From Oceanobacillus sp. FSL K6-2867 (GTDB lineage: Bacteria; Bacillota; Bacilli; Bacillales; Amphibacillaceae): DNA of 64,000 bases. How positions within the stretch are numbered: the stretch's first letter is position 1; each line of letters starts with the position of its first letter. The position numbers and the translations under genes were made by a program. The stretch lies in the NCBI RefSeq assembly GCF_037963145.1, contig NZ_CP150144.1:1922001-1986000 (forward strand). Reading direction: 5' to 3'. This document shows positions 1-64,000 of the stretch, one piece after another. The notes below the pieces were generated by a model that was not told the origin of the DNA, did not search any database, and saw only the letters and a program-made list of their open reading frames with translations.

Positions 1-934
1 GAGTATGCCAAAACACACCTAGTTTACCGTTTAATTCTTCACGTTTTTTAAATGATTCAACTCCATTATTAACACCTAAAAATTGATGGTTTTTAGCCAA
101 TATTTTCATTCTTTTATTTTCAAATAAAATAAAATTCTCTACATAGTCGAGTAACGTTTCATGTTTCAAAAGATTCTCTAACAAATACTGAATACTTGTT
201 CCGTCAGAACGTATTTGCTGACGATTTATCATGTCGTCTTCTGTTGAACGTAACCATTCGAAAAAGTGATTGTAATTGGCTGTAAAACTGCCTATTCTCG
301 TTTCAGATGCATTTGATAGAACGCATAATTGATTAAAATGAAATAATTGAGGAATATCACGAATATAGTCCTGTAAATTTTTATCATATGCCGTTTTTAA
401 TTTAACATCTGAATTCTTCAGTTCAATAAAAACTATTGGCAATCCATTCACAAATAAAAGTAAGTCTGGTCTGCGATGTTGCGTTTCTCCTTTAATCCAC
501 ATTTGAGAAACAAGTGTAAACTTATTATTAGATGCAGTATTAAAATCAGTGATACGAACTGTTTCATATTGTTTCTTACCATCTTTTTCGAATTCTACAT
601 GGATCCCATTTTTTAGCTGTCTATACCGTTCATAGTTAACGACCTCAAGTTCTTTATCTGTAAACGGGCGTCTGAAGTCTTGTACAATATCTTTCAATAA
701 ACGTGTTGGTATATGTGGATTTAGATTTTGCAAACTCGCAAAAAACACCTTTGGGAGAATTGTTTCCTGTATGTGAGAACGCCCTGTTCCATCATCTTCA
801 CTTTCTAATACATTTAATGAAGAGAACACTTTATTTGCATTGATATTTGCATTAATAAAATTATAATACTCATTTTTTGATAACTCCTGAATACATGCCT
901 GTTCAATCATATCTTCAGTAATTACCTTCCTCAT
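1..934 (-). CDS. hsdR: Type I restriction enzyme HsdR subunit, N-terminal part (cut by window edge)
   Basis: This is the motor/endonuclease subunit of a type I restriction-modification complex, which cleaves unmodified DNA after ATP-driven translocation. About 311 residues are readable from an ATG at 934, preceded by a GGAGGGG ribosome binding site. The HSDR_N nuclease domain carries a PD-(D/E)xK signature: RRPDLLLFVNG followed by IVFIELKN, giving the catalytic Asp and the Glu-x-Lys pair. The frame is open to the window edge. The segment near the edge (GVNNGVESF) is where family members approach the helicase Walker A, which would lie outside the window. It starts 17 bp after the hsdS stop, completing an hsdM-hsdS-hsdR order. 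Whether the full gene is intact cannot be seen. Confidence 0.9.
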   Translation of the reverse strand, partial: MRKVITEDMIEQACIQELSKNEYYNFINANINANKVFSSLNVLESEDDGTGRSHIQETILPKVFFASLQNLNPHIPTRLLKDIVQDFRRPFTDKELEVVNYERYRQLKNGIHVEFEKDGKKQYETVRITDFNTASNNKFTLVSQMWIKGETQHRRPDLLLFVNGLPIVFIELKNSDVKLKTAYDKNLQDYIRDIPQLFHFNQLCVLSNASETRIGSFTANYNHFFEWLRSTEDDMINRQQIRSDGTSIQYLLENLLKHETLLDYVENFILFENKRMKILAKNHQFLGVNNGVESFKKREELNGKLGVFWHT

Positions 935-951
935 ATTACCCCTCCTTTATT

Positions 952-2109
952 TCATTTCACTTCAATTGAACCGTTCATCAAACGTGGTAGAAGTAAATCA
1001 CGTTGTTTGATGAGATTTTGATTTTGTTGATTTAAATAATCCTTTTTCATATTTAAATCTCTAAAAATATCATTAAATTTATGTAACACAGTTTCATTTG
1101 GTAATAACAATTTTAACCTCTTCAAATTAGTTATTGTTAAAGCACTTTGTGATGTACCTATTGTATACATCTGTAAGCTCCGATACCCCATATCAGAATT
1201 TAGCCAATAATATAAATAATATGAGAGTACTGGGTTTGAACTACTCTGAATCCATGTTAGGTTCCCATCCTTAAAATAAAATGGATTATCGTCAGTAATA
1301 AGCAGTGGGATGCCTATTGTTCCAACAGATGTAATTAAAATATCATTTCTTTGAGGTACACCGAATTTCTTTTTAAATTCCTCGTACTTATTATCCGATA
1401 TATGTAATAGTTCTGATACTGCTTCACCATTTGATAGTTTTATAACCTCTTTAGATCGGTAGAATGGAATTCCAGATTCTACATAATCGGAACTGTATAC
1501 TCTTTTGCTGGAAGAAACATTAAATATATCGCCTATTTTTTTTACTTCCCATCCTTCAGGTATTCCTTTAACAAACTTCGTGTTTTCATATCCTGGAAAT
1601 CTCATTCGCACAAACCATTCTTTATAAATCTCTTCCGCAGCTTGTTCTAAAACTTCAATTCTACGATTGTTATTTTCAATTAGTTTATCGTATGTAGAAA
1701 GGACATTTGCTATTTTTTCCTGTTTCTTTATATCAGGGATTTTTATTTTTAACAAGCCGATATGATTTCTGTTTAATGTTGGAACTCCTGCTCCAGAATT
1801 AAACTGCTCTAAACCCATTGTCTGCAAAAAGTAATATATAAAATTAGTATTATTTCCTTTAGAATCTTTTACATATAAAGTTGTGTTCAATGGCCAAGCC
1901 TTTTTGTTCACAATTTGCACCTTGCCTATGGAACCCGATCGTCCCACCGTTACTACGGGGGGATCAACTTTATATTCGTTATGATAGCTACGAATATTAG
2001 TAGAAGCAATAACTGGATAATTTCCTTCCCTGCTTTTATCATGGGGTAAGTCGTATCCCCTTTTTAAAGTAACAAAGTCTTTTAACTTGATTGTTTTCCA
2101 CTCACTCAT
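952..2109 (-). CDS. hsdS: Type I restriction-modification specificity subunit HsdS
   Basis: HsdS sets the DNA target of the HsdM methyltransferase and the HsdRMS nuclease. The 385-residue protein has the usual two-fold layout: TRD1 (about 1-135), a central conserved helix around IENNNRRIEVLEQAAEEIY, TRD2 starting near EGWEVKKIGDIF, and a C-terminal helix (NQNLIKQRDLLLPRLMNG). I start it at the ATG at 2109, which overlaps the hsdM stop by 8 bases; a TTG two codons upstream is the alternative. The overlap suggests translational coupling to hsdM. Both TRDs look full length, so the target should be bipartite, but the recognition sequence cannot be read from the protein. Confidence 0.93.
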   Translation of the reverse strand: MSEWKTIKLKDFVTLKRGYDLPHDKSREGNYPVIASTNIRSYHNEYKVDPPVVTVGRSGSIGKVQIVNKKAWPLNTTLYVKDSKGNNTNFIYYFLQTMGLEQFNSGAGVPTLNRNHIGLLKIKIPDIKKQEKIANVLSTYDKLIENNNRRIEVLEQAAEEIYKEWFVRMRFPGYENTKFVKGIPEGWEVKKIGDIFNVSSSKRVYSSDYVESGIPFYRSKEVIKLSNGEAVSELLHISDNKYEEFKKKFGVPQRNDILITSVGTIGIPLLITDDNPFYFKDGNLTWIQSSSNPVLSYYLYYWLNSDMGYRSLQMYTIGTSQSALTITNLKRLKLLLPNETVLHKFNDIFRDLNMKKDYLNQQNQNLIKQRDLLLPRLMNGSIEVK

Positions 2110-3793
2110 ACTCAATCACCAAACTATCCAAATTCTTTTCAATCTGTTCTTCCAAGTCTTTTGCTTCTTCATTTAATTGTTTGAATTCATCATTTAAATC
2201 TGATAGTTTTTCCTTATACTCATCCGCTGCCATGCCATCATCTTCAATGACAACACCTACATACCTTCCAGGATTTAGTGAATAATCTTGATCGATAATT
2301 CCATCTTCACCATCAAGCTGAGCCACTTTACATAAACCGATGACATCTTGATATTTTCCATCAGGAAAACGTTCTAGCAACCAATCAATTTGTTTCTGGA
2401 AATATTTCTTATCTTCTTCTGAGTCTGCATTATCGCTATTCATCTCATATTCCTTAATCAGTGAATAAAAACTTTCACTATCTTCTTCATATAAACGGTT
2501 AATAATGGCTAGGTTCTTTATTTGCTCGTCAGAAAACTCTCTTAATGCGCGATCGACTTGAGTAAATATATTGCGTGCATCAATAAATAGTATTTCATCT
2601 TTCTTTTTCTTTTGTTTATCAAAGAACCATAATGTAGCTGGTAAAGTTACAGTACTAAACATATTTGATGGAAGTGCAACCATTTGAGAAACAATACCAT
2701 CTTCTATTAATGCTTTGCGGATTTCCTTTTCACTATGTCCTGCATCTGAAGCGGAGTTCGCCATAACGAGTGATGCTTTTCCTGTTTCATTTAATGCAGT
2801 GGCAAATTGATTAATCCATAAGTAATTTCCATTTGGTACTTTTGGCTTTTTACCTTTAGTTTGAGGTACACCATATGTATTAAACCTTTGTTGATCCTTT
2901 ACTAAATCCAATTCAACATTGTCAACATTAAATGGCGGATTCGCTAATACGTAATCAAAATTACCAAATGAATCATATGGATCGGCATAATATGAATTTG
3001 CCTCTGTTACTTCCCCACGGATATTATTTAAAAATAAGTTCATTTTTGCTAGTTTAACTGTTTCACCTGTGCGTTCTACTCCATACGCTCTTAAGTTTAA
3101 AGGTGTTCCGCCATTCTTTACTTTATGTTCTTGGGCATAATGAGCTGTTTGAACAAACATACCACCAGAACCACAAGCAGGGTCTAACACCTTTCCTTCC
3201 ATTGGTTGCAAAACTTCAACCATATAACGTACAACACTTCTAGGTGTGTAGAACTCTCCTCCACCTTGGCCTTCAGCTAATGCAAATTCTCCTAGAAAAT
3301 ATTCATAGACTTCGCCAAAGATATCATTTTGGGAATCTGTTGGAATGTCATTAAAGTTTCTCAGTAGTCTGTTTAAAATTTTGTTGTTATCTTCAGCATT
3401 TAAATTATGATAATTATCTTTTGGTAATACGCCTACAAATTCTGGAGAATATTCTTCTATACCTTCCATTGCATCCTTAACTTTATTGGCTATATCTTCC
3501 TCTTCGTTTAAATTAAGTAAATATGAAAAACGCGATTGTTCTGGTAAATAAAACCCGCATTTTTCAATTGCTATCTCTTCAATTCTTTTTTCACGTCTTC
3601 CACCTTTTAACGCTTCATACTCTTGCATAATTTCAGATTCATATTGTTCGTATTTTGCATCTGCGAACTTTAAAAAGATTAGTCCAAGTACGGGAATTGA
3701 GTAAGATGAAGCTTTTAAACCTGAATTTGCCCGTAATTCATCTGCAGTATTCCATAAGTTTTTCTTTAAGTTATTTAGTCTCTCTTGATTCAA
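2102..3793 (-). CDS. hsdM: Type I restriction-modification DNA methyltransferase HsdM
   Basis: HsdM is the N6-adenine methyltransferase of the type I complex and protects host DNA. It has 563 residues: an HsdM N-terminal helical domain (about 1-140), the GEFYTPR motif near 179-185, the SAM-binding motif I DPACGSGG at 204-211 and the catalytic NPPF at 285-288 (N6-adenine class). The C-terminus is a long charged helix that would contact HsdS. The start is a TTG at 3793, eight bases after AGGAGG. It is the first gene of the hsd operon, 180 bp downstream of radC and on the same strand, with a terminator between them, so it probably has its own promoter. All catalytic residues are present, so the methylase half appears functional. 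Confidence 0.95.
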   Translation of the reverse strand: MNQERLNNLKKNLWNTADELRANSGLKASSYSIPVLGLIFLKFADAKYEQYESEIMQEYEALKGGRREKRIEEIAIEKCGFYLPEQSRFSYLLNLNEEEDIANKVKDAMEGIEEYSPEFVGVLPKDNYHNLNAEDNNKILNRLLRNFNDIPTDSQNDIFGEVYEYFLGEFALAEGQGGGEFYTPRSVVRYMVEVLQPMEGKVLDPACGSGGMFVQTAHYAQEHKVKNGGTPLNLRAYGVERTGETVKLAKMNLFLNNIRGEVTEANSYYADPYDSFGNFDYVLANPPFNVDNVELDLVKDQQRFNTYGVPQTKGKKPKVPNGNYLWINQFATALNETGKASLVMANSASDAGHSEKEIRKALIEDGIVSQMVALPSNMFSTVTLPATLWFFDKQKKKKDEILFIDARNIFTQVDRALREFSDEQIKNLAIINRLYEEDSESFYSLIKEYEMNSDNADSEEDKKYFQKQIDWLLERFPDGKYQDVIGLCKVAQLDGEDGIIDQDYSLNPGRYVGVVIEDDGMAADEYKEKLSDLNDEFKQLNEEAKDLEEQIEKNLDSLVIEYE

Positions 3794-3953
3794 TGAAAAT
3801 TCCTCCTGAAGTTTATACTGATACGTTATCTATTTATAATATTTTAATCTCTTAAAGTCTTAATTTGCATACTTTATACCTATAATTACATTCTACCATA
3901 AATTAGCTCTTACTTTTTATTCAATACCTGTTCTATGTAGATGCTTGAAGAAA

Positions 3954-3975
3954 AAGGGAGTTGTTTCTCTCCCTT
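3954..3975 (-). terminator. Rho-independent terminator of the radC-like gene
   Basis: The minus strand reads AAGGGAG, an 8-base loop, CTCCCTT, then a run of T. The hairpin overlaps the stop codon of the radC-like gene. It should separate radC transcription from the hsd operon that follows. Confidence 0.75.
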
Positions 3976-4348
3976 AGATGTAACCTCTTTCTTTCAAGCT
4001 AGTGAAACTATCATCACCGTTTACTACTAAATGGTCAAGCACCTCAATCCCTAGAAGCTTTCCTGCTTCTACTAATCTTTTTGTAACGTTTATATCTTCT
4101 ATTGATGGTGTAATATCACCACTTGGATGCTGATGCGCAACAATGACACTTGCTGCATTATTGAGTATTGCTGATTTAAACACCTCTCGTGAATGTACAA
4201 TCGAGGAATTCAACAAACCAACATGACAGCGATGAACCGCAATGACGTTATTTTTCGTATTTAAACACATAACAAAGAATACTTCACGATCATCACGACC
4301 TATAAAACGAGTTGCAATCTTTGCTCCATCTTTCGGACATTTTACCAT
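3974..4348 (-). CDS. radC: Short RadC-like JAMM/MPN+ domain protein
   Basis: This protein has only the C-terminal JAMM domain of RadC (124 residues from the ATG at 4348, behind GGAGGG; a TTG 16 codons upstream lacks a ribosome binding site). The complete metal-site pattern is present: upstream Glu55, then H72-x-H74-x7-S82-x2-D85 in HQHPSGDITPSIED. The N-terminal helix-hairpin-helix part of chromosomal RadC (about 225 residues in all) is missing. Such stand-alone forms are common in plasmids, phages and integrative elements, and their role is not established; a DNA-repair role for RadC itself has been disputed. Its position between the hsd operon and a conjugative module fits mobile-element cargo. 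Confidence 0.88.
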   Translation of the reverse strand: MVKCPKDGAKIATRFIGRDDREVFFVMCLNTKNNVIAVHRCHVGLLNSSIVHSREVFKSAILNNAASVIVAHQHPSGDITPSIEDINVTKRLVEAGKLLGIEVLDHLVVNGDDSFTSLKERGYI

Positions 4349-4722
4349 GTAATTTACACCCTCCTCAGCTTCACATAATTTGTTCGATACGTACAATCTC
4401 TAAAATGGTTTCCATATTGATCAACTTTTCTAATAATTTTTGACCTTTTTGGTCACCATTCAATCAATCTCCGCATCGATTTTTGTCAAGTGGCGTAAGT
4501 AGCGATAGCATCAAGTGATTTGTAGATATGATGAGTAAAGCCCAATAAATTAGAGTACGTTTAAAGCGTTAATTGCTTTATTACGCACTCTTATCCACTT
4601 GGCTTTGCCATTATATCCGAAGAACGAAGACCCTTTACATAATCGATAATGTGTCCATACTCTACAGACGCATTAGGAGATTACAATTAGGGGAGCTGAA
4701 AAGGAGAAACGTGTAATACTTG
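4349..4722. other. Non-coding spacer without recognised content
   Basis: This 374-bp stretch upstream of the radC-like gene holds no open frame I can support, no terminator with a clear T-run and no recognisable tRNA or att repeat of the rpsI end. A weak palindrome (GACCTTTTTGGTC) lies near 4441. Confidence 0.5.
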
Positions 4723-5481
4723 TTACTCTTCCGTTACATCTTTATAGTAATAAAAACTTTCGGGAGAGCGACTTGCTTCAACTTCTTTAAAATTGTAATT
4801 TTCTATAAGTTCATTTTCATTATTTATTATTTCTTCTAGCTCGTTAATTTTTTTCAATTCTTCTTTCTCTATCTCTTCAATTTCTGTCTGATATTGAATG
4901 GAATATTGCACACTCATTTTGTGATTTTCTTCTTCAACAGCCTCTTCTATCATTTCAATTACTTCTACAGCTTTTTGCATAATAGCTATTTTTTCTTTAA
5001 TCATATCAAGTGAATCGCTTTTAAATAACTCAAAGAATAACAGTTGGTCTTTACTGGAAATTATTCCGTTGGACTTTGCTATTTGAAATTTTGCTAGTCC
5101 TAGTGGTATATATGAGTCTTTATAATAAATTGCCCTTTTTTTAAGGCGATTCATTAATAATTCATTTACACGCACATCCTTTAACATTTTAATAATATCG
5201 TCTTTCTTATATCTTGTTCCCTGTGTAGAACCTTCTATTTTTATAATTGTATCTCTTTCTATATCTGTGATTGGAAAAGCATTGTTTATTTCTTTATATT
5301 TTCGATCAATATAGTTCTTGATATATTCACGCATCTTATCTGCATTTATTATATGATGATTATTTCCATTTTCATCTAATAACCGTAATACTTCTCGTGA
5401 GAAATCATCCTTGTCATAACCTATTTCTAAATGTACTAATCTCAACACTTCTTCCATAGCCACCATATCCGTATTTTTCAT
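4723..5481 (-). CDS. Unrecognised 252-residue coiled-coil protein
   Basis: I do not recognise this family. The start is an ATG at 5481 behind a GGAGAGG site. The N-terminal two thirds (about 1-160) look globular and helical, with many charged residues. From about 160 to 235 the sequence is strongly Glu/Lys/Ile-rich with heptad-like spacing, consistent with a coiled coil. There is no signal peptide, membrane segment, zinc motif or nucleotide-binding loop. It is transcribed away from the conjugation module and towards radC and hsd. It could be an element regulator, an anti-defence or defence accessory protein, or a replication accessory. No phage-type repressor (ImmR-like) is visible elsewhere in the module, which leaves the regulator role open. 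Function is not assigned. Confidence 0.7.
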   Translation of the reverse strand: MKNTDMVAMEEVLRLVHLEIGYDKDDFSREVLRLLDENGNNHHIINADKMREYIKNYIDRKYKEINNAFPITDIERDTIIKIEGSTQGTRYKKDDIIKMLKDVRVNELLMNRLKKRAIYYKDSYIPLGLAKFQIAKSNGIISSKDQLLFFELFKSDSLDMIKEKIAIMQKAVEVIEMIEEAVEEENHKMSVQYSIQYQTEIEEIEKEELKKINELEEIINNENELIENYNFKEVEASRSPESFYYYKDVTEE

Positions 5482-5542
5482 ATGCGACCCTCTCCTTTAT
5501 TAATATTCTAACATTAGTATAAACCACAACCTATATGTAAAA

Positions 5543-5566
5543 AGGGGGTGGAATCTATTACCCCCT
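5543..5566 (-). terminator. Hairpin with T-run on the minus strand
   Basis: AGGGGGT and ACCCCCT form a perfect 7-bp stem around a 10-base loop, followed on the minus strand by TTTTT. As a terminator it would stop transcription entering from the conjugation module, or attenuate a leader of the 252-residue gene. Its G-run/C-run form also resembles the GC-rich palindromes at origins of transfer in the ICEBs1/Tn916 group, so a DNA-level role is possible. Confidence 0.55.
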
Positions 5567-5666
5567 CCTTATCCATGCCGTCCTTTAGTAGTGTTAAACC
5601 TGAGAGATAATTCTGCAGGTTTCTTTCAAAAATAAAGTGTACCAATGAAGGAGAGTAAAAAATACG

Positions 5667-6023
5667 ATGAAAAAACTAAGAGGATTCAACAAATTCGACT
5701 GCGAAGCATTTTTCAAGGACAAAGATGTGCGTGTGATGGCTCATGAAGCATGGAATGAATACGACGATGGAAAAATCACAAAACAGCTAGGTACGAAATA
5801 TAAATGTGTGATAGCCACAGACAGGACAGAATACCCAGGCAAAGATGTTGAACCAGATCTTAATGCTGGAGAAAAAATTGACGTTAAAGTACCTCAACAA
5901 CCAAAGGATTATAAGAAGTTCAGTCGTATCACGTTTGTGAATCCAACCGCAAGTGTATACGGAACGTTCCAATCAGAGCTCAGCGTTAAAGCAGATGATG
6001 TGGAAATTACTCAGCCTAAGTAA
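5667..6023 (+). CDS. Small conjugative-element protein, possibly HelP/DUF961-like
   Basis: This is a 118-residue soluble protein with its start behind GAAGGAG. It sits immediately upstream of the coupling protein gene, the place held in ICEBs1 by helP (ydcP) and in Tn916 by the orf23/orf22 DUF961 genes. Those proteins are thought to be OB-fold, single-strand-binding helicase processivity factors used during rolling-circle replication. The C-terminal pattern here (ITFVNPTASVYG...VKADDVE) loosely resembles the end of that family, but the match is from memory and weak. There is no catalytic motif. The family assignment is inference from position and size; a different element-specific accessory is possible. 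Confidence 0.5.
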   Translation: MKKLRGFNKFDCEAFFKDKDVRVMAHEAWNEYDDGKITKQLGTKYKCVIATDRTEYPGKDVEPDLNAGEKIDVKVPQQPKDYKKFSRITFVNPTASVYGTFQSELSVKADDVEITQPK

Positions 6024-6076
6024 AGGACAAGGGACAATTAGTTCCCTTTCTTTCATTACCATTTCAATGCATGTGA

Positions 6077-6096
6077 CCGCCCCTAATAAGGGGCGG
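6077..6096. other. GC-rich perfect palindrome upstream of the coupling protein gene
   Basis: A 7-bp stem (CCGCCCC/GGGGCGG) closes a 6-base loop TAATAA, 26 bp before the coupling protein start. No T-run follows on the plus strand, so it is not a standard terminator. It could regulate translation or act as a single-strand DNA structure during transfer. Confidence 0.5.
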
Positions 6097-6122
6097 AATC
6101 ACAATATTAGGATGTGAATTAC

Positions 6123-7433
6123 ATGAAGAAGACATACCGAATGCAACGTGGGTTTATTTCGTTTCTAATCATCGGATTATTTCTCGTTTTATGGTTTTTC
6201 TTTTACAAACTGTATCCATTGATTGCAGAACAAATAGCGATATTACAGCTTCCACATGTTGAGTCACATATCTTCTTGGTTCCTGTTGGTTTGATGGTAA
6301 TCGGCTTATTTGTTGCTTGGTCATTTCGCAATAAACTATGGTTTGGACCACTTTTTTCCGTTCATTACTATTCGATGATAAAACGATTGAGAAGGCATAT
6401 CAAAGATGCAAGATTTGAAGATGAACGTGAGTTTGATAATCGTTTAGTTAGATTACCGAACATCAAAATTGTATTTGATGATAATCGCGCTAGAAAATCA
6501 GGAAAAGTGTTCATTCAAAACTCCATTAAATTCGACAAGAAATTAGAAGACATGAGAATTGATTCAGCGTTAAATGGATATTTGAGTGAACGCCAGTATT
6601 TGTCTAGAGACCGTAATTGGTACAGTTATGAATTTTATGCTGTAGATTCACAAAAACAACTTGAGATTAAATCAGCAAGTGACTTGATTGAATGGTCAAA
6701 CAAGACAGCAGACGATTACGCATTACGCTTGGATGAGCGTGCAACTGTACCGTTTCACCATATGGGATTAAGTGGACAAACAGGTAGCGGTAAGTCCCTG
6801 CTTATTCAAATTCTAGTTGAACAAGTATTAGCGAAAAGTGTCAATCATGAGTTATTCATTATTGATCCAAAGCGTACAGATGTATACCAAATGGCTAAAC
6901 GTACCATTGGTGATAAGCGAACAGCCGACAAGACAAATGCAATTGAATTGATTAAACAATTTCATGAACGAATGAAAGAACGGCAAGATGAGTTGCAAGA
7001 TTATTTCATATCGAATCGCAACAAAACGTATAAGGACGCTGGTCTACCAGCTTTAATTCTGCTTATAGATGAGTTCGGAGCATTGAGAGAATCATGGAGG
7101 ACTTTGGCGAAAAAGGAACGTGATGAAGTCGATAGCATACTGTCTGACGTTGCATTCATGGGTCGTCAACTAGGGTGTATCTTATGGGTAGCGACACAAC
7201 AAATGAATGCTCAAACAATGCCAACAGCGATTAGAGAACAGCTCGTCTTGAAGATTGCTTTAGGTGATAGCGATGAGCAAACCTATAGAACTTTATTTTC
7301 ATCTGGTGTGGATATACCACCAGTCGAGTTTACTGCTGGTCAAGGAATTTACAGTTATCCAGGGCTTGCAAGTGCTGACAATCCACGCTTGTTGACGGTT
7401 CCTTACTGTAGCTTTTTGAATGACAGTACTTAG
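6123..7433 (+). CDS. FtsK/SpoIIIE-type coupling protein (ConQ/TcpA/Tn916 Orf21 class)
   Basis: This membrane ATPase would bring the relaxase-DNA complex to a secretion channel, as ConQ does in ICEBs1. With the ATG at 6123 (AGGA site about 10 bases upstream) it has 436 residues. A GTG three codons earlier is too close to the ribosome binding site. Two membrane helices lie at about 11-37 and 49-66. Walker A is GQTGSGKS at 218-225 and Walker B is LILLIDEFG at 311-319. Length fits ConQ (about 480) and Orf21 (about 460). It lies between the small HelP-like gene and the relaxase, the same order as in ICEBs1. Because no other secretion genes are visible, it may dock to a channel supplied by a co-resident conjugative element. 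Confidence 0.88.
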   Translation: MKKTYRMQRGFISFLIIGLFLVLWFFFYKLYPLIAEQIAILQLPHVESHIFLVPVGLMVIGLFVAWSFRNKLWFGPLFSVHYYSMIKRLRRHIKDARFEDEREFDNRLVRLPNIKIVFDDNRARKSGKVFIQNSIKFDKKLEDMRIDSALNGYLSERQYLSRDRNWYSYEFYAVDSQKQLEIKSASDLIEWSNKTADDYALRLDERATVPFHHMGLSGQTGSGKSLLIQILVEQVLAKSVNHELFIIDPKRTDVYQMAKRTIGDKRTADKTNAIELIKQFHERMKERQDELQDYFISNRNKTYKDAGLPALILLIDEFGALRESWRTLAKKERDEVDSILSDVAFMGRQLGCILWVATQQMNAQTMPTAIREQLVLKIALGDSDEQTYRTLFSSGVDIPPVEFTAGQGIYSYPGLASADNPRLLTVPYCSFLNDST

Positions 7434-7555
7434 CTTTTCCTTAAGGGAGACGGCACAGAGAGCGGAAGGGGACCCGCCGTTTAGGCGGGGAAGGTTCCGC
7501 TTCGTGCTTTACGCCTTTAGGAAAGCTGGCGTCTTGGTAATCACGCCAGCTCCGG
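7432..7555 (+). other. Candidate origin of transfer / double-strand origin between coupling protein and relaxase genes
   Basis: The spacer between the coupling protein and relaxase genes, where ICEBs1 and Tn916 place oriT, is packed with inverted repeats. AGCGGAA (7461-7467) pairs with TTCCGCT (7495-7501) and encloses CCCGCC/GGCGGG (7473-7478, 7484-7489). A second perfect 9-bp stem, AGCTGGCGT (7524-7532) with ACGCCAGCT (7543-7551), closes a 10-base loop CTTGGTAATC. An outer imperfect pair joins AGCTTTTCCTTAAGG (7432-7446) to CCTTTAGGAAAGCT (7514-7527). Position and structure support an oriT that also works as a replication origin. The nick site is not known to me. Confidence 0.6.
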
Positions 7556-7651
7556 TAGGTAGCAAAAACACCCATCAAGACCGTCATAATGGGCTTTTAC
7601 ACTTAAAAAACTTTCTCTAAAGTTTTCCGAACGTAAAGGAGTGAACAGAAC

Positions 7652-8809
7652 ATGATTAAACCCGATATTGACCAATTCACACTTGTATTACAAGCAACAG
7701 GCGTGTTTGACTTTGATGAATGGCGTGACTGGGTAGCAAAAAATTTAATAAGTACATTCTTGGTGAAATCTAAGATGCATAAACTATTCGACAATTTCGA
7801 TGAAGCAGATGTTAAATTACCAGAAGGATATACAGTAGGATATTCATTTAACAATGCACCATTTTACTTTTGTATTGCTTATCATGAAGCATTTACAAAA
7901 ATGGGCGTAATTGTAAAATTCAGTGCATACGCATGGCATGAGTATCGGAAACGATATGAAGCAGAATTTAATGAGCCTATTCATTTACACACCTTTTTTA
8001 AGACGATTAATGCTGATGAGTATTCCTTTAGACTTTCACGAATTGACATGTGTTGCGACTTTCTTAATGAAGGTATTGATATTGCTAAATTAAAACGTTC
8101 AATTGAAGAAAAAAGGACTGAATTGCGCTATGGGAAGTACTAATAAAAGTTATCTACAAAAGGTTATTGATGACAACAAAGAAAAGCCATACAAAAGAAA
8201 CAACTCGAAAGTGTCCGACGTATCGAAAGACTTTCAGGCACAAACATTGTATATCGGAGCAAAAAGCAGAAATACAAAAGTGCATTTACGCATTTATGAC
8301 AAAAAAGAGGAACAACTATCATGAAACATATGCGCCATGTAGCTAAAGAAGTAGATGACTGGACGCGCGTCGAAGCAGAGTATTCTGGTGATTATGCGCA
8401 TCAATTAACGGAAGCGATAAAACAATGTAATACGGATGAACAACTCAAAAATTTAATTGTGAGTTCCATAATTGATCGATACATGTTCTTTTACGTTAAC
8501 TCGAATCGTCCACATAAACTTACGAAATTAATGCTCGATTTGTTGGACCAGAAAGATTTTCACTTTGAGTCACCTTCACCACGAAACAACTTATTAGAGC
8601 AGTCAATAGACCATTTAATTAAAGGGTCTGGACTTCTTCCGACATTGTGGAAGGTTGAGCAGATATGGGGCGATGGCACAGCACTGGAATTAATAGATTA
8701 TTTCTATAAACATTTCTACGAAGAATTCGAACCCAATGATGACCATATTTCTTGGGTGAATAAATACAAGGCACTTTATCTATTAGAAGGTAAGCCTTGG
8801 GAAGGATGA
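7652..8809 (+). pseudogene. NicK/MobT-like Rep_trans relaxase, split by two frame changes
   Basis: Three consecutive frames together make one relaxase of about 385 residues, close to the length of ICEBs1 NicK and MobT relaxases. Part 1 (7652-8143) has the RLSRIDMCCDF strand with the metal-site Asp of Rep_trans enzymes. Part 2 (about 8103-8324, other frame) has the active-tyrosine motif TLYIG...VHLRIYDK. Part 3 (8321-8809, first frame again) carries the conserved W-T-R-x-E-x-E segment. The reading moves by +1 near the GGG at 8132-8134 (RYG followed by STNKS) and back near 8315-8322, where TGA and ATG overlap. The relaxase would nick oriT and start rolling-circle transfer. Decay, an assembly error or genuine separate expression are all possible; I favour a disrupted gene. 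Confidence 0.8.
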
Positions 8810-8816
8810 TATTTAC

Positions 8817-9014
8817 ATGAATAAGCCAAAAGTAAGAGAAAGTATAAAGAATGTGATTGAAATTGTTGACTCTGTTCTACAAGGTGAAAGCACAATCAAC
8901 AGAAGGACTAGTGATTCAGATTATCAAAAACACAACTATACGCCTGAGGCTCTTTTAGCAAGCATAAAAGATAGTGCTGAGAGTGCAATGAAAGGGTTAG
9001 ACGAATATGAATAA
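8817..9014 (+). CDS. Small hypothetical protein downstream of the relaxase
   Basis: This 65-residue acidic, soluble protein starts 7 bp after the relaxase frame ends, behind a GGAAGG site, so it is probably co-translated. It has no recognisable motif; the sequence suggests two helices (about 5-22 and 44-62). Small ORFs in this position are common between relaxase and excision genes in integrative elements. I do not recognise the family. Confidence 0.6.
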   Translation: MNKPKVRESIKNVIEIVDSVLQGESTINRRTSDSDYQKHNYTPEALLASIKDSAESAMKGLDEYE

Positions 9015-9040
9015 AAATAATGAAAAGGAGATGGGGCTAA

Positions 9041-9238
9041 ATGAGCATCGTTAAGAACGCAAAGAACTATCCATATCTATTAACTAGAGAACAAGCATCA
9101 GATTTCTTAGGGATAGACCCAAAATCATTTGATAAATACATCCGACCACACGATGAACTAGAACGCTTCATGATCGGCAAGCATGAACGATACACCATGA
9201 AATCCTTAGTGCACTTTATCGAAGAACACTCCGTTTAA
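9041..9238 (+). CDS. Excisionase-like small DNA-binding protein (helix-turn-helix, MerR/HTH_17 type)
   Basis: This 65-residue protein starts behind a strong AAAAGGAG site. The middle, LTREQASDFLGIDPKSFDKYI, has the form of a winged helix-turn-helix of the excisionase/HTH_17 class, followed by a basic hairpin (GKHERYTMKSL) that could be the wing. It lies 93 bp upstream of the integrase on the same strand, the usual xis-int arrangement. It probably binds the attachment sites and steers the integrase towards excision, and may also regulate int. A simple transcriptional regulator role cannot be excluded. Confidence 0.75.
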   Translation: MSIVKNAKNYPYLLTREQASDFLGIDPKSFDKYIRPHDELERFMIGKHERYTMKSLVHFIEEHSV

Positions 9239-9331
9239 AATGCTGTCAGTTGATAAGATGCTAGTTTAGAAATACAATATAGATGTATTCAACTAGCGTC
9301 TATCTGCTATTTTTATGAGAGGGATGATAGT

Positions 9332-10372
9332 ATGGCTAGTATAGTAAAAAGAGGAAAATCATACAGAGCACAAGTTTCATTGTACAAACACGGTCAACAT
9401 AAAAGGATTTCGCAAACCTTTCCAACAAAGAAAGAAGCAAATCTCTGGGCTTTAGAAATGGAATTAGCCAAAGGGGAAGGTAAAGAACTTGCCCAAAGAA
9501 CAACAACATTTGCTGACTTCTTTGAGAATTGGATTTACCTTGTAAAGGTCAATGATGTTAAAGAAACGACATTCCAGAATTATGTTCGTACTTCAGGCAT
9601 TATTAGAAATTTATTTCAGGATATCCAATTAAAAGATTTGAATGATATTGTTGTTCAGAAGAAGATTGACGAATATGCGAAAACACATTCACGAAAAACA
9701 ACACATGAAGTACTTCTTAAAATTAAAACATCTCTACGTGATGCATATGCTCGTGGCTACATTGTGAATGATTTTGCACCATTAGTAAAGACACGGGGTG
9801 TGAATCCACCAAAACGAAACAGGGCTTTGTCTATTACAGATTTTAAAAAGCTCCGCACTTACGTTTTACTGCATCCAGAAGATGAATTCAACGTCCTTGT
9901 ATTACTAGCATTAGAAACAGGTATGCGACGTGGAGAACTACTAGCAATACGACCAGAGAGTCTTTATGAATACGGAATAAAAGTTAGACATTCCATCAGC
10001 CCTACCTCTGACGATACTTCATTAAAGACACAAAATGCAAAACGTGATGTTTCTATAAACAAAGAAGTGTATGAGCTTATTCGTAGGATTCCTGTTAAAG
10101 AGAATGGTTATATTTTTAGTTTTGGGGGATTTAAACAATCTGAACAGTTGACTGAACTACTAGAGAAACTTGACATTAAAAAAACAACGTTTCACGGTTT
10201 GAGAGATACACATGCATCATTTTTGTTTGCCCAAGATATTGATATTGCATATGTATCAAAACGATTAGGACACATAAATATCCAAACAACACAAAATTAT
10301 TATCTGGAATTAATGCCAGAAAAAAAGCACCAGCAGGATGCCGATGCTTTAAATCTGTTAAGTGCTTTGTAA
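9332..10372 (+). CDS. int: Tyrosine recombinase integrase, Tn916/ICE type
   Basis: The enzyme catalyses integration and excision of the element. It has 346 residues: an N-terminal AP2-like arm-binding region (GKSYRAQVSLY, about 8-45), a SAM-like core-binding domain (about 57-150) and the catalytic domain. The active-site set is complete: Arg199 (TGMRRGE), Lys232 region (LKTQNAKRDV), His288-x-x-Arg291 (HGLRD), His314 (LGHINI) and Tyr323 (TTQNYY). The start follows a GAGAGGGATGA site. The gene converges on rpsI, with only 68 bp between the two stop codons, the signature of an integrase sitting beside its own attachment site at the 3' end of a conserved gene. It appears intact. Confidence 0.95.
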   Translation: MASIVKRGKSYRAQVSLYKHGQHKRISQTFPTKKEANLWALEMELAKGEGKELAQRTTTFADFFENWIYLVKVNDVKETTFQNYVRTSGIIRNLFQDIQLKDLNDIVVQKKIDEYAKTHSRKTTHEVLLKIKTSLRDAYARGYIVNDFAPLVKTRGVNPPKRNRALSITDFKKLRTYVLLHPEDEFNVLVLLALETGMRRGELLAIRPESLYEYGIKVRHSISPTSDDTSLKTQNAKRDVSINKEVYELIRRIPVKENGYIFSFGGFKQSEQLTELLEKLDIKKTTFHGLRDTHASFLFAQDIDIAYVSKRLGHINIQTTQNYYLELMPEKKHQQDADALNLLSAL

Positions 10373-10460
10373 GATTAACGTTAATTTGCACCAACTTGCA
10401 CCCAAAAACCTTTGGAAACGTTGGTATATCAACAAACCTATTAACGTTTTGAGAACTGAG
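10373..10460. other. Right attachment-site region at the 3' end of rpsI (attR candidate)
   Basis: The spacer between int and rpsI holds a 12-bp palindrome ATTAACGTTAAT (10374-10385), the direct repeat TTGCACC twice at 11-bp spacing (near 10386 and 10397), and TTAACGTT again at 10441-10448, overlapping the rpsI stop codon. Repeats of this kind are typical integrase arm and core sites. The matching left copy of the rpsI end was not found in 1-5666, so the core cannot be fixed. Confidence 0.55.
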
Positions 10461-10833
10461 GTGCACGACGTGCGCCTTTAAGACCGTATTTCTTACGTTC
10501 TTTCATACGAGCGTCACGAGTTAGGTAACCTTCGCGTTTTAGAGTAGAACGGTATTCTGGATCTGCTTCTAATAATGCGCGAGCGATACCGTGACGGATA
10601 GCACCAGCTTGACCAGTGAATCCTCCACCATGAACGTTTACTAAAACATCATATGTTCCTTGAGTTTCTGTTGCAGCCAATGGCTGGTTAAGAATCAAAA
10701 GTTGTGTTTCATATGGGAAATAGTCTTTTGCGTCACGACCATTGATTGTTACATTACCTGTACCTGGTACTAAACGTACACGGGCAGTTGATTTTTTACG
10801 ACGACCTGTTCCATAGTATTGTACTTGTGCCAA
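10441..10833 (-). CDS. rpsI: 30S ribosomal protein S9
   Basis: S9 contacts the P-site tRNA through its C-terminal tail in the head of the small subunit. It has 130 residues, full length for Firmicutes, ending in the conserved tail RAPQFSKR whose Lys-Arg reaches the P site. It lies 20 bp downstream of rplM and is co-transcribed. The integrative element abuts its 3' end but the final codons and stop are intact, so integration has restored the coding end. Confidence 0.98.
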
Positions 10834-10853
10834 TTGTTTTACCTCCCTTTTAA

Positions 10854-11291
10854 TTACCCACGAAGCTCATAAACTTCTGGTTTTTGTGCTTGATGATTAT
10901 GCTCTGCACCTTTGAATACGTGCAATTTTTTAGCCATTTTACGACCTAGTGGCCCTTTTGGTAACATACCTTTAATAGCAAGCTCTAGCATTTGCTCAGG
11001 GTATTTTGTACGCATTTCATCAGCGTTACGCTCTTTTAATCCACCTGGGTGGTTTGAATGACGGTAGTACATTTTGTCATTGATTTTGTTTCCAGTTAAT
11101 TCGATTTTCTCGGCATTGATAATGATAACATTGTCACCAGTATCTGCATGTGGTGTGTAAGTTGGTTTATGCTTTCCGCGAAGGATTGCAGCAACTTCAC
11201 TTGACAGACGACCAAGACGTTGGCCTTCCGCATCCACAACGAGCCATTTGCGTTCAATATTAGATTCATTCGCCATGAAAGTTGTGCGCAT
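10854..11291 (-). CDS. rplM: 50S ribosomal protein L13
   Basis: L13 is an early-assembly 23S rRNA-binding protein. The 145-residue sequence starts MRTTFMAN at an ATG behind GGAGGG, as in Bacillus, and contains the family signature [18 protein letters not shown]. It leads the rplM-rpsI operon with its own promoter and an L13-type leader, separate from truA upstream. Confidence 0.98.
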
Positions 11292-11441
11292 GATAAGTTC
11301 CCTCCATATATTTAATCATTTTATTTGATTTAATTTTAATTCGATTTTTATATTCTTAACATAATTAGATTCCGGGGCTAATCATGGTTTAGAAATAAAA
11401 TGCCATAAATCATAATATACCAAATCACACAGATTTGTCAA
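11292..11441 (-). promoter_or_regulatory. rplM promoter and probable L13 leader RNA
   Basis: TTGACA (complement of 11436-11441) and TATATT (complement of 11414-11419) are separated by 16 bp. The transcript would begin about 115 bases before rplM. Its leader contains ACCATGATTAGCCCCGG, which resembles the conserved L13 leader of Firmicutes, through which L13 is thought to control its own operon. The promoter is clear; the leader assignment rests on memory of the family. Confidence 0.65.
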
Positions 11442-11486
11442 GCTTACGCGCGATTTATTTTGCAAAAAAGAACGATAATCAACAAA

Positions 11487-12239
11487 TTATTTTTTATAGG
11501 TTACATTCCACAAATAGAGTCCTTGTGGCGAGATTGTTTTTCCTGCCAATTGGCGGTCTTTTTTCTCTAATAAGTCAATAATGTCTGTTGGCTGCCGCCT
11601 TCCTTGTCCGATATCTAATAACACACTTACCATAATTCGGACCATGTTATACAAGAAGCCGCTTCCTTTGAAAACAAACTCGATCTCATCACCATTTTTT
11701 TGGCATGCAGCCTGATAAAGTGTACGAATTTTACTGCCCTTTGCTGTTGATTTTGCTGATGAGAAGGTTGTGAAATCATGCGTGCCCATTAAGTAGGTAC
11801 AGCCTTCCTGCATTTTTTCCATGTCTAATTCATACGGAAAATTGTAGGAATAATTTCGTTTGAATACATTTGGTTCTTTCGCATTCCATACGAAGTAGTG
11901 ATATTCCTTCTCCTTTGCACTATACCTTGCATGAAAGTCTTCAGAGACCTCTTCTACCTCATCGATATATATATCATCGGGGAGCAGTGTATTCATTGCA
12001 CGTTTCCAGTTTTCCTCTGGTATGGTGTATGGTGAATCAAAGTGAATTACCTGGCCAATGGCATGTACGCCCGTATCAGTGCGACCTGACGCTTGCAGAT
12101 GGATTTCTGACCCTTTATGCATCTTTTTCAAAACGCCTTCGATAGACCCCTGTACGGTCCGATTTTGGGGTTGTCTCTGAAACCCTGAAAATCCGGAGCC
12201 ATCATATTTAATCTTACATTTTAACCTTGGCATCGCCAT
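11487..12239 (-). CDS. truA: tRNA pseudouridine(38-40) synthase TruA
   Basis: TruA converts uridines 38-40 of the tRNA anticodon arm to pseudouridine. It has 250 residues, with the N-terminal YDGSGFSGFQRQP motif and the catalytic Asp55 in SGRTDTGVHA. It follows ecfT by 12 bp and so belongs to the ecfA1-ecfA2-ecfT-truA transcription unit, as in B. subtilis. The active site is complete. Confidence 0.97.
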   Translation of the reverse strand: MAMPRLKCKIKYDGSGFSGFQRQPQNRTVQGSIEGVLKKMHKGSEIHLQASGRTDTGVHAIGQVIHFDSPYTIPEENWKRAMNTLLPDDIYIDEVEEVSEDFHARYSAKEKEYHYFVWNAKEPNVFKRNYSYNFPYELDMEKMQEGCTYLMGTHDFTTFSSAKSTAKGSKIRTLYQAACQKNGDEIEFVFKGSGFLYNMVRIMVSVLLDIGQGRRQPTDIIDLLEKKDRQLAGKTISPQGLYLWNVTYKK

Positions 12240-12251
12240 CCAGCCTTTCTC

Positions 12252-13055
12252 TTACCCATACATACGTGCTAGGATTAAACCTGCCACTACGAGAATAAAT
12301 AAAATAAGAACAAAAATATCACGTTTTTCAATTTTTAATTCCCGAAGCTTGCTTCGGCCTTCCCCACCTTGATAGCCACGAGCTTCCATAGCCATTGCCA
12401 GCTCTTCAGCTCGCTTAAATGCACTAACAAAAAGCGGGACAAGGAGAGGGACAATCGCTTTAATTCGTTCTCTGATCGGCCCTGTGCGGAAATCAACACC
12501 ACGAGAAGCCTGTGCCTTGGAAATCTTATCTGTCTCTTGCATCAATGTTGGAATAAATCGTAAGGAGATAGACATCATTAATGCTAATTCATGAACAGGA
12601 AACTTAAATCGCTTCAGCGGATGCAGCATATCTTCAATAGCGTCCGTGATTTCAATTGGTGTCGTTGTTAACGTTAGTAAAGAGGTAACAAGTATAAGCA
12701 AGAAAAACCGAATTGAAATTGCAAACCCCTGAATCACGCCACCTGAATAAAATTCAAAAACCCAGAAATCAAGAATTACTGTTCCTTCCTTTGTAACAAA
12801 TAAGTGCAAAATAAATGTAAATACAATCAAAAACCAAACCGGTGTCAGACCTTTCATAATAAACCTTATTGGCACCTTCGAAGTAAACATACATGTTAGG
12901 GCAAAAATGGTTAATAAGCTATATCCCGCTACATTATTTGCAAAAAATACGATAAAAACAAAAAAGAAAATGATTGTTATCTTTGTTCTCGGGTCAAGTC
13001 TGTGTACGATTGAGTCTCCTGGAACATATTGGCCAATAATTAATGCGTTATTCAT
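12252..13055 (-). CDS. ecfT: ECF transporter transmembrane coupling subunit EcfT
   Basis: EcfT is the membrane scaffold of energy-coupling-factor importers; it joins the two ATPases to interchangeable S components that bind vitamins. The 267-residue protein has about five membrane segments (25-60, 72-88, 105-132, 200-212, 248-265). Its coupling helices carry the two characteristic A/S-R-G motifs at 184-186 (ASRG) and 225-227 (ARG). It overlaps ecfA2 by 4 bases. No S component is encoded nearby, as expected for a group II (shared) module. Confidence 0.96.
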
Positions 13056-13921
13056 GTTGATTCAGCTCCCCTAATTTGCTGCTGAATCGCTTCTGCAAGC
13101 TCTTTTATCGGTTGCTTTTTAAATGGGATCGATATTCCAAACTTCTCTTGGAATTCATCCAAAAATTGAACCACTTCCGGGACATCAAGTTGTACACGCT
13201 GAAGTGCTTCCTTTTGGCTGAAAACTTCCTCAGGAGAACCTTCCATATACTTTGTCCCTTTATTTAAAATAAGTACATGGTCAGCATATTTTAAAGCATC
13301 CTCCATGCTATGCGTGACAAGTATCGTTGTTAAGCCTTGGTTCTGATGGAGTTTATAAAACATGTCCATAATTTCTTTTTGGCCCCTTGGATCAAGCCCT
13401 GCTGTTGGTTCATCAAGCACAAGGACATCAGGCTTCACGGCGAGCACTCCAGCAATCGCAACCCGGCGCATTTGGCCGCCACTGAGGTCGAAAGGAGATC
13501 GTTCTAGAAGTGTTTCATCAAGTCCAACTGCTGGGGTAATTTCGTTAATGCGCTTTTTAATCTCTGTTTCTGCTACACCGAAATTTTGTGGGCCAAATGC
13601 AATATCTTTTGCAACGGTTTCTTCAAATAATTGATGCTCCGGATATTGGAATACAACGCCAACCCTACTGCGCAATTCCTTCATATCCTTTGGCTTCTCT
13701 TCCTTTGATAAGTGATAGCTGCCAATCGATACTTTGCCCTCTGTTGGAATTGCAAGCCCATTGAGGTGCTGAATTAATGTTGATTTTCCCGAACCAGTAT
13801 GTCCAATGATAGCAACAAATGAACCTGATTTTATATGAAAGGATAGATCCTCAATCGCTTTATGTGCAAAAGGTGTGTTTTGTTGATAGATATAGGTTAC
13901 GTTCTCGAATGTAATGTCCAT
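13052..13921 (-). CDS. ecfA2: ECF transporter ATP-binding subunit EcfA2
   Basis: This is the second ATPase of the ECF importer. In its 289 residues Walker A is GHTGSGKS at 40-47, the ABC signature LSGGQ at 146-150 and Walker B VLVLDE at 166-171. The C-terminal extension (about 215-289) is typical of EcfA proteins and forms the dimer contact. It overlaps ecfA1 by 25 bases and ecfT by 4, pointing to coupled translation of the complex. Confidence 0.96.
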
Positions 13922-14736
13922 AGGTCCTCCAACAATTCTTCATGATTTAGCGGTTCAGCAGAAATGGCTACTCCTGCTTGTTTCAATTCATCTGCTAGAA
14001 TAGCAACAAACGGAACATCCAGTCCAATTTCTCTTAGAGCTTCTTTTTGCGAAAATATCTCTCTAGGTGACTGCTCTTTCCAAATTTCCCCGGTATTCAT
14101 TACAATAACACGATCCGCTTGAGCCACCTCTTGCAGATCATGTGTTATTGTTATTAATGATAACTTTTCCCGGCCTTGAATACTTGCCACAGTTTGCATA
14201 ATCTCCTGACGGCCGCTTGGGTCAAGCATTGCGGTTGCTTCATCTAGAATAAGAACCTTTGGAGCAATTGCTAATACACTTGCAATCGCTACACGCTGTT
14301 TCTGACCACCAGACAGACGATGCGGTTCTGTTAAACGATAGTCCTGCATACCAACAGCTGCTAATGTGTCTATGATCCGCCTTTTCATTTCTTCACGGGG
14401 AACTCCGCGGTTTTCCATTCCAAAGGCAACATCATCCTGTACGGTCGCTCCAACAAATTGGTTGTCTGGGTTCTGAAAAACCATTCCTACTTCCTTACGA
14501 ATATTCCAGATGGACTCCTCATTCACTAACTCGCCATCAATAATAATTTCCCCCTCTTGAGGAAACAGCAAACCGTTTAACAACTTAGCTATTGTTGATT
14601 TCCCTGAACCATTGTGTCCGATAATTGCTACCCACTCATTTTCATAGATTTCAAAAGAGCAGTTTTTTAACACCCAGGGCCCCTCATCTCCATATCTAAA
14701 TGATACATTTCTAAACTCTATTAACTTTTTTCTCAT
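13897..14736 (-). CDS. ecfA1: ECF transporter ATP-binding subunit EcfA1
   Basis: This is the first ATPase of the ECF importer and first gene of ecfA1-ecfA2-ecfT-truA. It has 279 residues with Walker A GHNGSGKS at 40-47, the signature LSGGQ at 141-145 and Walker B VLILDE at 161-166. An acidic Ala (DEATAMLD) replaces the Pro of EcfA2, as is usual for EcfA1. It follows rplQ after a 489-bp repeat-rich spacer, unlike B. subtilis where the two are closer, so it probably has its own promoter. Confidence 0.96.
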
Positions 14737-15225
14737 CTAAAATCCTCCTCTACCTTGCTATAGCCCTGGTTTTATGTATATTTATTGATTAACTTATAAA
14801 ATCCATAGTATCCGTGGCATTCCCATTCCAACACCACATGGGCTCTGTGGGAGCCCGTTTGCATTTCTTTACTAAGACAGCTACGAAAACCTAGTAAAGA
14901 AAAGCAAATTACACTCCAAGGGCTAAAATCTGCACAGTACGCTACCTGGGTTATGAGTACGTCTCTGAATAGTTACTATAGCGTTCCATGTCTAGTATCG
15001 CGTAGTCTCTGAACGAGCCCGCTGCACTTTTCCTGTCTAGTATCGCGTGGGCTAGAGACTACGGGTCATAAGCATTAGACACTCCGAGCGCCAAAACCAT
15101 GCGCTCTGCGGTCTCCTGCTTATGTCCTGCGTCTCTGAACGAGCCCGCTTTACTTTTCCTACAAAAAAAGGGCTTGGATTAACCTCGAGAGAGATTGAGT
15201 CCTGCCCTTGCCGCATTTTGCTTGA
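14737..15225. repeat. Spacer with mosaic short repeats between rplQ and ecfA1
   Basis: No gene is supported here. Two motifs are duplicated. GTCTCTGAACGAGCCCGCT followed by an ACTTTTCCT tail is at 15005-15034 and 15131-15160, with a partial third copy (GTCTCTGAA) at 14961. TGTCTAGTATCGCGT is at 14989-15003 and 15034-15048. A GGGCTC/GAGCCC hairpin lies near 14828-14845. The pattern fits a decayed dispersed repeat of the kind common in Bacillaceae spacers. Confidence 0.65.
15168..15209 (-). terminator. Probable terminator after rplQ (end of the alpha gene group)
   Basis: On the minus strand AAGGGC (15204-15209) pairs with GCCCTT (15168-15173), with a further GGA/TCC pairing inside, and is followed by T7. 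The large loop makes it less certain than other terminators here. Confidence 0.5.
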
Positions 15226-15579
15226 TTAAACCAATTCAATGATTGCCATTTTAGCTCCATCACCTTGGCGTTCACCCAGTTTAAGAACACGAGTGTATCC
15301 ACCTTGTCTGTCTTCATAACGAGCAGCAACGTCATCAAAAAGTTTTTGAAGAACACTGTTTTCTTCATTAGCTTCTTTGTTATATAAGAACGCTGCAGCC
15401 TGACGACGTGCGTGAAGATCACCGCGTTTCCCAAGTGTAATCATTTTTTCTACGATCGATTTAAGCTCTTTCGCTTTTGCTTCTGTTGTTTCAATCCGCT
15501 CATGAATAATTAAATCAGATGCAAGGTTACGAAGTAGTGCCATACGATTGTCTGTTGTACGTCCTAACTTTCTAGCCAC
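15226..15579 (-). CDS. rplQ: 50S ribosomal protein L17
   Basis: L17 sits near the polypeptide exit tunnel. The 117 residues begin [24 protein letters not shown], the Firmicutes form, and end in [12 protein letters not shown]. It is the last gene of the long ribosomal cluster, 45 bp after rpoA, behind a strong AAGGGAGGG site. Confidence 0.98.
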
Positions 15580-15624
15580 GGACTATCCCTCCCTTTTCTG
15601 AAACTCTAAAGGTGACTGTATAAA

Positions 15625-16569
15625 TCAGTCATCATTGCGTAAACCTAAACCTAGGTCCGCTAATTTAACTTTTACTTCTTCCAAAGATTTACGACCCAAA
15701 TTACGCACTTTCATCATATCCTCTTCAGACTTGTTAGCAAGCTCTTGAACAGTATTAATACCAGCACGTTTTAGGCAATTATAAGATCTAACAGATAGAT
15801 CAAGTTCTTCGATTGTCATTTCCATGACTTTCTCTTTTTGATCTTCTTCTTTTTCCACCATAATTTCAGCGTTTTGCGCTTCATCTGTTAAACCTACAAA
15901 GATATTAAGGTGTTCTGAAATAATTTTAGCGCCTAAAGAAACTGCTTCTTCAGGACGAATGCTTCCATCAGTCGAAACATCCAGTGTTAATTTATCATAG
16001 TTTGCTACTTGGCCGACACGTGTGTTTTCAACTTGATACGTAACACGTGAAACTGGTGTGAAAATGGAATCAATCGGAATTACACCGATTGGTTGCTCAT
16101 CATTTTTATTATCATCAGCTTGGCGATAACCACGTCCACGCTCAGCAGTTAGCTTCATATGCAAGCTGCCTTTGCTGTTTAGCGTAGCAATATGCAAATC
16201 AGGGTTCATTACTTCTACATCACTATCATAAGTTAGATCAGCAGCTGTAACTTTCCCCTCTCCTTGAACATCAATTTCCAATGTTTTCATTTCATCAGAA
16301 TAGATTTTTAGAGCGAGTTTTTTTAGATTCAAAATTATTGTTGTTACATCCTCAACAACACCATCAATCGTTGAAAACTCATGCAGTGCTCCATCAATTT
16401 GAACAGATGTAACAGCAGCACCTGGTAGTGAGGATAATAAGATACGACGCAAGGAGTTTCCAAGAGTAGCACCATATCCACGTTCAAGCGGCTCTACTAC
16501 AAACTTTCCAAATGTAGCATCCTCGCTAATTTCAAGCGTTTCAATCTTCGGCTTTTCAATTTCGATCAT
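15625..16569 (-). CDS. rpoA: RNA polymerase alpha subunit
   Basis: Alpha dimerises to nucleate RNA polymerase assembly; its C-terminal domain binds UP elements and activators. The protein has 314 residues: N-terminal dimerisation domain (1-about 225, including [21 protein letters not shown]), a short acidic linker (EKEEDQKEK) and the alpha-CTD (about 245-310, [14 protein letters not shown] and [12 protein letters not shown]). It lies 203 bp after rpsK, a longer gap than usual with nothing recognisable in it. Confidence 0.98.
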
Positions 16570-16772
16570 TCAATAAAACCCTCCTTTAAAACGTCGAAAC
16601 CCCGGCTAGACTTAGTGTCTAACCGAAATTCCCCAATTAAGGCAGTTGGCGTTTCTGCGCTACCTGTATTTCTTTCGTACGATTCTGTCTCGGATGCTTT
16701 TAGATTATTGCTTCATATTTTTAAGCTATCATAACCCATTATAGACAGGGTGACAAATTCTATACGGTATAA

Positions 16773-17162
16773 TTAAACTCGGCGACGTTTTGGTGGGCGG
16801 CAACCATTGTGAGGAACAGGAGTTACATCCACGATTGCTGTAACTTCCAGACCTGCTGCTTGAAGTGAACGAATAGCTGCTTCACGTCCAGCACCTGGTC
16901 CTTTTACTGTTACTTCCAAAGTTTTCATGCCGTTTTCGACTGCTGATTTAGCTGCAGTTTCAGCAGCCATTTGAGCTGCGAATGGTGTTGACTTTTTAGA
17001 ACCTTTAAAGCCTAATGCACCTGCAGAGCTCCAGCCAATAGCATTGCCTCTTGTGTCTGTAATGGTAACGATCGTATTGTTAAATGTAGAACGGATATGT
17101 GCTACACCTGTTTCAATATTTTTTTTCACACGACGTTTACGTGTATTTGTATTACGTGCCAT
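16773..17162 (-). CDS. rpsK: 30S ribosomal protein S11
   Basis: S11 shapes the mRNA exit/platform region of the small subunit. The 129 residues include the signature [15 protein letters not shown] and the C-terminal [15 protein letters not shown]. It lies 21 bp after rpsM behind AAGGAGG. Confidence 0.98.
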
Positions 17163-17183
17163 TGATTAGCTTACCTCCTTACT

Positions 17184-17549
17184 TTATTTTTTCTTGTTAG
17201 CCATTGTCTTACGTGGGCCTTTACGTGTGCGTGAGTTGTTTTTCGTTTTCTGTCCACGAACTGGTAAACCACGACGGTGACGTAAACCTCTATAAGAGCC
17301 GATTTCAATTAGACGTTTGATGTTAAGGGAGATTTCACGACGAAGGTCACCTTCAGTTGTGAATGCATCAATCGCTTGACGGATTCTTCCTAACTCGTCT
17401 TCTGTTAAATCACGTACACGAGTGTCTTCAGAAACGCCTGCTTCTTTGAGGACTTTCTGTGCGGTAACTTTTCCAATTCCATAAATGTACGTTAATGAAA
17501 TTACTACACGTTTGTCACGTGGAATATCAATACCTGCAATACGTGCCAT
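17184..17549 (-). CDS. rpsM: 30S ribosomal protein S13
   Basis: S13 bridges the 30S head to the 50S subunit and contacts tRNA. The 121 residues contain [23 protein letters not shown] and the basic tail [15 protein letters not shown]. It lies 21 bp after rpmJ with an AGGAGGTG site. Confidence 0.98.
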
Positions 17550-17570
17550 CTACACTTGCACCTCCTATTT

Positions 17571-17699
<129 letters not shown>

Positions 17700-17715
17700 T
17701 TATATCGGAGCTCGT

Positions 17716-17934
17716 TTATTTATAACGGTACGTAATTCGTCCTCTGGTTAAATCATACGGAGAAAGTTCAACCGTTACCTTATCACCCGGTAAGATACGG
17801 ATGAAATGCATACGGATTTTACCAGATACATGCGCTAAGACCGTATGGCCATTTTCAAGCTCAACATTAAACATTGCGTTTGGCAATGTTTCCGTTACAG
17901 TACCTTCTACTTCAATTACATCATCTTTCGCCAT
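17716..17934 (-). CDS. infA: Translation initiation factor IF-1
   Basis: IF-1 is an OB-fold protein that occupies the A site during initiation. The 72 residues start [13 protein letters not shown] and contain [21 protein letters not shown]. Its start overlaps the end of the KOW-domain gene by 14 bases, so the two are translationally coupled. Confidence 0.98.
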
Positions 17935-18259
17935 CGTGTAGATCTCCCTTCTTTAAATCAGTCACAACCTGAATCTTAAATGTAGTTATGGCAAATCGCA
18001 ATTTCCCATTTGTGACGCGACCAGTTTCTAGAAGGCTGTTTTGGACTTCTGGGGAAATATAATCCACCATCTCAATGTGATGCAGATTCTTCTTCTTTGG
18101 TCTATTCGTTTTACGCTTCTCCCCATCAGCTAACAGGACAAACTGATCATCTATAACTTCAATGATTATTGCGTATTGGCCTGCTTCACGTCCTTGCTTA
18201 ATACGAACTATCTGACCGAGCAGAGAACCTGAATTGTTCCGCACAACAGCGATCACCAT
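17921..18259 (-). CDS. KOW-domain RNA-binding protein (YbzG-like, L14e type)
   Basis: This is a 112-residue KOW/SH3-like protein found between map and infA in Bacillus. The KOW motif is in [21 protein letters not shown], followed by the conserved [11 protein letters not shown] and [11 protein letters not shown]. It probably binds RNA or ribosomes; its role is not established. I use the ATG at 18259, with a GTG one codon upstream as the alternative; the ribosome binding site is weak. The 168 bp upstream contain a TATAAT and an inverted repeat (CACAGGA/TCCTGTG), so an internal promoter or leader is possible. The map gene expected upstream is absent. Confidence 0.85.
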
Positions 18260-18427
18260 CACTTAGGCTATAGTTTAAAATTCACACAGGACAGGCGTAA
18301 CTATTTATCATCCTGTGCAAGTTTATATAAAGTAATACATGTATATTCCCTGAATACTTTCGTCATATATTATAACTTTTCAAGAAAAGATTTGCATCTA
18401 TTCTGTGTCAAAAGTTACCTAAATGAC

Positions 18428-19105
<678 letters not shown>

Positions 19106-20398
19106 TTACTTAATAAATCCTTTGTAGTGACGCTTCACTAGCTGGCTTTCTAATTGCTTCATTGTCTGTAATGCAACCCCTACAACGATTAGTAAGCTTG
19201 TGCCACCGATTTGTACTGCGGTAGGCAGATTTGCAAGACTACCTAATATAATAGGTAGCACAGAAACAGCTGCTAAGAAAATAGCTCCAACAAATGTTAA
19301 GCGATACAAAACACGTGTCAGATATGTTTCTGTATTTTTCCCAGGACGAATCCCTGGAATATACCCACCTTGTTTTTGTAGGTTTTCAGCCATCTGTTCA
19401 GGGTTAACTTGAACAAAGGTATAGAAATAAGTGAAGGCAATAATTAATGCTACGTATACTACCATACCAACTGGCTGCGTATAATCAAATATATACGTAA
19501 TAGTCGATGCTACTTGATTGCCTTCAAAGAATCCAGCAATCGTTGTTGGAGCCATCATAAATGCAATTGCAAAGATAACAGGAATAACTCCTGAAGCATT
19601 CACTTTAATCGGCAAATGCGTTGATTGCCCTCCAACTGGTGATCGATTTACAAGTTTTTTTGCATATTGGATTGGTATTTTACGTAATGCTTGGTTTACA
19701 AATATAACCCCAACGGTAACTGCAACAACAACCAAGGCAATTAATAGTACAATAATGATATTGATAAACAACTCATCGCCAGGATTAACAAAATACTGAC
19801 TGAATAGTTGACCTACACCATTTGGTACTGCTGCCACGATTCCTGCAAAGATCAGGATTGAAATCCCATTGCCGACACCATTGGCAGTTATTTGCTCACC
19901 CAGCCACATTAAAAATGCTGTTCCACCTGTCAGTGTGATAGCAATGACAAGAAACTTCATAAAGTTAGGGTCTACAATCAGTAAACCACCTGCCATCGCA
20001 TTAAACCCAACTGACATTGCAATAGCTTGAATAAATGCAAGCACAATCGTTCCATAGCGAGTAACCTGTGCAATCTTTTTACGTCCCATTTCACCCTGCT
20101 TTTTCCACTCGGTGAACTTAGGCACAACATCCATTTGCAATAACTGCATGATGATGGATGCTGTAATGTATGGCATAATTCCCATTGCAAAAATGGAGAA
20201 ATTTTGAAGGGCTCCGCCACCAAAGGTGTTTAGAAACCCAAATACATTTTGTTGGTTCATAAAGTCTATAGCTGCTCTATCCGTAAATGGAACAGGTATA
20301 AAAGTGCCTAGACGGAAGACAATCAACATTAATAATGTGAAAATTATTTTCCGTCTAATATCAGCTACGCGCATAAAATTGGAGATTGTACGAAACAT
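19106..20398 (-). CDS. secY: Preprotein translocase channel subunit SecY
   Basis: SecY is the protein-conducting channel of the plasma membrane, working with SecE (encoded at 47772) and SecG. The 430-residue sequence has ten membrane helices, the plug region near the second helix and conserved cytoplasmic loops (PIQYAKKLVNRSPVGGQSTHLPIKVN, then QGGYIPGIRPGKNTETYL). It overlaps the rplO stop by one base, indicating coupled translation. Confidence 0.98.
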   Translation of the reverse strand: MFRTISNFMRVADIRRKIIFTLLMLIVFRLGTFIPVPFTDRAAIDFMNQQNVFGFLNTFGGGALQNFSIFAMGIMPYITASIIMQLLQMDVVPKFTEWKKQGEMGRKKIAQVTRYGTIVLAFIQAIAMSVGFNAMAGGLLIVDPNFMKFLVIAITLTGGTAFLMWLGEQITANGVGNGISILIFAGIVAAVPNGVGQLFSQYFVNPGDELFINIIIVLLIALVVVAVTVGVIFVNQALRKIPIQYAKKLVNRSPVGGQSTHLPIKVNASGVIPVIFAIAFMMAPTTIAGFFEGNQVASTITYIFDYTQPVGMVVYVALIIAFTYFYTFVQVNPEQMAENLQKQGGYIPGIRPGKNTETYLTRVLYRLTFVGAIFLAAVSVLPIILGSLANLPTAVQIGGTSLLIVVGVALQTMKQLESQLVKRHYKGFIK

Positions 20399-20838
20399 TA
20401 GATCACCTCAGTTTGACCGCCCGCTGCCTCGATTGCTTCTTTAGCTGAAGCTGAGAACTTGTGAGCTTTTACTGTCAGTTTCTTTTCGATAGTGCCACCT
20501 GCTAGTACTTTAATACCAGCATTCAGCTTACTTACGACACCTTCTTCAAGTAATAGCTCTGGTGTGATTTCAGTGCCTTCTTCAAAACGATTTAATGTAT
20601 CTAAGTTTACGATTGAGTAATCTTTACGGTTGATGTTAGTGAATCCACGTTTAGGTAAACGTTGGAACAAAGGCATTTGTCCACCTTCAAATCCTGGACG
20701 TACACCGCCGCCTGAACGAGCTTTTTGGCCTTTGTGTCCACGACCTGAAGTTTTTCCGTTACCAGAAGCAGTTCCACGACCAACACGGTTTCTCTCTTTG
20801 CGAGTTCCTTCTGCCGCCTTCAATTCATGAAGTTTCAT
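20398..20838 (-). CDS. rplO: 50S ribosomal protein L15
   Basis: L15 is a 23S rRNA-binding assembly protein. The 146 residues have the Gly/Arg-rich N-terminal extension ([24 protein letters not shown], only partly quoted in meaning) and the C-terminal globular part. It lies 30 bp after rpmD. Confidence 0.98.
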
Positions 20839-20868
20839 GCGAGCACCTCCTCTTACGCTAATGTAAAA

Positions 20869-21051
20869 TTAAATTTCTTTAACTGCCAACAAGTGGGACA
20901 CTCGATTTACCATACCACGTACGGCTGGAGTATCTTCAAGTACAACGGTTTGACGAATTTTCTTCAATCCCAATGCTTGAACAGTGTTTCTTTGTACAGC
21001 AGTTCCACCAATGACACTGCGTGTGAGGGTGATTTCTAATTTTTTAGACAT
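20869..21051 (-). CDS. rpmD: 50S ribosomal protein L30
   Basis: This is a 60-residue L30 of the short bacterial type, with [12 protein letters not shown] and [15 protein letters not shown]. It lies 13 bp after rpsE behind AAGGAGGG. Confidence 0.97.
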
Positions 21052-21064
21052 AGTGATTCCCTCC

Positions 21065-21568
21065 TTATCCTAACAGTTCTTCTACAGACTTTCCACGTAA
21101 TTTCGCTACGTCCTCAGCTGTTTTTAAGTTTGTTAAGCCATTTAATGTTGCACGAATCATATTAATTGGTGTATTTGAACCAAGTGACTTAGTTAAAATA
21201 TCACCGACACCAGCTAATTCTAAGACAGCACGAACCGGTCCGCCAGAGATAACTCCAGTACCTTCTGTAGCTGGCTTCATTAGTACGTTACCAGAACCAA
21301 ATCGTCCATGAATTTCATGAGGAATAGTTGTTCCAACGATTGGTACTCTAATTAAGTTTTTCTTTGCATCATCAACAGCTTTTTTGATAGCTTCAGGTAC
21401 TTCTTGTGCTTTACCTGTACCGAAACCAACATGGCCATTCTTGTCACCAACTACGACAAGTGCTGCAAAGCGGAAACGACGTCCACCTTTAACAACTTTA
21501 GCAACACGGTTGACCGTCACAACGCGTTCTTCAAGATCTAATTTGTTCGGATCAATGTTAATTCTCAT
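21065..21568 (-). CDS. rpsE: 30S ribosomal protein S5
   Basis: S5 acts in translational accuracy and mRNA unwinding at the entry channel. The 167 residues contain the N-terminal double-stranded RNA-binding fold ([19 protein letters not shown]) and the signature [14 protein letters not shown]. The spectinomycin-loop segment KVVKGGRRF looks wild type. It lies 23 bp after rplR. Confidence 0.98.
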
Positions 21569-21591
21569 TCCAATGGTCCCCTCCTTATCAA

Positions 21592-21954
21592 CTAAAATTC
21601 AAGTCCTGCTTCTCTAGCAGCATCAGCTAATGCTTTCACACGTCCATGATATAGGTATCCTCCACGATCGAATACAACAGATTTGTAACCTTTATCCTGA
21701 GCACGCTTCGCAAGTGCTTCTCCGACTTTCTTAGCAGTTTCAACGTTTGACCCTGCTCCAATGTTAAGCTCTTTATCAGCTGTTGAAGCACTCGCAACCG
21801 TTACACCACCAATATCATCTATTAATTGTGCATAAATATTTTTATTTGAACGATATACGTTTAGACGAGGACGCTCAGCAGTACCGAAAAGGTTTTTACG
21901 AACGCGACCATGTCTCTTTTTACGTACAATATTTTTGTCAGGTTTTGTGATCAT
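21592..21954 (-). CDS. rplR: 50S ribosomal protein L18
   Basis: L18 binds 5S rRNA and places it in the large subunit. The 120 residues contain [20 protein letters not shown] and end [15 protein letters not shown]. The start follows AAAGGAGTG. Confidence 0.98.
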
Positions 21955-21991
21955 CTAGGTCACTCCTTTCTCGCCTAACTTTTAACTAATC

Positions 21992-22528
21992 TTACTTAGC
22001 AGTTTTACCCTCTTTACGGCGTACATATTCACCAGCATAGCGAATACCTTTACCTTTATAAGGCTCTGGTGAGCGGATTGCTCTGATGTTAGCTGCAATA
22101 GCACCAACTAATTCCTTGTCGATACCTTTTACAGTTAGTTCTGTATTTTTAGGAACATCAATTTCGATTCCTTCAATTGGATCGATTTCAATTGGATGTG
22201 AATACCCAGCGTTAATAACAAGTTTGTTTCCTTGTTTTTGTGCACGATATCCGACACCAATAATTTCAAGTGATTTTTCGAAACCTTTGCTCACACCTTC
22301 AACCATGTTGCTGATTAAGCTGCGAGTTGTTCCGTGCAATGCACGATGATCTTTATGGTCACTTGGACGTTCAACTGTAATTACATTCTCTTCAATGTTA
22401 ATTTTCATATCTTGGTGTAGATCTCTTGTTAATTCACCTTTAGGCCCTTTAACAGTGATTGTAACACCGTCAAGTTTAACTTCTACACCTTGTGGAATTT
22501 CAATCGGTTTAAGTCCTATACGAGACAT
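21992..22528 (-). CDS. rplF: 50S ribosomal protein L6
   Basis: L6 lies near the factor-binding centre of the 50S subunit. I start it at the ATG giving [12 protein letters not shown] (178 residues, as in Bacillus), eight bases after AGGAGG; a GTG three codons upstream overlaps the ribosome binding site. The two L6 repeats and the C-terminal signature [14 protein letters not shown] are present. Confidence 0.97.
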
Positions 22529-22558
22529 TCCATGCACCTCCTCATTAAAAAATAATAA

Positions 22559-22957
22559 TTACCAGACGTATGCTAGAACTTCGCCACCAACAGCTTGTGA
22601 ACGTGCTTCTTTATCAGATAGCACACCTTTAGATGTTGAAACGATAGCAATACCTAAACCGTTAAGTACGCGTGGCACTTCTGTAGATTTAGCATATACA
22701 CGTAGTCCTGGTTTACTGATACGTTTGATACCTGTGATTACTCGCTCTTCATTTGCACCGTATTTCATGAAAATACGTAGAACACCTTGCTTGTTATCTT
22801 CAACGAATTCATAATCTTTAACAAAACCTTCACGTTTCAGGATATCAGCGATCTCTTTTTTCATTTTAGAAGCAGGAAGCTCTAATTTTTCATGTTTTAC
22901 CATGTTTGCATTTCTAATACGAGTAAGCATATCTGCGATTGGATCTGTCATAACCAT
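22559..22957 (-). CDS. rpsH: 30S ribosomal protein S8
   Basis: S8 binds helix 21 of 16S rRNA and represses spc-type operons in some bacteria. The 132 residues start [18 protein letters not shown] and contain the C-terminal signature [12 protein letters not shown]. Confidence 0.98.
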
Positions 22958-22986
22958 TACTAATTACCTCCTTCCCGAATCGGGGT

Positions 22987-23741
<755 letters not shown>

Positions 23742-23766
23742 AGTGGCGCCCTCCTTTCAGCACAAA

Positions 23767-24078
23767 TTATTTATCTAATGCTTCACCGGATTTTTTTGCA
23801 ATGCGGACTTTTTTGTCGTCTCGCACTTCATATCCAACACGAGTTGGTTCACCGGATTTTGGATCAATCGGCATTACATTAGAAACATGAATAGGAGCTT
23901 CTATGTTAAGAATTCCGCCTTGCGGATTGTCTTGAGAAGGTTTTGCGTGTTTTTGAATCATATTAACACCTTCTACAAGCACACGCTCTTTCTTCGGAAA
24001 TGCTTCTAAGATAGTACCTGTTTTACCGCGGTCTTTACCGGATAATACTTTTACTTTATCACCTTTTTTTACATGCAT
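23767..24078 (-). CDS. rplX: 50S ribosomal protein L24
   Basis: L24 is a KOW-domain assembly initiator for the 50S subunit. The 103 residues start [21 protein letters not shown]. It is separated from rplN by 223 bp instead of the few tens of bases usual in this operon, because a repeat element occupies the spacer. Confidence 0.98.
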
Positions 24079-24120
24079 GCTTTAACGCACCTCCTTGACA
24101 AGGTAATTCTTACTTATCGA

Positions 24121-24300
24121 TGTTGTATACCGTTCTGTAAAAATGACACATCGAAATTCTGGCAATATGCTTTACTATTTCAGAAGAAATCGAGTTTCTT
24201 TTAAGATCAATTCGGCAACGAACTTTCTTATGCCTGTCATCCAGTCAATAGAGCTTATCTGCTTCGAACTTCGCGGTCTTTTTCCTTCACATAAACAACA
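24121..24300. repeat. Degenerate MITE-like repeat inside the ribosomal operon
   Basis: This stretch shares its ends with the repeat at 53197-53406. Near one end GTAAAAATGACACATCGA matches GTGAAAATGACACATCGA; near the other, CTTCGAACTTCGCGGTC matches CCTCGAACTTCTCGGTC. The middle has diverged. It lies between rplN and rplX in the spc gene group, where most Bacillaceae have no spacer of this size. Confidence 0.7.
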
Positions 24301-24301
24301 A

Positions 24302-24712
<411 letters not shown>

Positions 24713-24976
24713 TTATATAATAACGGCTTCCTCTGTTACTTCAACTAGACGAAAACGTTTCGTAGCTGATAGTGGACGAGTCTCCATGATTCGAACTACA
24801 TCCCCTGTTTTTGCAAGGTTGTTTTCATCATGTGCCTTAAATTTCTTTGAATACTTAACACGTTTCCCATATAATTTATGGAATTTGTATGTTTCAACTA
24901 GAACAGTGATTGTTTTATCCATTTTGTCGGAAACAACACGTCCTGTGTAAACTTTACGATTATTACGCTCAGTCAT
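24713..24976 (-). CDS. rpsQ: 30S ribosomal protein S17
   Basis: S17 is a primary 16S rRNA-binding OB-fold protein. The 87 residues contain [19 protein letters not shown] and [15 protein letters not shown]. It lies 25 bp after rpmC behind GGAGGTT. Confidence 0.98.
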
Positions 24977-25001
24977 TGAGGCTAACCTCCTCTCTGTAGA
25001 A

Positions 25002-25644
<643 letters not shown>

Positions 25645-25648
25645 TTAT

Positions 25649-26287
25649 TTATTTGTTTTTAGTTGGAAGGACTTCTCCACGATAAATCCACACTTTAACA
25701 CCTAATTTACCATAAGTAGTATCAGCTTCTGCTGTACCATAATCAATATCAGCACGCAAAGTGTGTAGTGGTACTGTTCCTTCATTGTAATGTTCCGCAC
25801 GAGCGATATCTGCTCCGCCAAGACGTCCGGAAACTTGTGTTTTAATTCCTTTAGCTCCTCCGCGCATTGCACGTTGAATTGCTTGTTTTTGAGCACGACG
25901 GAATGAAATACGGTTTTCTAATTGACGAGCAATGTTGTCAGCTACCAATTTAGCGTTAAGATCCACTTTCTTGATTTCAACGATATTGATATGAACTCTT
26001 TTACCAGTCAAGCTGTTTAATGATTTACGTAGAGCTTCAACTTCTGAACCGCCTTTACCAATTACCATTCCTGGTTTACCAGTATGAATTGTAATGTTAA
26101 CACGGTTTGCTGCACGTTCGATTTCGATAGAAGAAACAGCAGCTGTGCTTAAACGGTTTTCAAGATATTCTCTGATTTTAATATCTTCATGTAGTAAGTC
26201 TGCATAGTCTTTACCAGCATACCATTTTGACTCCCAGTCTTTAATGATACCTACGCGAAGACCTGTTGGATTTACTTTTTGACCCAC
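25649..26287 (-). CDS. rpsC: 30S ribosomal protein S3
   Basis: S3 forms part of the mRNA entry site and has helicase activity with S4 and S5. The 212 residues start [15 protein letters not shown], contain a KH domain with [18 protein letters not shown], and end in the C-terminal S3 domain. Its start is 3 bp from the rplV stop. Confidence 0.98.
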
Positions 26288-26290
26288 TGA

Positions 26291-26632
26291 CTATCCCTCC
26301 TTCTTTTCAGTTACCACTACTGTAATGTGGCTTGTGCGTTTGTTAATTTTACTTGCGCGTCCTTGTGCACGTGGACGGAAACGTTTCAATGTAGCACCTT
26401 CATTTACGAATGCTTCAGAAATCACTAGATTATCTGCATCCATTTCATAGTTATGTTCTGCGTTTGCTACAGCAGACTTTAGAACTTTCTCTACTACTGG
26501 AGAAGCACCGCGTTGTGTGTGGCGTAGAATCGCAATTGCTTCGCCAACATTTTTTCCTCGAATTAGATCTACTACTAAACGAACCTTACGAGGAGCAATA
26601 CGAACTGATTTCGCAACGGCTTTAGCTTGCAT
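26291..26632 (-). CDS. rplV: 50S ribosomal protein L22
   Basis: L22 lines the nascent peptide tunnel with an extended hairpin. The 113 residues contain [17 protein letters not shown] and the hairpin tip segment [17 protein letters not shown], which appears wild type for macrolide sensitivity. Confidence 0.98.
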
Positions 26633-26653
26633 GCCTTAGTACCTCCTCTCTTA

Positions 26654-26932
26654 TTAGCGTCTTGTTTTCTTATCGTCGGCAGCGTGTCCTCTATACGTAC
26701 GAGTTGGCGCGAATTCACCTAATTTATGTCCGACCATATCTTCTGTAATATAAACTGGTACATGTTTACGTCCGTCATAAACAGCAATTGTGTGACCAAT
26801 GAATGTAGGGAAAATTGTAGAACGACGAGACCAAGTCTTTACAACCTGTTTCTTGTCACCTTCGTTTAGGCTATCAATCTTCTTCATTAGATGGTCATCT
26901 GCAAAAGGTCCTTTTTTCAAGCTACGACCCAT
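26654..26932 (-). CDS. rpsS: 30S ribosomal protein S19
   Basis: S19 sits in the 30S head beside S13. The 92 residues start [19 protein letters not shown] and contain [19 protein letters not shown] and the signature [16 protein letters not shown]. Confidence 0.98.
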
Positions 26933-26989
26933 GAATAAACCTCCTTCCAGAGTTGCAGACGGGCTTTAGCTCCCGTCCTTACTTTACGT

Positions 26990-27820
26990 TTATTTTTTAC
27001 GTTTACGAACAATATACTTATCAGATGGTTTGTTACGTTTACGCGTTTTGTAACCAAGTGTCGGTTTGCCCCATGGTGACATTGGTGATTTACGTCCGAT
27101 AGGTGCGCGTCCTTCACCACCACCGTGTGGGTGATCGTTAGGGTTCATTACAGATCCACGAACAGTTGGGCGAACGCCTTTCCAGCGTGAACGACCTGCT
27201 TTACCAACACGAACTAGTTCATGTTCAATATTTCCAACTTGACCAATCGATGCACGGCAAGTAGAAAGGATTAAACGAACTTCGCCTGAAGCTAAACGTA
27301 CAAGTGTATATTTTTCTTCACGTCCAAGAATCTGAGCTTCTGCTCCAGCTGAACGAGCGATTTGTCCACCGCGTCCTGGCTTCAACTCAATGTTGTGAAT
27401 GATTGTACCTACTGGGATGTTTACAAGTGGAAGTGCATTACCAACTTTGATATCTGCATCTGCACCTGATTCAATTACTTGATCTACTTTAAGTCCTTTT
27501 GGAGCTAAGATATAACGCTTTTCTCCATCTGCGTAATGGATAAGAGCAATATTAGCTGTACGGTTTGGATCATATTCGATTGTAGCAACGCGTCCTGGTA
27601 TACCATCTTTGTCGCGTTTAAAATCGATAATACGGTATTGACGCTTATGACCGCCACCTTGATGACGAACAGTTAATTTACCTTGATTGTTACGACCACC
27701 ACGTTTGCTTAGCGGTGCTAACAAGGATTTTTCCGGAGTATCCGTAGTAATCTCTGCGAAATCTAGCACTGACATATTACGTCTACCATTTGAGGTTGGT
27801 CTGAATTTTTTAATCGCCAT
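26990..27820 (-). CDS. rplB: 50S ribosomal protein L2
   Basis: L2 is essential for subunit joining and peptidyl transfer. The 276 residues contain the conserved C-terminal [19 protein letters not shown], including the His near the peptidyl-transferase centre, and end [13 protein letters not shown]. It lies 29 bp after rplW. Confidence 0.98.
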
Positions 27821-27849
27821 CTTTTTCCCTCCTTCACGATATTTTTAGA

Positions 27850-28137
27850 TTATGCTTCAAAGAAGTCCAGTTCTTTGCTGTCTTCTGTAAGCTGAACGAT
27901 AGCTTTCTTGCGATCTGAGCGGTACCCACCGTAACGACCCATTCGCTTGAACTTACCTTTAACATTCATTGTGTTAACTTTTTCTACCTTTACACCAAAG
28001 ATAACTTCAACAGCATCTTTGATTTCAGTTTTGTTTGCTTTCGGGGATACTTCAAACGTATATTTTTTCTCTGCCATTAAATCAGCGGAATTCTCTGTAA
28101 TGACAGGGCGTTTAATTATATCGCGTACGTCTTTCAT
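27850..28137 (-). CDS. rplW: 50S ribosomal protein L23
   Basis: L23 is the docking point for trigger factor and SRP at the tunnel exit. The 95 residues contain [15 protein letters not shown] and the family signature [15 protein letters not shown]. Its start shares one base with the rplD stop. Confidence 0.98.
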
Positions 28138-28760
28138 TATGCAAGCACCTCCCCTGCTTTTTCAGCTGCATCCTTAGTAATGATCAGCTTGTCATGCGCA
28201 AGCAAGTCGAGTACATTGATTTCATCAACAGTCAATACCTTTACAGTTTGAAGGTTGTTAGCAGAACGAATTACTGTTTCGTCTCTTTCAGCAGTCACGA
28301 TCAATGCTTTTGCATTAACGCTTAGCGCATCTAACATTTTAATAACTTCTTTTGTTTTTGGTGCATCAATAGCAATGCTATCCAAAACAACTAAGCTATC
28401 TTCTTTTACTTTAGAAGACAATGCAGATTTAAGTGCTAAACGACGTACTTTCTTTGGTAATTTATAGCTGTAGCTGCGTGGAGTTGGTCCGAATACAGTT
28501 CCACCGCCAACCCATTGTGGTGAGCGAATAGATCCTTGACGAGCACGACCAGTTCCTTTTTGACGCCATGGTTTACGACCTCCGCCGCGTACTTCAGAAC
28601 GGTTTTTTACCGCGTGAGTACCTTGACGCATAGATGCGCGCTGCATTACTACTGCTTCATGTAATACATGTGTGTTTGGCTCAATACCGAAAACGGAATC
28701 GTTTAATTCGATTTCTCCAGCATTACTTCCATCTTGTTTTAAAAGTGCTACTTTAGGCAT
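28137..28760 (-). CDS. rplD: 50S ribosomal protein L4
   Basis: L4 binds 23S rRNA and reaches into the exit tunnel; in gamma-proteobacteria it also represses the S10 operon. The 207 residues contain the tunnel loop segment [19 protein letters not shown], which looks wild type. Confidence 0.98.
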
Positions 28761-28786
28761 GACATATCCTCCCTTCGTATGTGTGA

Positions 28787-29419
28787 TTAGTTACCTTTTA
28801 ATGCACTTGTGATTTTCACATATGATTTTTTCGCACCAGGTACGTTACCTTTAATTAATAGTAGATTACGTTCTGTATCTACACTTACTACTTCAAGGTT
28901 TTGGATTGTGATTTGCTCAGAACCCATTTGTCCTGGTAATTTTTTACCTTTAAATACTCGAGCTGGATAAGCTGCTGCACCCATTGAACCTGAAGATCTA
29001 TGGAAATGAGATCCGTGGCCCATTGGTCCGCGACTTTGTCCGTGACGTTTGATTGAACCTTGGAATCCTTTACCTTTGGAAGTTCCAGTTACATCAATTT
29101 TGTCTCCAGCTTGGAAAGCTTCTACACTGATTTCTTGACCAATTTCATATTCGTCAAGATTTGCGTTACGGATTTCACGAACGTAGCGCTTAGGGGCTGT
29201 GCTTGCTTTTTCAGCATGACCTTTTTCCGCTTTATTCGTACGTGATTCCTTTTTATCAGCAAAACCGATTTGTATTGCTTCATAACCATCATTTTCTAAT
29301 GTTCTTTTTTGCAAAACTACATTGGGCTCAGCCTGTATTACTGTTACTGGAACTAGTTCTCCGTTTTCAGAAAAAAGCTGAGTCATGCCGATTTTACGAC
29401 CTAAGATTCCTTTCGTCAT
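28787..29419 (-). CDS. rplC: 50S ribosomal protein L3
   Basis: L3 initiates 50S assembly and its W-finger approaches the peptidyl-transferase centre. The 210 residues start [16 protein letters not shown] and contain the conserved GSKGKGF-like [11 protein letters not shown] segment and [14 protein letters not shown]. Confidence 0.98.
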
Positions 29420-29448
29420 CCGTTACACCTCCTATATTAAACACATTT

Positions 29449-29781
<333 letters not shown>

Positions 29782-29885
29782 TTATTATAGACATTCTCCG
29801 TGAAAATTTCTTAGCATCCCGCCATGGCAAAGGGGCCGGGTGTGCCAACAACCTTTCACATCATCGCCTTGTGACCAACATTATT

Positions 29886-29914
29886 AGTATACTAAAAATG
29901 TCTAGTCTTTGCAA
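29886..29914 (-). promoter_or_regulatory. Proximal promoter of the S10 operon
   Basis: TTGCAA and TATACT are separated by exactly 17 bp on the minus strand. The transcript would have a leader of about 120 bases before rpsJ. That leader contains GGCACACCCGGCCCC and CCATGGCGGGATGC, which can pair as a long stem and may be a regulatory structure. Confidence 0.75.
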
Positions 29915-29949
29915 CCACTAATTTTATATAGTGCTTTGCGCATTTATTT

Positions 29950-29978
29950 ATTATACATACGTGCCCTAATGATTGCAA
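29950..29978 (-). promoter_or_regulatory. Distal promoter of the S10 operon
   Basis: TTGCAA and a perfect TATAAT are separated by 17 bp on the minus strand, 64 bp upstream of the proximal promoter. Together they would supply the strong transcription expected for the S10-spc-alpha genes. Confidence 0.75.
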
Positions 29979-30413
29979 GTTATTCTAGAATTTTTTTTAG
30001 ATATACAGAAGTTTTTTAGCGTTTCATTGACAGATAGCATACTAAGAGAATGAATACTTGGATAAACTTGATTGGTATTTGAAAGGAAATCGGAACTAAT
30101 GATTATTTGTTTAATCTGAGTAACGATCGCCCTTCACTCACCCGGACTGGCTAGAACGACATATTATTTTGATAAACCATGTTAGTATTAGCCAGTGAAC
30201 CATTACTAGCGGAGGAAACACACGAAGACTCCTGTGGGAAACGTGGCCAGAGTGAGACTTAGCAGAACGATAATTCAAGAAACGCCGGGTCACCCTAAGG
30301 TGCGCGTAGTGTGTTTCCGAAGGGTGTATACGCACAATCTCTCAATGTACATTAGTTCGAAGTCTATGTATTTGCGTATAATGTTCCGATAGCATGGTAA
30401 ACAAACGTGTTAA
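29979..30413. repeat. Spacer between rpsJ and tuf with a Bacillaceae-type palindromic repeat
   Basis: No gene is supported. GGAAACACAC (30214-30223) and GTGTGTTTCC (30309-30318) form the ends of a roughly 105-bp element. Its interior (GAAGACTCCTGTGGGAAACG) resembles a family I remember from many Bacillus-group spacers. The open frame across it is incidental. B. subtilis has an alpha/beta-hydrolase gene (ybaC) in this interval; none is present here. Confidence 0.55.
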
Positions 30414-30420
30414 ATGCAAA

Positions 30421-30452
30421 AAAACAGGTAACGTCGTCACGTTACCTGTTTT
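30421..30452 (-). terminator. Strong terminator after tuf
   Basis: A perfect 14-bp stem (AAAACAGGTAACGT with its complement) closes a 4-base loop and is followed on the minus strand by a run of T. It separates the str/tuf genes from the S10 operon. Confidence 0.92.
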
Positions 30453-30465
30453 ATAGAAACACTTA

Positions 30466-31653
<1,188 letters not shown>

Positions 31654-31780
31654 TTATAGTTCCTCCTTTAAATAAATAAAAGTTTTTTTAAGTTTATATA
31701 ATCAACTAAGAAGTAATAACTTCAAGTTATCCCTTAGCCTTTATACTAATTGTTATACGTTAGATTGAGAAAAAAATCAA

Positions 31781-33859
31781 TTATTTGCCTGTGTTTTTCT
31801 CGATAATTTCCTCAGAAATGCTTTTCGGCACTTCTTCATAATGGTCGAATGTCATTGTATATGTTCCGCGACCTTGAGTGTTTGAACGTAGGGCAGTTGC
31901 GTAACCGAACATTTCTGCTAATGGTACGAAACCTTTAACAAGCTGTGCGTTTCCGCGTGCTTCCATACCTTCAATACGTCCGCGACGTGATGTAACATCA
32001 CCCATAATGTCTCCCATGTATTCTTCTGGAATTACGATTTCTACACGCATCATTGGTTCAAGAAGTACTGGGTTACATTTGTTTTTCGCAGCTTTTAATG
32101 CCATTGATGCAGCTACTTTAAATGCCATCTCGTTTGAGTCAACATCATGATAGCTTCCATCAAATAGTGTTGCTTTCACGTCGATTAGTGGATATCCAGC
32201 TAGGACACCATTATCCATAGCTTCTGATACACCTTGCTCAACTGCAGGAATGTATTCACGTGGTACAACCCCACCGACAATTTTGTTTTCAAATTCAAAT
32301 CCAGCGCCTGTTTCATTTGGCTCGAATTTGATCCAAACGTGACCGAACTGACCGCGTCCACCAGACTGACGTACGAATTTACCTTCAACTTCAGCAGCTG
32401 TACGGAACGTTTCACGGTATGCAACCTGTGGCGCACCAACGTTTGCTTCTACTTTAAACTCACGCTTCAAGCGGTCTACAATAATATCCAGGTGAAGCTC
32501 ACCCATACCAGAGATAATTGTTTGACCAGTTTCTGGGTTCGTTTCAGTTCTGAATGTTGGATCCTCTTCAGCTAATTTAGCTAATGCAGTACCCATTTTA
32601 TCTTGGTCAGCTTTTGTTTTAGGTTCAATAGCGACAGAGATAACTGGTTCTGGGAATTCCATAGATTCTAGAATAACTAGATCTTTTTCATCACAAAGTG
32701 TATCTCCAGTAGATGTATCTTTCAACCCAACTGCTGCAGCAATTTCACCCGCATATGCAGTAGAGATCTCTTCACGGGAGTTCGCGTGCATTTGCAGAAT
32801 ACGTCCTACACGTTCACGTTTATCCTTTACAGAGTTTTTCACGTAAGAGCCTGAATCTAATGTTCCAGAGTATACGCGGAAGAAAGTCAACTTACCAACG
32901 AATGGATCTGTCATAACTTTAAACGCTAAAGCTGAGAATGGTGCGTCATCAGATGATGGGCGAGTTACCTCTTCTTCAGTTCCAGGTATAATACCTTCAA
33001 TCGGAGGTACGTCTGTTGGAGCTGGAAGATAGTCAATTACACCATCAAGCATTAACTGAACACCTTTGTTTTTAAATGCTGAACCGCAGAATACTGGGTA
33101 AAACTCAACACTCAATGTTGCTTGACGAATAGCAGCTTTTAATTCCTCTTTAGAGATTTCTTCTCCTTCAAGGTATTTCATCATTAGCTCTTCATCTGTT
33201 TCAGCAACAGCTTCAATTAAGTTACCACGTAATTCTTCAGCTTGCTCTAGTAATTCTGCTGGAATTTCACTTGATTCATCAACTGTACCCAAATCATCTT
33301 TATAGAAGTGAGCTTCCATGTTGATTAAGTCAATAATTCCATTAAATTGATCTTCAGCGCCAATCGGCATCTGAACCGGATGTGCATTAGCACCCAAGCG
33401 CTCTCTTAATGTTCCAGTAGAATACAAGAAGTCTGCACCTGTTTTATCCATTTTGTTAATGAAAACGATACGTGGTACACCGTACGTTGTAGCTTGGCGC
33501 CATACCGTTTCAGTTTGTGGTTCTACACCTGATTGTGCATCAAGAACTGTAACAGCTCCATCAAGTACACGCAATGAACGCTCAACTTCTACTGTGAAGT
33601 CTACGTGTCCAGGTGTATCAATGATGTTAATGCGGTGTTCTTTCCAAGAAGCAGTTGTAGCCGCGGAAGTAATTGTAATTCCACGCTCCTGCTCTTGTTC
33701 CATCCAGTCCATCTGCGAGGCACCTTCATGTGTTTCACCAATCTTGTGAATACGTCCTGTATAGAAAAGAATACGCTCAGTAGTAGTGGTTTTACCTGCA
33801 TCGATATGCGCCATAATCCCAATATTACGCGTCTTTTCCAAGGAGAACTCTCTAGCCAT
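31781..33859 (-). CDS. fusA: Elongation factor G
   Basis: EF-G drives translocation by GTP hydrolysis. The 692 residues contain G1 [16 protein letters not shown]3 [10 protein letters not shown]4 NKMDKTGAD, and domains II to V. Domain IV has the tip segment near [16 protein letters not shown] and domain V ends in the conserved [16 protein letters not shown]. Length is standard. It lies 42 bp after rpsG. Confidence 0.98.
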
Positions 33860-33901
33860 GTATTCTTCTCCTTCCTCTTAAAAGCTTTTGTTAGATTTGT
33901 A

Positions 33902-34372
33902 TTACCAACGGTAGTGAGCGAATGCTTTGTTCGCTTCTGCCATTTTATGCATTTCTTCACGTCTCTTAACAGCAGCTCCTGTATTGTTAGAAGCATCCAA
34001 GATTTCATTCGCAAGACGTTCTTCCATCGTTTTCTCACCGCGAAGGCGTGAGTAGTTAACAATGTAACGCAATCCTAATGCTTGACGACGTTCAGGGCGA
34101 ACCTCAACTGGTACTTGGTAGTTAGAACCACCTACACGGCGGGCACGAACTTCAAGTACAGGCATTACGTTTTTCATAGCTTGCTCAAAAACTTCCATTG
34201 CGTTTTGACCGCTTCTTTCAGAAACTAGTTCAAACGCATTGTAAAGAATTTTTTGTGCTTTCCCTCGTTTACCATCAATCATAATTTGATTGATTAAACG
34301 AGTTACTAATTTTGAATTATAAAGCGGATCTGGCAATACATCACGTTTTGGCACTGGTCCTTTACGAGGCAT
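33902..34372 (-). CDS. rpsG: 30S ribosomal protein S7
   Basis: S7 nucleates assembly of the 30S head and represses the str operon in E. coli. The 156 residues start [23 protein letters not shown] and end [11 protein letters not shown]. It lies 39 bp after rpsL. Confidence 0.98.
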
Positions 34373-34411
34373 ACTAGTATCCTCCTTTCCTAGCTATAAT
34401 ATTTTAAAAGC

Positions 34412-34831
34412 TTATTTTTTCTCTTTTGGTTTTTTAGTACCGTATTTAGAACGTCCTTGCATACGTCCTTCTACTCCTGCAGTATCTAGCGCACCACGAA
34501 CAATGTGGTAACGTACCCCTGGTAAGTCTTTTACACGACCACCACGAATTAATACAACACTATGCTCTTGTAGGTTGTGTCCGATACCTGGGATATATGC
34601 AGTTACTTCCATGTTATTTGATAAACGAACACGCGCATATTTACGAAGTGCAGAGTTCGGTTTCTTTGGAGTTAGTGTACCAACACGTGTACAAACACCA
34701 CGTTTTTGTGGAGAGCTTTGGTCCGTAAGTCTCTTTTTGAAACTGTTGTACCCTTTGTTAAGTGCTGGTGAATCGGATTTCTTTACTTTACTTACACGTC
34801 CTTTGCGGACTAATTGGTTAATAGTAGGCAT
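34412..34831 (-). CDS. rpsL: 30S ribosomal protein S12
   Basis: S12 monitors decoding and is the streptomycin-resistance locus. I start it at [12 protein letters not shown] behind GGGAGG (139 residues); upstream in-frame codons lack a site. The key Lys of [11 protein letters not shown] and the [10 protein letters not shown] segment are wild type, predicting streptomycin sensitivity at this gene. Confidence 0.97.
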
Positions 34832-34975
34832 TATTGATGTCCTCCCTTCCAAAATAAATTATTTAATTAAAATCAGCAATCAGATCTTCCTGAACACCGA
34901 TTGTAATACCACACATCCAGGTGGTTCATATTTAGGTAAAAAATAAGATTTTAGTGATTTGACACACTAAAATAG

Positions 34976-35227
34976 TTATTTTCTAAGCGCCACAGCTGCT
35001 GCGCCTACTTTAATGCCACAAGCGGCACCAAGTTTTTTCATGGAATCCACATGCTGATATGGTATACCTTGTTCAATTGCTAAACTGACTACTTCTTGTG
35101 TTAATTGCTTGTCAGCATCTTCAGCAATATACACTTCACTTACTTCGCCATTTTTTATGGCTTTCAGTGTCTGCTTTTTCCCAACGATTATACGTGACTT
35201 AAGCTTTGTCACTTTTTCATAAGACAT
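34976..35227 (-). CDS. rplGB: L7Ae-family ribosomal/k-turn binding protein (YbxF-like)
   Basis: This 83-residue L7Ae-type protein binds kink-turn RNAs, and in B. subtilis the homologue is associated with the ribosome. The start MSYEKVTKL follows GGAGGATG; a TTG five codons earlier overlaps that site. The family motif [22 protein letters not shown] is present. It is the first gene of rplGB-rpsL-rpsG-fusA-tuf, with its own promoter. Confidence 0.95.
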
Positions 35228-35272
35228 TTTGTCATCCTCCAAAGTAACAAGTATAACGGGAGCACCTTGAAT

Positions 35273-35301
35273 ATAGTACCATTCTCGTTTTTTAATGTCA
35301 A
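35273..35301 (-). promoter_or_regulatory. Promoter of the str gene group (rplGB-rpsL-rpsG-fusA)
   Basis: A perfect TTGACA and TACTAT are separated by 17 bp in the spacer after rpoC, about 45 bases before rplGB. Transcription from rpoBC probably also reads through, as I see no strong terminator in the spacer. Confidence 0.8.
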
Positions 35302-35407
35302 TATAAAAATGGTTATATTTTTTGGTGTTCCCGATTTTTTACTTGTTTCAGCTTACTCCGAATCTCTTATTCAAATCGGAATAAAGTCATCACGTTAACA
35401 GTTACGA

Positions 35408-38400
35408 TTATTGAACAGTTTCTGTTTCTTCCTGAACTTCCGCTTCTTCTGGACGATCCATATCTGCTCTAATGCTGCGGTATTGTTGCATTCCAGTACC
35501 TGCTGGAACAAGTTTACCGATAATAACATTTTCTTTTAAGCCAAGCAGCTCATCGCGTTTTCCTTTAATTGCTGCATCTGTAAGAACACGAGTTGTTTCT
35601 TGGAACGATGCGGCAGAAAGGAATGAATCTGTCTCAAGAGATGCTTTCGTTATACCTAATAATACCGGACGGCCTGTAGCAGGCTCTCCGCCATCGTTAA
35701 GAACAGTGTGGTTGGCATCCTTGAATTGATGTAATTCAAGTAAGGATCCTGGTAACACATCTGTATCACCCGCAGAATTAACACGGACTTTGCGAAGCAT
35801 TTGACGAACCATTACTTCTACGTGTTTGTCACCAATTTCTACCCCTTGCATACGGTAAACGCGCTGTACTTCGCGAAGCAAGTAATCTTGAACGCCATCT
35901 ACACCTTTTACGCGAAGGAGTTCTTTTGGATCAACCGAACCTTCTGTAAGCTCTTGCCCAGCTACAACCGTATCTCCGATTGTAACCTTCATACGAGCAT
36001 TGTACGGAACTGCATACGAGCGTTGCTCAACAGCACCTTGGATAACAACCTCTTGTTTATCTTTAACTTCTTTAAATTCTTGAACAGTACCATCGATTTC
36101 CGTAATAACGGCTTGACCTTTTGGATTACGCGCTTCGAATAGCTCCTGAATACGCGGTAAACCTTGTGTAATATCGTCTCCTGCAACCCCACCGGTATGG
36201 AATGTACGCATTGTTAGCTGTGTACCAGGCTCACCAATTGATTGAGCAGCAATAATACCTACAGCTTCTCCCACTTCCACATTAGCACCTGTTGCCAGGT
36301 TGCGGCCATAACATTTTTGGCAAACGCCATGTTTCGTATTACATGTAAAGGCAGTTCGAATCGTTACCTCTTCAATATCTGCTTCAATAATAGTTTTCGC
36401 TTGATCTTCTGTAATCAGTTCATTCTTTCCAACAATCAGCTCTCCTGTTTCCGGATGTTTTACATTCATGAAAGCGGTCCGACCAATTAATCGGTCAATT
36501 AGCGGTTCAATAACTTCTGATCCATCGACTAACGCAGAAACATTTAAGCCACGATCAGTTCCGCAGTCTGCTTCACGGATAATAACATCCTGTGCTACGT
36601 CAACAAGTCGTCTTGTTAAGTAACCAGAGTCCGCAGTTTTTAATGCCGTATCCGCAAGTCCTTTACGAGCACCGTGAGTTGAAATAAAGTACTCAAGTAC
36701 TGTTAAGCCTTCACGGAAACTTGATTTAATCGGGATCTCGATGATTCTTCCACCCGGATCGGCCATAAGTCCGCGCATACCTGCAAGCTGTGTAAAGTTA
36801 GAAGCGTTACCCCTCGCTCCAGAATCACTCATCATAAAGATTGGGTTTCGGTTACTTAATGATCCCATCAATTTATCTTGAATGACATCTTTCGCTTTAG
36901 ACCAAATCGAGATTACACGATCATAGCGTTCTTCCTCTGTGATTAAACCACGACGGAATTGTTTTAGTACTTTATCTACTCTAATTTGTGCTTCGTCTAA
37001 GATTTCCTCTTTTTCAGCTAATACAACGATATCTGAGATACCAACTGTCATACCAGCCTTTGTGGAATAACTGAATCCAAGATCCTTCATCCGGTCAAGC
37101 ATTTTTGAAGTCTCTGTAATTTTATACCGTTTAAATACTTCAGCGATAATGTCCCCTAAGAAGCCTTTCTTAAACGGCTTAACTAGCTCACGCTTTTTAA
37201 TTTCCTCTTTAATATTAACTCCTCGTTCCACGAAGTAATGCTCTGGGGTTTTTTCCTCAAGATTTACTTTGGACGGCTCATTAATATACGGGAATGACTC
37301 TGGTAAGATTTCATTAAAAATTAACTTACCAACTGTCGTTAGCATTATTTGGCTGTTTTGCTCTTCAGTGAAAGTCTTGTTATGAAGACTAGATGCATCT
37401 ACACCTACACGTGTGTGCAAATGAACATAGCCGTTTTGATATGCAATATACGCTTCGCTCGCATCTTTAAAAATGCTTCCTTCTCCGATTGCATCTTCAC
37501 GCTCCAGCGTTAGGTAGTAGTTTCCTAATACCATATCCTGTGAAGGTGTTACAACCGGTTTTCCATCTTTCGGGTTCAAAATGTTTTGAGCAGCAAGCAT
37601 TAGAATACGAGCTTCTGCCTGTGCTTCTGCTGATAACGGTACGTGAACAGCCATTTGGTCACCATCAAAGTCAGCGTTGTAAGCTGTACATACCAATGGA
37701 TGCAAACGAATTGCGCGTCCATCTACCAGTGTTGGTTCAAAGGCTTGAATACCTAATCGGTGCAATGTTGGTGCCCGGTTAAGTAAAACTGGATGTTCTT
37801 TAATGACATCTTCTAAGACATCCCATACATCCGCATGTACACGTTCAATTTTACGTTTAGCCGATTTAATATTATGAGCAAGCCCTCGTTCCACAAGTTC
37901 TTTCATAATAAATGGTTTGAAAAGCTCCAACGCCATTTCTCTCGGCAATCCACATTGATACAATTTAAGACTTGGTCCAACAATAATAACCGAACGGCCA
38001 GAATAATCCACTCGTTTTCCGAGTAAGTTCTGACGGAAACGGCCTTGTTTCCCTTTTAACATATGTGACAAAGATTTCAACGGACGATTACCCGGTCCTG
38101 TAACTGGACGGCCGCGGCGACCATTATCAATCAATGCATCAACTGCTTCTTGAAGCATGCGTTTTTCGTTTTGCACAATAATGCTTGGAGCTCCAAGATC
38201 TAATAAGCGTTTCAAACGGTTGTTACGATTAATTACACGACGATACAGGTCATTCAAGTCGGAAGTTGCAAAACGCCCACCATCCAACTGTACCATAGGG
38301 CGAATTTCCGGCGGTATAACCGGAAGAACATCCAATACCATCCAACTCGTATCATTACCAGAATGACGGAATGCTTCCATCACTTCCAGGCGTTTAATTG

Positions 38401-39016
38401 CCCGTGTTCTTCTTTGACCTTGTGCTGATTTGAGTTCTTCTCTCAAAGCATCAACTTCTTTTTCAAGGTCAATATCCTGAAGAAGCTTACGAATCGCTTC
38501 TGCGCCCATTTGTGCTTTAAATGTATTGCCATACTTATCGTAATAAGCACGGTATTCTTTTTCCGATAATAACTGTTTCTTCTCTAAAGGAGTGCCACCT
38601 GGATCTGTAACGATATATGCAGCAAAATAAATAACCTCTTCCAATGCACGTGGAGACATATCTAGCACAAGACCCATCCGGCTTGGAATACCTTTGAAAT
38701 ACCAAATATGGGATACAGGTGCTGCAAGCTCAATATGACCCATGCGTTCACGGCGAACTTTTGCCTTTGTTACTTCAACACCGCAGCGATCACAAACTAC
38801 ACCTTTATAACGTACACGTTTGTACTTACCACAATGACATTCCCAATCCTTCTGCGGTCCGAAAATACGTTCACAGAACAAGCCATCCTTTTCAGGCTTT
38901 AACGTACGGTAGTTAATCGTTTCTGGTTTTTTCACTTCACCATAAGACCAAGAACGGATTTTTTCTGGTGAAGCAAGACCTATTTTCATATACTCAAAAT
39001 TATTTACATCTAACAA
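35408..39016 (-). CDS. rpoC: RNA polymerase beta' subunit
   Basis: Beta' provides the active-site magnesium of RNA polymerase. The 1202-residue protein begins at a TTG (GGGAGGA site) with [17 protein letters not shown], carries the N-terminal zinc ribbon ([19 protein letters not shown]) and the catalytic NADFDGD motif. A second cysteine cluster ([13 protein letters not shown]) and the trigger-loop region [20 protein letters not shown] follow. Length is normal for Firmicutes. It lies 122 bp after rpoB with a long hairpin in the spacer. Confidence 0.98.
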
Positions 39017-39081
39017 GGGGCAATCCTCCCTTTTTAATGTGCAATTTTACCTCTGGGTTCATGTAAAAATAATTATATACA

Positions 39082-39129
39082 ACAGAATGGCTCAGCGGGA
39101 TCTTGAAAAGACCCCGGAACCAATTCTGT
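39082..39129 (-). other. Long hairpin in the rpoB-rpoC spacer
   Basis: ACAGAAT (39082-39088) and ATTCTGT (39123-39129) close a 48-base imperfect stem with inner pairing of GGGATCTT and AAGACCCC. No T-run follows, so it is not a terminator. It may be a processing or stability element of the rpoBC mRNA. Confidence 0.7.
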
Positions 39130-39138
39130 ATTGTTTTA

Positions 39139-42100
39139 TTAATTCTCTTCCACATCGATATTAAGCTTTGTTGCAGCCTGAACTTCTTCCTCTTCCAGCT
39201 CGCGCATATCGATTTCTTGTTCGTCACTGGAAAGCATTTTTACATCCATTCCAAGACTTTGTAATTCCTTGATCAGTACCTTGAAGGATTCCGGCACTCC
39301 TGGCTCTGGAACATTATCGCCTTTAACAATTGCTTCATATGTTTTCACACGTCCTACTGTATCATCCGATTTCACAGTAAGAATTTCCTGTAGTGTGTAT
39401 GCTGCACCGTAGGCTTCTAACGCCCAAACCTCCATCTCACCAAATCGTTGTCCACCGAATTGTGCTTTACCACCAAGCGGCTGCTGTGTTACAAGTGAAT
39501 ATGGTCCAGTTGAACGCGCGTGAAGTTTATCATCAACCATGTGCGCAAGCTTGATCATATACATAACCCCTACGGACACACGATTATCGAACGCTTCTCC
39601 AGTACGGCCGTCATAAAGAATTGTTTTCGCATCTCTTGGCATGCCTGCTTCTTCAAGTGTTTCCCATACATCTTCCTCTGTCGCTCCATCAAATACAGGA
39701 CTGGCAACATGAATGCCAAGCTGTCTGGCAGCCATACCTAAATGCAGCTCAAACACTTGTCCGATGTTCATACGTGATGGAACCCCAAGCGGGTTAAGCA
39801 TAATGTCGATTGGTGTACCATCTGGTAAAAACGGCATATCCTCTTCCGGTAAAATTTTGGAGATAACCCCTTTGTTACCGTGACGACCAGCCATTTTATC
39901 CCCTTCATGGATTTTACGTTTTTGAACAATATACGCACGAACCAGCTGGTTAACTCCTGGTGGCAGTTCGTCTCCATCTTCACGGTTGAAGATTTTAACA
40001 TCCAGTACAATACCGCCTCCGCCATGAGGAACACGAAGGGATGTATCTCGGACTTCACGAGCCTTCTCACCGAAGATAGCATGCAAAAGCCTTTCCTCCG
40101 CAGATAGCTCCGTAACCCCTTTAGGTGTTACTTTACCAACTAGAATATCTCCATCGGTTACTTCTGCACCTACACGGATAATTCCGTATTCATCCAGATT
40201 TTTCAGTGCGTCTTCCCCAACATTCGGGATATCTCTTGTGATTTCTTCCGGTCCAAGTTTTGTATCACGCGCTTCTGACTCGAATTCTTCAATATGGATG
40301 GATGTATAGACATCATCTTTTACAAGTCTTTCACTCATGATGATCGCATCCTCATAGTTGTAACCTTCCCATGTCATAAATCCGACTAGAACGTTACGGC
40401 CTAAAGCAAGTTCTCCATCTTCCATTGAAGGTCCGTCAGCAAGTACCTCGCCTTTGGTTACACGATCACCTTCGCTAACAATCGGACGCTGATTATAGCA
40501 AGTTCCTTGGTTGGAGCGTTGATATTTTTGCAGCTTATAGCGAATAACGTCACCTTGAACCTCTTTTCCGTCTACTTCAGTAATGTGACGGACAACAATT
40601 TCTTTCGCTTCTACACGTTCCACAACACCTTCACCACGGCTGATTACCGCAGCTCCGGAGTCTTTCCCGTTCACATACTCCATACCAGTACCAACAATTG
40701 GCGCTTCAGGCTTCATTAAAGGAACAGCCTGACGTTGCATGTTCGCACCCATCAATGCACGGTTAGAGTCATCGTTTTCCAAGAATGGAATACAAGCTGT
40801 CGCCGCAGAGACTACCTGTTTCGGCGATACATCCATATAGTCGATTTTATCGCGTGAAACAATGATATTGTCTTCACGGAAACGAGCAATTACTTCAGCA
40901 TCTACGAATTTATTATTCTCATCAAGTTTTGCGTTCGCTTGTGCAACAATATAGTTATCTTGTTCGTCCGCTGTCAGGTAGTCAATTTGCATTGTAACTT
41001 CACCAGTTTCCGGGTCTACTCGGCGGTATGGTGATTCGATAAATCCAAATTTATTTACCTTCGCATAGCTTGATAGCGAGTTGATTAATCCAATGTTCGG
41101 TCCCTCCGGCGTTTCAATCGGACACATACGACCATAGTGAGAGTAGTGAACGTCACGCACTTCAAACCCTGCACGCTCACGAGTCAAACCACCCGGTCCT
41201 AATGCGGATAGACGACGTTTATGCGTCAGCTCCCCTAATGGATTTGTCTGATCCATAAATTGCGAAAGCTGAGAGCTTCCGAAGAACTCTTTAATCGAAG
41301 CAATTACCGGACGAATATTGATTAATTGCTGTGGCGTTACACTGGATGTGTCCTGAATCGACATTCTTTCACGCACAACACGTTCCATTCGGGATAAACC
41401 GATACGGAATTGATTTTGTAATAACTCGCCAACAGAACGTAATCGACGGTTTCCAAGGTGGTCAATATCGTCTGTATCTCCAACCTTGTAGAGCAGATTA
41501 AAGAAATAACTGATTGAAGCCAAAATGTCAGCTGGAGTTATATTTTTAACTTCCTTTGTTACCCCGCCATTTCCGATTACTGTTAATTCACGCTCACCGC
41601 TCGGATCAGTTGGGTCTATAATTTTAACGGACTGAATGTTAATTTCATCTTCCAGAATGCCATCATGCGGTTCAAGAACACGCTCACCAAAACGATCTTC
41701 TTCCCTTTCTAAATATGGGAGAATTTTATCCAATAGCTTGCGTTCTAATCGCTCGCCTTTTTCAGCTAAAACCTCTCCCGTTTCAGGGTCCACAATAGCT
41801 TCAGCCAAGATTTGATTGAACAAGCGGTTTTTTATATGAAGTTTTTTATTCATTTTATAGCGACCAACATGTGCAAGGTCATATCGTTTCGGATCAAAGA
41901 AACGAGAAATTAGTAAGCTTTTCGCGTTCTCCACTGTAGGTGGCTCCCCAGGGCGCAAACGTTCATAAATTTCCAGCAATGCCTTCTCTGTGGTCTCTGT
42001 ATTATCTTTTTCAAGTGTATTTCGTAAGTATTCATTCTCGCCTAATAGATCGACGATTTCCTGATCTGTGCCGAAGCCTAAAGCACGCAACAATACCGTA

Positions 42101-42675
42101 ATCGGCAATTTACGTGTACGATCAATGCGGACATATGCAATGTCTTTTGCATCCGTTTCAAACTCCAGCCATGCACCACGATTCGGAATAACGGTAGCAG
42201 CAATACCACGCTTACCATTTTTATCAATTTTTTCATTAAAATAGACACTAGGTGAACGTACGAGCTGTGAAACGATAACACGTTCAGCCCCATTAATAAT
42301 AAATGTACCTGTATCTGTCATAAGTGGGAAATCTCCCATAAATACTTCCTGTTCTTTCACTTCACCGGTTTCATTATTAATTAAACGAACCTTCACGCGA
42401 AGCGGAGCATTGTACGTAACATCTCTTTCCTTTGATTCATCTACAGGATACTTCGGCTCGCCTAAGCTGTAATCTACAAACTCCAGGGAAAGATTTCCTG
42501 TAAAATCTTCAATTGGAGAAATATCCTGGAACATTTCTCTTAAGCCTTCTTCGAGGAACCATTCATATGAAGCGGTTTGAATCTCGATTAAATTCGGCAA
42601 TTCTAAAACTTCACTGATACGTGCATAGCTCCTGCGCTGGCGGTGCCGTCCATACTGAACTAGTTGACCTGTCAA
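39139..42675 (-). CDS. rpoB: RNA polymerase beta subunit
   Basis: Beta forms half of the catalytic cleft and the rifampicin pocket. I start it at the TTG that gives [20 protein letters not shown] (1178 residues), seven bases after AAGGGGT. A GTG three codons earlier overlaps that site, and the B. subtilis protein begins at the same Met-Thr-Gly. The rifampicin region [30 protein letters not shown] (only its key residues are meant) appears wild type, and the C-terminal [14 protein letters not shown] and KTYEAIVKG clamp segments are present. Confidence 0.97.
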
Positions 42676-42684
42676 CTGCTTCAC

Positions 42685-43353
42685 CCCTTAAATCGTGTCT
42701 TTTTGTCGTTTTTTGACAAAAAGAGAATCATATTTAGAAAAAACAATATGAGAAAATGTGATTCTCAGTTTTGTTTTTCGAACCTAACGTAAGAAAACTC
42801 GGACATTCGGTAAATACCTTCGTCGCAAATGCAGACAGGCAAGTTTTTCACTTTCCTATCTACCAAGTTTTTTGTTCAGCAACATGCTGAACAACCATGG
42901 AACATGCTTGCCAGCGTACGTTTGAAGTGTTTTACACACCGTACTCTCAAGCGACATTTGATAGCAATACAACAAATACTAGTTGTACACATAGCATTTA
43001 TTTTGGTAAACTAGAAAAAAGGCTTTAATATAAAACAAACTAAATATAAGATTTGGCTGCAAGTATATCTAGTACCGCAACAGCTGTGTCCAATCAGCAC
43101 TCAACGACCAGCGAGACTACTCTCGCCTCGTATGATAAAGAAGACCTGCCGACTGACTGTGTCAGAGGCTTAGTCCATTCCATACGCTGCTAACCAGGCA
43201 CTTCTGCTTTTGGATGCAAACCCTACACTTTTTCCGATTCTACCAGTGTTGCCGTTCAGCAATCAAATATACGTCCCATATTTATAAAGATTCCCTTGAC
43301 AAAAGAATCCCCATGTTACCATCTTCCAATCTTACCACATTAATTTTATGTGG
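42685..43353. other. Long rpoB leader/spacer with attenuator-like hairpins
   Basis: This 669-bp spacer between rsmC and rpoB has no supported gene. Near rpoB it holds the terminator-like hairpin listed separately, a 9-bp stem CTTTTTGTC/GACAAAAAG (42699-42723), and a perfect 10-bp stem TTGTTCAGCA/TGCTGAACAA (42872-42894). The stretch 43060-43300 is somewhat richer in GC but I recognise nothing there. Confidence 0.55.
42718..42766 (-). terminator. Terminator-like hairpin in the rpoB leader
   Basis: On the minus strand GAGAATCA pairs with TGATTCTC across a 28-base A/T-rich loop and is followed directly by TTTTT, about 45 bases before the rpoB start. The T-run is also part of the next stem (CTTTTTGTC/GACAAAAAG), so the two could compete. 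It may attenuate rpoBC transcription or end the rsmC transcript. Confidence 0.5.
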
Positions 43354-43956
43354 TCAAACATTTAACGCTCTTAATATATAGTATCCTTTACTTTTTGCGA
43401 CAACATCTACATTGCCAAACAAGGCCTCAATTTTATCCATCGCCGAGGGTGCTCCTTGTTTTTTTTGAATAACAACCCATAATTGACCATCAGCAAGCAA
43501 AGCTTCTTTTGCATCCTCAAACATTTGATGAACCACTTGCTTGCCCGCTCGAATCGGTGGGTTAGTAAGAATAGCCGCGAACTTCCGCCCAGACAATCCT
43601 GATAAACGGTCACTTCGAACAACCTCTGTATTTGTTTGATTGTTGACTCCCGCATTTTTCACAGCAAGCGCAAGTGCTCGTTCATTCACATCAACCATTA
43701 CAATTCGACGATCGGAAAACTCCCCCGCAAGTGCGATTCCGATTGGTCCATACCCACAGCCAAGATCCAATAAATCTCCCGAAACAGCAGGCTCCTGAAA
43801 TTGCTCAATTAAAAGTCTTGAACCGAAATCTACTTCGTTTTTTGAAAATACGCCAACATCACTTGTGAACGTATATTCTTTTCCCCTTAATTGATATGTC
43901 CATGTTTTTGGTAAAGTTTTAGATTGAGGTTTATTAGAAAAGTAATGCTCAGACAT
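43354..43956 (-). CDS. rsmC: Class I SAM methyltransferase RsmC-like (YbxB)
   Basis: This is a 200-residue methyltransferase in the place of B. subtilis ybxB, upstream of rpoB. It has the SAM motif DLGCGYGPIGIAL and the N-methyltransferase motif IV TNPPIRAGK, which fits methylation of a guanine base in 16S rRNA (RsmC). It is shorter than E. coli RsmC because it lacks the N-terminal pseudo-catalytic domain. The start follows a weak AGGTG site. The target has not been shown for this form, so the substrate is inference. Confidence 0.85.
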   Translation of the reverse strand: MSEHYFSNKPQSKTLPKTWTYQLRGKEYTFTSDVGVFSKNEVDFGSRLLIEQFQEPAVSGDLLDLGCGYGPIGIALAGEFSDRRIVMVDVNERALALAVKNAGVNNQTNTEVVRSDRLSGLSGRKFAAILTNPPIRAGKQVVHQMFEDAKEALLADGQLWVVIQKKQGAPSAMDKIEALFGNVDVVAKSKGYYILRALNV

Positions 43957-44345
43957 TTGGGCACCTACTTCTTAGTCATATTTAAATTGAAGATATCCGA
44001 AAGCCAGCCGCCTTCAGATAATATATATACTTAATTTAATCGGAGATACTCTCTCTTGCACTCCTACGTTGTGAAAGGTACAAAAAGAGAAATGCCGAAA
44101 GCAGTTATATTAGAACTTCACTCTTATACAATCAATCAACATGAAACTCATAATTATGTTGACTCAACAATTAAACACTGCTTCACTATTAATTTCCGAT
44201 AGGCGAAACTTCATTCACCGGGATTACTCCCCGAATGCTAGTTAAACATAATCAGGAATTTTCAAACTGTCTATATCACAAAGATACAAACAATATCCTC
44301 TCATTTAGAAGCAGGGATGTTACAGTTTGTTAATTCGTGATAAAA
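43957..44345. other. Spacer between rplL and rsmC
   Basis: Beyond the rplL terminator this AT-rich stretch has no supported gene. A TTGTTGAGTCAACA palindrome lies near 44157-44172. A promoter for rsmC is expected but I cannot place it with confidence. Confidence 0.5.
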
Positions 44346-44368
44346 AGCCCGCCGAAATTCGACGAGCT
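44346..44368 (-). terminator. Terminator after rplL
   Basis: A 9-bp stem (AGCTCGTCG with CGGCGGGCT, two G-T pairs) with a 5-base loop is followed by TTTTT on the minus strand, 23 bp after the rplL stop. Confidence 0.85.
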
Positions 44369-44390
44369 CTATCATTTTCTATTAGCAAAA

Positions 44391-44753
44391 TTATTTAACT
44401 TCTACTTCAGCGCCAGCTTCTTCAAGTTTAGTTTTAACTTCTTCAGCTTCTTCTTTAGCTACGCCTTCTTTAATTGCTTTTGGCGCGTTATCAACTAGGT
44501 CTTTTGCGTCTTTAAGACCAAGACCAGTGATTTCACGAACAGCTTTTACTACTTTGATTTTTGATGCTCCAGCACTTGTAAGTACTACATCAAATTCAGT
44601 TTGCTCTTCAGCAGCAGCTCCACCAGCAGCACCAGCAGCAGCTACAGGTGCAGCAGCAGTTACTCCAAATTCTTCTTCAATCGCTTTAACAAGATCGTTT
44701 AATTCTAAAACGGACATTTCTTTGATTGCGCCAATCATTTCTTCTTTAGTCAT
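44391..44753 (-). CDS. rplL: 50S ribosomal protein L7/L12
   Basis: L7/L12 forms the flexible stalk that recruits translation factors. The 120 residues have the N-terminal dimerisation domain, an Ala/Gly-rich hinge ([14 protein letters not shown]) and the C-terminal domain with [20 protein letters not shown]. It is co-transcribed with rplJ and ends at a strong terminator. Confidence 0.98.
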
Positions 44754-44810
44754 GATATATTTTCCTCCTAATATTTTTAATTTAATAATATATTTAACGT
44801 CAGGCGATTA

Positions 44811-45311
44811 TTATGCGCCTTGTTCTTCTTTTTGTTCTGCAATTGCTTTTGTAACGTAAGCAAAGTTACGGATAGGTGCTTGAAGCACGCTAAGCAGCAT
44901 AGATACCATACCTTCGTAGTTTGGAAGCTCAGCAAGCTCTTTAATTTGATCAAGGCTAGCAACATTACCTTCGATAACGCCACCTTTGATTTCTAATGCC
45001 TCATGCTCTTTCATGAAGTTGTTAAGAATTCTTGCTGGCGCTACTACATCATCGTTACTGAAAGCGATCGCTGTTGGTCCCACCAACACATCGTTCAATC
45101 CTGTAAGCTCTGCCGCTTCGACAGCACGACGAGTCATTGTGTTTTTGTACACTTTAAACTCAATTCCCGCATCGCGTAGCTCTTTACGTAATGCTGTAAC
45201 TTCTGCCACATCAAGTCCACGGTAGTCAACTACTATTGAAGTTTGACTAGCACGGAATTTTTCAGTGATTTCATCAACTAATTGTTTCTTTTGTTCAATT
45301 ACTGCAGACAT
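44811..45311 (-). CDS. rplJ: 50S ribosomal protein L10
   Basis: L10 anchors the L7/L12 stalk to 23S rRNA and autoregulates its operon. Starting at [15 protein letters not shown] behind GGAGGTGG it has 166 residues, as in Bacillus. The N-terminal rRNA-binding domain and the C-terminal helix that holds L12 dimers are complete. A promoter and an L10 leader precede it. Confidence 0.97.
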
Positions 45312-45518
45312 TGTTCCACCTCCTATTATCATTTCTATATCATTACACCGCTGAGATATATAAGAAAAGCTCCCACGCAGACATGGGAGCTTAATATAAC
45401 AAATGGATATCAACAAGGATTAACTCATCTGTTTATAAACAAACCTCGGCAGGATATTAAGCGGAAAACCGCACCTACTGTCTACGGTATAACATATTCG
45501 TTTTTTATGACGCAATTT
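45312..45518 (-). ncRNA. L10 leader RNA (autoregulatory leader of rplJL)
   Basis: The transcribed leader contains AATATCCTGCCGAGG, the conserved core I associate with the Firmicutes L10 leader, which binds L10(L12)4. It ends in a hairpin AGCTCCCA/TGGGAGCT (45368-45391) followed by TTTTCTT on the minus strand, a likely transcription attenuator 55 bp before rplJ. Confidence 0.8.
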
Positions 45519-45547
45519 AGTATACCGGAACATTGCGACAAAGTCAA
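45519..45547 (-). promoter_or_regulatory. rplJL promoter
   Basis: TTGACT and TATACT are separated by exactly 17 bp just after the rplA stop. It would transcribe the L10 leader and rplJ-rplL. Confidence 0.85.
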
Positions 45548-45554
45548 CACCTAA

Positions 45555-46247
45555 TTAACGATAATCAGATACGTCAACTTTAATTCCAGGTCCCATTGTA
45601 GAAGCGATTGAAACATTCTTCATGTACGTACCTTTAGCAGCTTGTGGTTTTACTTTTACAAGTTGCTCTGTAAGTGCTACGAAGTTTTCAATCAATTTTT
45701 CATCTTCAAATGAAATTTTTCCAATTGGAACATGGATGTTTGCAGATTTATCTACACGGTATTCTACTTTACCAGCTTTAATATCTTTAACAGCTTTTTC
45801 CACTTCGAAAGTAACTGTTCCTGTTTTAGGATTTGGCATTAAGCCTTTTGGTCCTAACACACGTCCAAGCTTACCTACTTCAGCCATCATGTCAGGAGTC
45901 GCTACGATAACATCGAATTCAAACCAGCCTTTGTTGATTTTCTCGATGAATTCTGCATCTCCTACATAATCTGCTCCTGCAGCTTCTGCTTCTTTTGCTT
46001 TTTCACCTTTAGCGAATACTAGCACGCGTTGTGTTTTACCAGTTCCATGCGGCAATACCATCGCTCCGCGGATTTGCTGATCTGCTTTCTTTGGATCAAC
46101 TCCAAGACGGAATGCAGCTTCAACTGTTTCATCAAAGTTTGCTTTAGCAGTTTGTTTCGCTAACGCAACAGCTTCTTTAATTTCATACGTTTTTGAACGA
46201 TCAACAAGCTTCACAGCTTCTTGATACTTCTTACCTGTTTTTGCCAT
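45555..46247 (-). CDS. rplA: 50S ribosomal protein L1
   Basis: L1 forms the mobile stalk that guides deacylated tRNA out of the E site. The 230 residues contain [18 protein letters not shown] and the family signature near [21 protein letters not shown]. It lies 242 bp after rplK, separated by two attenuator-like hairpins. Confidence 0.98.
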
Positions 46248-46320
46248 TTTATTTCCTCCTCTATTGTGGTTATAACGGTAATACCTCCCACTTATAAAAG
46301 CACACGGCTTTTATAAAGCA

Positions 46321-46390
46321 TGTAACGAACCTGAAAAACAGGTCCATTACATCCACGAAAAAGGTTGCGAATGGTCAGCCAACCGCAACC
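46321..46390 (-). promoter_or_regulatory. Two hairpins with T-run between rplK and rplA
   Basis: On the minus strand GGTTGCG/CGCAACC (46363-46390) is followed by TTTTTCG, a terminator-like arrangement. A second stem, TGTAATGGACCTG with CAGGTTCGTTACA (46321-46351), follows at once. The set may attenuate rplA relative to rplK, or include an L1 binding site. Confidence 0.6.
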
Positions 46391-46489
46391 TATACCGTAT
46401 TAGAACACTTGGCAATCGCCAAGGATTAGGCGAATGCCTTAGCCCGCCTTATGCAGATAGAAAGGTTTATACTTTTCTATTTGCGAGAA

Positions 46490-46915
46490 TTAATCTTCAA
46501 TAACAATTCCCATGCTTCGTGCAGTACCTTCAACCATACGCATTGCCGCTTCAACATCAGCTGCGTTTAAATCAGGCATTTTAGATTCCGCAATTTCTTT
46601 TACTTGATCGCGTTTCAATGTAGCGACTTTATTCTTGTTAGGCTCACCAGAACCAGAGTCAAGCCCTGCTGCTTTTTTCAAAAGAACAGCTGCTGGTGGA
46701 GTCTTAGTAATAAATGTAAATGAACGGTCTTCAAATACCGTAATTTCAACAGGAATAATTAAACCCGCTTGATCTTGTGTACGAGCATTGAATTCTTTAC
46801 AGAATCCCATGATATTAACACCTGCTTGACCTAGTGCCGGTCCTACTGGCGGTGCTGGGTTTGCTTTACCAGCCGGGATTTGCAATTTTACTAACTTGAT
46901 TACTTTTTTAGCCAC
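46490..46915 (-). CDS. rplK: 50S ribosomal protein L11
   Basis: L11 forms the GTPase-associated base and is needed for the RelA stringent response. Starting at a GTG after AAGGAGGTG ([16 protein letters not shown]) it has 141 residues, as in Bacillus. The N-terminal [17 protein letters not shown] proline-rich switch and the C-terminal rRNA-binding domain are complete. Confidence 0.97.
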
Positions 46916-47026
46916 GAGACACACCTCCTTAAAGTCCGTGATGTGGTAATAGGGTCCTATGATTGTATTGGAATACCCTCCCACTCCATTTATCAACACC
47001 CTGACCAGGGCATAAATAACAAAAAA

Positions 47027-47055
47027 ATTTTAGCATGAAATGCTAAATAATGCAA
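47027..47055 (-). promoter_or_regulatory. rplK promoter
   Basis: TTGCAT and TAAAAT are separated by 17 bp just after the nusG stop. The leader of about 100 bases contains a CCCTG/CAGGG palindrome. Confidence 0.75.
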
Positions 47056-47087
47056 GGTTTTGTTGCCTCTTTTTTTAGAAATTCATT

Positions 47088-47624
47088 TTAAGACAGCTTT
47101 TCAACTTGCGAGAAATCCAATTCAACAGGTGTTTCTCTCCCAAACATATTAACATGAACTTTTAGTTTTTGCTTGTCCATATCAATGTGCTCAATTGATC
47201 CTGTAAAATCGGTGAACGGACCATCAGCAACACGTACATTTTCTTTGATTTCAAAATCAACCTGTACAGTCGGTTCCGATACTCCCATACGTTTCAGCAC
47301 AACATCAATTTCATCCGGCAGTAATGGTGTCGGTTTTGCACCATGACCACTAGACCCGACAAAGCCAGTAACTCCAGGTGTGTTTCTCACAACATACCAG
47401 GAATCATCTGTCATAATCATTTCTGTTAAGACATAACCAGGGAATGATTTCTTTTTCATGACTTTCTTTTTGCCGTTTTTAATCTCGGTTTCCTCATCTT
47501 CCGGGACAATCACACGGAAAATTTTATCTTCCATTCCCATTGTTTCTACACGTTTTTCCAAGTTCATCTTTACTTTATTCTCGTAACCGGAATACGTATG
47601 AACTACATACCAATTCTTCTCCAT
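47088..47624 (-). CDS. nusG: Transcription elongation/antitermination factor NusG
   Basis: NusG binds RNA polymerase through its NGN domain (about 1-115; NWYVVHTYSGYENKVK) and has a C-terminal KOW domain (about 125-178; RVADGPFTDFTGSIEHID). In Bacillus it stimulates pausing. The 178-residue protein is normal length. It follows secE after 147 bp that include a terminator-like hairpin. Confidence 0.97.
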   Translation of the reverse strand: MEKNWYVVHTYSGYENKVKMNLEKRVETMGMEDKIFRVIVPEDEETEIKNGKKKVMKKKSFPGYVLTEMIMTDDSWYVVRNTPGVTGFVGSSGHGAKPTPLLPDEIDVVLKRMGVSEPTVQVDFEIKENVRVADGPFTDFTGSIEHIDMDKQKLKVHVNMFGRETPVELDFSQVEKLS

Positions 47625-47701
47625 TTAAACAGGACTCCCTCCCTTTACAGCAGTTTAATTTATAATTTCATCACGAAACGTCTGCCTTTTCACCAATTTA
47701 A

Positions 47702-47722
47702 AAAACCCGCTTTGACCGGGCT
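47702..47722 (-). terminator. Terminator-like hairpin between secE and nusG
   Basis: The minus strand reads AAGCCCG, a 7-base loop, CGGGTTT and further T. It would cut transcription before nusG unless read through, so it may act as an attenuator. Confidence 0.65.
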
Positions 47723-47771
47723 TTTAAAAGGGAATATTATTTTTCATTATAGCATAATTAAACATATTTAT

Positions 47772-47939
47772 TCAAAATAAGTTTAAAACTTGAGAAATAC
47801 CTAAGTCAACAATAAAGAAGAATAGCGCTACAAATGCTACCGTTGAAATAACGATAATCGTATAGTTGGTTAACTCCTTACCTTTAGGCCAGCTAACTTT
47901 TTTCATTTCTCTAGATACATCTTTAAAGAATTTGAACAT
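47772..47939 (-). CDS. secE: Preprotein translocase subunit SecE
   Basis: This is the single-span SecE of Gram-positive bacteria that clamps SecY. From the ATG giving MFKFFKDVSREMKKVSWPKG (behind GGGGGG) it has 55 residues, with an amphipathic helix containing the conserved KKVSWP and one membrane helix (about 25-50). A TTG five codons upstream is too near the site. Confidence 0.96.
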   Translation of the reverse strand: MFKFFKDVSREMKKVSWPKGKELTNYTIIVISTVAFVALFFFIVDLGISQVLNLF

Positions 47940-47976
47940 GCTTGTACCCCCCAAAAACTCCGCCTAAAATGCGCAC

Positions 47977-48126
47977 TTACTTCGTTTCACGATGCAATGT
48001 ATGTTGCCCACATGTTTTGCAAAATTTGCGTACTTCTAATCTCGTAGCCTTAGTGGATACATTCTTATTCGTTGTATAATTTCTGCTTGAACAAATTGCA
48101 CACGCTAACGTGATTTTATTACTCAT
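47977..48126 (-). CDS. rpmGB: 50S ribosomal protein L33 (zinc form)
   Basis: This is a 49-residue L33 with the two zinc pairs CAIC and CKTC, beginning [17 protein letters not shown] and ending HTLHRETK. It lies 37 bp before secE. The ribosome binding site is a GGGGTG. A promoter with TTGACA lies just upstream. Confidence 0.95.
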
Positions 48127-48165
48127 CTATTTCACCCCGCAAATAGGGTATTTTCCTTTTCTTCT

Positions 48166-48195
48166 AATTTAGCACGTATTGCCATAACGTGTCAA
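48166..48195 (-). promoter_or_regulatory. rpmGB-secE-nusG promoter
   Basis: A perfect TTGACA and TAAATT are 18 bp apart, about 40 bp before rpmGB. Confidence 0.7.
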
Positions 48196-48293
48196 CGTCT
48201 CGACAAAGCGCGAGCCAAATAACAACAAAAGGTAAACCAAAAAATTGGGCACGTTGAGTTTTTGTTATTCTTCCAATCTATATACTAGAATAA

Positions 48294-48941
48294 TTATGTG
48301 GTTTCAGAAGCATCCATCAGTTGTTCGAGCTTCCGCTTTACCCGTTGCAGGGCATTGTCAATCGATTTCACATGTCGCTTTAACTCAATTGATATTTCCT
48401 GGTAAGACCTCCCATCCAAATACAAATGGAGCACTTGCCTTTCCAACTCGCTTAATAATTCGGATAATTTAGTTTCCATATCTCCGAAGTTTTCTCGGTT
48501 AATGAGAAGCTCTTGAGGATCAATCTCTTTCGATCCTGCAATTACATCCAACAACGTGCGATCTGATTCTTCATCATAGATTGGCTTATCGAGGGAAACA
48601 TAGGAGTTAAGTGGAATATGCTTCTGTCTTGTCGCTGTTTTAATGGCAGTGATAATCTGGCGCGTCACACAAAGCTCGGCAAATGCTTTAAATGAAGATA
48701 GCTTGTCCCCATTATAATCACGAATTGCCTTATATAAACCAATCATTCCTTCTTGAATAATATCCTCTTTATCCGCACCGATTAAAAAATACGTTCGCGC
48801 TTTTGCCCGGACAAAATTAATGTACCTGTGTATTAATAAATCCAGCGCTCGACTATCGCCTTGCCGAACAAGCTGCAGCAAATCGTCATCTTCAAGCTTA
48901 CTGATACTTCGATTGTCTTTTACTATTTGCTCGACACTCAT
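48294..48941 (-). CDS. sigH: RNA polymerase sigma factor SigH
   Basis: SigH (sigma-30) drives transition-state and early sporulation genes. The 215-residue protein has region 2 (DLIHRYINFVRAKARTYFL, DIIQEGMIGLYKAIRDY) and region 4 with the helix-turn-helix (GRSYQEISIELKRHVKSIDNALQRVK). The start is an ATG behind CAGGAGG. It is at the standard place between rae1 and rpmGB and has its own promoter. Confidence 0.96.
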   Translation of the reverse strand: MSVEQIVKDNRSISKLEDDDLLQLVRQGDSRALDLLIHRYINFVRAKARTYFLIGADKEDIIQEGMIGLYKAIRDYNGDKLSSFKAFAELCVTRQIITAIKTATRQKHIPLNSYVSLDKPIYDEESDRTLLDVIAGSKEIDPQELLINRENFGDMETKLSELLSELERQVLHLYLDGRSYQEISIELKRHVKSIDNALQRVKRKLEQLMDASETT

Positions 48942-48982
48942 CAAGATTGCCTCCTGACTATCTCTGTTGTCACTTAGGAATT

Positions 48983-49012
48983 AGTATACAGTACTCGTTT
49001 CAGAACCGTCAA
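48983..49012 (-). promoter_or_regulatory. sigH promoter
   Basis: TTGACG and TATACT, with TG directly before the -10, are 18 bp apart. This looks like a sigma-A promoter; in B. subtilis sigH is repressed by AbrB, but I see no defined operator here. Confidence 0.7.
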
Positions 49013-49074
49013 CATGCATAAGAAGCGGTTACATGCAAAATATGTCGAAATAGCACAAAAGTCAAACTTTTATG

Positions 49075-49584
49075 CTATATTTCTCCTCTTCTCATCTTTT
49101 CAAACTTCCGAAGGATATCTTCGTCCAGATTAATTTTTGATTGTGGCTGCATTTTTTTATGAATTTCAATGCTGACTTCAATTTCTCTTTCAATATCCTG
49201 CATTTCGATAAATAACTCCCTAGCAGATTTACGAAGTGCCCCTTGTCCGAAAATCGTACGCTGCTCCGCATAATCAGATGTGGCTACATATACTTGTGTT
49301 TTCACGTTTTTTACTTTCCTAACAAGCTTTTCGATACATTCGTCAGCTGTTTCTTTTTCCTTTGTATAAATAACCTCAACTTTATATTGCTTTAGTTTAC
49401 TTGAAATCCCTTTAACATAATACGCATCAAATACGATAATGACACGATGGCCTGAATACGCTTGGTATTCAGCCATCCGTTCAACCAGACGGTCGCGAGC
49501 TTGTCCGATTTCCTTCTCCTTTAGTTGCTGCAGCTCTTCCCATGCACCAATAATGTTATAGCCATCTACAATAAGAACGACCAT
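49075..49584 (-). CDS. rae1: Ribosome-associated endoribonuclease Rae1 (YacP, NYN domain)
   Basis: Rae1 enters the ribosomal A site and cuts certain mRNAs during translation in B. subtilis. The 169-residue protein has the NYN/PIN-like acidic site: VDGYNII (Asp7, Asn10), VIIVFDAYY and ATSDYAEQ. It begins immediately after the rlmB stop, so the two are coupled. Confidence 0.93.
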   Translation of the reverse strand: MVVLIVDGYNIIGAWEELQQLKEKEIGQARDRLVERMAEYQAYSGHRVIIVFDAYYVKGISSKLKQYKVEVIYTKEKETADECIEKLVRKVKNVKTQVYVATSDYAEQRTIFGQGALRKSARELFIEMQDIEREIEVSIEIHKKMQPQSKINLDEDILRKFEKMRRGEI

Positions 49585-50331
49585 TTAAACATCACCCATT
49601 GGATGTCTTTTACGATATACTTCATAGAGAAGCAAACTGCAGGCAACTGAAGCGTTCAAAGAAGAAACTTCCCCCTTCATTGGCAAACTTACTGTCCAGT
49701 CACACTTTTTGCGAACCAGTCGGCTAATGCCCTTTCCTTCATTGCCAATTACGAGCGCGATTGGTAAAGCCCCGTCCAACTTGCGGTAGTCCTCCGTTGC
49801 CTCTGCCTCTGTTCCAACAACCCATACCTGTCTTTCTTTTAATTCATCAATTGTATTGGCGATATTCGTTACACGTGCTACCGGAATATGCTCCATCGCT
49901 CCTGCAGCAGTTTTCGCAACAGTTGCGGTTAAGCCTACCGAACGACGCTTTGGAATTATGACTCCATGCGCTCCCGTGGCATCTGCAGTACGTAAAATAG
50001 ACCCTAAATTATGTGGATCCTCTAGTTCATCCAAAATGATGAAGAATGGATCTTCACTTCTTTCCTCTGCCCGTTGAAATAAATCATCAATTGATGCATA
50101 TTGATAGGATGCAACATATGCAACCACACCCTGATGATTGCCAGAATCAAGTTGTTCAAGCTTCGATTTTGGTACCCGTTGGACAATCGTTCCAGCTTCT
50201 CTCGCCATTTGTTGTAATTTCTTTTGCACAGTCGGATTTAACTGCTCTGAAATAACCACTTTATTAACAGAACGGCCGGACTTCAATGCTTCCATCACTG
50301 GATTTTTGCCAATAATTAATTCCTGATCCAT
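49585..50331 (-). CDS. rlmB: 23S rRNA/tRNA 2'-O-methyltransferase RlmB (TrmH family)
   Basis: This SPOUT methyltransferase modifies a ribose in 23S rRNA or tRNA. I start it at the ATG giving MDQELIIGKNPVMEALKSG (248 residues), eight bases after AAAGGAG. An N-terminal L30e-like substrate domain (about 1-75) precedes the SPOUT fold with motifs NLGSILRTADATG, ALVIGNEGKGIS and PMKGEVSSLNASVACSLLL. It starts 1 bp after mrnC. Confidence 0.95.
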   Translation of the reverse strand: MDQELIIGKNPVMEALKSGRSVNKVVISEQLNPTVQKKLQQMAREAGTIVQRVPKSKLEQLDSGNHQGVVAYVASYQYASIDDLFQRAEERSEDPFFIILDELEDPHNLGSILRTADATGAHGVIIPKRRSVGLTATVAKTAAGAMEHIPVARVTNIANTIDELKERQVWVVGTEAEATEDYRKLDGALPIALVIGNEGKGISRLVRKKCDWTVSLPMKGEVSSLNASVACSLLLYEVYRKRHPMGDV

Positions 50332-50332
50332 G

Positions 50333-50734
50333 TCATACACTCCTTTCTTCTACAAATTTAATTGCTGCCTCTAATAGTTCGCTTAGACGTGTTTCATTTC
50401 CAGATAAATAGTGATAGCCAATCAATGCTTCAAATGCCGTACTATAACGGTAGGTTTGTACACTCGTGTTTTTCGGTATAGAACCAGACTTAGCATTTCG
50501 GCCTCGTCCTACAACCGCCTTTTCTTCCTCACTTAAAAATCCCTCTTCGGCTGTCCAGTTTAGAATGACAGCCGCTTGAGATTTTCCAGAGACAAAGGAG
50601 ATCGCTTCTTGATGCAGCTGGTTCGGCTTTACAGTTCCTTTTTGAAGCAAATGCTCACGAACATGAGTCTCATATATAGCATCCCCCATATATGCAAGTG
50701 CTAAGCTTTTCAATTGTTTTGGGTCCAATTTCAT
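50333..50734 (-). CDS. mrnC: Mini-ribonuclease III MrnC
   Basis: Mini-III trims 23S rRNA ends in Bacillus and lacks the dsRNA-binding domain of RNase III. The 133-residue protein has the active-site segment [20 protein letters not shown] with its Asp and the second acidic stretch near [10 protein letters not shown]. It follows cysS by 2 bp, as in B. subtilis. Confidence 0.96.
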
Positions 50735-50736
50735 GA

Positions 50737-52137
50737 TTAGCCTCTTTTCCAGCGAACCCCTTGAGGTGTGTCTTCCAGTATGATATTTTTATCTTTTAAT
50801 AAATCTCTTATTTCATCTGCTCGAGCAAAATCGCGGTTTTTCCTTGCTTCATTCCGCTCCTCAATCAACGCTTCAATCGCTTCATCTAACAGTTCATCTG
50901 CTGTATCAAGACTAATCCCGAGTACATTCAGCAACTTCATAAGAACTTCTTGAAAGGCTTCAATTACCTTATTAGATGTTTGGTTGGATTGTAAATAAAC
51001 ATTTGCTTCTTTGGCTAAATCAAACAGAACAGAAATCGCATTCGCTGTATTGAAATCATCATCCATTTCTACTTCAAAACGATGCTTCATTTCCGCTATT
51101 TTTGCTAACCATTCCTCAGTATCATCTACTAGATTCATACTCATCTGCTTGCGGTGCTCCAGGTTTTCATATGCCGTTTTAATTCGCTCATAGCTGTTTT
51201 TCGCACTTTCCAAAAGTTCCTCGGTGAAATTAATTGGGTTACGATAATGCACACTCAGCATAAAGAAACGCAGCACCTCAGGGTCATGCTTTGCAATTAA
51301 ATCTCTGGTCAAAACAAAATTCCCGAGTGATTTCGACATTTTTTCATTATTAATATTTATATACCCATTATGCATCCAATAATTCGCGAATGTATGACCT
51401 GTCATTGCTTCAGACTGAGCAATTTCATTTTCATGATGCGGGAAAGTTAAATCTTGTCCCCCGGCATGAATATCAATTGTGTCCCCAAGATATTTTTTAG
51501 CCATTGCCGAGCACTCAATATGCCAGCCCGGTCGACCTTTCCCCCATGGAGAATCCCAAGCAATTTCTTCAGCCTTTGCCTTTTTCCATAATGCAAAATC
51601 AAGTGGGTCACCCTTTTTCTCACCAACTTGAATCCGCGCCCCTGAACGAAGCTCATCAATTGATTGGTGGGATAGTTTGCCATATCCATCAAACGCTCTT
51701 GGTTTAAAATAGACATCTCCACCAGCTTCATAGGCATATCCCTTTTGAACAAGTACATCGATAAAATTAATAATATCCTCCATCGTTTCCATAACACGTG
51801 GATTATGTGTTGCTTCTTTCACACCTAATGCTCCAACATCCTCTAAATAGGCCTGAATAAATTTATTTGCAATCTGAGGAACTTCCTCTCCTAATTCATT
51901 TGCTGTTTTGATTATTTTATCATCAACATCGGTGAAATTTAATACATAATTCACTTGATATCCTTTGTGTTCAAAGTACCTTCGTACCGTATCAAAAACA
52001 ATAGCCGGACGTGCATTACCGATATGAATATAGTTATATACAGTCGGTCCGCACACATACATACGAACTTTTCCTTCTTCTATTGGCGTGAATTCTTCCT
52101 TCTTGCGCGTTAATGTATTATATAACTTAATCGACAT
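50737..52137 (-). CDS. cysS: Cysteinyl-tRNA synthetase
   Basis: CysS charges tRNA-Cys. The 466-residue class I enzyme has [16 protein letters not shown] (HIGN form of HIGH and a zinc Cys), the [10 protein letters not shown] zinc segment and KMSKSLGNF. It overlaps cysE by 11 bases and is regulated with it by the upstream cysteine T-box. Confidence 0.98.
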
Positions 52138-52792
52138 ACTGCTTTACACTCCCTTGTTTCAATTTAGCAATTTCAGCCTTCAGTTCATCAATCTGGACCT
52201 GCATTTGTTCACAACGATCATCTACAGGGTCAGGAATTTTATGATGGTCCAGATCCCTTCTTACTCTTTTTCCATTCTGTATAACAACTTTCCCAGGAAC
52301 TCCAACTACCGTAGAATGGTCTGGCACATCCTTTAATACAACAGATCCGCCTCCAACCTTCGAGTTTTCACCGATTGTTATAGCTCCTAGCACCTTTGCT
52401 CCTGTTGAAATGAGCGCATTGTCTTTGACTGTTGGATGGCGTTTTCCTCTCTCTTTACCTGTACCGCCTAGTGTTACTCCTTGAAATATAGTAACATTAT
52501 CTCCTATTTCACATGTTTCCCCAATTACTACCCCCATACCATGGTCGATAAAAAGACGCCGCCCGATCTTTGCCCCCGGGTGAATCTCAATGCCAGTAAA
52601 GAAGCGGCTAATTTGAGAAATGACACGTGCAATAAAGAAAAATCTTCTTTTGAAAAAACGATGTGCAATCCGATGTGCCCATACTGCATGAAGACCAGAA
52701 TACGTTAGCATCACTTCAATATACGTACGTGCAGCAGGATCCTGTTCAAACACAACATCCATATCTTCCTTCATTGTTTTGAAAACCCTCAT
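52127..52792 (-). CDS. cysE: Serine O-acetyltransferase
   Basis: CysE makes O-acetylserine, the first committed step of cysteine synthesis. The 221-residue protein has an N-terminal helical domain and a left-handed beta-helix of hexapeptide repeats (from about [22 protein letters not shown]), with the active-site His in FIDHG. It starts behind AAAGGAGG and is the first gene after the T-box. Confidence 0.97.
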
Positions 52793-52925
52793 GTGCCTTC
52801 CTCCTTTATAGTTCTAAATTTGGCATCCATAAAAGTGATTCTTAAACGGAGCTCTTTGCTTTAATAGAATCCTTTTTACTTTGGAACACAGCTCCTGAAC
52901 GATGCCTTAGCCTCCCTTTTTTGCC

Positions 52926-53170
52926 AAAATAAAAGCGTCCCTGTGTAATTCATACACAGAGACGCTGGATTAGCGCGGTTCCACTCTGTTTGAAGGGACA
53001 TCCCCTTCCAACTTGTGCTCTCGTAACGGGAGAGAACCGCTGTCATGTACTAGAGGTGATATTACTCGTTTTCCATAACAGACTCCAAGGGGCACTTCAG
53101 AAACGATGCTCAAAATCACTCACAGCCTAAGGTGATTCTCTCTGAATAAGCAGCTCAATTCTTACTTTCC
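52926..53170 (-). ncRNA. Cysteine T-box riboswitch upstream of cysE-cysS
   Basis: The T-box sequence AGAGTGGAACCGCG is at complement 52974-52987. Upstream, stem I carries the AGAGAG and GA-rich segments and a specifier TGC (Cys) at complement 53092-53094. The terminator is a near-perfect hairpin (GCGTCTCTGTGT with its complement, 52935-52965) followed by TTTTATTTT. Uncharged tRNA-Cys should open the terminator and switch on cysE-cysS. Confidence 0.95.
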
Positions 53171-53196
53171 CTTTTCAACGTTCATTTATTAAAGGA

Positions 53197-53406
53197 TGTT
53201 CAAAAAGTCCGGTGAAAATGACACATCGAGAACAGATGACCTTCGACTAACTTCCGACACGTCCTGTGTCGAACGTCGAAGTCACCACATCCTGTGGAAG
53301 CTCGTTGGCTTGCTTTTCCGCTCCTCACGTATTAATTGCATACGTTCTGGTACTCAAAGCTCTGCCGCCTCGAACTTCTCGGTCCTTTTCATCCTCCTTT
53401 TGAACA
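53197..53406. repeat. MITE-like palindromic repeat, complete copy
   Basis: The 210-bp element begins TGTTCAAAA and ends with the inverse TTTTGAACA. Inside are nested palindromes: CTTCGAC/GTCGAAG enclosing GACAC/GTGTC, then CCACA/TGTGG, then ACGTAT/ATACGT. It lies between gltX and the T-box and encodes nothing. Its ends match the degenerate copy at 24121-24300. The sequence resembles a repeat I remember from many Bacillaceae spacers. Confidence 0.85.
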
Positions 53407-53454
53407 CAAATTATTTAGTAATACTATATTATACAATCAGCAAAATGTGAACCA

Positions 53455-54924
53455 TTAAGCTCCTAATTGCCTTAGTACTTTATCAAGCCTTGCTATGACA
53501 ACAGATTTTCCTAAAAGCTCAATTGCAAACGGCAGCTCTGGACCATGCATTTGGCCAGTCGTCGCAATCCGAATTGGCATAAATAACTTCTTGCCACGGT
53601 GGCCCGTTTCCTTTTGTGTTGCTTTAAACTGTGCTTTTACCGTGTCCTTTGTAAACTCATCCAAATGAATCAGCTTATCTGTGAAAACCTGGAGAACTTC
53701 TGGTACTTGTTCACCTTGCAATACTTCCATTGCTTCCTCATCAATAGAGATATCATCATTAAAGAATAGCTCTGTCAGTTCAACAATCTCAGCACCATAA
53801 CGTAATTGATCACGATACAGGCTGATTACGTTTTCTGCCCAAGCTCTTTTATCTGTATCCATATCCTCTGGCAATTTTCCAGCATCAATTAAATGTAGCA
53901 TAGCTAGGTCAATTACTGTGTCTAATTCAGCTGCTTTTATATATTCATTGTTCATCCATTTTAATTTTTGTTGATCAAAAATCGCCGCAGATGTAGATAG
54001 TCGTTCTGGATCAAAAATTTCAATTAGCTTTTCTTGAGAAAAGATCTCTTCCTCCCCAACTGGAGACCAGCCTAATAAGCTGATAAAATTAAACATTGCT
54101 TCAGGTAAATATCCTAAATTGCGATATTGCTCAATAAACTGAAGGATATGCTCATCACGCTTGCTTAGCTTTTTACGCTCCTCGTTCAAAATAAGGGTCA
54201 TATGGCCATATTTTGGCGCTTCCCAGCCAAATGCCTCATAGACCATCATTTGCTTCGGTGTGTTGGAAATATGCTCCTCACCACGTAATACATGTGTAAT
54301 TTCCATCAGATGGTCGTCAATTGCTACGGCAAAGTTATAAGTCGGGATACCATTTTTCTTCACAATAACCCAGTCGCCAAAATCACTCGATTCAAACGTA
54401 ATTTCACCGCGAACAATATCGTTAAATGTATAAGTCTTATTCTCCGGCACACGAAGACGGATACTTGGTTTACGACCTTCTGCCTCAAAAGCTGCAATTT
54501 GTTCCTCTGTTAAATCACGATGGGCACCTGAATATTTAGGAACTTGTCCTTTTGCACGTTGCTCTTCCCGCTCAGCCTCAAGTTCTTCCTCTGACATATA
54601 ACATTTATAGGCAAGGTTTCTTTCCAATAATTCATTAATATATTTATTATATAATTCTAAGCGCTCTGTTTGACGATACGGACCATAGTCACCGCCATTA
54701 TCAGCACCTTCATCCCATTCTAATCCGAGCCATTTTAAAAACTTCAGCTGGCTCTCTTCTCCGCCCGCTACATTTCGTTTTTCATCCGTATCCTCTGTAC
54801 GAATAATAAACTTTCCGTCAAAATGTTTTGCATATAAATAGTTAAATAAAGCTGTACGTGCATTTCCAATATGCAGATGGCCTGTCGGACTTGGCGCATA
54901 ACGCACACGAACTTCCTTACTCAT
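53455..54924 (-). CDS. gltX: Glutamyl-tRNA synthetase
   Basis: GltX charges tRNA-Glu and, in organisms without GlnRS, tRNA-Gln. The 489-residue class I enzyme has [15 protein letters not shown] (HIGH region) and KLSKRDEHI (KMSKS region). It precedes cysE as in B. subtilis, with a repeat and the T-box between. The usual upstream genes ispD and ispF are absent; a strong terminator and yacL precede it. Confidence 0.98.
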
Positions 54925-54985
54925 GGTGTTGCCCCTCTCTTATTTATTGACTTCCGATATAAGTATGGATTTACCTCTATATGAA

Positions 54986-55018
54986 AAAGTGATAACATAT
55001 CATTCATGTTATCACTTT
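54986..55018 (-). terminator. Terminator after yacL
   Basis: A perfect 13-bp stem (AAAGTGATAACAT and complement) with a 7-base loop is followed by further T on the minus strand. gltX must therefore have its own promoter downstream of it. Confidence 0.9.
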
Positions 55019-55045
55019 ACTTCACCTTAATCAGTTATACCTCTT

Positions 55046-56146
55046 TTACAGTGCTTTTTCAAGTAATTTTGGTTTTGCAAAGATCATCCGACCAGCTGAT
55101 GTTTGCAGCACACTTGTAATGATTACTTCAATTGTTTTCCCGATATAATCCCGGCCTTCTTCTACAACTATCATTGTACCATCATCAAGATAGGCAACTC
55201 CTTGATTATGCTCTTTCCCATCTTTAATTACTTGTACAATCAGTTCTTCACCCGGAAGTACAACCGGCTTCACCGCATTGGCAAGATCATTAATATTCAG
55301 CACGTTAACACCTTGTAAATCACAAACTTTATTTAGATTGAAATCATTTGTTACTACAATACCATCAATTACCTTCGCAAGCTTAATTAGCTTACTATCA
55401 ACTTCTGGAATATCCTCAAAGTCTCCTTCATAAATCTCGACTTTTACTGGCAATTCCTTTTGAATGCGATTCAGCACATCAAGACCACGTCGTCCTCTAT
55501 TTCGTTTAAGCGTGTCAGAGGAATCAGCAATATGTTGCAGCTCCCCAAGAACGAATTGCGGTATTACAACTGTTCCTTCTAAAAAGTTCGTTTGACAAAT
55601 ATCTGCAATTCTACCATCGATTATAACACTCGTATCCAGTATTTTTGCCTTTGGCAGGATACCATCTGCATCGTCACCTTCTACAGGCCGGCGTTTGTCT
55701 TTTTTATTTGTTTTCATCAGATTAACAAATTCATCCCTGCGCCTGAATCCTACTTGGAAACCGAGGTAACCAAGTACAATCATAATAAAGAGCGGCAGCA
55801 CCTGTGATACAACCTCAATATTAATATCTTGCAAGGGCATGTTAACAAAATAAGCAATAACCAATCCGACAATTAAACCAATACTACCAAAAAATAAATC
55901 AACTGCTGGGAGCTTAATAAGTGCGTCTTCTACCCACCTTAAGAAGTCAACAATATAATCTGCCAGCCAATAAGAAAGAATAAAGAATATAATTGCACCG
56001 ATGATCATGCCTAAATATGGGGATCTTGCCCAATCCAAATTTGTAATGTTCAATAACCGAATTATTTCTGGAACATATAGATATCCAGTAGTACCGCCTA
56101 GAACAATAAAGAATAAATGCACTATTTTTTTGAGCAACATCGTCAC
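55046..56146 (-). CDS. yacL: PIN/TRAM domain membrane protein YacL
   Basis: This conserved Firmicutes protein (366 residues) has four membrane helices in the first 140 residues, a PIN nuclease-like domain (about 165-285; [15 protein letters not shown], then [12 protein letters not shown]) and a C-terminal TRAM domain (about 300-360). The acidic PIN residues are present. Its function is not established. In B. subtilis it lies between disA and ispD; here it directly follows radA and precedes gltX. Confidence 0.92.
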
Positions 56147-56265
56147 CTCCTAATGTTTAGTATTACCTAGAAATTTATAATTTAACCCTTATAATAGGGC
56201 GAAAAAAGCATTGTATTTCACAAATCACAGAATAAGTGGGTCATTTCATTGAAAAAACTTAAAAA

Positions 56266-57633
56266 TTACTGAGCCATCGCTATATCTAATGCTTGTTGTA
56301 CTGTACGCACGCCATGAACTTGAATTCCTTTCGGGTATGTCCAGCCGTCTAAATTGTTTTCCGGACAAATCACACGTTTAAAGCCAAGCTTAGCCGCTTC
56401 TTGAACACGCTGTTCGATACGGGAAACACGTCTGATCTCACCAGTAAGGCCAACTTCTCCAATAAATATATCATCTGGATTCGTTGGTTTATCGCGAAAG
56501 CTTGAAGCAATGCTTACAGCAAGTGCCAGGTCAATTGCAGGTTCATCAAGCTTCACACCACCGGCTACCTTAATGTAGGCATCCTGGTTTTGCAGCATAA
56601 GGCCGACACGCTTTTCGAGAACTGCCATTAATAAGGGAACACGGTTATGATCTATTCCTGTGGCCATACGGCGTGGATTACCGAAGCTAGTTGGAGAAAT
56701 CAATGCTTGAATTTCAACGAGTACGGGTCTTGTCCCTTCCATTGATGCAACGACAGTAGAGCCTGCTGAACCTTCTGAACGCTCTTCCAGGAAAATTTCC
56801 GAAGGGTTCATCACTTCCCGAAGGCCTTCTTCTTTCATTTCAAAAATACCCATTTCATTCGTACTTCCAAAACGATTCTTCACACCTCGTAAAATTCGAT
56901 ACGTATGATGCCTTTCCCCTTCAAAATACAAGACAGCATCAACCATATGCTCAAGCAGCCTTGGACCAGCTATCGCTCCTTCTTTCGTCACGTGACCAAC
57001 TATAAATATCGGAATGCCGTTTGATTTTGCAACCTTCATTAAATCAACGGTACATTCTCGTACTTGCGAAACACTGCCAGGAGCGCTGGTTACGTCTTCT
57101 TTGAAAATTGTCTGAATGGAGTCGATGACGACAAATGAAGGACGAATCTCCTCAATTTGTTTTTGGATATCAAACAAATTCGTTTCAGATAGAACGTAGA
57201 GCAAATCTTCCTTTACTCCTAATCGATCAGCACGCAGCTTTGTTTGGCGAATCGATTCCTCACCAGAAACATAGAGGACCGGCAATTGCTTTCCTGCAAG
57301 CTGGGAGGAGATTTGTAATAACAGGGTAGATTTACCAATCCCTGGGTCACCACCGATTAAGACAAGTGATCCGAGAACAATACCTCCACCGAGCACACGA
57401 TTGAATTCCTTCATCTTCGTGGTAATACGCGGTTCTTTCTGCGATTCAATCGAAGTAATCCTCTCTGGCTTACTGACGACTTGTGTTCCACTTACTTGTC
57501 TTCCTCTGACTGTTTTCGCTTCAACTTCCTCCACCATCGTATTCCAATTATTACAGCCTGGGCATTTGCCCATCCATTTAGCAGATTCATATCCGCAATC
57601 CTGACAAACATACTTTGTTTTTCGCTTAGCCAA
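56266..57633 (-). CDS. radA: DNA repair protein RadA
   Basis: RadA (Sms) is a RecA-like helicase that promotes branch migration in recombination. From a TTG after AAGGGGAT the protein has 455 residues. A zinc finger (Cys10, Cys13, Cys24, Cys27), Walker A GDPGIGKS at 95-102, the RadA KNRFG motif and a C-terminal Lon-protease-like domain are all present. It follows clpC after a bidirectional terminator. disA, the usual next gene, is missing. Confidence 0.96.
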
Positions 57634-57678
57634 ATCACTATCCCCTTCTCTTACTATTGTAAAACATTTTTGGAACAA

Positions 57679-57963
57679 ATAGGTTACAGCTTCCTATCAA
57701 TTTATGAAACATATTTCCTTATTTATGCCACAACTGGGTCGTTTAGTACTTTTCTCATTTGAATTGGGTGTTTAAAGTAGGATAAAAAGGCTTTTGAACA
57801 CCTCTTTATATGGAAGGAAAAGCTAGAAGATACTGTTCTTCTAGCTTTTTTGCATTCTTTTGGAATTAAAATTGAATATCCTGCCCCATAAAGCGATGAC
57901 TCCTTGCCCCATACTACGGATGTGCAATTCATTCATCGCTTAACCGGGTTTTATTTTCTTTAT
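57679..57963. other. Spacer between clpC and radA
   Basis: The 285-bp spacer holds the clpC terminator and an A/T-rich stretch. The short frames that cross it are incidental because they run through the terminator stem. Confidence 0.5.
57818..57848. terminator. Bidirectional terminator after the clpC operon
   Basis: A perfect 11-bp stem (AAAGCTAGAAG and complement) with an 8-base loop is flanked by T-runs on both strands (TTTTTT on plus, TTTTCC on minus). Confidence 0.85.
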
Positions 57964-60393
57964 TTACGAGAGGACGATGAAGTCTCCTTTATTATTCAAA
58001 CCAATTTTAACTTGTTCCCCTGCAGCAATTGTTTCTTTCAGCAACTCTTCGGAAAGAAGGTCTTCGATATTCTTCTGAATAGATCTGCGCAATGGACGTG
58101 CACCATATTCCGGATCGAACCCTTCATTGGCTATCTTTTCAATCGCTTTATCAGTCAAGGACAAATGAATGTCTTGATCCTTCAAACGACGCTGCAATTG
58201 GTCAAGCATAAGTGTCACAATATCTTTCATGTGCTTTTTCTCTAATGAATGGAATACAATCGTCTCATCAATTCGGTTTAAAAACTCAGGACGAAATGCT
58301 TTCTTTAATTCATCCATTACTTTTGACTTCATATCGCTATATTGTTTGCTTTCATCAGCAATATTAAAGCCTACATATTTATTCCGTTTCAGCTCACTCG
58401 CTCCAACATTGGATGTCATAATAATTACTGTATTGCGGAAGTCAACAAGTCTACCTTTAGAATCAGTTAGACGCCCATCTTCAAGCACTTGTAATAAAAT
58501 ATTAAATACCTCTGGATGTGCTTTTTCAACCTCATCTAATAGAACGACAGAATATGGTTTACGACGAACCTTCTCTGTCAGCTGACCGCCTTCTTCATAG
58601 CCAACATACCCTGGAGGTGAACCAACTAGACGGGATGTTGCATGTCTTTCCATATATTCGGACATGTCAATACGAATCATCGCATCTTCGTCAGCGAACA
58701 TTACTTCTGCTAAAGCACGAGCAAGCTCTGTTTTACCAACCCCTGTTGGTCCAAGGAAAATAAAAGAGCCAATTGGTCGTTTCGGATCTTTTAAACCAGC
58801 ACGTGCTCTTCGAATTGCCTTCGAAATCGCATTTACTGCCTCGCCTTGACCAATTACACGGTTATGCAAGATCTCCTCCATGTTTAACAGGCGCTCACTT
58901 TCATCTTTTGTTAATTTCGATACAGGCACTCCCGTCCAGATGGATACGACACTTGCAATATCTTCAACCGTAACCTCGGAATCGGTTTGGCCTTGCTTTT
59001 CTTTCCATTCATTTTTCGTTTTTTCCAGCTCTTCACGATAACGTTGTTCAGAGTCACGCAGAGATGCAGCCTTTTCAAATTCTTGACTTTGTACTGCAGC
59101 GTCTTTTTCTTTTCTTACCTCTTCAAGCTTCTGCTCAAGTTCTTTTAGATTTGGTGGAACCGTATAAGAGCTTAGACGTACTTTAGAACCCGCCTCGTCA
59201 ATTAAATCAATCGCCTTATCTGGAAGGAAACGGTCAGTAATATAACGGTCAGAAAGTGTTGCAGCTGCTTCAATTGCTTCATCTGTGATCGTTACACGAT
59301 GGTGCGCTTCATAACGATCGCGTAGTCCATGTAAAATCTGAATCGTTTCTTCCAATGTAGGTTCATCCACCTGTATTGGCTGGAATCTACGCTCCAACGC
59401 GGCATCTTTTTCAATATATTTACGATATTCATCAAGTGTTGTTGCACCAATACATTGTAATTCACCACGCGCAAGGGATGGTTTTAAAATGTTTGATGCA
59501 TCAATTGCACCCTCTGCTCCACCAGCTCCAATTAATGTATGAAGTTCATCAATAAATAAAATGATATTTCCAGCTTGGCGGATTTCCTCCATTACCTTTT
59601 TTAAGCGATCTTCAAATTCACCGCGGTATTTCGTACCTGCAACAACTGTCCCCATATCTAATGTCATTACCCGCTTATCACGAAGCGTTTCAGGAACTTC
59701 ATTATCAATAATTTGCTGCGCTAAACCTTCTGCTACAGCTGTTTTACCGACACCCGGCTCACCGATTAAAACAGGATTGTTTTTCGTACGGCGGCTCAGT
59801 ACTTGAATAACCCGCTCGATTTCCTTTGTACGACCGATTACGGGGTCAATTTTGCCTTCTTTTGCGCTAACTGTTAAGTCTCGTGCCAAAGAATCCAATG
59901 TCGGTGTACTTGCATTTGATTGCTGTCCAGAACGTCCTTGTCTGCCAGCTTGTGATTCATTGCTTCCCAGTAGCTGCAGCACCTGCTGTCTTGCCTTATT
60001 TAGGCTTACACCAAGATTATTCAATACCCGGGCAGCAACACCTTCACCTTCTCGAATAAGACCAAGTAAAATATGCTCTGTACCCACATAAGAATGCCCA
60101 AGCTTTCTCGCTTCATCCTGCGATAACTCAACGACCTTCTTTGCTCGCGGCGTGTAGTGAATTGATTGCATTGGCTGCTTATCGACACCAATTAACTTTT
60201 CTACTTCTTCTTGTATTTTTGACACTTCTAAGCCTAAAGATTGCAATGCTTTTGCCGCAATCCCTTCGCCTTCACGCACTAGGCCTAGTAAAATATGTTC
60301 TGTGCCAATATTTTTATGGCCAAGTCTTACCGCTTCTTCTTGTGATAATGCTAATACTTTTTGTGCTCTTTCTGTAAATCGTCCAAACATCAT
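57964..60393 (-). CDS. clpC: ATP-dependent Clp protease ATP-binding subunit ClpC
   Basis: ClpC unfolds substrates for ClpP; adaptors include MecA and the McsB/McsA arginine-phosphorylation system. The 809-residue protein has two N-terminal Clp repeats (about 1-145), AAA1 with Walker [10 protein letters not shown], the UVR-containing middle domain (about 415-490), and AAA2 with Walker [10 protein letters not shown], ending in an arginine-finger/sensor region ([12 protein letters not shown]). It is the last gene of ctsR-mcsA-mcsB-clpC. Confidence 0.98.
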
Positions 60394-60406
60394 CTGGATT
60401 TCCCTC

Positions 60407-61471
60407 CTAGTTTTCCAATTTTAATCGTTCGCGTATAAGCGATGCACGCAATACATCTCGTTCACCTGCATTTAAAGTTCTATTCGCATATTGTTGAAGA
60501 AAACCCGGTTGTGTAAGAACCATTAATTCATTTAAGATATTTCCTGATGTATTTTCTATAATACCTAAGTCTATGCCTAATCGCACGTCAGAAATACATT
60601 TTGCTGCTTCTTTTGATTCAATAATTCGACTATACTGCAGAACACCATAGGACCGAAAGATACGATCCTCAAGGTTTACACCAGATCGTTTCATGATATA
60701 ATTTCTTGCGGTGCGTTCATGATCGATTAGCTGGTTCACAACACTCTCTAAGTCCTCTACAATATCTTTCTCGGACTTTCCAAGCGTAATTTGGTTGGAA
60801 ATTTGAAAAATGTTACCGAGCGCCTCACTGCCTTCTCCATAGATCCCTCGGACAACAAGGCCCAGCTGACTGATTGCAGGAATCATCCGGTTAATTTGCT
60901 TTGTCATCGATAAGGCAGGAAGATGCATCATAACAGACGCCCGCATCCCTGTTCCTACATTTGTTGGACAACTTGTTAAATAACCTTTCGTTTCATCGTA
61001 TGCATAATTTACCTTCTCTTCAATCCAATCATCAAATTGGAATGCCTCTTCCAGTGCCTTTTTTAATTGTAACCCTGGAAAATAAAGCTGAATACGAATA
61101 TGGTCCTCTTCATTTATCATGACGGAAACCTGCTCATTTTGCGAAATCATAACAGCAGCATGCTCATCATGCTTCACTAAATGAGGACTAATTAAATGCT
61201 TTTCCACCAGTACACGCTTTTCTACAGGCGACAAGTCTTTAATAGATACAAATTCTAGATTTTCATAGCTTTGAAAGTTTTGATGTTCATATTCTTTCTT
61301 AAAAAAACTACGAATTTTATCCAACTTTTCATTTTCGCCAAGTATTGGGTATGTTGCATTGGCAAAGTTCCGTGCTAAACGAATTCTGCTGCTCATCACA
61401 ATATCGTTATCAGGCCCTTGCTGGTACATCCAAGGGCTAAGCGCTTCTTTGATAAAATGCTCTAAGCTCAA
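60407..61471 (-). CDS. mcsB: Protein-arginine kinase McsB
   Basis: McsB phosphorylates arginines, marking proteins for ClpCP and inactivating CtsR under stress. The 354-residue protein belongs to the guanidino-kinase superfamily, with SSRIRLARN at 27-35 and Cys168 in [13 protein letters not shown]. It overlaps mcsA by 4 bases and precedes clpC by 13. Confidence 0.97.
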
Positions 61472-62016
61472 GACTCATCACCTGCTTCCGGCTCTTTATC
61501 CCCTTTTTCCAATGCCCTTATTTTATCACGAACATTTGCAGCCTCTTCAAAAGCTTCCGCCTCAATCAACTGCTGCAACTCTTCGCGATAGTTTTTCAGC
61601 TGTTTTTTTAATTGTAAGCCACTGCCAGCACGTTTTGGAATTTTTCCAAAATGTTTCGTATTGCCAGAGTGAACCCTGCGAAATATCGGCTCTAATTTGG
61701 AAGCGAAGGATTCATAGCAATGCGCACAGCCAAACTTACCAACTTGCTTAAACTTTGCAAACGTCATTCCACAATTCGAACATTGCAGCTCTTTTACTTG
61801 GTTTATTTGATTTTCGCTCATGTTGGTCATATTAAAATTATCAAAATTAAATAAACCTGTTAGTAAATCGTGAAGCGAATAACCTTCCTCCGGATATGTG
61901 ATATATCCCTTCTTCTTGGCACATGTCTCACACATACTTACCTTTGTTTCTTGCCCATTAATTACCTGTTTTACATGCAGTGTGGCTGGGCGTTCATGAC
62001 ATTCCTGGCATTCCAA
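61468..62016 (-). CDS. mcsA: Protein-arginine kinase activator McsA
   Basis: McsA binds and stimulates McsB. The 182-residue protein has four zinc pairs (Cys3-Cys6, Cys29-Cys32, Cys79-Cys82, Cys97-Cys100) and a C-terminal UVR domain (about 140-170, [21 protein letters not shown]). The start is a TTG behind GGGGG. It lies 42 bp after ctsR. Confidence 0.96.
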
Positions 62017-62058
62017 TATCTATTCCCCCTTCACCAAAATTATTTGCAAAATACTGCT

Positions 62059-62526
62059 TTACTCATTTGCATATTTTAGCGTTAAAAGCATTTTGGATAA
62101 TATGCGAGCACGTAATTCATCTCTTAATGGAAGTTGAAAAGCTAATGTCGTACGATCAATTGCACTAAGCATAATCTTTGCCTCACGCTTTGTGATAATA
62201 CCTTCCTCCAATAGACGTTCCAAAACATCAATAGACGATCGCTGAGAAACAGAACCATCAATCATCTGGATAATTTCATCAATAAGTTCAGACTTATCCT
62301 GATGCTTTATTCGCATGATACGAATATAGCCACCACCGCCCCGCTTACTCTCTACTATATACCCTTTTTCTACAGTAAAACGCGTATTAATGACATAATT
62401 TATTTGAGAAGGAACACACTGAAACTGATCTGCAATTTCACTTCGCTTAATCTCAATTGCATTCTGCCCCTTCGCCTGCAGAACCTTTTTCAGATACTGT
62501 TCAATTACATCCGAAATATTGCTCAT
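62059..62526 (-). CDS. ctsR: Transcriptional repressor CtsR
   Basis: CtsR represses clp genes and is released by heat and by McsB. The 155-residue protein has the N-terminal winged helix-turn-helix with the glycine-rich wing thermosensor (SKRGGGGYIRI) and the C-terminal dimerisation domain. It is the first gene of its own operon and its operator lies just upstream, giving autoregulation. Confidence 0.97.
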   Translation of the reverse strand: MSNISDVIEQYLKKVLQAKGQNAIEIKRSEIADQFQCVPSQINYVINTRFTVEKGYIVESKRGGGGYIRIMRIKHQDKSELIDEIIQMIDGSVSQRSSIDVLERLLEEGIITKREAKIMLSAIDRTTLAFQLPLRDELRARILSKMLLTLKYANE

Positions 62527-62568
62527 CTGCCCTACACCTTTCTGTATGAATTATCCAGCATGTTATTC

Positions 62569-62629
62569 TTTTGACTTTGACTATCTTTGACTATAATCTT
62601 ATTATACGTCAAAACGGAGGAGATGCAAA
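62569..62629 (-). promoter_or_regulatory. ctsR operon promoter with CtsR operator
   Basis: The minus strand reads TTTGCA, 17 bp, TATAAT, then AGTCAAA-GAT-AGTCAAA (62576-62592), a match to the CtsR heptad repeat RGTCAAA-NAN-RGTCAAA. A third half-site GTCAAA follows at once (62570-62575). The operator overlaps the expected transcription start, as needed for repression. Confidence 0.9.
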
Positions 62630-62674
62630 CTACTTATATATATCTTAGACAAAATTTACAAAAACGAAACCAAA

Positions 62675-62703
62675 AACCTTACACAAATTATCTATGTAAG
62701 GTT
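62675..62703. terminator. Terminator between mgtC and the ctsR promoter
   Basis: A 9-bp stem (AACCTTACA/TGTAAGGTT) with an 11-base loop is followed by T on both strands. It ends the mgtC transcript 14 bp after the stop codon. Confidence 0.85.
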
Positions 62704-62716
62704 TTTTGGAATTTCA

Positions 62717-63418
62717 TTATTTATTTAATTCAGAGATACTCTTTATGCCCTGAAGCTGCGAAATCTCTTCAAAAATCTTAATAAGATGCTGCCTATCTTT
62801 CCGATTCATTTTTATATAAAATTTCCTTAAACTGCTTTCTTGTCTAATAATCTCAATATTTGTAATGGAAAAGTGGTGTTTTTCAAGTATCTCCAGCACC
62901 TTATTAATTTCAATCGTTTCATCAACCACCAATTCGATAAACATAGTAGTTCTTGATCTAGGAAATATTCTTTCAATATGATTTAGGAAAATCAGACTGA
63001 TTAATATAATTAGCGTTGTGAAAATAGCAACACTATACATTCCTGCGCCTACCACAAGGCCAATTCCAGCCACAGTCCAGATAGAAGCTGCTGTAGTCAA
63101 GCCTCGGACAGTTCCACCATAAACAATAATCGTCCCGGCTCCAAGAAAACCAATCCCACTAATAACGTAGGAAGGAATACGTGCAGGATCAAAACGTATA
63201 TTATCATTTACTTCATTAAATGCACTAAAGCCAAACAGGGATAATATCATCATTAAACAAGCACCCACACCAACAAGAATATGCGTGCGGAACCCAGCGG
63301 AATGATTGTTAATCTCCCGTTCAAAACCGATTAAACCAGATAATACAAGTGCAACAAGCAACCTGGTAACCATTAATAAAAAGTCTTCTCCTAATAGTTG
63401 ATCTGTCCATGATTGCAA
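62717..63418 (-). CDS. MgtC/SapB family membrane protein
   Basis: This is a 233-residue protein with four to five membrane segments in the first 145 residues, the family motif GFEREINNHSAGFRTHILVGVGA, and a C-terminal cytosolic ACT-like domain (about 150-230). Family members include MgtC virulence factors that act on magnesium starvation survival, and other, uncharacterised proteins. Nothing in the leader resembles an M-box. The gene is not part of the usual ctsR neighbourhood in Bacillus. Confidence 0.9.
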   Translation of the reverse strand: MQSWTDQLLGEDFLLMVTRLLVALVLSGLIGFEREINNHSAGFRTHILVGVGACLMMILSLFGFSAFNEVNDNIRFDPARIPSYVISGIGFLGAGTIIVYGGTVRGLTTAASIWTVAGIGLVVGAGMYSVAIFTTLIILISLIFLNHIERIFPRSRTTMFIELVVDETIEINKVLEILEKHHFSITNIEIIRQESSLRKFYIKMNRKDRQHLIKIFEEISQLQGIKSISELNK

Positions 63419-63736
63419 TGATTATCCCCCCTTTTAAAGAGTTACTATCTATTTTTATTCTATTTCTATATAAAAATGAATCATTTTAGCATATGTTAGA
63501 ACCATCCAATAAAATACCTTACTCTGGGCTCATTCCTTATTACAATGCTTTTTAAACTTTGCTAAGTATATATGAGAGATGAAAATAAAAGAAAGTTTAC
63601 TGGTTTACTTACCGCAAAAAATGCAATTTTTTACTTGAATGTCGAAAATTCAATTTAACTTATAAAACATGTCAAATCATTTGGCTCTTTATCTCACTAA
63701 GTAATAATTAAGTAATCTTATGTCAAATAAGGCATT
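63419..63736. other. AT-rich spacer upstream of mgtC
   Basis: This 318-bp spacer has no supported gene or riboswitch. A TTGACA at complement 63667-63672 lacks a clear -10 at the right distance. Confidence 0.5.
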
Positions 63737-63994
63737 TTAAAAGGTATTTTTGTACATTTCTAAAACATGTAAGAGCTTGCCTCTGTTATATATTTCTACA
63801 TGAGGTACACCAGTATTGCATACGGCAACATAATCCTCAATTTGAATATGATTATTATTTACTTTCCTAATCATATATTGATTACCCTCATATACCCCAT
63901 ATCGGAAATTATCTAATGCAATAAAATCATGAATTACTTTGTAGATTTCTAAATCCATTATTTCTGATTCAAGAAACTGCCTTATAATATCCAT
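63737..63994 (-). CDS. Hypothetical protein, possibly cut by the window edge
   Basis: This is an 85-residue frame from the ATG at 63994; the frame stays open to the window edge and no ribosome binding site is visible, so the true start may lie outside. It has no membrane segment or known motif. The C-terminal half (YVAVCNTGVPHVEIYNRGKL) looks like a small beta-rich fold. Not recognised. Confidence 0.5.
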   Translation of the reverse strand: MDIIRQFLESEIMDLEIYKVIHDFIALDNFRYGVYEGNQYMIRKVNNNHIQIEDYVAVCNTGVPHVEIYNRGKLLHVLEMYKNTF

Positions 63995-64000
63995 CAAACC

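Follow-up and report, generated by a model that had tools for sequence, protein, structure and literature searches.

What kind of element occupies the 3' end of rpsI in Oceanobacillus sp. FSL K6-2867, and how is its nickase made? The window (the whole stretch of DNA analysed, 64,000 nucleotides, positions 1,922,001 to 1,986,000 of NZ_CP150144.1) contains one end of a 15.9-kb island that has a 17-bp copy of the rpsI 3' end on either side. The duplicated sequence, TATTAACGTTTTGAGAA, lies at genome positions 1916545 and 1932439 (window position 10439); it occurs at these two places in the 4.4-Mb genome, and the reversed-pattern control gave none. A sequence-only reading had proposed an integrative and mobilizable element (IME) at the rpsI 3' end, with a compact extent of 4.8 kb, and had suggested looking for a second copy of the gene end to the left of the window. 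The second copy is found at genome position 1916545, but the element is about 15.9 kb long, with hsd genes and a SIR2-HerA pair inside it. The features are as follows.

Genome 1916545-1916561 (outside the window, 5.5 kb to its left): attL core, 17-bp copy of the attR core
1..934, minus strand: hsdR, type I restriction subunit; the 5' portion of its coding strand is here, the remainder left of the window (L004:7716-10934; REase_I 1.1e-167)
952..2115, minus: hsdS, specificity subunit (Methylase_S 9.4e-41)
2102..3793, minus: hsdM, methyltransferase subunit (N6_Mtase 5.9e-77)
3974..4396, minus: RadC-like JAB-domain protein (PF04002 3e-40)
4723..5481, minus: 252-aa protein, family not assigned (no Pfam match above cut-off)
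5667..6023, plus: 118-aa protein in HelP position (by position only)
6114..7433, plus: TcpA/ConQ-like coupling ATPase (FtsK_SpoIIIE 2.1e-07)
7461..7501, plus: inverted repeat, 18-nt arms, 72% complementary, kept among split loci in the alignment
7524..7551, plus: oriT-like hairpin, 9-bp perfect stem, GGTAA in the loop, predicted nic region (hairpin script)
7652..8143, plus: rlxA, 163 aa, N-terminal portion of a Rep_trans relaxase, with D7 and D132
8114..8121, plus: AGGACTGA, putative ribosome-binding site for rlxB, without variation in 9 elements
8130..8324, plus: rlxB, middle portion, with YxKxxE; 64 aa when counted from ATG 8130, in a frame that is open from 8094
8301..8314, plus: AAAAAAGAGGAACA, putative ribosome-binding site for rlxC, without variation in 9 elements
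8321..8809, plus: rlxC, C-terminal part, 162 aa, with E18; ATGA overlap with rlxB
8817..9014, plus: 65-aa ORF, putative protein (ORF call)
9041..9238, plus: xis-like HTH protein (PF12728 1.5e-04, below cut-off)
9332..10372, plus: tyrosine integrase (PF00589 3.9e-14), ending 68 bp from the rpsI stop
10439..10455, plus: attR core, copy of attL, spanning the rpsI stop and last codons

The cargo includes the type I restriction genes and the SIR2-HerA pair, adjacent genes in L004 that match PADLOC models PDLC04089 (4.5e-155) and PDLC04097 (5.3e-276). The island has its own integrase and an att duplication at a specific site, and two congeners have an empty rpsI site, in line with the comparison of related strains suggested earlier. 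Integrases of more than 50% identity stand at rpsI in three of 28 genus genomes (the window's own counted, one of the three a fragment), so that fixation at this place with no att duplication fails as an account of the locus. Among the best 80 of 88 related integrase loci, 52 adjoin rpsI. No secretion or other mating-pore genes were found among the island ORFs scanned, as had been claimed, and TcpC was found only elsewhere in the genome. A full ICE of the ICEBs1/Tn916 superfamily is ruled out, since no complete conjugation gene set was found among the island ORFs scanned. The same genome has three ICE-like loci with a VirB4-type ATPase, a TcpA-type ATPase, TcpC and a one-piece Rep_trans relaxase, which are candidate helpers. 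Given the att duplication, the lack of detected secretion genes and these candidate helpers, the island is most likely an IME.

The gene calls of the sequence-only reading held in most cases, including the coupling ATPase, the small HTH protein and the integrase. Across its ATPase region, the coupling protein is 27-32% identical to the ATPases encoded in the three ICE-like loci. The HelP-like label finds no backing in Pfam: the 118-aa ORF matched no family at E <= 10, DUF961 (PF06125) included, and one of five homologues matched DUF961, only at E 0.11. The palindromes noted earlier correspond to the hairpin in the 7434-7651 gap. Its GTAR motif is by construction, since the script considered only loops with GTAR; GTA is also invariant in an independent alignment of 17 loci. 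The loop has GTAA in place of the CT'AA known from the GC-rich nic hairpin of MOBT elements.

The relaxase region (7652-8809) consists of three overlapping ORFs in two reading frames, rlxA, rlxB and rlxC (hereafter A, B and C). The earlier assignment to Rep_trans stands as to homology, while the single gene it implied does not. This three-ORF layout, the most unusual feature of the locus, had been missed. In a profile alignment, the catalytic set D, D, Y-x-K-x-x-E, E, composed of residues tested in RelSt3 (PMC6499999), is spread over the ORFs: A contributes D7 and D132, B the YxKxxE motif and C E18. The set is thus that of MOBT/Rep_trans relaxases (PF02486), but three ORFs replace the single polypeptide in 14 of 14 loci. 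Homology to Rep_trans extends across the full length through contiguous relatives. In Pfam, B scores 24.6 bits against a cut-off of 29.6 and A and C have no match, compared with 62.6 for a contiguous relative and 43.0 for P0065, a natural fusion of B and C; each of the three window ORFs is below both Pfam and NCBIfam cut-offs. Searched against PDB sequences, the contiguous relaxase brought up only a chance-level row (E 0.88), and a fold comparison, which was a re-examination of the Foldseek ranking and not a separate search, led to Rep_trans structures.

One suspicion, a disused relaxase gene decaying by two compensating frameshifts or altered by sequencing errors, is hardly credible and as a pseudogene reading is ruled out: single short frames do resemble a broken gene, and some relatives are truly decayed (L106 and the truncated L018), but the same cuts recur in 14 of 14 split loci read, strong purifying selection acts in each of the three frames (dN/dS in seven of the 14 split loci, with synonymous sites saturated in several pairs), stand-alone A and stand-alone C form about 65 protein clusters each in many genera, and split forms make one clade. 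Because the protein search was restricted to candidates whose length is 0.55-1.75 times that of the query, contiguous relaxases could not be returned in the A and C searches, and the cluster counts give the number of stand-alone parts and not the split share of the family. The single clade was obtained in trees against contiguous relaxases. The A tree set the window and 35 of 73 A-type clusters against 28 contiguous proteins; its exception is P0143 and P0144, which are A-like and fall on long branches among the contiguous rows. The C-part comparison comprised 37 split rows (window included), one fused and 33 contiguous, with P0071, rows under 140 aa and rows without the motif left out and split rows thinned to about every second; a further set compared the window and 24 of 71 C-type clusters with 26 contiguous proteins, P0065 being scored as split. 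Natural fusions exist at either joint, A+B in P0144 and B+C in P0065. The viral_contigs search confirmed no relative of A or C, and the phage search none of C.

The three frames are best read as translationally coupled genes which, judging from the sequence, would encode a three-chain Rep_trans/MOBT relaxase. An SD-like run lies 12 nt ahead of the ATG of B, a longer spacing than usual, and three of ten loci have an extra in-frame ATG 21 nt upstream of that start. Third positions of A are variable to 81% in the zone overlapping B and to 83% in the body of A; the A/B joint is thus not specially conserved, the SD-like run apart. The longest invariant run of the relaxase region is AAAAAAGAGGAACA, in an analysis that took in nine of the 14 split loci.

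The main rival is a ribosomal frameshift at A/B. Programmed shifting, +1 at A/B and -1 or reinitiation at B/C, would give a full-length relaxase, perhaps with the short products alongside it as dosage control. It is unlikely, though the best placed of the alternatives. The +1 relation of A to B holds in 14 of 14 loci, which common descent also explains, and no A-run at A/B is common to the aligned loci. At B/C the A-run AAAAAAG does lie inside the longest invariant stretch, but a -1 shift there would bypass the conserved Glu-Gln that ends B in its own frame. One programmed -1 shift at B/C throughout the family is ruled out, since L113 and L114 show another frame relation between B and C, and C begins with ATG in some loci and with GTG in others.

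Quite improbable, more so than frameshifting, is that the three ORFs encode an initiator of rolling-circle replication by which the excised circle is maintained, with transfer left to the relaxase of a helper ICE. Rep_trans proteins do serve plasmid replication, three one-piece ICE relaxases are present in the genome, and IMESag-rpsI is described in passages of PMC5704250 and PMC5357655 as having a MobV relaxase plus a Rep_trans protein. Here, however, the genes come after a TcpA-type coupling gene with the oriT-like hairpin between, no further relaxase turned up within the island, and according to part of PMC7563843 the Rep_trans proteins of IME_oriTs act in transfer. Roles in replication and transfer can coexist.

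The relaxase, read as three coupled genes, is homologous along its whole length to MOBT/Rep_trans relaxases (RelSt3 of ICESt3, Orf20 of Tn916, NicK of ICEBs1), and RepSTK1 (4CIJ) is a structurally solved relative. It shares with them the catalytic residues, the upstream hairpin and the adjoining coupling gene, but each of them is one ORF. It has no N-terminal HTH, as is also the case for NicK (PMC9371924). The order of coupling gene, oriT and relaxase is that of ICEBs1/Tn916 superfamily ICEs, in contrast to which no secretion genes were found in the island. The rpsI site is already published (PMC5090054, PMC5341023, PMC5357655), the first two noting rpsI-linked integrases in Bacillus. As described there, the tyrosine integrases of IMESag-rpsI and McRImecD also insert at the rpsI 3' end; the relaxase of the former is MobV, unlike the Rep_trans protein here, and the latter carries mecD where this island carries SIR2-HerA and type I restriction. 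The pairing of MobT with TcpA is likewise known from streptococcal IMEs: in the available part of PMC5704250, elements such as IME_SsuBM407_tRNAleu have a coupling protein and a Rep_trans relaxase but no channel, like this island, occupy sites other than rpsI, and are proposed to use a helper with TcpA. The predicted IME fits what was found, but its site and the pairing of MobT with TcpA are already known. The new point is the relaxase as three overlapping ORFs, an arrangement common to many related Gram-positive elements; the available passages of PMC5704250 and PMC5357655 mention no split relaxase.

The DNA itself establishes insertion at the rpsI 3' end with the 17-bp duplication; inside are genes for an integrase and a coupling-type ATPase, an oriT-like hairpin, and a Rep_trans relaxase in three overlapping ORFs, each of them under selection. 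That these make up a 15.9-kb integrative and mobilizable defence island, in which a three-chain nickase made by coupled translation has its strand passed into a resident ICE's channel, is considered reasonably probable. Int and Xis would excise the island. Coupled translation would yield separate chains, with B starting at ATG 8130 within A and C at the ATGA overlap, and these would assemble into one nickase whose active-site sheet takes strands from all three. This nickase would cut the hairpin just upstream, starting rolling-circle processing, and the TcpA-like ATPase would pass the strand on. For the family, the balance tips slightly towards a widespread Gram-positive element lineage with an obligate three-subunit, assembly-licensed rolling-circle nickase, derived by fission of a contiguous Rep_trans relaxase. 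A and C would supply the metal ligands, and a third chain of only about 64 residues the tyrosine that links to DNA; as no chain would have a complete active site, nicking would be licensed by assembly from the coupled operon.

Mobile elements are recognised and typed by their relaxase genes. A three-ORF relaxase is easily taken for three unknown proteins, and an Enterococcus faecium plasmid record annotates the parts as three hypothetical proteins; with A, B and C below Pfam and NCBIfam cut-offs, such elements may be counted as relaxase-free. A path by which the defence island (SIR2-HerA and type I restriction) spreads also becomes identifiable. Should A, B and C be separate chains, they would form a nickase with an active site built from three proteins, and a natural system in which to study the control of conjugative nicking and to see which of the chains accompanies the DNA.

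The element lies against rpsI in a host genome assembled as a single contig of 4.40 Mb, and the part next to rpsI has the following features (window coordinates):

First gene of the stretch 5667-10372: 118-aa protein
After it, within the same stretch: FtsK/SpoIIIE-type ATPase
Between the ATPase and three short ORFs, 218 bp: gap with inverted repeats
7652-8143, 8130-8324 and 8321-8809: the three short ORFs (A, B and C) of a Rep_trans/MOBT relaxase, followed within the stretch by a 65-aa ORF and an HTH protein
End at 10372: tyrosine integrase, 68 bp from rpsI

A 17-bp sequence covering the rpsI end, TATTAACGTTTTGAGAA, has just two copies in the genome, at positions 1916545 and 1932439 (window 10439), and its reversed control pattern has no occurrence. 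Insertion at the rpsI 3' end, proposed in the sequence-only reading, is borne out by this duplication, and the second copy which that reading sought left of the window is the one at 1916545. The proposed extent of 5667-10460 gives way to an island of 15.9 kb, as measured between the two copies, which includes HerA, SIR2 and most of hsdR left of the window. Related strains lacking the element are also found, since congeners G018 and G017 carry an empty site where the rpsI end is continuous with the sequence on the attL side (49 bp, 94 and 92%). The integrase is not fixed at this place in the genus, being rpsI-adjacent (>50% identity) in 3, one of them a fragment, of 28 genomes with the host counted. 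A RadC/JAB-domain gene adjoins restriction genes both in the island (3974-4396) and in an Enterococcus faecium plasmid copy (L112 5832-6275). The 252-aa ORF at 4723-5481 has no family above cut-off and a weak intein-splicing match (E 0.0034, 17.6 bits vs a cut-off of 35.8).

That reading noted that some Firmicutes elements attach at the end of a ribosomal protein gene, and the rpsI end is described as such a site for IMESag-rpsI (PMC5090054), for McRImecD together with rpsI-linked integrases in Bacillus (PMC5341023), and for streptococcal integrases from three families (PMC5357655). Among the best 80 of 88 loci with integrase relatives in named genomes, a convergent rpsI abuts in 52, lies further on in 7 and is absent from the flank examined in 21. 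The Alkalibacterium locus L027 has a 16-bp copy of its own rpsI end about 8.9 kb off on the integrase side. In Virgibacillus alimentarius (L045 8514-11546) two related integrases, which match the query at 39 and 76% identity, stand in tandem beside rpsI, which suggests accretion of elements. In two other congeners the rpsI 3' end (residues 109-130) is repeated at a distance of about 13 and 34 kb from the gene (G006:C2:39288-39353 and G008:C1:195058-195123), and other islands with unrelated integrases seem to use the same site there.

No secretion genes were found among the scanned ORFs of the island, in agreement with the first reading. TcpC occurs at three loci of the host genome (G000:C1, about 1.218-1.238, 1.248-1.268 and 1.395-1.415 Mb), each surrounded by two ATPases, one VirB4-type (AAA_10) and one TcpA-type, and by a Rep_trans relaxase in one piece. 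An IME, with these ICE-like loci as possible helpers inside one cell with it, is the best reading of the element, so that borrowing of another element's channel, as first suggested, is favoured.

Decay of the relaxase is ruled out by dN/dS in three frames, by recurring cuts and by stand-alone A and C clusters. Eight pairs drawn from seven loci were compared; wherever synonymous sites were unsaturated, dN/dS came to 0.04-0.13 in A, 0.02-0.10 in B and 0.04-0.09 in C, and it was mostly >1 (0.76 to 10) in shifted frames. DNA was read at 14 split loci (the window, L019, L020, L025, L027, L050, L077, L099, L100, L104, L106, L112, L113 and L114). B stands in +1 relation to A in all of them, and its frame is open from an ATG inside Arg-Tyr-Gly codons near the A end in 13; L106 has a stop in that stretch and a broken C. 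Three loci (L027, L099 and L100) have an extra in-frame B ATG 21 nt upstream. The B/C junction is ATGA in 10 loci and GTGA in two (L050, L104), and in L113 and L114 B and C overlap by 11 or 8 nt in the other relative frame.

Across a 1140-nt region in nine elements the longest invariant run, the 14-nt AAAAAAGAGGAACA (8301-8314), lies directly ahead of the C start. B's final 11 codons vary less at third positions (64% vs 81%). The ATG/GTG variation, the other frame in L113 and L114, and a conserved Glu-Gln near the B end favour a translation start at C over a -1 shift. Ahead of the B ATG lies an 8-nt invariant run, AGGACTGA (8114-8121); a second is found inside A (7931-7938), and third positions of A vary to the same degree in the zone shared with B (81%) and in its body (83%). 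Initiation of B at the ATG is favoured, and a +1 shift may operate there instead. That A, B and C are three chains made by coupled translation from an IME and assembling into one nickase is judged reasonably probable, the lack of general conservation at the A/B joint beyond the 8-nt run having been weighed.

At 23 of 23 loci (split in 14, contiguous in 9) the relaxase is preceded, at a distance of 62-101 bp, by a hairpin with a 7-12 bp stem and a GTAR loop, the loop motif being built into a scan restricted to GTAR loops. GTA is also invariant in a separate 17-locus alignment; stem sequences differ between loci with pairing kept, and mononucleotide shuffling of the window gap reached the 9-bp stem seen there in 1 of 2000 trials. 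MOBT elements have their known nic, CT'AA, in the loop of a comparable hairpin (PMC9371924), whereas the loop here is GTAR, so the cut site is a prediction.

Among 5.8 billion proteins, 71 clusters matched C and 73 matched A; as a length filter bars contiguous relaxases, the numbers tally stand-alone parts and do not give family shares. C stands alone with a Glu at residue 7-20 in 65 (at exactly 18 in 57), and A in 64, of which 56 extend exactly 35 residues from the SRxD motif start and 43 end in RYGKY. Bacillus, Listeria, Enterococcus, Streptococcus, Aerococcus, Anaerococcus and Senegalia are among the named sources, and one A cluster (P0072) represents 375 contigs. C is found at 84.5% identity on four E. 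faecium plasmids, and the one whose record was inspected lists each of A, B and C as a hypothetical protein. The module recurs on the conjugative E. faecium plasmid NZ_LR135198.1 (L112 9412-14078), where a protein like the 118-aa one, the coupling ATPase, the split relaxase, xis and int stand with no adjoining rpsI, beside restriction-modification cargo and a JAB-domain protein. C-like sequence, contiguous relaxases included, occurs in 6/159 sampled genomes of the family, 8/397 of the order, 4/398 of the class and 1/398 of the phylum, and in 25/247 of a genus taken for Streptococcus, where contiguous forms are the majority.

In the C-part tree one branch (support 100/98) parts 25 split rows from 26 contiguous ones, and a larger quick tree groups 37 split rows with P0065 (SH-aLRT 95). 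P0065, a natural B+C fusion counted among the 25, looks from its nested position like a secondary fusion. The A-part tree groups 32 split rows with the A+B fusions P0112 and P0133 (support 97); the parts are thus found either as separate proteins or fused, with the fusions falling at the same two joints. A-like P0143 and P0144, the latter ending soon after the YDK motif, fall on long branches among contiguous relaxases, which points to truncation or else to another cut, made independently, at the B/C joint. The open-access literature searched held no account of a split relaxase or of one with a programmed frameshift, which does not establish absence from print, and a search joining relaxase, heterodimer and Rep_trans gave, as far as the listings show, none on a split relaxase. 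With the same weakness of the A/B joint weighed, chances a little better than even are given to the boldest reading, that A, B and C may form an obligate three-subunit rolling-circle nickase with its active site shared among them, used by a widespread lineage of mobile elements in Gram-positive bacteria.
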